A DNA stretch of 42,982 nucleotides, from NCBI GenBank assembly GCA_902535155.1, contig CACASB010000007.1, positions 1-42,982 of the forward strand, in the 5' to 3' direction. Source of the DNA: an uncultured Pelagibacteraceae bacterium (GTDB lineage Bacteria > Pseudomonadota > Alphaproteobacteria > Pelagibacterales > Pelagibacteraceae). Of this stretch, positions 1 to 42,982 are shown piece by piece; the first letter of the stretch is position 1; each line of letters starts with the position of its first letter. The position numbers were made by a program, and so were the translations under genes. Below the pieces are notes generated by a model. It was not told the DNA's origin. It did no database searches and worked only from the letters and a program-made list of their open reading frames with translations.

Positions 1-786
1 GCAGCAACCAATTTTGGTTTTTTTATTGGTAAAGTTTTTGGCCCTATATTTAGATCAAAAAAAAAAATTTTTGATAACATTAAAAATTATAAATCGTCTT
101 TAAGAGAGAATGAGATTGATAAAATAATAAAAAAAATGTGGGGAAATTATGGAAGAATTCTAGCTGAATATCCTTATATCTCAAGTTTTAGGAATAAGAA
201 GTTGGAGAAATATATTAAAATTGAAGGAAGAGAAAACCTAGAGAAAATTAAAAAAAATGGTAAGCCTGTGGTATTTATATCTGGTCACTTTAACAATTTT
301 GAATTAATGGCAATGATAATTGAGAGAGAAGGTATTGAACTTGGTGCTGTCTATAGACCTCTTAATAACAAATTTTTGAATGTAATAATGGAATATGTTA
401 GGAAAAAATACATTTGTAAAAATCAAATCAAAAAAGGTTTGAGAGGTGTTAAGGAAGCGCTTTCATATTTTAAAAATGGTAAAAGTTTAGCAATCATGAT
501 TGATCAAAGAGTTTCAGAGGGAATTAAAAGTAAATTTTTTGGTAAAGATGCCTTTACAACCACTATTCCAGCGCAATTTGTAAAAAAATTTGACTGCATC
601 ATCCAACCTGTGCATATCGAGAGAATTAATGATTTTTATTTTAAAATTCTTTTTGATAGTCAGTTTCACTTTAATGAAAATCAAGATGAAAAATACATAA
701 CAGAAAAACTAAATTTTTGGTTAGAAGAAAAAATCTCTTTAAATCCAGATCAATGGATCTGGACTCACGACAGATGGAAAAACTAA
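1..786 (+). CDS. Lipid A biosynthesis acyltransferase (LpxL/HtrB family), 5'-truncated by window edge
   Basis: The reading frame is open from base 1, so the gene begins outside the window. The in-frame ATG at 136 is internal: the codons before it (AATNFGFFIGKVFGP...) fit the N-terminal part of the family. The family transfers a secondary acyl chain from acyl-ACP to a Kdo-lipid A precursor at the inner membrane. The H-x4-E catalytic box is visible as GHFNNFELM, near residue 96 of the visible part. Further on are the RPLNN and IMIDQR motifs typical of the family. The stop directly abuts the stop of the convergent DUF2093 gene. The acyl chain specificity (LpxL, LpxM or LpxP-like) cannot be told from this fragment. 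Confidence 0.9.
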   Translation, partial: AATNFGFFIGKVFGPIFRSKKKIFDNIKNYKSSLRENEIDKIIKKMWGNYGRILAEYPYISSFRNKKLEKYIKIEGRENLEKIKKNGKPVVFISGHFNNFELMAMIIEREGIELGAVYRPLNNKFLNVIMEYVRKKYICKNQIKKGLRGVKEALSYFKNGKSLAIMIDQRVSEGIKSKFFGKDAFTTTIPAQFVKKFDCIIQPVHIERINDFYFKILFDSQFHFNENQDEKYITEKLNFWLEEKISLNPDQWIWTHDRWKN

Positions 787-978
787 CTATTTCAATTTTT
801 CTCTTTTTGATTGAGCTTCTATGAAAGAAAAATAGGCTTCTTGAAGGTCTACATTCCAATAATTTAAATCTTTTAATAGAATTTTTTTATGTGAGACCGC
901 GCAAATTACATGGTCTCCTGGTTCAATAATTTCAAAATTATTAGGAAGATACTTTAATTTAGCTAATTTATTTTTCAT
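787..978 (-). CDS. DUF2093 domain protein
   Basis: A 63-residue protein matching the small alphaproteobacterial family DUF2093. The diagnostic pattern is YLPNNFEIIEPGDHVICAVS followed by I-x-L-x-x-L-x-Y-W-x-V-x-x-Q-E-A-Y. The family's function is unknown. From memory, it often sits near lipid A acyltransferase or xseA genes in Alphaproteobacteria, which agrees with the neighbour here. It has no signal peptide or membrane segment. It is convergent with the acyltransferase (zero bases between stops) and divergent from purD, whose start is 23 bases away, so the two promoters must lie in or near that short gap. Confidence 0.85.
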   Translation of the reverse strand: MKNKLAKLKYLPNNFEIIEPGDHVICAVSHKKILLKDLNYWNVDLQEAYFSFIEAQSKREKLK

Positions 979-1001
979 TTTTAAGTTATAAGTTATTATA
1001 A

Positions 1002-2267
1002 ATGATTGTTGGAATTATTGGAAGTGGAGGCAGAGAACATGCAATCTGTAAAAAAATTAAAGAATCTCCAAAAAGTAGCCAAATATTTTGCATTCCAGGT
1101 AATGCTGGAACAAACAGTATTGCGCAAAACGTAGACATCAAAATAAATGATTTTAAATCTATAAAAGACTTCTGTTTAAAAAGAAAAATAGAACTTTTAA
1201 TAGTTGGACCTGAACAGCCTCTGGTAGATGGAATAGTGGATTATTTTAATGATACAAAAATTAAAATTTTTGGACCAAATAAAATATCTTCACAACTAGA
1301 AGGTTCTAAAATATTTACAAAAAAAATATGTGAAAAATACAATATTCCTACAGCAGATTTTAAAATATTTCAAAATTTCGAAGACACAAAAGATTTCCTA
1401 AATACTGCAGAATTTCCATTAGTAATAAAAGCAGATGGATTAGCCGCAGGAAAAGGTGTTTATATATGTAAAAATGTTAATGAAGGTATAGTTGCAGCAG
1501 AGGAAATTTTTGGTGGTAAATTTGGAATTGCAAAAAATTTATTAATAGAAAATTTTTTAACAGGTGAAGAGATGAGTTATTTTGTAGTCTGTGATGGAGA
1601 AAATTATCAATTCTTAGGCACGGCTCAAGATCATAAAAGGGTTGGAGAAGGTGACTTAGGAAAGAATACTGGAGGCATGGGTTGTTATTCTCCATCAAGA
1701 CTATTTAACCAACAGTTAGCTAAAAAAATAAACGACAAAATTGTAAATCCAACTTTGACAGCAATTAAGGGTCTAGGCACCACTTACAAAGGTTTTTTAT
1801 ATGTAGGTTTAATAATCAAAGATGATAATCCTTATTTAGTTGAGTTTAATGTTAGAATGGGTGATCCAGAATGTCAGACTATTCTTCCTTTATTAGAAAA
1901 TGATTTAATCGAAATAATTGATGATTGTTGTCAAGGAAAACTAAAAAAAGGAGGGATCAAATTAAATAATAAAAAAAGTATTTGTATTGTTTTATGCTCG
2001 AAAGGTTATCCTGAACAATATGAAAAAAATGTCCAAATAGATGGTTTAAAAAATATCTTATTAAAAAAAAACCAATATATTTTTCATGCTGGTACAAAAT
2101 TAGAGAATAACAATATTTTAGCTTGTGGGGGTAGAGTATTAAATTTTGTTTCTTTAACAGATGACTTTAAAAACTCAAGAAATGATGTAATCAAATTAAT
2201 AAATCAACTTAATTGGAAAAATGGTTTTTATAGAAAAGATATTGGCTACAGGGTTATTGATTTATGA
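1002..2267 (+). CDS. purD: Phosphoribosylamine-glycine ligase (GAR synthetase)
   Basis: This ATP-grasp enzyme joins 5-phosphoribosylamine and glycine in the second step of de novo purine synthesis. The 421-residue length is normal for the family. Seen in order: the N-terminal GSGGREHAI loop (about residues 7-15), VGPEQPLVDGI, the ATP-grasp segment KADGLAAGKGVYIC, GTAQDHKRVGEGDLGKNTGG, and the metal-binding segment VEFNVRMGDPECQ. All key family motifs are intact. The stop overlaps the rsmD start by four bases (ATGA), so the two genes are probably cotranscribed and translationally coupled. Confidence 0.97.
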   Translation: MIVGIIGSGGREHAICKKIKESPKSSQIFCIPGNAGTNSIAQNVDIKINDFKSIKDFCLKRKIELLIVGPEQPLVDGIVDYFNDTKIKIFGPNKISSQLEGSKIFTKKICEKYNIPTADFKIFQNFEDTKDFLNTAEFPLVIKADGLAAGKGVYICKNVNEGIVAAEEIFGGKFGIAKNLLIENFLTGEEMSYFVVCDGENYQFLGTAQDHKRVGEGDLGKNTGGMGCYSPSRLFNQQLAKKINDKIVNPTLTAIKGLGTTYKGFLYVGLIIKDDNPYLVEFNVRMGDPECQTILPLLENDLIEIIDDCCQGKLKKGGIKLNNKKSICIVLCSKGYPEQYEKNVQIDGLKNILLKKNQYIFHAGTKLENNNILACGGRVLNFVSLTDDFKNSRNDVIKLINQLNWKNGFYRKDIGYRVIDL

Positions 2268-2827
2268 GAATTATTTCAGGAAATTTAAAAGGTAAAAAAT
2301 TATTAATACCTATAGATGATCAAACTAGACCCTTGAGAGATGCTGTTAAAGAATCTTTATTTAATTTAATTCAGCACTCAAAAGTACTTGATTTTGAATT
2401 ATACAATTCCAGTGTCTTGGACCTTTTTTCAGGAGTGGGAACCTTTGGTTTAGAGTGCATTTCAAGAAACTGCAAACATGTTACATTTTTTGAAAATTAT
2501 ACTCCAGCATTGAATGTGTTAAAGAGAAATATAAAGAATTTAAAATGTGATGTAAAAACCGAAGTTATTGAAAAAGATGTTTACCATCTAGCTAAAATAA
2601 AAATTAATTTAAAAAAATTTGATATTATATTTTTGGATCCACCTTTTAAAGAAAAAGACATCAGAATTTTACTTGAGATAATTAAAGAAAAGAAGCTTCT
2701 AAAAAAAAATGGTATTATTCTCATACATCGAGAAAAAATAACTTTAGATATATTCCCAAAAAATTTTAAAATTTTGATTAATAAAATCTATGGTAGGTCA
2801 AATATTATATTTGGAAAGTTTGATTAA
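2264..2827 (+). CDS. rsmD: 16S rRNA (guanine(966)-N2)-methyltransferase
   Basis: A class I SAM-dependent RNA methyltransferase acting on G966 of 16S rRNA in the small subunit. The start RIISGNLKGKKL and the R-P-L-x-D-x-V-K-E-S-L-F-N segment (about residues 22-34) are characteristic. The SAM-binding motif I is DLFSGVGTFGLE (about 53-64) and the catalytic motif IV is DPPF (125-128). The 187-residue length is normal. It overlaps purD by four bases and is convergent with pgi, overlapping it by four bases at the stops. Confidence 0.95.
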   Translation: MRIISGNLKGKKLLIPIDDQTRPLRDAVKESLFNLIQHSKVLDFELYNSSVLDLFSGVGTFGLECISRNCKHVTFFENYTPALNVLKRNIKNLKCDVKTEVIEKDVYHLAKIKINLKKFDIIFLDPPFKEKDIRILLEIIKEKKLLKKNGIILIHREKITLDIFPKNFKILINKIYGRSNIIFGKFD

Positions 2828-3981
2828 GCTAAAATTTTTTTAGTTTCTTTTTTAATTAATTCAACAGATGGTTGGTCAAATGGATTAACTTTCATCATGT
2901 TGCCAAGTAAAATAGTTTCTAACATAAAAAAAGTGAACAATTCACCAAGAGTCTCTTCATTTTTCTTTAATATTTCAAAACTTCTAAATGGAATTTTTTT
3001 TTTTAAAAAAACATTTTTGGTAGCTTGTTTTTGTGCTGACTTTATAGATTGTAAGCTATGATTTTTAAGATATTTAAAATTTTCAAGTATTTCTCTGCCT
3101 TTAATCTTGGGAGATGTTGTTTCCTTTGTATCAAAAAAGGTGAAAAAAGTATTTTTGTTACCATCTAAATAGAGTTGCATTAAACTGTGATTATCTTTTG
3201 GCATATCAGATATAATAGGCAAAACACCATTTGATTTTTTTCCTAAACTCTCAGCAACAAGTTGTTGATACCATTTAAATAAATTATATGAGCTTTCATC
3301 ATAATTTAAAATTATTGAATTAGTTTTTTTTTGTTTAACTAAATTATAAATAGAGTTTACGCTTATTAGTAAATTTTTTACGAAATTTTTATTTAAAATT
3401 AATTTATCAAATTTTTTGAATTTGTTACTGTTAAGTCCCATTAGCTCTGCTGGTAACATCCCAACCTCTGATAACACAGAATAGCGCCCTCCAATAAAAT
3501 TCTTGTGTTCTATAATTTCTGCTTTAAGCTTTGATGCTAAATTTCTTAAATAATTATTTTTATTTTCAGTAATAAATAATTTTTTTTTGGAAGAAAATAT
3601 ATTTTCATTAACAATAGTTTCTAAAGTATTTCCTGACTTTGATATTATTATACTTAAACCTTTTTTATTTTTTCTAAATTTATTTTTTTCGTCAAGATTA
3701 TTATAAAAATAAAATTTTTTTTTTATATTAGGTTTAATAAAATCATAAATTGCGTGGGCACCTAAAGATGATCCCCCCATTCCATAAATTTCACAAATAT
3801 TAAACTTTTTATAAAATTTAATTTGGTTTTTATCAAATGAATATGAATAGGATTTTGTAAAACTATTTATAAGGTTTTTTTTATCAATTTTTTTTTTTAT
3901 TAAACTTTTGAAATATAATTTTAATTTTTTTTGAATTTTTAAATTTTTAAAATTTTCTAGCTTGATGTTTTTTGAAAACAT
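2824..3981 (-). CDS. pgi: Glucose-6-phosphate isomerase, short form
   Basis: Interconverts glucose-6-phosphate and fructose-6-phosphate. Recognisable pieces are the sugar-phosphate loop MGGSSLGAHAI, SKSGNTLET, GGRYSVLSEVGMLPA, the segment AESLGKKSNGVLP with the catalytic Glu, NHSLMQLYLDG with the ring-opening His, and the C-terminal NPFDQPSVE. At 385 residues it is clearly shorter than the E. coli enzyme (549) and somewhat shorter than the Bacillus type (about 450), mostly through a reduced N-terminus and loops, but the active-site segments are present. It is the last gene of the leftward operon and lies two bases after the lipoprotein gene. Confidence 0.93.
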   Translation of the reverse strand: MFSKNIKLENFKNLKIQKKLKLYFKSLIKKKIDKKNLINSFTKSYSYSFDKNQIKFYKKFNICEIYGMGGSSLGAHAIYDFIKPNIKKKFYFYNNLDEKNKFRKNKKGLSIIISKSGNTLETIVNENIFSSKKKLFITENKNNYLRNLASKLKAEIIEHKNFIGGRYSVLSEVGMLPAELMGLNSNKFKKFDKLILNKNFVKNLLISVNSIYNLVKQKKTNSIILNYDESSYNLFKWYQQLVAESLGKKSNGVLPIISDMPKDNHSLMQLYLDGNKNTFFTFFDTKETTSPKIKGREILENFKYLKNHSLQSIKSAQKQATKNVFLKKKIPFRSFEILKKNEETLGELFTFFMLETILLGNMMKVNPFDQPSVELIKKETKKILA

Positions 3982-3983
3982 TG

Positions 3984-4307
3984 CTAGTTTTTTATTTGGT
4001 CAAGCACAAATTCCTCTGTAGAAGATATATCAGAAGGAGTTTTAATTTTGTCACCAGAGGACTGATTTGATTTTATTGTTGATAATATATCGTCAATTTC
4101 TGCCTCGATTGTTTCATCTCTTGACATTTTTTTTGCTTCTTCAGGACTAGGTAATTCACTGAAATCTGGTGGTAAAACTAGTGGATTTTTTTTTATTACT
4201 AAAAATTCATCACTTGATTCATATTTTTTCCCAGTAAGTGCGTCTTTCACACTTTGACACGAAAAAATCGGAATAAACAGAATTAACATAAGTAATTTTT
4301 TAATCAT
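3984..4307 (-). CDS. BamF-like (DUF3035) outer-membrane assembly lipoprotein
   Basis: A small predicted lipoprotein. The preferred start is the ATG at 4307, giving [17 protein letters not shown], a short basic-hydrophobic signal ending in a lipobox-like Cys. An upstream ATG at 4334 would add nine residues and deepen the overlap with lspA. After the Cys comes [24 protein letters not shown], with the DEF-V-x-x-x-P-L-x-L-P-P-x-F pattern of DUF3035. That family includes alphaproteobacterial BamF, a component of the beta-barrel assembly complex. The chosen start overlaps the lspA stop by eight bases, so the lipoprotein follows the signal peptidase that would process it. Assignment to BamF is by motif only. 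Confidence 0.82.
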
Positions 4308-4788
4308 TTGTTTTATTCTTAAAAAAAATTTCATCTAAAATAAGGCAAATTACTCCTATCGAAATGAATATATCTGCAGAATTAAAAATAAACCAATGTA
4401 GATCTCCTAGATGAAAGTCAATAAAGTCTGGCACTGCATTATAAAATAATCTGTCAAATAAATTACCCAAAGAGCCTCCTAGTATTATAAGAAAAAAAAT
4501 TCTTCGTACATCTTTTAACCTAAATAAAATATAAATAATTACTAGATTTATTATTATGATTATTAAAGTTATTAAATTATATATTTCTTTATTTTCAAAA
4601 GAAAAAAGTCCAAACGCTATTCCTTCATTCCAAATTAAATAAATATTTAAAAAAGATGTTAGAAATATTTGTTGATTGCTAATATCTTCGTAAAGATTTA
4701 TTACATATATTTTACTTACTCTATCTATTAAAAATATAATTGTTACTACAAATAAATTTAGTAAAAAAATTTTATGTTTTTTTTCCAT
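4300..4788 (-). CDS. lspA: Lipoprotein signal peptidase II
   Basis: An inner-membrane aspartyl protease that removes signal peptides from prolipoproteins. Four hydrophobic segments are visible. The two catalytic Asp motifs are [18 protein letters not shown] (catalytic Asp is the one after VP, about residue 121) and FNSADIFI (Asp about 139). The [10 protein letters not shown] segment corresponds to the conserved N-x-G-x-A-F-G/S motif. The frame can be extended to a GTG at 4812, but the ATG at 4788 (MEKKHKIF) gives 162 residues, the usual length, and a shorter overlap with ileS (17 bases). ileS-lspA adjacency is common in proteobacteria. Confidence 0.95.
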
Positions 4789-7519
4789 TAAAACCACAAT
4801 TATGTCTCTCACATTTTTGTTGAAATATTTTCCAACAGATCGGACATTTTTCTCCTACAGCTTTTTTTGTTATAACATTAATACTTGCTTTGTTGTCAGG
4901 GCTTAACTTCAAAAGAGCAATTGAAGTTATACAAATTTCAGCGAAATCATAATTCTTTAAAAGCTTATATTTCTCGTTGTTTAGCTCAATTGTTATTTGT
5001 GCCTCTAAACTTGAGCCAATTAACTTATCTGCGCGTACAAGTTCTATACTTGAATTAGCAATTTCTCTAACTTTTAATATTTCGTCCCATTTTTCAGCAA
5101 GAGTTTCATTTTTCCAATTTTTAGGAATTGATACGAATTTTTCTAAATGGACACTTGTATTTTCTTCCTTATTAATTAAATGAAAAATTTCATCAGTTGT
5201 AAAAGATAAAATTGGAGCAAACCATTTAAGCAAACATTCAAGCACTATATTTAATATTTTTAAACAATTTAATCTTCTCTTTGATTTTAAGTCATCACAA
5301 TATAAAGAGTCTTTTCTTATATCAAAATAGAAAGAAGATAAATCAACAGTGCAAAAATTAAGTAAATCTTTATAGAGCAAATGAAAGTTATAAGATTTAA
5401 AATTTTTGTGAAAACTTTCATTTAATAAGTAAACCTTATGCAATATTAATTGATCAAGCTCAGATAAATCATCGTAATTAATTTGCTCAAAATCTGTCTG
5501 TAAAAATTCATCTTTTAAATTACCTAAAATATATCTAAAAGTGTTTCGTATTTTTCTATATGCATCTGCGTGTTGTTCCAAAATTGAATAATCTATCCTT
5601 AAATCCTCAGAATAGTTAGATGCTGCTACCCAAATTCTTAAAATATCAGCACCATATTTTTTTAAAATATCATCAGGAGAAATAACATTTCCTAGAGACT
5701 TAGACATTTTGAGACCTTTTCCATCTACAACAAATCCATGAGACAGAATTGTTTCAAATGGCGCTTCCCCCCTTGTCCCACAAGCTTGTAAAAGTGATGA
5801 ATGAAACCAGCCTCGATGTTGATCAGATCCTTCTAAATACATTGAAGCAGGCCATTTTAAATCCTCTCTTGTCTCTAAAACAAATGAATGCGTGGAACCA
5901 CTGTCAAACCACACTTCTACAATATCTGACAATTTTGTAAAATTTTCTGCTTTATATTTTTTTCCTAAAAATTTTTGAGCATCATCCTTGAACCAACAAT
6001 CAGAACCCTCTTTCTCATAAATATTTGCAATATTTTCAAAAACTTCATCATCAATTAACGCCTTCCCATCTTTTTTATTCAAAAATATAGGTAAAGGAAC
6101 ACCCCAAACTCTTTGCCTAGAGACACACCAATCTGGTCTAGTCTCAATCATAGACTTTAATCTATCCTTGCCTTTCTCAGGATAAAAAACTGTTTTATCG
6201 ATTGCTTTTAATGCTTTGTCTCTCAGACCATGACTCTCCATAGAGATAAACCACTGTGGTGTTGCTCTATGAACTAGAGGAGCCTTTGATCTCCACGAGT
6301 GAGGATATGAATGATTTAGTTTTCCGTTAAGCACTAATTTTTTTTCTTCCTTAAGTTTTTCTATAACTATAGCGTTGGCTTTAAATATATGTATACCCTC
6401 AAATAATGGAATATTACTAGTATACTTACCATCATCATCTACTGTTTCTAGAGCTTTGATATCGTTATTTAAACATAAATTAAAATCATCAGGACCATGA
6501 CTAGGTGCGCAATGAACAATGCCTGTTCCTTGTTCGGTAGTAACAAATCTTGCCTCTAACATAGGTACATCATAATCGTAACCAAGATTGAGAAAAGGAT
6601 GTGTGCATATTGTTCCTTTGAAATCATTTCCTAAAAATTCAGAAATTTTTTTATATTTGTCAATTTTACATTCATCTACAAATGATTTTAATAAATCTTT
6701 TGCAACTATAACTTTTTTGTTTTTAAAATCAGTCTCTCCACCTAATTCAATAATTAAATATTTAAGATTTTTGTTATAAGCTAAAGCTTTATTTGCAGGA
6801 ATTGTCCAAGGAGTAGTTGTCCAAATAATTACCTCACAATTTAATAGTTCTTTTTTTTTTGATTTTTTTATAGGAAAAGAAGTGTATATGGTGTCCGATA
6901 CATGGTCTAAATATTCAACCTCTGCATCTGCCAATGCTGTCTTCTCTACTGTAGACCATAGAACTGGTTTATAACCTCTATATAAACTTCCTTCTTTTAA
7001 AAATTTACCTAACTCTCTAACTATTTGAGCCTCAGCATTAAAACTCATTGTTGAGTAATAATTATTCCAATCGCCTATTACGCCTAATCTTTGAAATTGA
7101 TCTTTATGTATTTTAATCCATTTTTCTGCAAATTCCCTACATTCTTTTCTGAACTCAACTACTGGAACATCATTTTTATTTTTTTTGTTTTTTTTATATT
7201 GTTCTTCAATTTTCCATTCAATCGGTAAACCATGACAATCCCATCCTGGCACATAAACGGAATCTTGACCATTCATTTGATGAAATTTGGTAACAATATC
7301 TTTCAAAATCTTATTGAGAGCTGTACCCATGTGGATATTGCCATTTGCATAAGGCGGACCATCATGTAAAACAAATTTTTTTTGGCCTTTATTTTTCTTT
7401 CTTAGTTGCTTGTAAAGATTTATTTTAGTCCAATACTTAATCAAATCTGGTTCTTTAACTGGAAGATTTGCTTTCATTGAGAAAGCAGTTTTGGGTAAGT
7501 TTATTTGTTCCTTGCTCAT
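4772..7519 (-). CDS. ileS: Isoleucyl-tRNA synthetase
   Basis: A class I aminoacyl-tRNA synthetase charging tRNA-Ile, 915 residues. The HIGH-type motif is [13 protein letters not shown] (about residues 54-66), and the KMSKS motif is LKMSKSLGN (about 602-610). The editing (CP1) domain is shown by [11 protein letters not shown]. The C-terminal zinc-binding end has CPICW and CERHNC, as in bacterial-type IleS. It shares one base with the upstream ribF stop and overlaps lspA, consistent with one transcript. Confidence 0.98.
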
Positions 7520-8451
7520 TAACTAGATTTTTTAGATTTTATAATATCAAGTTTTATTTGTTTTTTTAAATTACTTATATTTTTAAATTTTTTTTCACCT
7601 CTAATAAATTTTACAAACTCAACTCTAATTCTTTTACCATAAATTTTTTTATTAAAATTAAATATATTTACTTCTAAGAGTATTTTTTTTTGATTAAAAG
7701 TTGGTCTAATACCTAAGTTAGCAATTCCTTTATAAATATTGTCGTTTGAGATTAAATTAACCCTTACAGCGTATACACCTAATTTTGCTATAACATAATT
7801 TTGCATCTCAATATTGGCCGTAGGAAACCCAATTGTTTTTCCTAACTGTCTTCCTTTTTTAACTACGCCTTCCACAGTCCATAATCTGTTCAAGTATTTA
7901 TTAGCAGTATTTAGATTTCCATCTTGTAACAATTTTCTTATTAATGATGACGAAACCACTTTATTTTTTATTTTAAGTGGTGAGGGTTTTATAACTCTAT
8001 AACCATATTTTTTTTGATTATTTTGTAATAATTTAACATCTCCTTCTCTTTTGTTGCCAAATTTAAAATTATTACTCACATATATATATTTCATTCCAAT
8101 TTTTTTAATTAGAATATTTTTGATAAAATCATTACACTTGATTTTCGAAAACTTTTTATTAAAATTTTGATTAATTATAAAGTCCACGTTATAATTTTTA
8201 AATATTTTGATTTTTTCATTAAAATTTGAAATTCTATAGTTAATTAAATCTTTAGAAAAAAACATTTTTGGGATCGGATCAAAAGTAAAAACACCAATCT
8301 TAAGTTTTGTTTTAGACTTTAATTTTTTTGCTTTCTGAAAAAGTTTGCGATGTCCTAGATGTAGTCCGTCGAAACTTCCAATTAAAATGATTGAACCTTT
8401 ATCGTTATTTTTAATATTGTAATTTTTATATAAATTTATTTTTTTTACCAT
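7519..8451 (-). CDS. ribF: Bifunctional riboflavin kinase / FAD synthetase
   Basis: Makes FMN from riboflavin and then FAD. The N-terminal nucleotidyltransferase domain has GSFDGLHLGHRKLF (residues 25-38), the HxGH-type signature. The C-terminal riboflavin kinase domain begins with WTVEGVVKKGRQLGKTIGFP, in which G-x-P-T-A-N follows, and ends with VEFVKFIRGEKKF. The 310-residue length is normal. It overlaps the upstream HAD gene by seven bases and ileS by one base. The order ribF-ileS-lspA is frequent in proteobacteria. Confidence 0.96.
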   Translation of the reverse strand: MVKKINLYKNYNIKNNDKGSIILIGSFDGLHLGHRKLFQKAKKLKSKTKLKIGVFTFDPIPKMFFSKDLINYRISNFNEKIKIFKNYNVDFIINQNFNKKFSKIKCNDFIKNILIKKIGMKYIYVSNNFKFGNKREGDVKLLQNNQKKYGYRVIKPSPLKIKNKVVSSSLIRKLLQDGNLNTANKYLNRLWTVEGVVKKGRQLGKTIGFPTANIEMQNYVIAKLGVYAVRVNLISNDNIYKGIANLGIRPTFNQKKILLEVNIFNFNKKIYGKRIRVEFVKFIRGEKKFKNISNLKKQIKLDIIKSKKSS

Positions 8452-9254
8452 ACTAAATTATTTTGTGTGTAATCTATATTTACTTCATATTTTTTTTTTA
8501 ATTCATTGACATTATTTTCATTGTTATGAATACCACTCATAATAAATAATGATTTAAAATTTTGAATATTAGCGCCTTTAATATCTGTGTTCAAATTGTC
8601 ACCAATACAAAGAATTTTTTTATTTTTGGTTTCAGCTGATTGAGTGTAAATTAGTGGATAAGGTTTACCAAAATATTCTACTTCACCTCCAAGATCTTCA
8701 AAAATTTTAGCTACAGATCCAGCACAAAATTCTCTCTTGCTGCCTCTATCAACAATTAAATCTGGATTAGTACAAACCATTTTTTTACCGACTTTATTTT
8801 TAAGTAAATCTTTATAAAAATTTAAATTTTCAGAAAAATTATCAAATAATCCTGTGCAAATAATAAAATTACATTCATCTAAGTTATTTACTTTGAGTTC
8901 TTCAAAAGATTTAAATAAATCGAAATCACGTGGAGGTCCAACATGAAAGAATTTCAGCCCTTTATATTTGGACTTTAAATATTTCAAAGCTATTTCACCA
9001 GATGTAGATACTTTTTTACATTTAGTATTATCTAATCCCATATTTTTTAAAAAGGTTATTACTGTATTATTTGGTCTTGGTGCATTTGTTAGTAATATAT
9101 ATTCTTTTTTGGACTGCTCGAGTTTATCAAGTACATCCACGGACTCTTTATAAAGCTTAATTCCATTATGTAGAACACCCCAAATATCAATAAATAATAA
9201 GTCAATATCATTTATTATTGATTTAAGACCTGTTTTATCTAAATTTATGGTCAT
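8445..9254 (-). CDS. HAD hydrolase, class IIA (TIGR01459 type)
   Basis: A NagD-like HAD-superfamily phosphatase of the alphaproteobacterial TIGR01459 type. Motif I is FIDIWGVLHNG (Asp nucleophile about residue 23 from the chosen start), followed by LLTNAPRP (motif II), GKPYPLIY with the motif III Lys, and CIGDNLNTDIKGA (motif IV). The substrate is unknown. The frame can be extended to a TTG at 9359, but the ATG at 9254 (MTINLDKTGL) starts about 20 residues before motif I, as expected for the family. It also leaves the groES promoter outside the gene. It is the first gene of the leftward operon with ribF, ileS and lspA. Confidence 0.88.
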   Translation of the reverse strand: MTINLDKTGLKSIINDIDLLFIDIWGVLHNGIKLYKESVDVLDKLEQSKKEYILLTNAPRPNNTVITFLKNMGLDNTKCKKVSTSGEIALKYLKSKYKGLKFFHVGPPRDFDLFKSFEELKVNNLDECNFIICTGLFDNFSENLNFYKDLLKNKVGKKMVCTNPDLIVDRGSKREFCAGSVAKIFEDLGGEVEYFGKPYPLIYTQSAETKNKKILCIGDNLNTDIKGANIQNFKSLFIMSGIHNNENNVNELKKKYEVNIDYTQNNLVW

Positions 9255-9322
9255 CAATGAGATATAGCTTAAAAAGCTCTGAATTTCTTTGGTTTTTTTT
9301 ACAATAAATTTGTTCTTAGCAT

Positions 9323-9354
9323 CTTGAAAAATTGCAGCTTTAAGACTATATGAG
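9323..9354 (+). promoter_or_regulatory. RpoH (heat-shock sigma) type promoter of groESL
   Basis: CTTGAAAA (9323-9330) is followed, 18 bases after CTTG, by ACTATATGAG (9345-9354). From memory the alphaproteobacterial RpoH consensus is CTTG-N17/18-CYTATNTNNG, and only the first base of the -10 box differs. The -10 box ends 23 bases before the groES ATG. No CIRCE element (TTAGCACTC-N9-GAGTGCTAA) is present, so control is probably by heat-shock sigma factor alone. Confidence 0.72.
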
Positions 9355-9377
9355 CTCAATATTTAAAGGAGTAATTT

Positions 9378-9671
9378 ATGAAATTTAAACCTCTGCATGA
9401 TAGAGTTCTTATCGAAGTGCTTGATAGTAGCGAGAAAACTGCTGGTGGAATAATTATACCTGACTCTGCTCAAGAAAAACCTCAAGAGGGAAAAGTAGTT
9501 GCTGTTGGTGGTGGTTCTAAAACTGAAGATGGTAAAATCATACCGATGGATGTTAAAGTTGGTGATAAAGTTTTATTTGGTAAGTGGTCTGGAACTGAAG
9601 TTAAAATAGATGGGAAAGAATATAGCATAATGAAAGAATCTGACATTATGGGTATTTCAACATCAAAATAA
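9378..9671 (+). CDS. groES: Co-chaperonin GroES
   Basis: The 10-kDa lid of the GroEL folding chamber, in the cytoplasm. The 97-residue sequence is full length: [20 protein letters not shown] at the start, the mobile loop [19 protein letters not shown] that contacts Gro[22 protein letters not shown], and the end ESDIMGI. A strong ribosome binding site AAAGGAG lies at 9365-9371, six bases before the ATG. It is followed 23 bases later by groEL and preceded by an RpoH-type promoter. Confidence 0.98.
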
Positions 9672-9688
9672 TATTTATTAAGGAGTAA

Positions 9689-11356
<1,668 letters not shown>

Positions 11357-11382
11357 TTCCGAAATTTCATTTAAAAAAATTT

Positions 11383-11412
11383 AAAGGGCAGATTTTTCTG
11401 CCCTTTTTTTTT
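11383..11412 (+). terminator. Intrinsic terminator after groEL, possibly bidirectional
   Basis: A perfect 10-bp stem AAAGGGCAGA (11383-11392) / TCTGCCCTTT (11397-11406) with a TTTT loop runs into nine T residues (11404-11412). It starts 27 bases after the groEL stop. On the opposite strand the same stem is followed by a T-rich stretch, so it may also stop transcripts arriving from the convergent psiE-side genes. Confidence 0.9.
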
Positions 11413-11522
11413 ATTCAATTTTTCCTGTCATGGGGGTCTAAAAGTTATTCTTACAAATTTATGTAGTCTTTTTTTTATTAACCACATAAAGTAATTATAT
11501 TAAACAGTCGGGTTGTATTCAA
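11413..11522. other. Gap between the groEL terminator and the psiE-like gene
   Basis: An AT-rich spacer of about 110 bases between convergent genes. It has a weak inverted repeat TTTATGT / ACATAAA (11458-11464 and 11484-11490) with a long loop. I see no credible gene, tRNA or riboswitch. Confidence 0.5.
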
Positions 11523-11900
11523 TTATTTTCTTTTTTTTGATAATCCAAGTTTATCGCTGTGTCTTAATCTTAATACAACTATTGCAATAGCTATAAATAC
11601 AATTGCTAAAGACTCGTATAATAGTTGTGAAGCGTCCATCTCTTTTCCTTGTAGAATTATAAATCTCGATAAAGCTGTTATAGCAATTAAAAGGGGTAAA
11701 GTAATACTGATCGATTGCTCGTCCCAAAAAACACGGACCATTGCTAAAACCTCTAAGTATAAAAACATAAGGAGCAAGTCTGCTAATGTAACGGTTTGAT
11801 TCATAAACATGTTTCGAATTTCTAACAAGACTGCTAGAACTGTACATATAAGTATAACTGCGAGTAAAATTAGCTGAATATTTTTTACTAAATCTTTCAC
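11523..11900 (-). CDS. PsiE-family membrane protein
   Basis: A 125-residue protein with four hydrophobic segments, matching the phosphate-starvation-inducible PsiE family. The core is the segment from TLADLLLMFLYLEVLAMV through LPLLIAITALSRFIIL. The start codon is GTG at 11900. No earlier ATG is available in frame. The C-terminus is short and basic (LGLSKKRK). The molecular function of PsiE is not established, and I see no Pho-box-like element here, so a phosphate link is only by family name. It is the most downstream of three leftward membrane-protein genes. Confidence 0.8.
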   Translation of the reverse strand: MKDLVKNIQLILLAVILICTVLAVLLEIRNMFMNQTVTLADLLLMFLYLEVLAMVRVFWDEQSISITLPLLIAITALSRFIILQGKEMDASQLLYESLAIVFIAIAIVVLRLRHSDKLGLSKKRK

Positions 11901-11936
11901 AACTATAATTTAATTGATTCTCTATAAAATAAGAAG

Positions 11937-12395
11937 CTATTTATTCTTATCTTTTTGAGTGAACGGTAACCATTTTTCAAAAGCTGATTTATCAGGTCCA
12001 TCATACTTTATTTCATATGAGTTTGTTCTAGTTAAAACTTCGATACCCTTGGAAAATATGAATATAAACATTAAAATAAATATCAATGACATAATTTTAA
12101 AAGGGTTGAAATTTTTAGTTTTAAAAACACTCACGGATTGCGCTTCAGCGTTATGAAATTGTTTAAAAGTATAATAAACAGCAAATATAATACCGGCATG
12201 AGCTAAAAAAACTCCAGCCCATCCGAATATAAAAGTCGTATATGAAAATATATATAAGCTAAATACTACCGACCAAATAAAACTTAAAACTAACAAAATT
12301 TGTAATCTAACTGTTTTTGGTAGTGCTCTTAAATCATTTTTACTATCGTCGAATAGTATATTTGCAGAATCAATCATGAATCTCTTAAGTGACAT
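11937..12395 (-). CDS. Uncharacterised membrane protein, three TM segments
   Basis: A 152-residue protein that I do not recognise. Predicted membrane segments are at about residues 29-51 (LQILLVLSFIWSVVFSLYIF), 55-75 (FIFGWAGVFLAHAGIIFAVY) and 99-117 (IMSLIFILMFIFIFS). Before the first segment is a polar stretch (DSKNDLRALPKTVR), and the C-terminal 35 residues are polar and likely soluble. It lies 36 bases upstream of the psiE-like gene and 30 bases downstream of the YczE-type gene on the same strand, so it probably shares their transcript. The hydrophobic pattern and codon use fit a real gene. Confidence 0.72.
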   Translation of the reverse strand: MSLKRFMIDSANILFDDSKNDLRALPKTVRLQILLVLSFIWSVVFSLYIFSYTTFIFGWAGVFLAHAGIIFAVYYTFKQFHNAEAQSVSVFKTKNFNPFKIMSLIFILMFIFIFSKGIEVLTRTNSYEIKYDGPDKSAFEKWLPFTQKDKNK

Positions 12396-12425
12396 ACTAC
12401 TATTTAAATATTTTAAACGAAAAAA

Positions 12426-13073
12426 TCAATTAAAGAATTTTCCTACTAAATATAATCCTAAAGCTACTGCAGGTCCTATTCCAAAAGCAAAAAGTAATGT
12501 GCCAATTCCCACAGTGCCTCCTAAATACCATCCTATTGATACAACCGAAATTTCTAAAAAGGCTCTTACAGATGCTATTGGAAAATTTGTTTTTCTTTGT
12601 AGGCCTGTCATAAGACCGTCTCTTGGTCCAGGTCCTAAGTTAGCAATTAAATAAAAACCAGTGCCCAATCCTACCAATAAAACTGATGCCACGGCTAATA
12701 ATAGTTGATTAAAATATATTGCTGGAGTAGGAACAAAAATTATACATACATCAATCATCGTAGCTATTATCAAAATATTAAATAAAGTACCAAGACCTGG
12801 TTTTTGTTTAAGAAAAATCCATAAAGATAAAACGCAAACACTCACTATGAAAGTAACTAGGCCTACAGATATATCTGTATTAAGAGATATTCCTTGAGCT
12901 AAAACACTCCACGGAGATGCACCTGTAAATGAAACTATAAGCAAACCTTCACCAATACCAAATAACGTTAATCCAAAAATTAAGAAAAAAATGGTTACCA
13001 GTTTTGGTCTTAAGTTAAATGGGTTTTTAGAACTCCATGATTTTTTGGGAATTTTTTTTATAGTTAAAAACAT
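12426..13073 (-). CDS. YczE/YyaS/YitT-type integral membrane protein
   Basis: A 215-residue membrane protein with about five to six hydrophobic segments. It carries the features of the YczE family: GLTLFGIGEGLLIVSFTGAS, then PWSVLAQGIS, and the conserved segment LGPGPRDGLMTGLQRKT followed by VRAFLEISVVSIGWYLGG and GIGTLLFAFGIGP. The transported substrate or role is unknown. It is first of the three-gene leftward membrane set. Only 32 bases separate it from the divergent DUF6134 gene, so both promoters must overlap. Confidence 0.85.
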   Translation of the reverse strand: MFLTIKKIPKKSWSSKNPFNLRPKLVTIFFLIFGLTLFGIGEGLLIVSFTGASPWSVLAQGISLNTDISVGLVTFIVSVCVLSLWIFLKQKPGLGTLFNILIIATMIDVCIIFVPTPAIYFNQLLLAVASVLLVGLGTGFYLIANLGPGPRDGLMTGLQRKTNFPIASVRAFLEISVVSIGWYLGGTVGIGTLLFAFGIGPAVALGLYLVGKFFN

Positions 13074-13105
13074 AATTAATTATTAGAATATATTTAAATC
13101 TTAAA

Positions 13106-13807
13106 ATGAAAATAATTACTAAAACATTACTTCTTACCATAATAATAATATTTTTCCCCCTCAAATCATTTGGGCATGTAGAACACTATGAAAAAGTTGA
13201 GAGATTTCTGATGGAAATTTTTAAAGATGGAAAAAAAATTGGTTTTAACAATTATACATTTAATAGAAATAACAAAAATTTAGTAATAGATAACAAGATA
13301 GAATTTAATGTTTCTATATTAGGATTGAATGCTTTTTCAATTAAAGGAACTAGCAAAGAAGTTTATAAAAATAATAAACTTGTTAGTTTTAAATCAGATA
13401 CTATTCAGAATAAAAAAGTGAAATTTGTTGATTTATATTTAGATGAAAGTAAAGAAGGTTATTTTATTAGAGGGTCCTCTTATACCGGTAAGGTTGACTT
13501 AGATATAGTGATTGGTGGATGGTGGAATCACAAAATAATCCAAACCGGAAAAAACATAAGCCCAATTTCTGGAAGTATATACAAGCAAACCATAAATTTT
13601 ATTAAAAAGGAAAAAATAAACTTATATGGTAAAGATTTCGAAACTAGGCATTTTATTATTTTGTCAAAAAAACACGATAAAGAAGATAGTGAAGAACGCA
13701 GATATGATGTGTGGTTAGATACAAATAATAATCATATTTTAAAAATGACATACTCAAAATATGGTTTATGGGAATATAAATTAAAACAAGTCATTTATTC
13801 AAAATAA
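13106..13807 (+). CDS. DUF6134-like secreted protein
   Basis: A 233-residue protein with an N-terminal signal peptide (TKTLLLTIIIIFFPLKSFG, cleavage likely after about residue 23). The mature part looks like one beta-rich domain: FLMEIFKDGKKIGFNNYTF near the start, a central T-x-x-N-K-K-V-K-F stretch, and YDVWLDTNNNHILKMTYSKY near the end. This order (short strands, 'G-x-x-I-G' opening, 'W-Y/L-D-x-x-x' close) fits DUF6134, a periplasmic family of unknown function. Its stop is four bases from the stop of the convergent coiled-coil gene. Confidence 0.72.
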   Translation: MKIITKTLLLTIIIIFFPLKSFGHVEHYEKVERFLMEIFKDGKKIGFNNYTFNRNNKNLVIDNKIEFNVSILGLNAFSIKGTSKEVYKNNKLVSFKSDTIQNKKVKFVDLYLDESKEGYFIRGSSYTGKVDLDIVIGGWWNHKIIQTGKNISPISGSIYKQTINFIKKEKINLYGKDFETRHFIILSKKHDKEDSEERRYDVWLDTNNNHILKMTYSKYGLWEYKLKQVIYSK

Positions 13808-13811
13808 TTAT

Positions 13812-14951
13812 TTAGTTTGTCTTGCTTCTCTCTCTAGAAATCAGTTGGGTTAATGAATCTACCATTAAGTCTGATGCGGTAAAGATATCTGTCGACTTAA
13901 ATTCACGGGAATGATTTTTCTCTGGATTACTTTTATCCTCTATAACTATATCACCACTTAGGGAATTATCTTTAATGTATATTAAGATTAACCATTCTTC
14001 ATCTTTAGAGTCATCTTTTTTGATAAAAATTTCACCTGTTTCAAATCTTCTATCTATGCATCTAAAAATAGACATTTCTCTTGTTAGATGTCTTTTATTT
14101 AATTGAAAAACTAAACTGCTAGCACTCCTGTAAAAACTTTCTAAAGAATTTTCAATTTTTTGTCTGGAGACTATGTAATCATGCTCTTTCTTTAAAAGTG
14201 CGTCTCTATCATCTTTATCAGAAGTTTTTATACCTAATGCTTCTACCCTTTCTCTAATTTTCTGGTCTCTAATTAATCTGTATTTTTCTTTAAGTTTATC
14301 AATCCTATCTTGCAAACCAGCATAATCTTCTCTTTGCTCTTTGAGTGAAATTTTTTCTAATTTCTCTAATTCTTTTATTTCTCTAACTCTAAATTTCTCT
14401 ATCTGTTTTTGTAACTTTATTTCCTCTAAAAATTTTCTTTGTCTTTCTGATTGTTCTTGTCTAAGAATTGCTTGTTCTTTTCTAAGGAAATTTTTTAAAT
14501 CTTTAGATCTTTGCTTTTCAAGCAAAATTTCTCCTTTTAATTGCTTTTGTTTAAGCTTTATTTGTAAATCTGCAGTTTCTAATTCCTTTTGTTTTTCTCG
14601 TTGTTTAATTTTTTGTTCCTTCTCATATGCCTCAATTTTTAATCTCTGCTTTTCCTCTTTTATCAACAATTTGTATTGATCGATTTTAGTATCAATAAAA
14701 TCAAAAAAACTTTTTATTTTTTCTTCTAGATTAATCTTGAAATTATTTTTTATATTTATTTTTATATTTTCCTGGAGCCTTAACAAATTTACAAGAAAGT
14801 GATTTTTTTTTGTAATTTTTTTACTTACATTTTTTTTTCTACTTAAAACTTTTGTTTTTCTTTTTTTTTTTAAAATTTTTCTTTTAACAAAGCTCTTTTT
14901 TAATTTTTTCTTTTTTATATTCTTAATCTTTTTTTTCTTTTTTTTTTTCAT
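13812..14951 (-). CDS. Lys-rich coiled-coil protein of unknown function
   Basis: A 379-residue protein that I do not recognise. Three parts are visible. Residues 1-50 are extremely basic (starting MKKKKKKKIKNIKKKK) and could bind nucleic acid or acidic membrane lipid. About residues 75-240 are a long charged helix rich in Lys, Glu, Gln and Arg, without Pro, almost surely coiled coil. About residues 255-379 look globular, with FRCIDRRFETGEIFI, EEWLILIYIKDNSLSGDI and TASDLMVDSLTQLI. There is no signal peptide. An 11-A run directly follows the start codon. It is convergent with the DUF6134 gene. The compositional bias could mislead any homology search. Confidence 0.75.
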   Translation of the reverse strand: MKKKKKKKIKNIKKKKLKKSFVKRKILKKKRKTKVLSRKKNVSKKITKKNHFLVNLLRLQENIKINIKNNFKINLEEKIKSFFDFIDTKIDQYKLLIKEEKQRLKIEAYEKEQKIKQREKQKELETADLQIKLKQKQLKGEILLEKQRSKDLKNFLRKEQAILRQEQSERQRKFLEEIKLQKQIEKFRVREIKELEKLEKISLKEQREDYAGLQDRIDKLKEKYRLIRDQKIRERVEALGIKTSDKDDRDALLKKEHDYIVSRQKIENSLESFYRSASSLVFQLNKRHLTREMSIFRCIDRRFETGEIFIKKDDSKDEEWLILIYIKDNSLSGDIVIEDKSNPEKNHSREFKSTDIFTASDLMVDSLTQLISRERSKTN

Positions 14952-15089
14952 CAGTTAGATATGATGACTTAACAGCAAATAACTAATAAATATAGTAACT
15001 TGTAATTGAAAATTTTTCTATTCTTTAATTATATTTAAAATAACAGCTTAAAATTAATCCATTATATACTTTCACAACCTGAAAGATAC
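14952..15089. other. Intergenic stretch upstream of the coiled-coil gene
   Basis: A spacer of 138 bases between two leftward genes. It must hold the promoter of the coiled-coil gene. I find no convincing hairpin terminator, RNA gene or small ORF. Confidence 0.4.
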
Positions 15090-15974
15090 TTAGGCCGCAA
15101 CATTTTTTTTTGCTGAGAAATCTAATGCTCTAAGTTTATTAAATAGTATCTTTTCGTCCTTAGGATCTAGCAATGACAGAGTAGGTAAAATATTAGCATA
15201 ATCGCTATCTTTTTCCTTCAAAAAAGAATGTAAACCAGAAATTAAATTAAATTGATCAAACGTTTTTCTAACCTCACACAATTTATTGTTTGCAGTCTGT
15301 GGTTCATTGTTGAAAAAGTCATCATAAACTTTTCTTGATAGTGCTGCTGTCACATTGCAAGTTGCTGTTATAATTCCAGAACATCCAATTTCTAAAGCAG
15401 ATAATAATTTTAGTTCTGATCCTGGGAGAATTGAAAAATCTTTAATTTTAAGATCTTGATACAAATTATAAGAACTATCTTTAACCCCAATAATATTTTT
15501 TGGAAAAATTTTGGCTAATTCTTGAACACATTTTGTAGAAAATTTGTATCCACACAGTTTTTCGAAATTATAAAGTATTATCTTTGATTCTGGTACTGAA
15601 TTAACCAACTTCGTATAGTAGTTAATCACTTCTTTGTCTCCATATTTATAATATGCGGGAGGCATTACTAAAAATTTTTTAAATCCTAGGTTAACTGAAA
15701 CCTTCATGAGATTTATTGTATCCAACAATGAATTTAATCCACAACCTATGATAAATTTCTCTTTATTTTTGTTTTTACTCAAATATGTAACCATTTGAAT
15801 TTTTTCGGCTAGAGAAACTAGTTGTGCTTGGCCTGTGCTTCCAAATATGACTACACCATGACAACCATCTTCAATAATTTTTTCACAATGATTTGTTGTT
15901 TTTTTAATATTTAACGACATATCATCATTAAGAACTGAAACTGATGCCGCATAAATGCCTTTAATTTCAACCAT
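15090..15974 (-). CDS. Dihydrodipicolinate synthase / N-acetylneuraminate lyase family aldolase
   Basis: A class I (Schiff-base) TIM-barrel aldolase of 294 residues. The Schiff-base Lys is in IIGVKDSS (about K165), and the conserved Tyr is in IILYNFEKLCG (about Y135). The substrate loop is FGSTGQAQLVSLAEK, in place of the G-T-T-G-E of true DapA, and the family's Y-N-x-P is replaced by Y-N-F-E. These changes argue against lysine-pathway DapA and for a relative acting on another 2-oxo acid or sugar acid. No lysine genes are nearby. It is divergent from the GT9 gene, with 50 bases between starts. Confidence 0.85.
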   Translation of the reverse strand: MVEIKGIYAASVSVLNDDMSLNIKKTTNHCEKIIEDGCHGVVIFGSTGQAQLVSLAEKIQMVTYLSKNKNKEKFIIGCGLNSLLDTINLMKVSVNLGFKKFLVMPPAYYKYGDKEVINYYTKLVNSVPESKIILYNFEKLCGYKFSTKCVQELAKIFPKNIIGVKDSSYNLYQDLKIKDFSILPGSELKLLSALEIGCSGIITATCNVTAALSRKVYDDFFNNEPQTANNKLCEVRKTFDQFNLISGLHSFLKEKDSDYANILPTLSLLDPKDEKILFNKLRALDFSAKKNVAA

Positions 15975-16024
15975 AAAATAAGCTTATCTCTAAAGAAAAA
16001 TTTAGTAAAGATATTAGTTAATTA

Positions 16025-16981
16025 ATGAAAATATTAATTTTACAAAACAGAATGGGAATAGGAGACATGATAATGTTTCTTCCATTTATTGAGGCTATTT
16101 CCAAAAAATTCAAAACCCCTGTAACTATTTTAGCAAAAAAAAATACTAAATTAGAAATGTATTTTAATAGTAAGGAAATTGTTGAAGAAATTATTTATCT
16201 TGAAAGAGATGATAATGAGAAACATTCTGGCGTGAAGGGATTTTTTAAATTAATAAATGAATTAAAGTTAAAAAAATTCGATAAAGTTTTTATATTTAAT
16301 TCATCATTGAGATATTTCCTAATTTCTAAATTTTCAGGTATAAAAAAAGTCTTTCACTACCCTTTATTTGAAAAAAAAAATCAACAAATTATTGACGCAG
16401 CGAAAGAATTTACTCTCAAAACAATTGGAGAGGATATTGAAAGCACACCAAGATTATTTTTAAGAGACCAAGATATTTTAAAAGCCAAAAAGGATCATTC
16501 TATTGATCAAAATATTACAAATGTAATACTTGGTATAGGTGGTTCAGGTAAAACTAAAAGAGTACCAGCTTCAATTTTTAAAAGTTTTATGAGCAAGGTG
16601 CTGAAAAGATCTAATTGTAGATTTTTTTTAATGACAGGTAATAACATTGACGAATTAAAAATTATGGATGAAATCATAGAAAGCGAGTACAAAGAATATT
16701 GTACCCCACTAAATAATTTTACCATTAAAGAAATTTTGCCGATTATTCCTAATTGTCAAATAGCAATTTGTAATGACTCAAGTTTTAGTCATTTATCTGC
16801 TGGACTTGGTATAAAGACGATTGTGTTGATGGTAGACACGCCCTTAATATATGGAAGCTATAATAAAAATATGTATCCAATTCTTCCAGAGGGAGAAACG
16901 AACGTAACTCATGATACTTTGGGGAAAGATAAAATTAATCCTGAAGAAATTTATAATAAATTTGAAAAATTATTAGGATAA
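16025..16981 (+). CDS. Glycosyltransferase family 9 (heptosyltransferase-like)
   Basis: A 318-residue GT-B glycosyltransferase resembling ADP-heptose:LPS heptosyltransferases. The opening MKILILQNRMGIGDMIMFLP is the family's N-terminal nucleotide-fold signature (G-x-G-D-x-x-x-x-P). The second domain contains VILGIGGSGKTKRVPAS and the diagnostic CNDSSFSHLSAGLGIKTI. It likely adds a heptose or related sugar to the LPS core at the cytoplasmic face. It stands alone here, away from the surface-polysaccharide genes at the right end. Its stop overlaps the convergent membrane J-protein gene by nine bases. Confidence 0.88.
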   Translation: MKILILQNRMGIGDMIMFLPFIEAISKKFKTPVTILAKKNTKLEMYFNSKEIVEEIIYLERDDNEKHSGVKGFFKLINELKLKKFDKVFIFNSSLRYFLISKFSGIKKVFHYPLFEKKNQQIIDAAKEFTLKTIGEDIESTPRLFLRDQDILKAKKDHSIDQNITNVILGIGGSGKTKRVPASIFKSFMSKVLKRSNCRFFLMTGNNIDELKIMDEIIESEYKEYCTPLNNFTIKEILPIIPNCQIAICNDSSFSHLSAGLGIKTIVLMVDTPLIYGSYNKNMYPILPEGETNVTHDTLGKDKINPEEIYNKFEKLLG

Positions 16982-17479
16982 ATTTTTTAATACGGTATCT
17001 TTTGCTTCATTTACTATGGACGCAAGCCTATTTAATTCTGGACTTATATCTGGGTGTATTTTTTTCATTATTTTTTTGTATGATTTTTGTACATCATCCT
17101 TTTTATATTTTTTTTTAGGGTCTAAATTTAAAATTCTATATGCTTCATCTAACGGAATACTTTTTGTACTAGATTGTTGAAATGTATTAAAATTAAATCG
17201 ACCTGAATTTTTTAGAACTCTTAACAATCCCCAAATTCTAAAGAGTTGTATTAATGAAAGTCCTGCTTTTGTTTTTATAATAGGTAAAATCATTAACAAA
17301 AAAGGTAAAGAAAAAATAAATCTTCCAGCAAAGATCATTAATAAAGCAAGTCCTATAGAGCCAAAAATAATAAACTTTCTAATTAAATCGGATATTTTTT
17401 TACTCGAGGTTTTGGTAAACCAGTTTAATAACAAATACAGGATGACAAAAATAACTACTGATATTAAAAAAAAATTCAT
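16973..17479 (-). CDS. Membrane-anchored J-domain protein
   Basis: A 168-residue protein with an N-terminal TM segment (about residues 3-20), a further hydrophobic pair (about 35-67), then a linker and a C-terminal J domain. The J domain starts at DEAYRILNLDP, and the catalytic HPD is in KKIHPDIS (H142-D144), so it should stimulate an Hsp70 ATPase. The domain placement resembles the DjlA/TIM14-like J proteins found in many Alphaproteobacteria. It is divergent from the oligopeptidase gene, with a gap of only 13 bases, so both probably start from overlapping promoters. The partner Hsp70 is not in the window. Confidence 0.85.
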   Translation of the reverse strand: MNFFLISVVIFVILYLLLNWFTKTSSKKISDLIRKFIIFGSIGLALLMIFAGRFIFSLPFLLMILPIIKTKAGLSLIQLFRIWGLLRVLKNSGRFNFNTFQQSSTKSIPLDEAYRILNLDPKKKYKKDDVQKSYKKIMKKIHPDISPELNRLASIVNEAKDTVLKNLS

Positions 17480-17492
17480 GTATTAGATCCAA

Positions 17493-19574
17493 ATGAAAAT
17501 ACCACAATTAAGAAAAAAACTGGAGGTTAAATCTTGCCACAATACCAGTTGGGAAGATAATTATAGTTGGGTCCACCAAAAAAATATTCTTGAAGTCCTT
17601 AAAGATGGAAGCAAACTTCTCCCTGAAGTCAGAGAATATTTAAATGAAGAGAATAAATATACTAACTTTCAATTGAAAGGCACCTCTGAAATCCAGAAAA
17701 CATTATTTAAAGAAATAAAAGGCAGAATAAAATTAGAGGATGAATCTTTAAAGTACAAAGATAAAGCATATGAATATTGGACTAAAACCACTGAAAAAGG
17801 AAACTATTCTATAAAACTCAGGAAAAAAATTGGTACTGAAAATATTGAAGAAATTTGGAATGGTGATTTAGAGAAAAAAAAACTAAATACAAATTATTTT
17901 GGAGTCGGTGATTTAGAAGTTAGTTATAATGACAAATATTTAGCGTACTCATTGGATGTCAAAGGATCTGAGTACTTTACAATTTATGTAAGAGATATCA
18001 AAACTAATACTTTAGTTACAGAAGAAATTAAGGATACGTCAGGGTCAATAATGTTTAGTCTTGACGATAAATTTATTTTTTACTCAAAACTAGATGAAAA
18101 TCATAGGCCTAGAAAAATATTTAGACATGAAATTGGAAAATCTGGACAAGATGATATTTTAATTTTTGAAGAAAAAACTAAAGCTTTTACTGTTGGCATT
18201 GGTCTTACATCGGATGAAAAATTCTATTTAGTTAACAGTTCAGATCATAATACAACTGAAAAATATTATTTTCATATTGATGAGAAAATACCTGAGCCTA
18301 AACTGATTAAAGAACGCGAAAAAGGGATAATTTATTCTATAAATTCATGGAATAATAATTTTTACATGCATACTAATAAAGATGCTGAAGACTTTAAGAT
18401 TTTAGTGTCAAAAAATATTGATTCAAATAATTGGGAAGATTTTATAAGTGCTAAAAATGAGACTTTGATAGGGAGTTTAGTATTTTTAAATAATTGGATT
18501 ATAAGAACAGAATTAACAAATGCTTTGGATAAAGTTTTCATAAGAAATATAATAACAAATGAAGAAGAGGAGCTAATATTTACTGATGAGAAAGTTTATG
18601 ATCCAAGTGTTTCTTTAAGACAAAAAGATCGAGATACAGATGAAATATATATTTCCTACTCTACCCCTAAAACTCAGAATAGAACTTATCTTTACAATAT
18701 AAAAACAAAGGAAAAAAAATTAGTTAAAGAACAGATAATACCATCTGGTCATGAACCGAATGATTATATAGTTGAGAGATTGGAATGCTCTTCACATGAC
18801 GGTAGGGTTATACCGATTACAATAACTAGGCACAAAAATACTCCAATTGATGGTTCTGCCGAGTTGTTGCTTTATGGATATGGATCATATGGTCATTCTA
18901 TGTCACCAACTTTTTCTTCAACAAGACTAAGTTTAATAAAAAGGAATATTATCTGGGCTACAGCTCACATCCGAGGAGGTATGGAGAGAGGAATGAAATG
19001 GTGGAAAGAGGGTAAACTATTAAATAAAAAAAACACTTTTAAAGATTATATTGCTTGTGCAAAATTCTTGATTAAAAAAAAATATACAAGCAAAAAGAAA
19101 ATTATTGGAATGGGTGGGTCTGCAGGTGGTTTATTAATGGGCGTTGTTGTAAATGAAGAACCAGATTTATTTTTGGGTGTAATTATGGCTGTGCCTTTTG
19201 TAGACAGTCTTACTACTAATCTGGATCATTCACTACCTTTAACAATTGGAGAATTTGATGAATTTGGCAATGCTAAAGATAATAAAAAACATTTTGATTA
19301 CATATATTCTTACGCGCCATATAATAATATTAAAAAAACTGATTACCCTAATATTTTAATAACAACGAGTTTAAGTGATAATAGAGTATTATTTGATGAG
19401 CCCTTAAAATTTACAGCTAAACTCAGGGAATATAAGACCGATAATAATTTGCTATTACTAAAAACTGAAATGGAGGCTGGCCACGGTGGTAGATCTGGAA
19501 GAGATGGAGCAATTGAAGATATCGCATTTGACTACGCTTTTATTTTAAAAATTGCTAATAAAATTGATGAATAA
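17493..19574 (+). CDS. ptrB: Oligopeptidase B / prolyl oligopeptidase family (S9A) serine peptidase
   Basis: A 693-residue two-domain peptidase. The N-terminal part (about 1-400) is the beta-propeller that limits access to short peptides, with YDPSVSLRQKDRDTDEIYIS near its end. The C-terminal alpha/beta-hydrolase has HIRGGMERGMKWWKEGKL, the nucleophile in GMGGSAGGLLMG (S543), the Asp in SLSDNRVLFDEP (D629) and the His in EAGHGGRSGR (H664). The catalytic triad is complete. There is no signal peptide, so it is cytoplasmic. E. coli protease II (PtrB), the nearest model I know, cleaves after basic residues; that specificity is assumed, not shown. It overlaps the SET-domain gene. Confidence 0.93.
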   Translation: MKIPQLRKKLEVKSCHNTSWEDNYSWVHQKNILEVLKDGSKLLPEVREYLNEENKYTNFQLKGTSEIQKTLFKEIKGRIKLEDESLKYKDKAYEYWTKTTEKGNYSIKLRKKIGTENIEEIWNGDLEKKKLNTNYFGVGDLEVSYNDKYLAYSLDVKGSEYFTIYVRDIKTNTLVTEEIKDTSGSIMFSLDDKFIFYSKLDENHRPRKIFRHEIGKSGQDDILIFEEKTKAFTVGIGLTSDEKFYLVNSSDHNTTEKYYFHIDEKIPEPKLIKEREKGIIYSINSWNNNFYMHTNKDAEDFKILVSKNIDSNNWEDFISAKNETLIGSLVFLNNWIIRTELTNALDKVFIRNIITNEEEELIFTDEKVYDPSVSLRQKDRDTDEIYISYSTPKTQNRTYLYNIKTKEKKLVKEQIIPSGHEPNDYIVERLECSSHDGRVIPITITRHKNTPIDGSAELLLYGYGSYGHSMSPTFSSTRLSLIKRNIIWATAHIRGGMERGMKWWKEGKLLNKKNTFKDYIACAKFLIKKKYTSKKKIIGMGGSAGGLLMGVVVNEEPDLFLGVIMAVPFVDSLTTNLDHSLPLTIGEFDEFGNAKDNKKHFDYIYSYAPYNNIKKTDYPNILITTSLSDNRVLFDEPLKFTAKLREYKTDNNLLLLKTEMEAGHGGRSGRDGAIEDIAFDYAFILKIANKIDE

Positions 19575-20037
19575 ACTTTACAAAATTAAAGCTTCAAAAA
19601 TCGACAAAAAAGGTTTGTGTGCAAAAAAAGATATAGTGCCAGGAACTAGAATAATCCAATACATTGGAAAATTAATCACTAAAAAACAAACTGAGAACAA
19701 TAATAAATTTGATAATGATAAAGATATATATTTATTTAATTTAAATAATAGATACGATTTAGACGGTGATTTTAAATGGAATACTGCTCGATTAATTAAT
19801 CATTCATGTGACCCAAATTGTGAAGTTGAAGGCAAAGGTTTAGAAATCTGGGTTACCTCAATTAAATTTATAAAAAAAGGAGAAGAACTAAGTTATGACT
19901 ATGGTTTTGGTTTTGACCAAGATTATAAACAATTTCCCTGTAAATGCGGCTCTAAAAAATGCTGCGGTTATATTGTTCGTGAAGGCTCTAGATGGAGGAT
20001 TAATAAAAAATTCAGAGTAAATAAAGTCAGTAAATAA
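19567..20037 (+). CDS. SET-domain protein lysine methyltransferase
   Basis: A 156-residue protein from the ATG at 19567 (MNKLYKIKAS), overlapping the peptidase stop by eight bases. The frame can be extended five residues upstream. The SET signature is intact: GLCAKKDIVPGTRIIQYIG at the start, NHSCDPNC (about 78-85) for SAM and the pseudoknot, and GEELSYDYGF with the catalytic Tyr. A post-SET zinc cluster follows, CKCGSKKCCG. This compact SET plus post-SET layout is that of small bacterial and eukaryotic lysine methyltransferases. The substrate is unknown. It is convergent with truA, overlapping by 11 bases. Confidence 0.9.
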   Translation: MNKLYKIKASKIDKKGLCAKKDIVPGTRIIQYIGKLITKKQTENNNKFDNDKDIYLFNLNNRYDLDGDFKWNTARLINHSCDPNCEVEGKGLEIWVTSIKFIKKGEELSYDYGFGFDQDYKQFPCKCGSKKCCGYIVREGSRWRINKKFRVNKVSK

Positions 20038-20767
20038 CTTTCTCTAAGTAAAGCCCGGCACCTGGTGCTGGGGGTGCACATAAATTTCTATTTTTAGATT
20101 TAACAATTTTTTTAAATTTATTAATTGTCCACTTTTTTTCCCCAACATATTTTAGACATCCAACGATTGATCTCACTTGTTGTTTTAAAAAAGATCTAGA
20201 TCTTATCTTTATTTCAATAATATCATTATTCTTTTTTACTATTAAAGAGTCGATAGTTCTTACAGGGCTGGAAGCTGAACAGTTTGAGGCTCTAAAAACA
20301 GATAGGTCATGTGTTCCCTTTAAAAAATGTGATGCTTTTTTTATTAATTCATAATCTAATTTTTTTTTAACATACCATCCCCTATCCCTATCTATTGAGG
20401 GTAAGCTTTCACGATTATGTATTAAATATTTATAAATTCTTTTTTTTGCTGAATATCTAGCATGAAATGCCAAAGGTCTTTTTTTGATTTTAACAACAGT
20501 TATAAACATTCCATTTAAAAAAAAATTTAAAGTTTTGAAAAATTTTTGAATATTATGAATTTTGTTTTTAACATCAAAGTGAGCTGATTGTTCAATAGCA
20601 TGGACCTTTGAGTCTGTTCTACCTGATCCACATAATTTTACTTTTTCTTTAAGAATTTTTTTTAGAACTTTTTCAACAGTGCCTTGAATAGTAATTTGTT
20701 TCTTTTGATACTGCCATCCATAAAAGTTTGTTCCCACATATTCCATTAATATTTGGTATCTATGCAT
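20027..20767 (-). CDS. truA: tRNA pseudouridine(38-40) synthase
   Basis: Converts U38-U40 in the tRNA anticodon arm to pseudouridine. The catalytic Asp is in CGSGRTDSKVHAIEQSAHFD (D52). The N-terminus has YVGTNFYGWQYQ and IQGTVEKVL, and the C-terminus has FLKQQVRSIVGCLKYVGEKK and APPAPGAGLYL, all typical. The 246-residue length is normal. The ATG at 20767 overlaps the fmt stop by eight bases, consistent with the usual alphaproteobacterial def-fmt-truA operon. Confidence 0.97.
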   Translation of the reverse strand: MHRYQILMEYVGTNFYGWQYQKKQITIQGTVEKVLKKILKEKVKLCGSGRTDSKVHAIEQSAHFDVKNKIHNIQKFFKTLNFFLNGMFITVVKIKKRPLAFHARYSAKKRIYKYLIHNRESLPSIDRDRGWYVKKKLDYELIKKASHFLKGTHDLSVFRASNCSASSPVRTIDSLIVKKNNDIIEIKIRSRSFLKQQVRSIVGCLKYVGEKKWTINKFKKIVKSKNRNLCAPPAPGAGLYLEKVIY

Positions 20768-21686
20768 TGATTAAATTTATGCCTTTTTTTATTTTTGTAC
20801 CTAAAATAAAATCTTTGATACTTTGAACTTTTTTTCCTTCTCTTTGGATCTCTAAAATTTTTATAGAATTTGTCCCACAAGATACTTTGATATCATCATC
20901 TATTACTGTACCAGGGGTAGAACTATTTTTTGAAATACTTGCTTTTAATATTTTATATCTAGCACCATTAAAATAAAACCATGCTCCTGGAACAGGATAT
21001 AAACCATTTATTTTACCAATGATATTTTCAGCTTTATCATTCCAATCTATTCTTCCCTCTTCTTTATCTATTTTATTTGCATACGTTGCTTTAGAATGAT
21101 CTTGTTCGAAAAATTTTTTTTTGTTTCCAAATATACCTTCAATATCATCAGTAATTTTTTCAGCAGCAAGGTTGGATAATTTAAGTGATAAGTCCTCAGC
21201 ATTATCATCTTTATTTATGTTAATTTTATACTGACTATAAACTTTTCCTTGATCTAATTTCTCATTAATTTGCATGATACTTATACCTGTTTCGTTATCT
21301 AAATTCATAATTGAACGTTGAATTGGAGCAGCGCCTCTTAATTTAGGCAGTAAAGATGCATGAATATTTATAAATCCTTTTTTACAAACATGTAAGATAC
21401 CTTTTGGCAATATTTGTCCATATGCTACAACTATTGCTATATCCGCCTCTAATTTTTCTAAAATGTTTTTTTCATTATCTAAGTTTATGAAATTTTCTGG
21501 TGTTCTGACTTTTAAATCATTTTCATTACAAAATATATGAATTGGTGATTTGCTTACTTTGTGACCTCTATTACTCTTGCTTGGAGGTTGGGTATAAACT
21601 AAAGGTATATTGTAACCTTTGCTAAGAATTGATTTTAAAATTGGGACTGCAAATAAAGGTGTTCCCATAAAAACAATTTTTTTCAT
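20760..21686 (-). CDS. fmt: Methionyl-tRNA formyltransferase
   Basis: Formylates initiator Met-tRNA using 10-formyl-tetrahydrofolate. The catalytic residues are visible: N107 and H109 in FINIHASLLPKLRGAAPIQ, and D145 in NEKLDQG. The Rossmann start KIVFMGTPLFAVPIL and the C-terminal PVPGAWFYFNG are typical. The length of 308 residues is normal. It lies six bases after def, whose product removes the formyl group again after translation begins. Confidence 0.97.
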   Translation of the reverse strand: MKKIVFMGTPLFAVPILKSILSKGYNIPLVYTQPPSKSNRGHKVSKSPIHIFCNENDLKVRTPENFINLDNEKNILEKLEADIAIVVAYGQILPKGILHVCKKGFINIHASLLPKLRGAAPIQRSIMNLDNETGISIMQINEKLDQGKVYSQYKININKDDNAEDLSLKLSNLAAEKITDDIEGIFGNKKKFFEQDHSKATYANKIDKEEGRIDWNDKAENIIGKINGLYPVPGAWFYFNGARYKILKASISKNSSTPGTVIDDDIKVSCGTNSIKILEIQREGKKVQSIKDFILGTKIKKGINLINA

Positions 21687-21692
21687 AATTGT

Positions 21693-22217
21693 TTAGATAA
21701 CCAATCTTTTTTGCTCTAGATTTTGTTTTGATAATTTTTTTAGTATTATATCTCTTTTAAGTTTAGATAAATAATCAATAAATAATATTCCTTTTAAATG
21801 ATCCATTTCATGTTGAATACACGTTGCTAATAAACCAGTTGCTTTTAAACTTGTTTTATTTCCTTCATAATCTAAATATTCAATTTCACACTCACTTGGT
21901 CTTTGTACCTCAGCAAATAAATTTGGTATTGACAGACATCCTTCCTCGTATTTTGACATTTTTGAACTTTTTTTTATTATTTTAGGATTAACAAAAAACA
22001 TGGGATTCTTTTTTTTTTCTTTTGTTAATAAATCAATAACTATAAGATTTTTAGGCACACCTATTTGTATAGCAGCAAGACCAATTCCATTTGCTGAATA
22101 CATTGTTTCCAACATATCATCCATGATTTTCTGAATTTGTTTATCAACTTCCGCTACTGGTTGGGAGACTTGTCGTAATAATTTGTTTGGTTCTACTAAA
22201 ATTTTCTTTATTGCCAT
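21693..22217 (-). CDS. def: Peptide deformylase
   Basis: A metalloenzyme that removes the N-formyl group from new proteins. All three family motifs are present: GIGLAAIQIG (motif 1, about 44-53), EEGCLSIP with metal ligand C94 (motif 2), and QHEMDHLKG with H136, E137 and H140 (motif 3). The 174-residue length is normal. It is followed by fmt six bases later and preceded by an unknown exported protein gene, with 31 bases between. Confidence 0.97.
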   Translation of the reverse strand: MAIKKILVEPNKLLRQVSQPVAEVDKQIQKIMDDMLETMYSANGIGLAAIQIGVPKNLIVIDLLTKEKKKNPMFFVNPKIIKKSSKMSKYEEGCLSIPNLFAEVQRPSECEIEYLDYEGNKTSLKATGLLATCIQHEMDHLKGILFIDYLSKLKRDIILKKLSKQNLEQKRLVI

Positions 22218-22248
22218 AATAAAGTTTTAATACAAAATTGAACAAAAC

Positions 22249-23973
22249 TTAAGCCCTTAATGGCAAAACATTATATAAAATCTCATTTCTTATTGGGTCA
22301 ATATCCATTTGATTAAGTGCATTAATCAAGAAGTAAAGAGTTTCAGATCCCAAATCTTTAATTTTATCTTGGCCAATAATCTCTACAAGTCTTAAAATAG
22401 CCATTCCAATTTCTTGGTCATTGATCAAAATTTGAATATCAGTGGGTATAGTATTCTCTTTGGTATCATATAAGTTTTTATACTCTTCTTTAATTTCAAT
22501 ACCATCAGAAACCATAGCCTCAATCAATATAATATCTTTCGTAATTAGATAATTTTTTTTACTTTTTTTTATTTTTTTTAAATAATTATTTAAATCTTTT
22601 TCAATTTTTTTTTTTGATACGCTTTCTTCACTAAAATATTTTACTAGCTTAGATTGATGTAAAATTTTGTTATTAAATTTAATATCAACATTTAAGCTTT
22701 CTTGTTCTAAAATTTTTGAATAAAATCCAGTAAGATCAGAAGACAATTCCTCAAGTTTAAAATTTTTTAATATTTTTTTAAGTTCTTTGTTAAACGCATT
22801 TGAAATATTTTCACTGTCTAAATTTTCTTTTAGAAGTTTAGACAAGTTAACCACAGTGTTAGGATCTTTATTTAATAGTATTCCTTGATATAATAAAGCT
22901 CTCGATTGTATTTTTGAAATTTTCTCTATTTCCTCTTCAATATTTAACAACTGATCTATTGAAAATTGAAATCTCTTATATAAGTTAAGTAAATCTAACT
23001 CATCGTAGTTTCCTTGATGAGTGGCTTTTTCAATTAAGGAAATTTGGTTTTCATCTTCAATATCTACATTATTCGTGCTCTCCAATAAATTATTAGATGA
23101 TAAATATCTCCAATATATTTTTGGAGTTTTGTTGTTTGGTGAATATTTATATTCCTTGTTAGTCTCAAATGATAAATGTAAATTTAATAAATCCTTTTCC
23201 GAAGTAGCTGGTGATTTAGATGTATATCCCAATAAATATTGGAACTTATTTTCAAAAAAAGGATCGTTATATCCAAGTTCTATTTCTAAATCGTATCTAA
23301 GAGAAGCTTGCTCATTTTTCTTTAAATAGATAAGACAATAAATAGAATACTTAGTTAAATAATTGTCTTTAAAATTTGTATTAAGTTCCTCTAAAAATTC
23401 ACATGCTTGTTTTTTTTCATTGATTGCAAATAATTCATCTAAAACAAATTTAGTTAATTCCTCATTTGGTTCTATCTCTACATTTTTTTTTAAATACTCT
23501 TTAATTAAGTCAATATTTTTAAATTTAATTAACCAATCTGATTTCATGTTTAAAAAAGTCTTTTCGTCAGACTCATTTTTTGGAGAATATGAATTTGTTA
23601 ATAGAAGTTTTGTATAAATATTTTTTGCATCATCTGATAATGTCATATTGATAATTTTTTTTGATAATTCAAAAATCTTCTTTGGGTTAGTGTTGTTCCA
23701 CATTTCAAGGTTAAGTCCATATTCCTCAGGATCATATAAACCAATAATTTTTCTTTTACCTAAAATTTCTCCCTGTTCAATATCTCCTAATGAATTATTC
23801 TGTATGGCGATAGTTTCGGTTATTTCATTTTCATTTTCTAAATTTGAGTTTTTAGGAATAGTTTTATTTTTTTTTTCTATATTCCATATATCGACTGGTT
23901 CATTTGCACTAACATATGAAAAAAAAAATAGTAAAATAAATGTAATGTTTTTTATAAATAATTTATTTAACAA
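22249..23973 (-). CDS. Large exported protein of unknown function, helical-repeat type
   Basis: A 574-residue protein with an N-terminal signal peptide (NITFILLFFFSYVSA, cleavage near residue 23). I do not recognise a domain. After a polar linker of about 50 residues there is GLYDPEEYGLNLEMWNNT, then an almost all-helical body with short repeating helices that resembles TPR-like or solenoid folds. The end is LNQMDIDPIRNEILYNVLP. The start codon is TTG at 23973, overlapping the end of the upstream small membrane-protein gene by 11 bases; no ATG lies nearby in frame. Proteins of this kind upstream of aroK are known from other Alphaproteobacteria as hypothetical proteins, from memory only. Confidence 0.78.
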   Translation of the reverse strand: MLNKLFIKNITFILLFFFSYVSANEPVDIWNIEKKNKTIPKNSNLENENEITETIAIQNNSLGDIEQGEILGKRKIIGLYDPEEYGLNLEMWNNTNPKKIFELSKKIINMTLSDDAKNIYTKLLLTNSYSPKNESDEKTFLNMKSDWLIKFKNIDLIKEYLKKNVEIEPNEELTKFVLDELFAINEKKQACEFLEELNTNFKDNYLTKYSIYCLIYLKKNEQASLRYDLEIELGYNDPFFENKFQYLLGYTSKSPATSEKDLLNLHLSFETNKEYKYSPNNKTPKIYWRYLSSNNLLESTNNVDIEDENQISLIEKATHQGNYDELDLLNLYKRFQFSIDQLLNIEEEIEKISKIQSRALLYQGILLNKDPNTVVNLSKLLKENLDSENISNAFNKELKKILKNFKLEELSSDLTGFYSKILEQESLNVDIKFNNKILHQSKLVKYFSEESVSKKKIEKDLNNYLKKIKKSKKNYLITKDIILIEAMVSDGIEIKEEYKNLYDTKENTIPTDIQILINDQEIGMAILRLVEIIGQDKIKDLGSETLYFLINALNQMDIDPIRNEILYNVLPLRA

Positions 23974-24148
23974 TTTTCAAATTTTCTCTTGGTATTTCTT
24001 TTTTAATCAATTTATTTGGTGCAGGAAAATTAATATTACTTACAAAAAATATTACTAACGAGATCGTTAGTATAAATAAAATCATTTTAACTATTAAACC
24101 TGTGTAGTTATGAGATTTGCCAATGCTTGTTTTTTTATAAAATTGCAT
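23963..24148 (-). CDS. Small single-TM protein
   Basis: A 61-residue protein with one membrane segment (about residues 20-41, LIVKMILFILTISLVIFFVS) between a basic N-terminus and a short periplasmic tail (PAPNKLIKKEIPRENLKIVK). I do not recognise it. It has an ATG start, its stop overlaps the next gene's start by 11 bases, and its polar ends look selected, so I regard it as real. It is divergent from aroK, with 56 bases between starts. Confidence 0.65.
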   Translation of the reverse strand: MQFYKKTSIGKSHNYTGLIVKMILFILTISLVIFFVSNINFPAPNKLIKKEIPRENLKIVK

Positions 24149-24204
24149 GTATTTTAAATAATTTCAAATTAAGACAAATTTGTGTTTTTTCAATAAAGAA
24201 AAAT

Positions 24205-24729
24205 ATGAAAATTAAAAAAAATATAGTGCTATTAGGTATGATGGGTTCTGGAAAATCCACTATAGGCAGTTTGATAGCCAAAAAATTGGATGTTGTTTTA
24301 ATAGATATAGATAAAAAAATTGAGAAGATGCAGAATCAAAAAATTAACCAGATTTTTTTACAAAAGGGAGAGGCTTACTTTAGAGAATTAGAATTTAATG
24401 TTACTATTCAATCTCTTAACGATAATAGCAAAATAATATCGATTGGAGGTGGAGCTTTTATGAACAAAGAATTAAGGAAAATAATAAAGCAGAAATCTTC
24501 AACATTTTGGCTTCATTGGAATGCTGATACTTTAATTAAAAGAATAAAAAATAATGATAAAAGACCAGTGATTAAAGATATGAGCCATGCAGATATTAAA
24601 AAATTAATTAGCGAAAGAAATAAAATTTATAATTTTTCTGAGTATAAAATAATTTGTGAAAACTTAAAAAAAGGTGAAATTGTCGATAAAATTTTACAAA
24701 AATGTAAAAAAAATGAGATTGTTTGTTAA
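24205..24729 (+). CDS. aroK: Shikimate kinase
   Basis: Phosphorylates shikimate in the chorismate pathway. From the ATG at 24205 it is 174 residues, the usual size. The frame extends 26 residues further upstream to 24127, but that extension overlaps the divergent small gene and has no family counterpart. The P-loop is GMMGSGKST (residues 11-19). DIDKKIE is the shikimate/metal-binding motif, and SIGGGAF is the G-G-G loop. RPVIKD is the nucleotide-lid Arg region. It overlaps aroB by 17 bases, so the two are coupled. Confidence 0.95.
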   Translation: MKIKKNIVLLGMMGSGKSTIGSLIAKKLDVVLIDIDKKIEKMQNQKINQIFLQKGEAYFRELEFNVTIQSLNDNSKIISIGGGAFMNKELRKIIKQKSSTFWLHWNADTLIKRIKNNDKRPVIKDMSHADIKKLISERNKIYNFSEYKIICENLKKGEIVDKILQKCKKNEIVC

Positions 24730-25807
24730 AACTAGAGATAAAACTTATCCAATTTATTTTGGTACAAATAATTGTTTTAAAATTAAAAAAATTTTAGTTC
24801 AAAATAATATTAATCCAAAAAAGTTAATAGTTATATATGACAAAAATGTTCCCAAGAAAATTATATCAAAATTCAAAAATAAACTAAAAGATGATAAAAA
24901 TATATTTCTTGGACTTAATTTTAATGAAAAAGTAAAAAACTTAAATACAGTAAAAAAAATTTTAAATGTTTTAGGAAAAAATAATTTCAATAGAAATGAT
25001 TGTCTTATATCAATAGGAGGTGGTATAGCTGGAGACATATGTGCATTTGCAGCAAGTATTTATAAAAGAGGTTTGAAATTTGTAAATATTCCCTCAACAT
25101 TATTAAGTCAGGTAGATTCATCTATTGGGGGTAAGACTGGGGTAAATACCTTTCTTGGAAAAAATATGATTGGAACTTTTTGTCAGCCAAATGTAGTAAT
25201 AGTTGACATAAACTTTCTAAAGTCACTTTCAAAACGAGAAATGATTTGTGGATACGCAGAAATACTTAAACATTCATTGATCAGCGATAAAAAATTTTTT
25301 ATTTTTTTGAAAAATAATTTTAAAAACATTTTAAATTTAAGACCAAATATAATCAAAAAAGCAATATTGAATAGTTGTAAAATTAAAAAATCGTTTATTG
25401 AAAAAGATGAAAGAGAAAATAATTTAAGAAAAACTTTAAATTTTGGACATACTTTTGCACATGCATTTGAGTCTACATTGGGTTACACAAATAAGTTAAA
25501 TCATGGAGAAGCTGTGCTACTTGGTATTCTCACAGCATCAAAGTTTAGCAATAAAGAAAAATTACTCCCCAAAAACGAGCTTAAATTAATTGAAAATCAT
25601 TTAAAGGAATTAAAATTTAATAATCTAAATTCTTATTTTAAAAAATATAATATAGATAAAATTTGTGACTTTATGATTAAAGATAAAAAAAATAATAGTA
25701 AAGATATTAACTTAATCTTGCTAAAAAAGATTGCAAGACCAACTGTAAATAATAGATATTCCCAAAATAAAATTAAAAAATTTTTAGTTTCGTTGATTGA
25801 TATGTAA
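24713..25807 (+). CDS. aroB: 3-Dehydroquinate synthase
   Basis: Makes 3-dehydroquinate from DAHP, NAD-dependent. From the ATG at 24713 (MRLFVKTRDKTYPIYFG) it is 364 residues; a longer frame from 24674 would overlap aroK by 56 bases. Motifs are SIGGGIAGDICAFAASIYKR (NAD loop), PSTLLSQVDSSIGGKTGVN (substrate and metal site), AEILKHSLI and LNFGHTFAHAFES with the metal His, and LNHGEAV with a further metal His. aroK-aroB is a common pair. Its stop overlaps the convergent bolA-like gene by 24 bases. Confidence 0.97.
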   Translation: MRLFVKTRDKTYPIYFGTNNCFKIKKILVQNNINPKKLIVIYDKNVPKKIISKFKNKLKDDKNIFLGLNFNEKVKNLNTVKKILNVLGKNNFNRNDCLISIGGGIAGDICAFAASIYKRGLKFVNIPSTLLSQVDSSIGGKTGVNTFLGKNMIGTFCQPNVVIVDINFLKSLSKREMICGYAEILKHSLISDKKFFIFLKNNFKNILNLRPNIIKKAILNSCKIKKSFIEKDERENNLRKTLNFGHTFAHAFESTLGYTNKLNHGEAVLLGILTASKFSNKEKLLPKNELKLIENHLKELKFNNLNSYFKKYNIDKICDFMIKDKKNNSKDINLILLKKIARPTVNNRYSQNKIKKFLVSLIDM

Positions 25808-26053
25808 TTGTATTGAATGAATATGAACTTTTAATTCTTGTTCTAAAATAGAAAATATATATTTATTAGCTTCAATTTTTTTTTTTGTTTTAAGTTCTGA
25901 TGACTCAAGGATAATTTTTATATGAAATTTTTTAGGATCAAAATTTTTATGTTTTTTATGTAAATATGTTTTATCTTCAATCAAAATTTTTTCACATTTG
26001 ATTTTATTACAAATTTTATTTTTTATTTTTTTTATTAAATTATTTATTTCCAT
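25784..26053 (-). CDS. BolA-family protein
   Basis: An 89-residue protein of the BolA family, whose members bind monothiol glutaredoxins and [2Fe-2S] clusters or act as regulators. Seen are IKKIKNKICNKI at the start, FHIKIILESSELKTKKKIE with the S-x-x-F/L-x-G/K region, and the conserved end E-Q-E-L-x-x-x-I-H-S-I-Q-L-H. The usual 'H-x-G' stretch is weak, so this is a divergent member. It is convergent with aroB and divergent from the J-protein gene (24-base gap). Confidence 0.85.
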   Translation of the reverse strand: MEINNLIKKIKNKICNKIKCEKILIEDKTYLHKKHKNFDPKKFHIKIILESSELKTKKKIEANKYIFSILEQELKVHIHSIQLHINQRN

Positions 26054-26077
26054 AAATAATTATATAATATTAAACTA

Positions 26078-26593
26078 ATGAAAACTATTTGCGATTGGAA
26101 TAATTGTAACAATGTGGGGGAATATAAAGCCCCAATTGAAAGAGACAACAGTAAAAAATACAGATTACTTTGTTTAAAGCATATTAAAGAATTTAATAAA
26201 AATTGGAATTATTTTGAAAATATGAATGACTCAGAAATTATTGATTTTATCAAAGCTGATATGACCTGGCATAAACCTACTCAAAATTTTAGTGCACAAG
26301 ATAATTTTTTTAAGATTTTATGGAATAATGCTCTAAAGGACGATATTAATCAAAATGGTATTGATAAAAGTCGAGCCAAACTAGCACATTTCAATTTTTC
26401 TAATAAAGATTTAAAAGCCTTTGAAATTTTAGGTTTAGACGTGAGTATTAACTGGGAAAATATAAGGTCTAAGTTTAAAAAACTTGTTAAAAAATTTCAT
26501 CCTGATATGAATTCAGGAAATAAAAAATTCGAAGAAAAACTTAAAGTAATAACTTTAGCATATACGCAATTGAAAAGAACTTTGAAAAAATGA
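26078..26593 (+). CDS. J-domain protein of the CobS-linked type
   Basis: A 171-residue protein. The N-terminal part has a small Cys-containing region (CDWNNCNNVGEYKAPI and LLCLKHIKEFN, with C5, C10 and C32), followed by the conserved stretch FIKADMTWHKPTQNF. The C-terminal J domain starts at AFEILGLD and has the catalytic HPD in KKFHPDMNSG (H141-D143). The same layout is known, from memory, next to cobS in many Alphaproteobacteria. It overlaps cobS by four bases (ATGA), so the J protein and the AAA+ protein are made together. It may link the AAA+/VWA pair to an Hsp70. Confidence 0.9.
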   Translation: MKTICDWNNCNNVGEYKAPIERDNSKKYRLLCLKHIKEFNKNWNYFENMNDSEIIDFIKADMTWHKPTQNFSAQDNFFKILWNNALKDDINQNGIDKSRAKLAHFNFSNKDLKAFEILGLDVSINWENIRSKFKKLVKKFHPDMNSGNKKFEEKLKVITLAYTQLKRTLKK

Positions 26594-27558
26594 ATAACGA
26601 TCTAAATATAGTACCAAATATTAAGTTATCAGTAAAACAAACTTTTGGGATAGACTGTGACTTAGAGGTTGAGGCTTTTGAAAAAAAAAATGAGTTTGTA
26701 CCAGAAATTGATAAAAATTATAAATTTGATAAAGACACAACAATCGCAATATTGTCGGGATTTTCCTTCAATAAGAGAGTTTTAGTCCAAGGTTATCACG
26801 GAACAGGAAAATCAACTCACATAGAGCAGATTGCAGCTAGATTAAATTGGCCTTGTATAAGAGTAAACTTGGATAGCCATATAAGCAGAATAGATCTAAT
26901 AGGAAAAGATGCGATAAAACTTAAAGATGGAAAGCAAATAACAGAGTTTCAAGAGGGTATTCTACCCTGGTCAATTCAAAATCCTGTTGCTTTAGTTTTT
27001 GATGAATACGATGCAGGTAGGCCGGATGTGATGTTTGTAATACAAAGAATTTTAGAGGCAGAAGGAAACTTTACATTGCTTGATAAAAATAAGGTGATCA
27101 AACAAAATAAGTACTTCAGACTTTTTGCAACTTCAAATACTGTTGGTTTAGGAGATACGTCTGGTTTATATCATGGAACACAACAAATAAATCAGGGACA
27201 AATGGATAGATGGAATATAGTTACAACATTAAATTATTTAAGTCTTGAAAAAGAAATGGAAATTATTTTAGCAAAAAATAAAGCATATAATAATACAGAT
27301 GGTAAAGAAAAAATTTCTAACATGATTAAAGTAGCAACTTTAACAAGAAAGGGTTTCATAGCTGGAGATATATCAACTGTAATGAGTCCTAGAACAGTAT
27401 TGCACTGGGCAGAAAATGCTGAAATTTTCAAAAATTTAGGATATGCGTTTAGGGTTACATTTTTAAATAAATGTGACGATTCAGAAAAAAGTATAATCTC
27501 TGAATATTATCAAAGGTGTTTTGGAGATGATTTGCAGGAGTCTCTTATTAATTCCTAA
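26590..27558 (+). CDS. cobS: CobS-like AAA+ ATPase (cobaltochelatase subunit family)
   Basis: A 322-residue AAA+ ATPase of the CobS family, related to MoxR. Walker A is GYHGTGKST (residues 68-76) and Walker B is [11 protein letters not shown] (D138, E139). The helix after Walker A and the CobS-typical [18 protein letters not shown] are clear. In aerobic cobalamin synthesis CobS and CobT drive cobalt insertion by CobN. No CobN or other cobalamin gene is in this window, so the role here may differ. It is coupled to the J-protein gene upstream and followed by cobT after four bases. Confidence 0.93.
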
Positions 27559-27562
27559 ATTA

Positions 27563-29374
27563 ATGGAAAAAAAAAAAGAAATTCTTGAGGAGCAAATTAA
27601 ACAGGCGCTAACCTCAACTTATAAAGTTATATCTAATCAATTAAAAAATGATAAACCAAAAGATAAAATTTCTTTTAACAAAGGTTTAGATTTTTCTGAA
27701 ATAAAAGATTTAAAAAATAAAGACGATTACGTAAAACTTAGAGCGATTACTGACTCAAAAGCTTTAAAAATACGGTTTTCTAATAACACTATTTTTTTTA
27801 AAAATCATCCCAAAAATCCAGCCTTAAAAAGTATTTATGAGCTATCTGAAATAATGAGATGTGAAATGCTTGGTTCGAAAATGCTAAATGGAATTAAAAT
27901 AAATCTTAAAAATAATTATTATCAAAAAATCAGCAACAAAAAATATGAAGAGTCTAATATTAAGGAGGAAACAAGTATATATGATGCTTTTGAGTTATAT
28001 ATACTAGAAAAGTTTTTTAAATTAAACCTAAATAATAACACATTAAAAATTTTAAATTATTGGAGAAAAGATTTTGATAAAAATTTTAACAATCATTTAA
28101 GTTATTTAGAACAAAATATTGAAAACCAGGAAAAATATAATTCAAAGTTTTCAGAACTACTGGAAAAAATGGATATTCTAGAAAATTCTCAAGATCATCA
28201 AAATAACCAAAGTCAGGATAATCAAAATCCAGCAAATAATGATAGCGGGAATGAAGATGATAAAAATGAAACGAAAGATGATTCTGAGATAGGAAGTGAA
28301 GACCAATTAAGCGCTGAAACTGAATATGACGTAAACCAATTTAGAATGGAGGATGATACAATTCAGATCGAAGACTCTAAAGAAAATTTAGATAAAGTTG
28401 CTCAAAAACTAAATTTAAATAAAAAAAATATTGAATACAAAATTTATACTTCAAAATTTGATGAAATTGCTAAAGCAGAAAATTTAGAAAAGGATGAGGA
28501 GATTTTAAGACTTAGAAAAAATCTTGATCAACAACTAATTAATTTTCAGGATTTGATTACTAAGTTGGCAAATAAGTTACAAAGACAATTGTTAGCTATA
28601 CAAAATAGATCATGGGAGTATGATCTTGAAGAGGGCTTGTTAGATAGCTCAAAACTTACAAGAATTATTATCGATCCACAAAATTCTCTATCTTTTAAGA
28701 AAGAAAAAGATTTTGAATTTAAAGACACAATAGTTACTTTATTAATTGATAATTCTGGTTCGATGAGGGGAAGACCAATAACAATTGCTGCATTGTGCGC
28801 AGATATTCTATCAAGAACATTGGAGAGATGTAATGTCAAAGTCGAAATTTTAGGGTTCACTACTAAGAATTGGAAGGGTGGAGAGTCTAGGGAAAATTGG
28901 AATAAAAATGGTAAGCCACAGTATCCTGGAAGATTAAACGACTTGAGACATATTATTTATAAAAGTGCAGATTCTAACTGGAGACAATCAAAGAAAAACC
29001 TAGGTCTGATGTTAAAAGAGGGGTTACTTAAGGAAAATATAGATGGTGAGGCAATACTTTGGGCATTTAATAGATTAAAAAAAAGGAAGGAAGAAAGAAA
29101 AATTTTGATGGTAATTTCAGATGGAGCCCCAGTTGATGACTCAACTTTATCTGTAAACTCCGGAGATTTTTTAGAAAAACATCTAAAAAAAGTTGTAAAA
29201 ACTATTCAAGATAACAAAGATTTTGAAATTCTAGCCATTGGTATTGGTCATGATGTATCTCGTTATTATAAAAAAGCAATTAAAATTACTGATGTTCAAG
29301 AACTTGGGGATGTAATGATAAAACAACTCGGTCAATTGTTTGAAAAAAAGTCAAAAAATAAAACCTACCACTAA
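27563..29374 (+). CDS. cobT: CobT-like VWA-domain protein (cobaltochelatase subunit family)
   Basis: A 603-residue partner of CobS. From the ATG at 27563 ([11 protein letters not shown]) it begins four bases after the cobS stop; a longer frame from 27521 would overlap cobS. The N-terminal CobT domain is about residues 1-200. An acidic, Asn/Asp-rich linker follows, about 205-270 (for example [20 protein letters not shown]). The C-terminal VWA domain has the MIDAS motif DNSGSM (D396, S398, S400) and [19 protein letters not shown] with the further metal residues. As in CobT and the magnesium chelatase BchD, the acidic linker separates the two parts. Its stop overlaps the convergent regB-like gene by four bases. 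Confidence 0.93.
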
Positions 29375-30651
29375 ATTTTTTTCAGTAGATTATTTTTCCA
29401 ACTTATTATCACTTCAGCACCAGGCCTTGTTTTTGAATTTCTACAAATAACTTTTGCTTTATTTCTCTCTAACAAAGTTTTGCCAATAAAAATCCCTAAT
29501 CCCAAACCTGCCTTTGTATTATTTTGATCTGAAGATGATTTTATATAAGGCTCACCTATTTTACCTAAAATATCTTTTGGATATCCACTTCCATCATCCT
29601 CTATAGATATTTCAGTGGACTCGTTGTTACTTTTAACAGAAACATATATTTTCTTTTTTGAAAATTTATTTGCATTACCTATAAAATTCCTAATTCCATA
29701 AATAATTTCAATTATTTTTGATATTTTAAAAGAATTGGTGTCTTGACTCAAATTAATTACGAATTCCTTATCTGAAATTTCTTTAAAGGACTTAACAATT
29801 TCTGAAACATATTCTGAAATAGATAATTTTTGATTAATAAAATCATCTTCTTGTGATGGATTCAAACTTAATTTTTTTAGAATTTGTCCACATCTTTCGA
29901 CTTGACTAACTAATAGTTCGATATCCTTTTTGATATCTTTTTGATCTTTAAACTGTTTATACATGTCTTGAGATATTACTTTTATAGTTGACAGTGGTGT
30001 ATTTAAGGAGTGTGCTGCAGCTGCAGCCTGACCACCAAGTGAAACAAGCTCATGTTCCTTTGCAATAACTTGCTCTAATTTATCTAAGGCTTCTTTTCTT
30101 AATCTTGACTCTCTTCCAAATGTAGCAGCAAAATAATTTAGAAAAATTAATGCTATTATTAAGGATGTTGGAATTGCATAATAATAAAAATTATTTACCA
30201 AAATTTTATTTGTTTCGGGATAAATTAATTCAATATGATAAAAAGTTAATAAAAGTATAGATAAAACTGTTAGACATATTAATGTTAGACTAGCTTTTAA
30301 TTCAATATTGGAAGATGAAAATACACTTGGAATAATTAAAAAAATCGAGAAGGGGTTTAAAATACCTCCAGTAAGAAAAATTAAAGAACTTAATTGCAAA
30401 ATATCCATAAATAAAAAAATAAATGAGGCTCTATTTGATAGGATATTTTTTTGATAAAAATAAATTAAAATTAAATTTGAAAGGACTCCTAAAAATATTA
30501 TCAGATTTGTTAAATAGATATTAAATTGAAATTTAAAAATAAAATATACAATATTTATAGTTAAGAATTGACCAATAATACCTATCCACCTAAGATTAAT
30601 ATAGGTAGATTTATTTAATGAATATATTTTAGAAACAGACGTTGTTTCCAT
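29371..30651 (-). CDS. regB: RegB/ActS-type redox sensor histidine kinase
   Basis: A 426-residue membrane histidine kinase. Residues about 20-175 contain five to six membrane segments, with the heptad GGILNPF (95-101) that matches the quinone-binding G-G-x-x-N-P-F of RegB. The H-box is [18 protein letters not shown] with phospho-acceptor H214. The redox-active Cys of the family is in [10 protein letters not shown] (C254). The ATP domain has [10 protein letters not shown] (N box), EDDGSGYP (G1) and [12 protein letters not shown] (G2). The residue after H214 is Ser, where most RegB have Glu. No response regulator (RegA) lies in the window. It follows gyrB by five bases. Confidence 0.9.
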
Positions 30652-30656
30652 ATTTT

Positions 30657-32869
<2,213 letters not shown>

Positions 32870-33760
32870 TTACTTTTTTGGTTTCAAAACAAGCCATCGC
32901 ATCGATTTTGGCCTTCCCTCTGACATCATCAAATATTTCTCGTCATCACTAAATTTATCCAAGATTTTAAAATTGAAAGGATTTTTGGAAACATCATTCA
33001 GAATTTCAATATTATGGTGTTTTTTAATCTTTTGCAAAAAACTTTTAATCTTCATTTTATTAGTTACATTAAATGGATGCTCTTCTACGATAAAAGTACT
33101 TTGAGAGAATTTTTTACAAAATTTATCATCAAATAAATAATACTCTTTTCCCTCAATATCTAATAAAAAAAATAGATTTCTTGGATTAATATTTTTTAAA
33201 ATATTTGACAACGATAAAAAGTTAGCATCTCCATAAATGCTAATTTTATTATGCAAGTTGTTAATTAGAGAATTTTTTTTTAAAATTTCTCTACTTTTTT
33301 TATTTAACTCAAATGCAATTCCTTTTTTAAAAATTTTTTTTTTTAGTAAACTAATAATATGATATCCTTCTGCTGCTCCCAAATCGACAAAATGACTAAA
33401 TTTTTTTTTTTTAGCTAAATTAATTATTTTATTTTGAATATGTGACTCATAAATACCTAGGTATTTTGAGGAAAAATCAGTATTTGACCAACCATATGAA
33501 CTTAAGATTTTTGTACCAGCATACGGACCATACAAAACTTTATTATTTGAAATCTTAGAGATTTCTTTACCTAGAGTATTTTTTTTTTTATCTATAAAAT
33601 TTGATAACCCTGTTTTTTTAAAATTTTTATTAACAAAGTAAAAATAAACACCATCAAAACCATTTATATTATAAATTGACTTATATTTACTGATTTTTTT
33701 TCTAAACCATAATAAAATGAAAATTATTACAATAATGCCAAAAAAATATTCAAATAACAT
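32870..33760 (-). CDS. Membrane-anchored FkbM-like SAM methyltransferase
   Basis: A 296-residue protein with one N-terminal membrane segment (about residues 3-19), a linker region (GFDGVYFYFVNKNF), and then a class I SAM fold. SAM motif I is FVDLGAAEGYHIISLL (about 124-139), and LLDIEGKEYYLF (about 199-210) matches the D-x-E-G-x-E motif of FkbM-type methyltransferases. SEGRPKSMRWLVLKP closes the protein. The target could be a sugar or peptide in surface glycans; this is inferred only from the neighbourhood. It is divergent from the DUF4956 gene with 77 bases between them, and has the same orientation as gyrB downstream. Confidence 0.78.
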   Translation of the reverse strand: MLFEYFFGIIVIIFILLWFRKKISKYKSIYNINGFDGVYFYFVNKNFKKTGLSNFIDKKKNTLGKEISKISNNKVLYGPYAGTKILSSYGWSNTDFSSKYLGIYESHIQNKIINLAKKKKFSHFVDLGAAEGYHIISLLKKKIFKKGIAFELNKKSREILKKNSLINNLHNKISIYGDANFLSLSNILKNINPRNLFFLLDIEGKEYYLFDDKFCKKFSQSTFIVEEHPFNVTNKMKIKSFLQKIKKHHNIEILNDVSKNPFNFKILDKFSDDEKYLMMSEGRPKSMRWLVLKPKK

Positions 33761-33837
33761 AGGCTTAATATATAGCGTTTATTGCTTTGTTAAAATAATA
33801 ATTGCAATTAATTTATTATTAATTAACTATAATTTTT

Positions 33838-34458
33838 ATGGAAGATTTAATTTCGATAATTATAATGCTAATAAGTGGTTATGCTATTAGATACGCTTTA
33901 ATATTTTCAGGTCAAATGTGGGCAAAATCTTTTGCTCAAACTGTTTCTTTTTTTATTTTACCAATAATAACATTTGTGATCACTAAAACTATCTATGGTA
34001 ATATAGCTTTGTCATTGGGAATGATTGGGGCATTATCTATTGTAAGATTCAGACATCCTGTAAAAAGTGCATTAGAATTAATTATATATTTTGACTTAAT
34101 AACAATTGGAATTGCAGCTAGCGTGAAAAATAACTATGCAATAATTTTAAGCATTTTAACAGTAGTTATTATAATTGCTTTAAAAGTTTTTAATAATATT
34201 CAAAAGAAAAATGATAATAAATCATTTTATAATATTTCGTTTAATGAGGGATTAGAACTTAATCAAATAGAGATAATTTCTTCAAAAAAAATTGATTTAA
34301 TTGAAAACAATAATAATCTTAAGTCAGTATTGAATGATAATGAAAATAAAGACTACGTTTATAGATTAGTATTTGAAGACAAAACTGAACTACAAAATTT
34401 TAAAAATGAAATTGAAAATATAGATGGTCTGAAGAAAATTGATGTCAACTATATCTAA
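33838..34458 (+). CDS. DUF4956 membrane protein
   Basis: A 206-residue protein. The N-terminal half has three to four membrane segments and the family's hallmark GMIGALSIVRFRHPVKSALE, followed by LIIYFDLITIGIAASV. The C-terminal half (about residues 125-206) is soluble and mixed alpha/beta. DUF4956 has no proven function. From memory, DUF4956 genes are often found beside VTC-domain and CotH-kinase genes in bacteria, which is exactly the context here. Its end overlaps the next gene by 17 bases, so the two are translationally coupled. Confidence 0.88.
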   Translation: MEDLISIIIMLISGYAIRYALIFSGQMWAKSFAQTVSFFILPIITFVITKTIYGNIALSLGMIGALSIVRFRHPVKSALELIIYFDLITIGIAASVKNNYAIILSILTVVIIIALKVFNNIQKKNDNKSFYNISFNEGLELNQIEIISSKKIDLIENNNNLKSVLNDNENKDYVYRLVFEDKTELQNFKNEIENIDGLKKIDVNYI

Positions 34459-36772
34459 AACTTTAATAAGCTTTGCCATTTTTTTAAATCTTTTCAATTT
34501 TAATTCAGCAAAAAGTAAAGAATACAAAAAATGCAATCACTTTGATTCTTTAAATTATAACAAATCCGTTAATTACATTCCTGTCGATGAAATCAACATC
34601 AAGATAGATGAATACAAAAAGTGGCAAATTAATAATATTAGGATTTTAACAAATAATTCACATTTAATTCCAGATAAATTCAAAAAAAAATTTAACAGCA
34701 CAGTGATAATTAAATATCAAAATGGCTTATTTTGTAAAATCAAAGCAAGGATAAGAACACATGGAGATCTTAAAGACCATATTATTTATAAAGATGGAAG
34801 AGTATTTCAAAGCTTAGATGTTGATCTTAAAGACGGACACATAAATAATATTACAAAATTTAAATTATTTTTGGGTAAGACTAGAGGGGTAGATGAGGAC
34901 GAAATATTTATGACAGAATTATTGAGAGAATTTGATTTTATCTCACCAAGAACTCAGCTTGTAACAGTGAATGTCAACGGAATAAAAAATAAAATGATAT
35001 TCCAAGAAAAGTCTTCAAAAGAATTATTGGAATTTCATAAAAGAAGGGAGGGACCAATATTAGAGGGTGATGAAAAATATATGATGAAATTTTCGTCTAA
35101 AGTTAAAAATTATAGTGGAATTAATTGGCCTGAAATTATAAGAGTATCTGAACTTGGCACAAAAATTCAACTTGCAAAAGTAACAAATTCTAAATGGGCA
35201 GTAAAAAATGATATTTTTAAAAAGAATGCTTTTCTCGCATTAGATAAACTCAATTTCGCTTATTTGGTATATATAAATAGTTTTCAAGATGAAAATAATG
35301 AATACTCATTTTTAGATTATAATTTAGATAATAATATTCTATCACAGGGAACTAAAAGAAATCTTCATAAGCTTAATGTGTTTAATAATTTAATTTTAGC
35401 TGCAAATGGAAATCATGCTTTATATGTCCACAACAGAAAATTCTATTGGAATTCTGAGGAAAATTACTTTGAGCCTATATATTATGATGGTGAGTTTAAT
35501 CTAAAAAAAGTTCAAAAAAAACTTAACTTTCCCATAAGTGAAAATTATGAAGACTCATTAAAGGAATTAAGAATTTTGATCCTACAATTGGATTTAAAAA
35601 AATTCCAAAAAAACTTGAAATCTAAAAATCTTTTATATACCAAAAAAAAGATTGAGTCTAAATTGAAAAGAATTTTAGTAAATATTGAGGAAATAGAAAA
35701 ATTATTAAATCAGAAGAACAAAGATGAAATTCGATATAATAATGAAAGTTACCAAAACAAGAAACTGGAAAAAAAATATTTAGATAATTTTAAAATACAA
35801 AATATTAAAGCAAAGTTCATACAATATGAAGTTGCTAAAGATGTTTTTAAAATTTGTAATAGCGACGTATCAAAATGTGAAAAAGTTTTTGATATAAATT
35901 TAAACGATCAAAGAAAACTTTTAGAGTCAGAACTAAAATTAAATAAAGATAATATAGAATATCTAAAATTTATAGATGATTATTCGAATAAATATCAAAG
36001 AATTATTTTAAATGACGAGAACTTTGATAATGTAACTTTCTATCATAATGAAGGAATAATTTATAATTACGACGTCAAAAATAAGATATTTGAAATAAAT
36101 CAAAAAAAATTGTCAGGAAGAAGTTTTTTTTTAAGAGGAAAAATAAACGGTGTTAAGATTATATATAATGGTAAGTTTGAGTATTTTAATAATAAGATAG
36201 AAAAAAGAATAGACTTAAATAATTTAACTGGATGTTTAAGCTTTATAAAAACAAACTTTACAAAAACCTCTATCAGTTCATTTAATGCTACTTGTGAGGA
36301 TGGTATAAATATTATTAAAAGTTCAGGTGAATTAAAACAGATTACATCAAATAATTCCCTGTATGATGCTGTAGATGTAGATTTTTCAAAATTACGTATC
36401 AAAGAAGTGAAAGTTAAAAATGCTTTGAACGATTGTTTAGATTTTTCTTTTGGAGATTATGATGTATCAAATTCAAAATTAAGTTTATGTGGAGATAAGG
36501 CTATATCAGTTGGAGAAAAATCCCATGCCAACTTTAATTATATTGAGCTTCAAAATGCCAAGATTGGTGTAGCGTCCAAAGATTCTTCTAGTGTATATAT
36601 AGAAAATTCTAAAATTTCAAAAGTTGAGAATTGTTTTGCAAGTTATAGAAAAAAACAAGAGTTTGATGGTGGACTTATTAAAGTAAAATTTTCAAATTGT
36701 GAAACATTTTCTAAAAATTTATATTTTGACAAAGACTCAAAAATTGAAATTATCAAAAACGAAAATACATAA
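34442..36772 (+). CDS. Exported CotH-like kinase with beta-helix-like C-terminus
   Basis: A 776-residue protein from the ATG at 34442 (a TTG three bases upstream is less likely). A signal peptide is visible (KTLISFAIFLNLFNFNSA). About residues 85-355 look like a CotH-type atypical kinase domain: ARIRTHGD, a long 'K-F-K-L-F-L-G-K-T-R-G' strand, VTVNVNGIKNKMIFQEKSS, NHALYVHNRKFYWNSE and EPIYYDGEFN (D349), in the order known for CotH. A charged helical linker follows (about 360-480). The C-terminus (about 560-770) has short repeating strands (DYDVSNSKLSLCGDKAISVG, SKISKVENCFASYRK) suggesting a right-handed beta-helix. The kinase call rests on motif order and the gene context, not on a search. 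Confidence 0.7.
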   Translation: MSTISKTLISFAIFLNLFNFNSAKSKEYKKCNHFDSLNYNKSVNYIPVDEINIKIDEYKKWQINNIRILTNNSHLIPDKFKKKFNSTVIIKYQNGLFCKIKARIRTHGDLKDHIIYKDGRVFQSLDVDLKDGHINNITKFKLFLGKTRGVDEDEIFMTELLREFDFISPRTQLVTVNVNGIKNKMIFQEKSSKELLEFHKRREGPILEGDEKYMMKFSSKVKNYSGINWPEIIRVSELGTKIQLAKVTNSKWAVKNDIFKKNAFLALDKLNFAYLVYINSFQDENNEYSFLDYNLDNNILSQGTKRNLHKLNVFNNLILAANGNHALYVHNRKFYWNSEENYFEPIYYDGEFNLKKVQKKLNFPISENYEDSLKELRILILQLDLKKFQKNLKSKNLLYTKKKIESKLKRILVNIEEIEKLLNQKNKDEIRYNNESYQNKKLEKKYLDNFKIQNIKAKFIQYEVAKDVFKICNSDVSKCEKVFDINLNDQRKLLESELKLNKDNIEYLKFIDDYSNKYQRIILNDENFDNVTFYHNEGIIYNYDVKNKIFEINQKKLSGRSFFLRGKINGVKIIYNGKFEYFNNKIEKRIDLNNLTGCLSFIKTNFTKTSISSFNATCEDGINIIKSSGELKQITSNNSLYDAVDVDFSKLRIKEVKVKNALNDCLDFSFGDYDVSNSKLSLCGDKAISVGEKSHANFNYIELQNAKIGVASKDSSSVYIENSKISKVENCFASYRKKQEFDGGLIKVKFSNCETFSKNLYFDKDSKIEIIKNENT

Positions 36773-36777
36773 ATTTT

Positions 36778-37371
36778 ATGAGCTATAGAATAGAAAAAAA
36801 ATTATTTATTCAAAAAGAAAATTTTTTTGAATTTAAAAAAAAAATAATAGAAAAAGGTGCAAAAAAAATTTTTAAAGATAGAGAAATTAATAGCTTATAT
36901 TTTGACAATTTTAAAAAAGAGATGTTTCGTGATTCTTTAGAAGGGTTGACTCCAAGAAAAAAGATAAGGATAAGAAATTATCCTAAAGATAATAGCAAAC
37001 AATTATTATTTGAGACTAAAATATCGAGTGTCGAGGGAAGATTTAAAACTAACGAATTGATAAATGAAAAATACTTTAGCGCTATTACAAGAAACGGAAT
37101 TTTTGATAGCAAATATGGCATTTGTAAACCGATTTTAAATGTTAGCTATAACAGAGAATATTTTAAAATGGGCGATGTTAGAATAACTTTGGATAGTAAT
37201 ATTTTTTATGAATTATATAAGGGTAGATTTATTAAAAAAGACTTAAGAATTGTTGCGGAACTTAAAACATCAATTAATAAAAATTTAGATGAGTTAGCAG
37301 AAATTTACCCGTTTCAAGAAATTAGGTTTTCAAAATATTGCAATGGAATAGAACTTTTTAACAGGGGATAA
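36778..37371 (+). CDS. VTC-domain protein (triphosphate tunnel / polyphosphate polymerase type)
   Basis: A 197-residue protein of the VTC family, the triphosphate-tunnel fold of polyphosphate polymerases. The alternating charged residues of the tunnel are visible: YRIEKKLFI (E6, K7/K8), NSLYFDN, RKKIRIRNY (R64, R66), LFETKIS (E79, K81), VRITLDSNI (R135, D139) and VAELKTS (E161, K163). It has no signal or membrane segment. Length is slightly below the usual bacterial VTC protein. It starts five bases after the CotH-like gene, as the third gene of the set. Polymerase activity is plausible from these residues but not shown. Confidence 0.87.
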   Translation: MSYRIEKKLFIQKENFFEFKKKIIEKGAKKIFKDREINSLYFDNFKKEMFRDSLEGLTPRKKIRIRNYPKDNSKQLLFETKISSVEGRFKTNELINEKYFSAITRNGIFDSKYGICKPILNVSYNREYFKMGDVRITLDSNIFYELYKGRFIKKDLRIVAELKTSINKNLDELAEIYPFQEIRFSKYCNGIELFNRG

Positions 37372-37372
37372 A

Positions 37373-38347
37373 ATGAATGTTGCATTAGTGGGATCTAATT
37401 TTGCTTTAAAAGGCTATTTACCTGTAATAAAAAAAATAAGACAGCTGAAGTTGAAAATTTTATGTAATAGAAAAATTTCAAAGTCAAAACACATTTTATC
37501 AAAATTATCAGATCCGATTCATGAAAAAAATTGGAAAAATATTTTTATTAATGACATAGATTTGATTATACTTGCAGTTCCCCCAAAACTTCAAAATCAG
37601 ATATTAAATTATAATTTAAAGTTTAAAAAAAAAATATTATTCGAAAAACCGATCTCACAAAATTTAGTTAGTTCGAAAAAAATTATTCAATCTCTTAAAA
37701 GAAAAAAAATAAAGTCAGATATAAATTTAACTTTTTTAAATCACGAATTATTTCAAAAAACAAAGAATATAATCAAAAACAAAAAATTAGGTAAAGTTCT
37801 TAGTTACGAAGTTTTATGGAATTTTAAAAGTTTTGATTTAGAAAATAAGATAAAAAGCTGGAAAACTGTTGAGCATCAAGGAGGGGGAATTAAAAATATA
37901 TTTCTAACTCACGTTTTTTCTTACTGTGAATTCTTATTTGGTAAAGGTAAAGTAATAGATTATAATTTAAAGATCTCAAACTTTAAAAATATTAAGTACA
38001 AAAAAAGCATTTACTGCATCCTAAAAAATAAAAATGGTGTAACCGGGAAAATTACATTATTTGTTAAAAAAAGTGGTTTTCAAAATCATAGGATAGTAAT
38101 AAAATGTGAAAAAGGCTATATTCGACTGTTTACTAAGTCAAAAGATTGGACTAAAGACTTTATTTTAGAGACATACAATATTAAATCTAAAATAAAAAAA
38201 ATCATAAAGGAAAAAAAACTTCAAAATTTTAAAGATGGAAGATCAAATCAAATATTTACTATGATTAAGAATTTTTTAAAAAAAAGTGATTATTCAAAAA
38301 TAGACTACTGTTTGAATGCTGAAAAATTAAATAAAACTATTAATTAA
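37373..38347 (+). CDS. Gfo/Idh/MocA-family oxidoreductase
   Basis: A 324-residue NAD(P)-dependent sugar oxidoreductase. The dinucleotide fold is MNVALVGSNFALKGYLPVI; the first G-x-G-x-x-G is degenerate (V-G-S-N-F-A). The family's E-K-P motif is ILFEKPIS (E91-P93), where the Lys is the catalytic acid/base. GGGIKNIFLTHVFSYCEFLFG, with a His in the usual place, follows. It likely oxidises or dehydrates a nucleotide sugar. It lies one base after the VTC gene, so it may share that transcript, and is followed by sugar C-methyltransferase and epimerase genes. Confidence 0.85.
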   Translation: MNVALVGSNFALKGYLPVIKKIRQLKLKILCNRKISKSKHILSKLSDPIHEKNWKNIFINDIDLIILAVPPKLQNQILNYNLKFKKKILFEKPISQNLVSSKKIIQSLKRKKIKSDINLTFLNHELFQKTKNIIKNKKLGKVLSYEVLWNFKSFDLENKIKSWKTVEHQGGGIKNIFLTHVFSYCEFLFGKGKVIDYNLKISNFKNIKYKKSIYCILKNKNGVTGKITLFVKKSGFQNHRIVIKCEKGYIRLFTKSKDWTKDFILETYNIKSKIKKIIKEKKLQNFKDGRSNQIFTMIKNFLKKSDYSKIDYCLNAEKLNKTIN

Positions 38348-38351
38348 TATT

Positions 38352-39602
38352 ATGGACAAACATAACTTTGAACCTGGAAAGATTAATAAATGTCAAATAT
38401 GTAATTCCATTAATTTGATCGAAGTGATGAAGCTTGGAGATCAACCACTTGCAAACTCTTTGATTAAAGATATTTCTGATGAAGGTTTGGTTCAAAAATT
38501 TCCAGTAAATATAATAAGGTGTAAAGATTGTGGTCTCCTACAAATTGATTATATCGTTGATCAAAAAAAAGTTTATCATCCAGACTACCCTTATTTACCA
38601 GGAATTACGCCAACAGTTGATAAAGAGCAAAAAGATTTATCTGACTACTTATGTAAATCACTTAATTTAAAAAAAAACGATTTAGTTGTTGATATAGGTA
38701 GTAATGATGGAAGTTTGTTAAGATATTTTAAAGAACAAGGATTGAAGACGTTGGGTGTCGAACCTACAAACATCGCACAAGTAGCAAATGAAAAAGGTAT
38801 TGATACTATCCAGTCTTTTTTTAATAAAGAAATAACTGATGAAATAAAATCTAAATACGGGAAAGCTAAACTGTTAACAAGCACGAATGTTTTTGCTCAC
38901 ATGTCTACTTTGGGGGATGTTATGGATGGCATAACTAATTTAATTGATGATGATGGATATTATGCTTTTGAAAATCATTACATAATGGAAATTTTAGATA
39001 AATTACAATATGATACTTTTTATCATGAACACCTTCGCACTTATTCTCTTTTATCTTTGATAAAATTATTTGAAATGTATAATTTGTGTTTATTTGATGC
39101 ACAAATAGTTTCAAGATATGGCGGTAGTATAAGGTGTATTGTGTCAAAAAAAGAAAATAAGAAGACAGAAAGACTAGTAGAATTATTAAAAAAAGAGAAA
39201 GATGCTTTAATTGATAATTGCGAACAAACTTATAAAAATTTTAAAAATAATGTAGAAAAATCCAGAACTGATTTGATAAATTTGATAACTAAGTTAAAGT
39301 CAGATGGAAAAACCATTGTTGCAAAATCTTGTCCTGCAAGAGCTGTGGTATTACTAAGTTATTGTGGTCTAAATAATAAACATTTGGATTATGTGGCAGA
39401 ACAACCTACATCCTTAAAACTTAATTATTACATACCAGGAACAAATTTGAAAATTATTGAAGATGGCATCTTAACAAAAGAAGAACCGGACTATATTTTA
39501 CTTTTAGCATGGCATTTAAGTCAACCGATAATTGATAAATGGAAAAAGCGAGGAATTAAATCTAAGTTTATTGTGCCTTTACCTGAGGTTAAAATTATAT
39601 GA
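38352..39602 (+). CDS. Sugar C-methyltransferase (class I SAM, zinc-containing)
   Basis: A 416-residue protein with the three-part layout of NDP-sugar C-methyltransferases (for example TcaB9). The N-terminal zinc region has C14, C17 (CQICNS) and C57, C60 (CKDCG). The SAM domain has VVDIGSNDGSLLRYF (112-126) and HEHLRTYSL with a likely catalytic His. The C-terminal part (GLNNKHLDYVAEQPTSLKLN, then LLAWHL) matches the 'C-methyltransferase C-terminal' domain. It would add a methyl group to a deoxy-keto sugar in surface glycan synthesis. It overlaps the next gene by four bases. Confidence 0.88.
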   Translation: MDKHNFEPGKINKCQICNSINLIEVMKLGDQPLANSLIKDISDEGLVQKFPVNIIRCKDCGLLQIDYIVDQKKVYHPDYPYLPGITPTVDKEQKDLSDYLCKSLNLKKNDLVVDIGSNDGSLLRYFKEQGLKTLGVEPTNIAQVANEKGIDTIQSFFNKEITDEIKSKYGKAKLLTSTNVFAHMSTLGDVMDGITNLIDDDGYYAFENHYIMEILDKLQYDTFYHEHLRTYSLLSLIKLFEMYNLCLFDAQIVSRYGGSIRCIVSKKENKKTERLVELLKKEKDALIDNCEQTYKNFKNNVEKSRTDLINLITKLKSDGKTIVAKSCPARAVVLLSYCGLNNKHLDYVAEQPTSLKLNYYIPGTNLKIIEDGILTKEEPDYILLLAWHLSQPIIDKWKKRGIKSKFIVPLPEVKII

Positions 39603-40633
39603 ATGAAAAATATTACTTACACTCAGATATAGAAGAAATTGTAAATAATTTAAAAAAATACCATAGCAAGTTTTACGGAAAAAAATTTTTTATAACAGGT
39701 GCAAATGGATTTTTAGGTAAATATTTTATAAAAGTGATTACAGAAATTAACAAGAAAACAAATAATAAAATCAAGATACTGGCTAATGATATCAAATTCG
39801 ATAATTGTGAAATATTTAAAGACAAAAATGTAAAGTTGATAAAAAAAGATATTAATAAAATAAAAAAAATTAATTACAAATGTAATTATATCCTTCACGC
39901 AGCGGGCATTCCAAGTCCAAAAAATTATTACAAAAAACCCATTGAAACAATTTTCACAAGTATCACATCTACAAAAAACCTTTTGGAATATTCCTCTAAA
40001 ATTAAATCAAAATTTATATTTTTTAGCAGTAGTGAAATTTACGGAAATCCAGATAAAAAAAATATACCTACAAAAGAAACATATAATGGAAATGTCTCAT
40101 CTATAGAGGACAGATCTTGTTATGATGAAGGTAAAAGAGTTGGAGAAACTTTGTGTTACTTTTATAAAATTAAACAAAAAGTAGATATATGTATTTTTAG
40201 ACCATTTAACGTTTTTGGGCCTGGTATGCCAAGAAATGACTACAGAGTATTTCCAAGATTTTTTAGCTCAATTAAAGATAAAAAACCAATTACGATTTTT
40301 AAAAATGGAAATCAAACAAGAACTTTCTGTTATGTAACTGACGCAATTACTGCAATGTTCATAGTGACTCTGGAAGGTAAGAATTTTGTATATAACATAG
40401 GCAATAACAAACCTGAATTAAATATGAATACACTGCATAAAATCATGGAGGCTTCTCTAAAAAAGAAAATTAAAGCAATTAATATTAGCTACCCTAAAAA
40501 TTATCCGCAAGTAGAACCACAAAGAAGATGTCCTGATATAGGTAAGCTTATTAAAGAATTTAATTATAAAAATAAAGTTGGTATTAATGATGCAATAATT
40601 AGATTCCATTATTGGACTTCAAGGTATTACTAA
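39599..40633 (+). CDS. NAD-dependent nucleotide-sugar epimerase/dehydratase (SDR)
   Basis: A 344-residue extended SDR enzyme. The NAD loop is FITGANGFLGKY (G34, G37, G40). The active site has FSSSEIYGN (Ser) and CYDEGKRVGET (Y175, K179), and FRPFNVFGPGMPRNDYRVFP is the substrate loop. RTFCYVTDAI and PQRRCPDIGKL are typical C-terminal marks. The pattern is nearest to UDP-glucuronate decarboxylase or dTDP-glucose dehydratase relatives; the exact substrate cannot be read. It is coupled to the upstream gene through ATGA and is convergent with the isomerase gene (four-base overlap at the stops). Confidence 0.88.
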   Translation: MNEKYYLHSDIEEIVNNLKKYHSKFYGKKFFITGANGFLGKYFIKVITEINKKTNNKIKILANDIKFDNCEIFKDKNVKLIKKDINKIKKINYKCNYILHAAGIPSPKNYYKKPIETIFTSITSTKNLLEYSSKIKSKFIFFSSSEIYGNPDKKNIPTKETYNGNVSSIEDRSCYDEGKRVGETLCYFYKIKQKVDICIFRPFNVFGPGMPRNDYRVFPRFFSSIKDKKPITIFKNGNQTRTFCYVTDAITAMFIVTLEGKNFVYNIGNNKPELNMNTLHKIMEASLKKKIKAINISYPKNYPQVEPQRRCPDIGKLIKEFNYKNKVGINDAIIRFHYWTSRYY

Positions 40634-41436
40634 TTATATAGAGAACTTTTCAGTTTTTGGATTGATTTTATAAATTTAATTTTATTTAATTTTTTATCAA
40701 TAATTTCTAGAGATATATCTTTAGTCTTTTTGTTTTTTTTTAATAATTTTAAAAAGGCTAAATTTTTTTTTGTCGGTGAGCTGAAATAGGTAAATTTTGG
40801 TTGGGATATTTGAATATTTTTAATTTTTTTTAAATTATTGAGAAAAATCTTTTTATCAAACTTAGAATAATGGAAAAAACTAGTATCAAAATTAATCTTT
40901 ATGTTAGACGAATTTATTTTTGAAATCAAATACACTAATTTGGAAAACTTAAAAATATATTTTTCTTTATAATTTTTTGGAATAGTTTCAATACATAGGT
41001 AGATTCTATTTTTTTTTAAAAATTGATTCAAGTATTTAAAATAGGAAATAAAATAATTGTCAGCGGTTTTTTTTTCTAAATTTTTGGGATTTCTGAAACT
41101 TGAAGATCCTAAAACTATTTTTTTTGAATTAAAAATTCTACATAACTTAATAATAAGTTTAAAATGATTTGTAATCTTTTTTCTTTGATCAATTTCGAAT
41201 AAATTTAGTTTTTTTTTGAAAAAAATTCCTTGTATAGCATTAATTTTTATATTCTCTTTTTTAAAAATCTTATTTAGTTTTTTTGAATTATCTAAAATAT
41301 TTTTCCACGAATCAAAATAATTTAATGGAGCAAAATCTATACCTGAAAAGTTTTCTCTTTTAATTTCATTGATAATAAAAGAAATATTTTTTTTTCCCCA
41401 ACATAAATTAGAAACATATAATTTTTTTTTATTCAT
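40630..41436 (-). CDS. Sugar phosphate isomerase/epimerase, TIM-barrel family
   Basis: A 268-residue protein of the AP-endonuclease-2-like (xylose isomerase-like) TIM-barrel family. Seen are the opening KLYVSNLCWGKKNISFI, SGIDFAPLNYF, KIVLGSSSF, LCIETIPKNY (E150, the likely metal ligand), INFDTSFFHYS (metal-binding D-T), IQISQPKF and ISLEIIDK. These follow the family strand order. The substrate is unknown, probably a sugar in the same glycan pathway. The composition is very Lys/Asn/Ile-rich. The gene overlaps the upstream GT2 by eight bases. Confidence 0.78.
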   Translation of the reverse strand: MNKKKLYVSNLCWGKKNISFIINEIKRENFSGIDFAPLNYFDSWKNILDNSKKLNKIFKKENIKINAIQGIFFKKKLNLFEIDQRKKITNHFKLIIKLCRIFNSKKIVLGSSSFRNPKNLEKKTADNYFISYFKYLNQFLKKNRIYLCIETIPKNYKEKYIFKFSKLVYLISKINSSNIKINFDTSFFHYSKFDKKIFLNNLKKIKNIQISQPKFTYFSSPTKKNLAFLKLLKKNKKTKDISLEIIDKKLNKIKFIKSIQKLKSSLYN

Positions 41437-42292
41437 ATATGTTTTTTTTCATATGCTTAAAATCCAATTTACAAAAAAAAATAAAAACCCCCAAATTAAT
41501 TCTTAAAAGTCTAAATCTAAAATTAAATAAATCTTGAATAGACCACTTTATTGTTTTTTTAAGTTGTCTAATTATATTTTTAATTGTTTTAAAAAAGTTT
41601 CTACTTTTAAATCCATCTCCATAAATTATATATCTCCAATACCTTTTTGAGAGAGTTTCGATAGTATCGTCTTGTAAGTGATAACAAAGGCTTTTGCTTG
41701 AGTAATATAGGTTATAGTTTTTATTTTTCAAAAAATTAGAAAACTCTATATCTTCACCATTTGTTTTAAAATATTCACCCTTTAAATTAAAAATATTTTT
41801 TATGTCTAAATTTTTTGTATCAAGAAGATTATTGCAACCAAAAACAAATTTAGGATTTTTAATATCTTTGTTCCCCCATTGTTGGCCAATCCTTAATGAT
41901 CTCCAAAGATTGCAGGGATTTTCAATGTATTTTTCAAACATTCTACCCCCAATGAGTGTAATATTATTTTTATTCATGTTGTTATATAATGACTCTAGCC
42001 ACATTTTATCTAACTCTACATCAGCATCAATAGATGCAACAAATCTACTTTTAAGTAAATTAACAGCATAGTTTCTTGAATAAGAGACTCCATAATTTTT
42101 TAAATTGTTGTGAATTTTAATTTTGTTTCCGTATCCCCTTAATATTTCTAGAGTATTATCGCTCGAACAATCATTAATAATTAATATTTTATTTGGTTTT
42201 AAAGTTTGATTTAAAATGGAGTTAACACATTTTTCTATAGTTTTTTCACCATTATAGACTGGAACATAAATCGAAATGTCTGTATTTATCAT
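41429..42292 (-). CDS. Glycosyltransferase family 2
   Basis: A 287-residue GT-A glycosyltransferase. The nucleotide-sugar start is ISIYVPVYNGEKTIEKCVNS, with LIINDCSSDNTLEIL, and the DxD metal motif is in SIDADVELD (D89, D91). NLWRSLRIGQQWGN and FKTNGEDIEFS follow, with an E-D motif resembling the catalytic base of the family. The C-terminal part (about 225-280) is rich in aromatics and basic residues and may lie on the membrane. It is the first gene of a two-gene leftward unit and is divergent from the GT61-like gene, with only 17 bases between starts. Confidence 0.9.
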   Translation of the reverse strand: MINTDISIYVPVYNGEKTIEKCVNSILNQTLKPNKILIINDCSSDNTLEILRGYGNKIKIHNNLKNYGVSYSRNYAVNLLKSRFVASIDADVELDKMWLESLYNNMNKNNITLIGGRMFEKYIENPCNLWRSLRIGQQWGNKDIKNPKFVFGCNNLLDTKNLDIKNIFNLKGEYFKTNGEDIEFSNFLKNKNYNLYYSSKSLCYHLQDDTIETLSKRYWRYIIYGDGFKSRNFFKTIKNIIRQLKKTIKWSIQDLFNFRFRLLRINLGVFIFFCKLDFKHMKKNIYE

Positions 42293-42309
42293 AGTATAAA
42301 AAAATTAAA

Positions 42310-42982
42310 TTGAAAAACAATATATTAGAAAAATTCCGTAGTTACACAAAAAAAAATTATAAATCTCTAAGAAGCTCAGTTTTCTTGTCGATCCATGGAA
42401 GATTAATTATATCAAAAAAACCACCAAATACAAAATTTAAATCATTAAAAAATTTTTCTTTAAAAGATTTCTATAAATATAAATACAAATTTTTTGAAAT
42501 GGAAAATGGTAAAATTTTCACAGACAATATAGAGAACGTTAGCGTTATAAAAAATAATGAATTATTAGATAATTTTTCTTATCAACAAATAAATGGTAAA
42601 TTGGTAAGCTCTAAGGATAACCAGGTTATTAAAACCGGGACACCTAAATTTTTAAAAAAACTAAAGGGTAGTATTGCTATACTTTCTCAAGGCGCAAGTG
42701 GTTATAATAATTATGCCCATTTTATATTGGATATAGTCCCTAAAATAAAACTATTATCTCTTGGAACAAAACTAAAAAATATAGATTATTTTTATTTTTC
42801 TAAACCAAACAAATATCAAACTGAAATATTCAAGAATATAGGCATAAACAAAAATAGAATTGTAGACTCAAACAAATTAAGATTTGTTCAATATAACACA
42901 GTTTTCGGCGTAACTCACCCATATTATTCTAGAGGAACATTTTTTAGGTCACAAAGTAAAATACCAGAATGGATTATCTTTT
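42310..42982 (+). CDS. Glycosyltransferase family 61 (DUF563), 3'-truncated, likely TTG start
   Basis: An open frame runs from a TTG at 42310 to the window end (224 codons visible, no stop). The protein has the region LSQGASGYNNYAHFILDIVP (about residues 126-145), matching the N-Y-x-H-x-x-x-D-x-x-P core of the GT61/DUF563 family. IDYFYFSKPNKYQTEIFKNI and VFGVTHPYYSRGTFF follow. There is no ATG before residue 64, and a stop at 42292-42294 limits the frame, so TTG (or ATT at 42304) is the best start. It continues the surface-polysaccharide cluster to the right of this window. Confidence 0.78.
   Translation, partial: MKNNILEKFRSYTKKNYKSLRSSVFLSIHGRLIISKKPPNTKFKSLKNFSLKDFYKYKYKFFEMENGKIFTDNIENVSVIKNNELLDNFSYQQINGKLVSSKDNQVIKTGTPKFLKKLKGSIAILSQGASGYNNYAHFILDIVPKIKLLSLGTKLKNIDYFYFSKPNKYQTEIFKNIGINKNRIVDSNKLRFVQYNTVFGVTHPYYSRGTFFRSQSKIPEWIIF

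Follow-up and report, generated by a model that had tools for sequence, protein, structure and literature searches.

A DUF4956, CotH-like, and VTC gene run in a Pelagibacteraceae genome and its possible role in polyphosphate export and envelope phosphorylation

Related systems and layout of the locus

In the yeast VTC complex (Vtc1/Vtc3/Vtc4), polyphosphate synthesis and translocation via a basic channel are coupled, and the product is threaded across a membrane (passages of PMC9911596). In bacteria, cotH-PPP-DUF4956(-DUF4832) accessory genes have been described in Gram-positive Pel clusters (passages of PMC7112168), while NELoc-2 of C. perfringens carries VTC, "tubulin", CotH, and glycosyltransferase genes (passages of PMC2879425). 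Judged by its size and place, the NELoc-2 "tubulin" is probably DUF4956. Among the passages retrieved, only the Pel (PMC7112168) and C. perfringens (PMC2879425) papers dealt with this gene set; a DUF4956 gene is merely listed in expression tables in the passages of PMC6848847 and PMC10434189. The co-occurrence of the three genes, which a first-pass annotation of the present locus noted for other bacteria, is thus already in print for the Pel clusters (PMC7112168), and the bare trio is not new here. What is new is the presence, beside the trio in some relatives, of exported pyrophosphatase and metallophosphoesterase partners.

The window, i.e., the whole stretch of 42,982 nucleotides that was analyzed, belongs to an uncultured Pelagibacteraceae bacterium (GCA_902535155.1, contig CACASB010000007.1). 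At 33838-37371, genes for a DUF4956 protein, an exported protein, and a VTC protein form one run, as the first-pass annotation had observed, and its coordinates, gene lengths, and spacing were correct on re-check. The features of the run are as follows:

33838..34458 (+), DUF4956 membrane protein gene, 206 aa; PF16316, helix model, hydropathy peaks, and conservation; proposed conduit
34442..36772 (+), middle gene, exported CotH-like plus beta-helix protein, 776 aa; profile and fold matches, catalytic-column table
34442..34513 (+), N-terminal hydrophobic export signal of the middle protein, residues ~1-24, start MSTISKTLISFAIFLNLFNFNSAKSK, judged by eye
36230..36709 (+), right-handed beta-helix tail of the middle protein, residues ~597-756; AlphaFold2 model and structure comparison
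36778..37371 (+), VTC triphosphate-tunnel protein gene, 197 aa; PF09359 and Vtc profile matches; putative polyphosphate polymerase
37373..38347 (+), Gfo/Idh/MocA sugar dehydrogenase-like gene; PF01408, PF02894, PF22725
38352..39602 (+), NDP-sugar C-methyltransferase-like gene (Methyltransf_13/14); PF08484 124 bits, PF08421 52.8 bits
39599..40633 (+), NAD-dependent nucleotide-sugar epimerase/dehydratase gene; PF01370 141 bits

The DUF4956 and middle genes overlap by 17 nt, and the VTC gene follows after 5 nt. The tight run goes on into the three nucleotide-sugar genes, which bears out the proposed tie to glycan genes: the Gfo/Idh/MocA-like gene begins 1 nt after the VTC gene and is probably on the same transcript, the C-methyltransferase-like gene begins 4 nt further on, and this gene and the epimerase/dehydratase gene overlap by 4 nt. 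Around the run, promoter- and terminator-like sites showed no excess over shuffled sequence, and Rfam gave nothing at gathering score.

The Pel-cluster accessory genes share the three families with the window and adjoin an exopolysaccharide system (PMC7112168), and NELoc-2 has the same gene set beside a glycosyltransferase gene, although its VTC and membrane genes are duplicated (PMC2879425). With the yeast VTC complex, the window VTC protein shares the key residues of the tunnel polymerase domain and the partnership with a membrane protein. It differs in that the genes are split, in that the 197-aa protein has no SPX domain (only the VTC domain passed the Pfam cut-off), and in the added exported partners. 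Moreover, DUF4956 replaces the Vtc1-type membrane part, and no relation between the two was detected.

Features of the three proteins

The VTC protein scores 90.4 bits against PF09359 (cut-off 23), and the VTC profile matches Vtc2/Vtc3/Vtc4. All tunnel residues listed in the first-pass annotation (R64, R66, E79, K81, R135, D139, E161, and K163) are present and, together with R126 and K186, invariant in 14/14 aligned sequences (window included). R64/R66/K81 align with residues that we take to be R264/R266/K281 of Vtc4 (Vtc4 numbers counted along the chain), and E161 presumably corresponds to Vtc4 E426, by motif only and beyond the alignment. Homology suggests that this cytoplasmic protein may act as a polyphosphate polymerase.

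The DUF4956 protein scores 36 bits against PF16316 (cut-off 30.6), and its hallmark GALSIVRFRHP begins at residue 64, in agreement with the original assignment. This motif is part of an ALSLGxxGALSIVRFRxxxK block conserved in DUF4956 proteins (43 sequences). The model (pLDDT 80) has five predicted helices (2-24, 32-51, 55-72, 78-95, and 99-121). The basic motif R70, R72, and K76 is invariant and lies on the same face as the soluble C-terminal domain. In searches of the PDB, neither the DUF4956 profile nor the model revealed likeness to Vtc1 or a convincing membrane relative; this absence should not be taken as a sign that the fold is new. No VTC-DUF4956 fusion was present among 114 DUF4956 frames. 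The suggestion that the two proteins form a split version of VTC, with a membrane part and a triphosphate-tunnel polymerase, has support as a reading of homology.

The C-terminal domain of the DUF4956 model is ferredoxin/ACT-like and accounts for most of the structure matches, with a middling best Z of 6.9. This resemblance to ACT domains would suit a regulatory system in which DUF4956 senses a metabolite, the VTC protein is a tripolyphosphatase or nucleotide enzyme, and the CotH-like protein phosphorylates proteins and thereby governs the assembly of polysaccharide; phosphorylation-based regulation was suggested for the Gram-positive Pel clusters by the authors of that work (passages of PMC7112168). 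We nevertheless regard such a system as improbable. It would not account for the exported enzymes that hydrolyze phosphoanhydride and phosphoester bonds (see below), nor is ATP to be expected beyond the membrane.

The middle protein alone matched no Pfam or NCBIfam family at E<=1, and PHROGs and PDB phmmer searches with the single sequence gave nothing useful; its relation to CotH is visible only by family profiles and the predicted fold. A profile of 14 family members matched CotH 5jd9 with E 4.9e-7 (next match 0.035). Using Foldseek, the model gave CotH 5jda and 5jd9 as top matches (E 9e-8 and 1.2e-7, probability 1.00), with rmsd values of 9.3 and 14.9 and TM-scores over the CotH length of only 0.51 and 0.47. 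The matches listed in a second structure comparison (VIA) were filled by beta-helices, with no CotH among them. Among relatives, the CotH-like proteins at L031, L046, L049, and L050 pass the PF08757 cut-off. Hence, the CotH similarity claimed in the first-pass annotation is real by profile and fold, but it is remote, and the window protein lacks a Pfam match of its own.

In B. subtilis CotH, changing D228 to Gln inactivates the enzyme; the D228 and D251 positions used here are drawn from the same source (passages of PMC7821199). H325 of the middle protein occupies the column of this catalytic Asp (H in 61/75 aligned proteins, D in 4), while D349 occupies that of the metal-site Asp D251 (D in 60/75, E in 10). 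Since the catalytic Asp is His in the window and most relatives, ordinary ATP-dependent kinase chemistry should not be assumed, and calling the middle protein a kinase is not justified. Compared with the CotH spore-coat kinase (5jda/5jd9), the middle protein has kept the metal-site Asp along with the remote sequence and fold relation; it differs in the His, in an RxxGDxxDH-type motif, in the beta-helix tail, and in being exported with VTC and DUF4956 neighbors. Across phyla, G108, H113, S124, F140, R148, and E189 of the CotH-like domain are invariant (45/45), and H325 is kept in 42/45. The view of the protein as a decaying kinase was rejected, since conservation across phyla extends to the His as well as to these other residues.

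The beta-helix-like tail was confirmed by the predicted structure: residues 601-750 have block-mean pLDDT values of 82-97 (AlphaFold2) and match solved right-handed beta-helices with Z ~20, i.e., alginate epimerases, lyases, and tailspikes. The N-terminal hydrophobic segment, read by eye, supports the exported location.

Distribution and exported hydrolases

VTC was found in 16/121 near genomes (the window's own included); many of the 105 genomes without it are incomplete. Where VTC occurs, the trio is conserved together, as the first-pass annotation expected: it is complete in 14 of the 16 genomes (own included), the other two being cut by contig ends. For the collection scan, the seed was a tight DUF4956 alignment, as one that took in very divergent sequences had proved unfit. 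In 32/43 well-flanked collection loci, VTC and a CotH-like gene lie within 8 kb of DUF4956, and the trio is present in 13 phylum-level groups. The co-occurrence is far beyond chance, though patchy.

Some DUF4956-VTC pairs have no CotH-like neighbor. Two of these (L042 and L043) adjoin PHO4 phosphate transporters, phytase-like genes also lie near such pairs, and those at L167-L169 are beside a short outer-membrane-like protein. The pairs, two of them beside PHO4, had been missed in the first-pass annotation.

Both kinds of pair, the loss of the catalytic Asp in the CotH-like protein, and the yeast precedent of export into a lumen (passages of PMC9911596) favor a reading in which the cell exports polyphosphate as such. 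VTC and DUF4956 would make and secrete it as a surface polymer or as a phosphate store in the periplasm, the CotH-like beta-helix protein would act as an anchor that ties polyphosphate to a glycan and not as a kinase, and the exported pyrophosphatase and phosphoesterase would recover phosphate. We find this rather unlikely. The CotH-like residue set conserved across phyla seems more than a mere anchor needs, and a dedicated pyrophosphatase would fit PPi release better than the degradation of long chains.

An exported family I pyrophosphatase is encoded in 4/16 Pelagibacterales VTC loci. The four proteins score 100.8-115.7 bits against PF00719 (cut-off 23.5), and GDGD(P/A)xD, which we take to be the family I inorganic pyrophosphatase signature, is present in 9/9 aligned pyrophosphatases. 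Of the 16 Pelagibacterales VTC genomes, 14 were searched with PF00719, and only those four matched, each time with the locus copy. The window's own genome (75% complete) gave no PF00719 match, and neither a pyrophosphatase nor a metallophosphoesterase lies within the window. H+-pumping PPase is a separate gene, present in 8/14 Pelagibacterales genomes. The only fusion found is at L018, where the exported pyrophosphatase and the CotH-like protein are joined behind a single signal.

In addition, lipoprotein-like pyrophosphatases lie within 10 kb in 5/80 collection loci, all Bacteroidota. They share a clade (100/99) with the Pelagibacterales enzymes, apart from the cytoplasmic PPases sampled; L018, L019, and L090 are long-branched in this clade, and its inner order is unresolved. 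A cytoplasmic PPase lying nearby by accident was rejected as an explanation because of the N-terminal export or lipobox-like segments (identified by eye) and the separate clade. A metallophosphoesterase lies within 8 kb in 19/80 collection loci and in 0/16 Pelagibacterales VTC loci. In three further flavobacterial loci, phosphoesterase and pyrophosphatase genes adjoin the trio. Given the counts for the phosphoesterase (0/16) and the pyrophosphatase (4/16 and 5/80), both partners are optional. Their occurrence in some relatives had escaped the first-pass annotation.

One taxonomic family, the one to which the Dokdonia genome belongs, was sampled with 149 genomes. Of these, 12 encode a close relative of the Dokdonia enzyme, and since 8 of the 12 have no DUF4956 hit, the idea that the exported PPase strictly marks the trio was rejected. 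With looser relatives counted too, a pyrophosphatase is present in 5/7 trio genomes versus 11/142 others (Fisher p = 1.4e-4), or in 5/8 versus 11/141 (p = 3.5e-4) if the trio genomes are taken to include G535, where a canonical CotH gene lies near a VTC-DUF4956 pair. These counts are approximate: identity was the sole basis for counting G578 and G634, 54 kb separate the G578 enzyme from its trio, the copy in G620 seems to be broken, and the uninspected DUF4956 genomes G576, G579, G588, G597, and G656 were placed among the others. Among 11 Bacteroidota trio genomes selected without regard to a nearby pyrophosphatase, 6 have an exported-clade enzyme that lies outside the fetched locus. In the passages seen of a review of microbial pyrophosphatases, none on exported family I enzymes was found (PMC11210485).

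The recurrent presence of a pyrophosphatase, fused in one case, as well as the His in place of the catalytic Asp, would also fit a CotH-like protein that acts outside as a PPi-releasing transferase. It would use an exported activated donor supplied or regulated by VTC and DUF4956, and the pyrophosphatase would pull the reaction. The CotH-like protein is here likened to pseudokinases that transfer AMP or other groups, with SelO and SidJ as precedents. This we consider improbable: the neighbor clusters, a minority of them annotated, held no evident gene for an exported activated donor, and we know of no nucleotide source outside the inner membrane.

Proposed polyphosphate route and related plasmid loci

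We tentatively propose a membrane-coupled polyphosphate export and envelope-phosphorylation system, which we hold to be possible, short of probable. First, the cytoplasmic VTC protein would, by homology, polymerize phosphate from ATP in its tunnel. Second, DUF4956, as an oligomer with the basic motif R70, R72, and K76, would receive the nascent chain and conduct it across the inner membrane, a step modeled on the transmembrane helices of Vtc1/3/4 in yeast. Third, the beta-helix would hold the exported CotH-like protein on a glycan, and the CotH-like domain, with His for the catalytic Asp, might take polyphosphate as phosphoryl donor. ATP is not expected outside the cytoplasm, where the target would be an envelope or capsular glycan, or a protein; a surface glycan is the probable acceptor in the window, given that nucleotide-sugar genes follow the trio directly. 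Finally, in those relatives that have the genes (the window does not), the exported pyrophosphatase would cut the last PPi, and a secreted metallophosphoesterase would trim or reverse the modification. The synthesis and export steps rest on homology; the donor step is one that we infer. Of the original interpretation, the split VTC, the outside location, the glycan link, and the conservation stood, but the kinase label did not.

In favor of the export and phosphorylation system, we count the kept VTC tunnel residues, the trio co-occurrence, the pyrophosphatase pairing and fusion, the metallophosphoesterase neighbors, the PHO4 neighbors of L042/L043, the glycan genes in the run, the likeness of the beta-helix to polysaccharide enzymes, and the coupling in yeast. 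In addition, G012, a single-contig genome with the trio, gave no ppk1 match. Counted against it are the His in the catalytic-Asp column, which leaves phosphotransfer hypothetical, the optional hydrolases, exported pyrophosphatases without the trio, exported-clade enzymes outside the loci, DUF4956 without Vtc1 likeness, the lack of a VTC-DUF4956 fusion, and a ppk1 match in 3/14 Pelagibacterales genomes.

A broader version, in which VTC polyphosphate delivered via DUF4956 powers covalent surface-glycan phosphorylation outside the cell in many phyla, with a His-site CotH-like enzyme that takes polyphosphate in place of ATP and an exported pyrophosphatase that clears the two-phosphate stub, appears doubtful to us. 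If true, it would be a general way around the absence of extracytoplasmic ATP. The present findings offer a first mechanistic handle on a gene trio spread over 13 phylum-level groups. Polyphosphate would, if the donor idea is right, be an export currency for cell-surface modification and DUF4956 a bacterial polyphosphate conduit. Thanks to the CotH-like/pyrophosphatase fusion and the operon copies of the exported pyrophosphatase, this idea could be tested directly on four purified proteins.

Searches of plasmids brought up two Bacillota records for DUF4956 and none for the middle protein. The trios of these two plasmids have no pyrophosphatase among their annotated neighbors, and their CotH proteins are shorter than that of the window and keep the catalytic Asp. 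The gene order of the Planococcus plasmid is similar to that of C. perfringens NELoc-2, as given in the passages seen.

The trio in the window and its proteins

Three genes follow one another on the forward strand of the window:

33838-34458, + strand, DUF4956 membrane protein gene, overlapping the next gene by 17 nt
34442-36772, + strand, gene for an exported 776-aa protein, the middle of the trio
36778-37371, + strand, VTC gene, 5 nt after the gene for the 776-aa protein

Downstream of VTC lie genes for a Gfo/Idh/MocA dehydrogenase, a C-methyltransferase, and a nucleotide-sugar epimerase (spacings 1, 4, and -4 nt), and this tight spacing suggests that the trio and the nucleotide-sugar genes are probably co-transcribed. 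The window is contig 7 of 36 in a 0.88-Mb genome that is 75% complete. Its probable membership of Pelagibacterales follows from genome streamlining, the genes present, and relatives in the genome collection that are named as Pelagibacteraceae. Between the trio and an ORF (30657-32717) named gyrB-like by eye from its sequence lies a divergent FkbM-like methyltransferase gene (32870-33760), which scores 18.3 bits, under its NCBIfam cut-off of 37.7.

The VTC protein scores 90 bits against Pfam, and a profile of 14 VTC sequences matches yeast Vtc2, Vtc4, and Vtc3 (best E 8e-12). The tunnel residues named in the first-pass annotation are all there and are invariant in the 14 profile sequences. The DUF4956 protein scores 36 bits (Pfam) and is modelled (pLDDT 80) with five helices followed by a ferredoxin/ACT-like domain at the C-terminus. 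The block ALSLGxxGALSIVRFRxxxK is near-invariant across 43 sequences, all of which keep R70, R72, and K76. The helix count of the model would place this basic block and the soluble domain on one side of the membrane, presumably the cytoplasm. Some DUF4956 ORFs from Anaerolineae and one Acidimicrobiia (L062, L063, L065, L072, and L079) carry an extra N-terminal region of ~200-300 residues; that of the L062 ORF (879-2462) bears a weak likeness, at 20.7 bits and under the cut-off, to a 3-keto-disaccharide hydrolase domain.

The middle gene had been read as CotH-like; the protein itself has no Pfam match, but the profile of its family matches the CotH structure 5jd9 at E 4.9e-7. The top two Foldseek matches of its model are also CotH structures (E 9e-8 and 1.2e-7); the match is coarse, given TM-scores over CotH's length of 0.51 and 0.47 and rmsd of 9.3 and 14.9. 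Mean pLDDT is 65.6, good in the beta-helix and much of the kinase-like part and poor elsewhere. Middle proteins of the same genus (L031) and of other Pseudomonadota (L046, L049, and L050) pass the Pfam CotH cut-off, and that of L046 passes the beta-helix cut-off too. The beta-helix, a common fold, resembles alginate epimerases and polysaccharide lyases (Z about 20). In L057, VTC is followed (11410-14546) by a further CotH gene, this one canonical and bearing chitobiase-C and Fn3-associated domains, and by an O-antigen-ligase-like gene; L061, L064, and L068 have related genes.

From 86 matches, 75 CotH-like proteins including that of the window (>400 aa, E <1e-20) were aligned to the profile with 5jd9. 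The columns of the catalytic D228 and the metal-site D251 of CotH were placed by their 23-residue spacing in 5jd9 and by mutants described in PMC7821199. The catalytic column holds His in 61 proteins, Asp in four, another residue in eight, and a gap in two; at the metal site, 60 proteins have Asp, 10 have Glu, and three have Gly, with a gap in the other two. Two Bacillota proteins keep the catalytic Asp. The corresponding residues in the window are H325 and D349. Since H325 is kept in 42/45 sequences of a deep alignment in which G108, H113, S124, F140, R148, and E189 are invariant, decay of the active site is disfavoured, and the His looks, from sequence, like a conserved replacement.

Distribution of the trio

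VTC genes were found in 16/121 near genomes (own included), all of one genus, and 14 of these 16 have the trio together. The contig stops before the full trio in L020 and L027 and inside VTC in L023; VTC is inverted in L021 and precedes the CotH-like gene in L031. In a second Pelagibacterales clade (L026, L029, L030, L118, L123, and L124) the trio is directly 3′ of ilvC-like genes, with leuA- and mreB-like genes after it in L026, L030, and L124 (names given by eye from sequence starts). This is a recurring chromosomal site, while several loci of the window's clade are glycan islands instead.

Across the phylum, DUF4956 was matched in 8/398 genomes (own included). In a species-level genome collection, 587 DUF4956 loci were confirmed, of which the best 80 were taken. 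Among the 43 of these 80 that are flanked by 3.5 kb or more on each side, VTC and a CotH-like gene each lie within 8 kb of DUF4956 in 37, and both do so in 32; 11 are without one or both. By record titles, the best 80 of 587 loci place the three genes in at least 12 phylum-level groups, and Bacillota plasmids make a thirteenth. The fetched stretches of Myxococcota, Delongbacteria, Neomarinimicrobiota, and one deltaproteobacterial record showed no VTC. On the Kordiimonadaceae contig L059, two full trios and a partial third fit into about 11.5 kb.

Exported pyrophosphatase and phosphoesterase partners

A family I pyrophosphatase (PF00719) joins the trio in four Pelagibacterales loci. Its gene, with an N-terminal hydrophobic segment, lies between the CotH-like gene and VTC in L019 and L030 and upstream of DUF4956 in L025, while in L018 the enzyme forms the C-terminal part of a fusion with the CotH-like protein, which has a single N-terminal signal and none ahead of the pyrophosphatase part. 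In the 14 of 16 VTC genomes searched, PF00719 was matched in four, the one copy in each being the trio-associated enzyme. The membrane H+-pumping pyrophosphatase is a separate gene, matched in 8/14, including the single-contig genome G012. A ppk1 match was found in 3/14, and none in G012. The window's own genome, 75% complete as it stands, gave no PF00719 match.

Among the best 80 of 587 loci, five, all Bacteroidota, have a pyrophosphatase within 10 kb of DUF4956, with a lipobox-like N-terminus by eye. It is inside the gene run in L097, L120, and L126 and about 6 kb and 8.5 kb from DUF4956 in L116 and L090, respectively. In a 48-row tree, the exported Pelagibacterales and Bacteroidota enzymes form one clade (100/99), separate from the sampled cytoplasmic enzymes of Bacteroidota and Alphaproteobacteria; those of L018, L019, and L090 are long-branched.

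Of the same best 80 of 587 loci, 19 have a calcineurin-like phosphoesterase within 8 kb, with a hydrophobic or lipobox-like N-terminus in most copies; 0/16 Pelagibacterales loci have one. In L160, L161, and L162, DUF4956, VTC, CotH-like, metallophosphoesterase, and pyrophosphatase genes stand side by side, the phosphoesterase of L162 on the opposite strand.

The exported pyrophosphatase is not a strict marker of the trio. PF00719 occurs in 14/16 Bacteroidota trio genomes, five of the 16 having been chosen for a nearby enzyme; in six of the 11 not so chosen, an exported-clade enzyme lies outside the fetched locus. A close exported enzyme was found in 12/149 genomes from the family of a Dokdonia genome, four within 7 kb of the DUF4956 gene and eight in genomes without a DUF4956 match. 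Moreover, the flavobacterial loci L153-L156 have a lipoprotein-like pyrophosphatase alone between topA- and miaB-like genes, whereas L161 has the trio and both hydrolases at this site; gain or loss of the trio beside a standing pyrophosphatase has therefore happened.

The DUF4956-VTC pair and a possible mechanism

Without a CotH-like neighbour, the DUF4956-VTC pair adjoins a PHO4 phosphate transporter gene in L042 and L043 (L043 also has a phytase-like gene), an HlyD gene in L047, and the gene of a short outer-membrane-like protein in L167-L169. In Bacteroides thetaiotaomicron, a DUF4956 gene is listed together with a DUF2490 gene in PMC10434189. Such settings connect the pair with phosphate and export, and they suggest that the CotH-like protein is its client on the outside.

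The observations behind the following model are homology, gene order, conservation, export signals assigned by eye, and one fusion. VTC would make polyphosphate, which DUF4956 would conduct; in yeast, synthesis is coupled to translocation via a basic channel, as described in PMC9911596. Outside, the CotH-like domain may carry out phosphotransfer with polyphosphate as donor. Gene context and the likeness of the beta-helix to polysaccharide enzymes point to a glycan as the probable acceptor, and the pyrophosphatase would clear pyrophosphate.

Searches of an open library, which leaves out most subscription papers and all preprints, turned up no publication that describes the link to an exported pyrophosphatase or the His at the active site. 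According to PMC7112168, Gram-positive Pel clusters have cotH, poly-phosphate polymerase, DUF4956, and DUF4832 genes as neighbours, and regulation by phosphorylation is proposed there. For a Clostridium perfringens locus, PMC2879425 and PMC11677781 list a glycosyltransferase gene together with CotH genes and VTC or polyphosphate polymerase genes. In L160, the flavobacterial trio operon is preceded on its own strand by genes (11962-16001) that resemble those of sulfate activation (cysN, cysD, cysC, and cysQ by eye), which hints that phosphate and sulfate modification of glycans could be linked.
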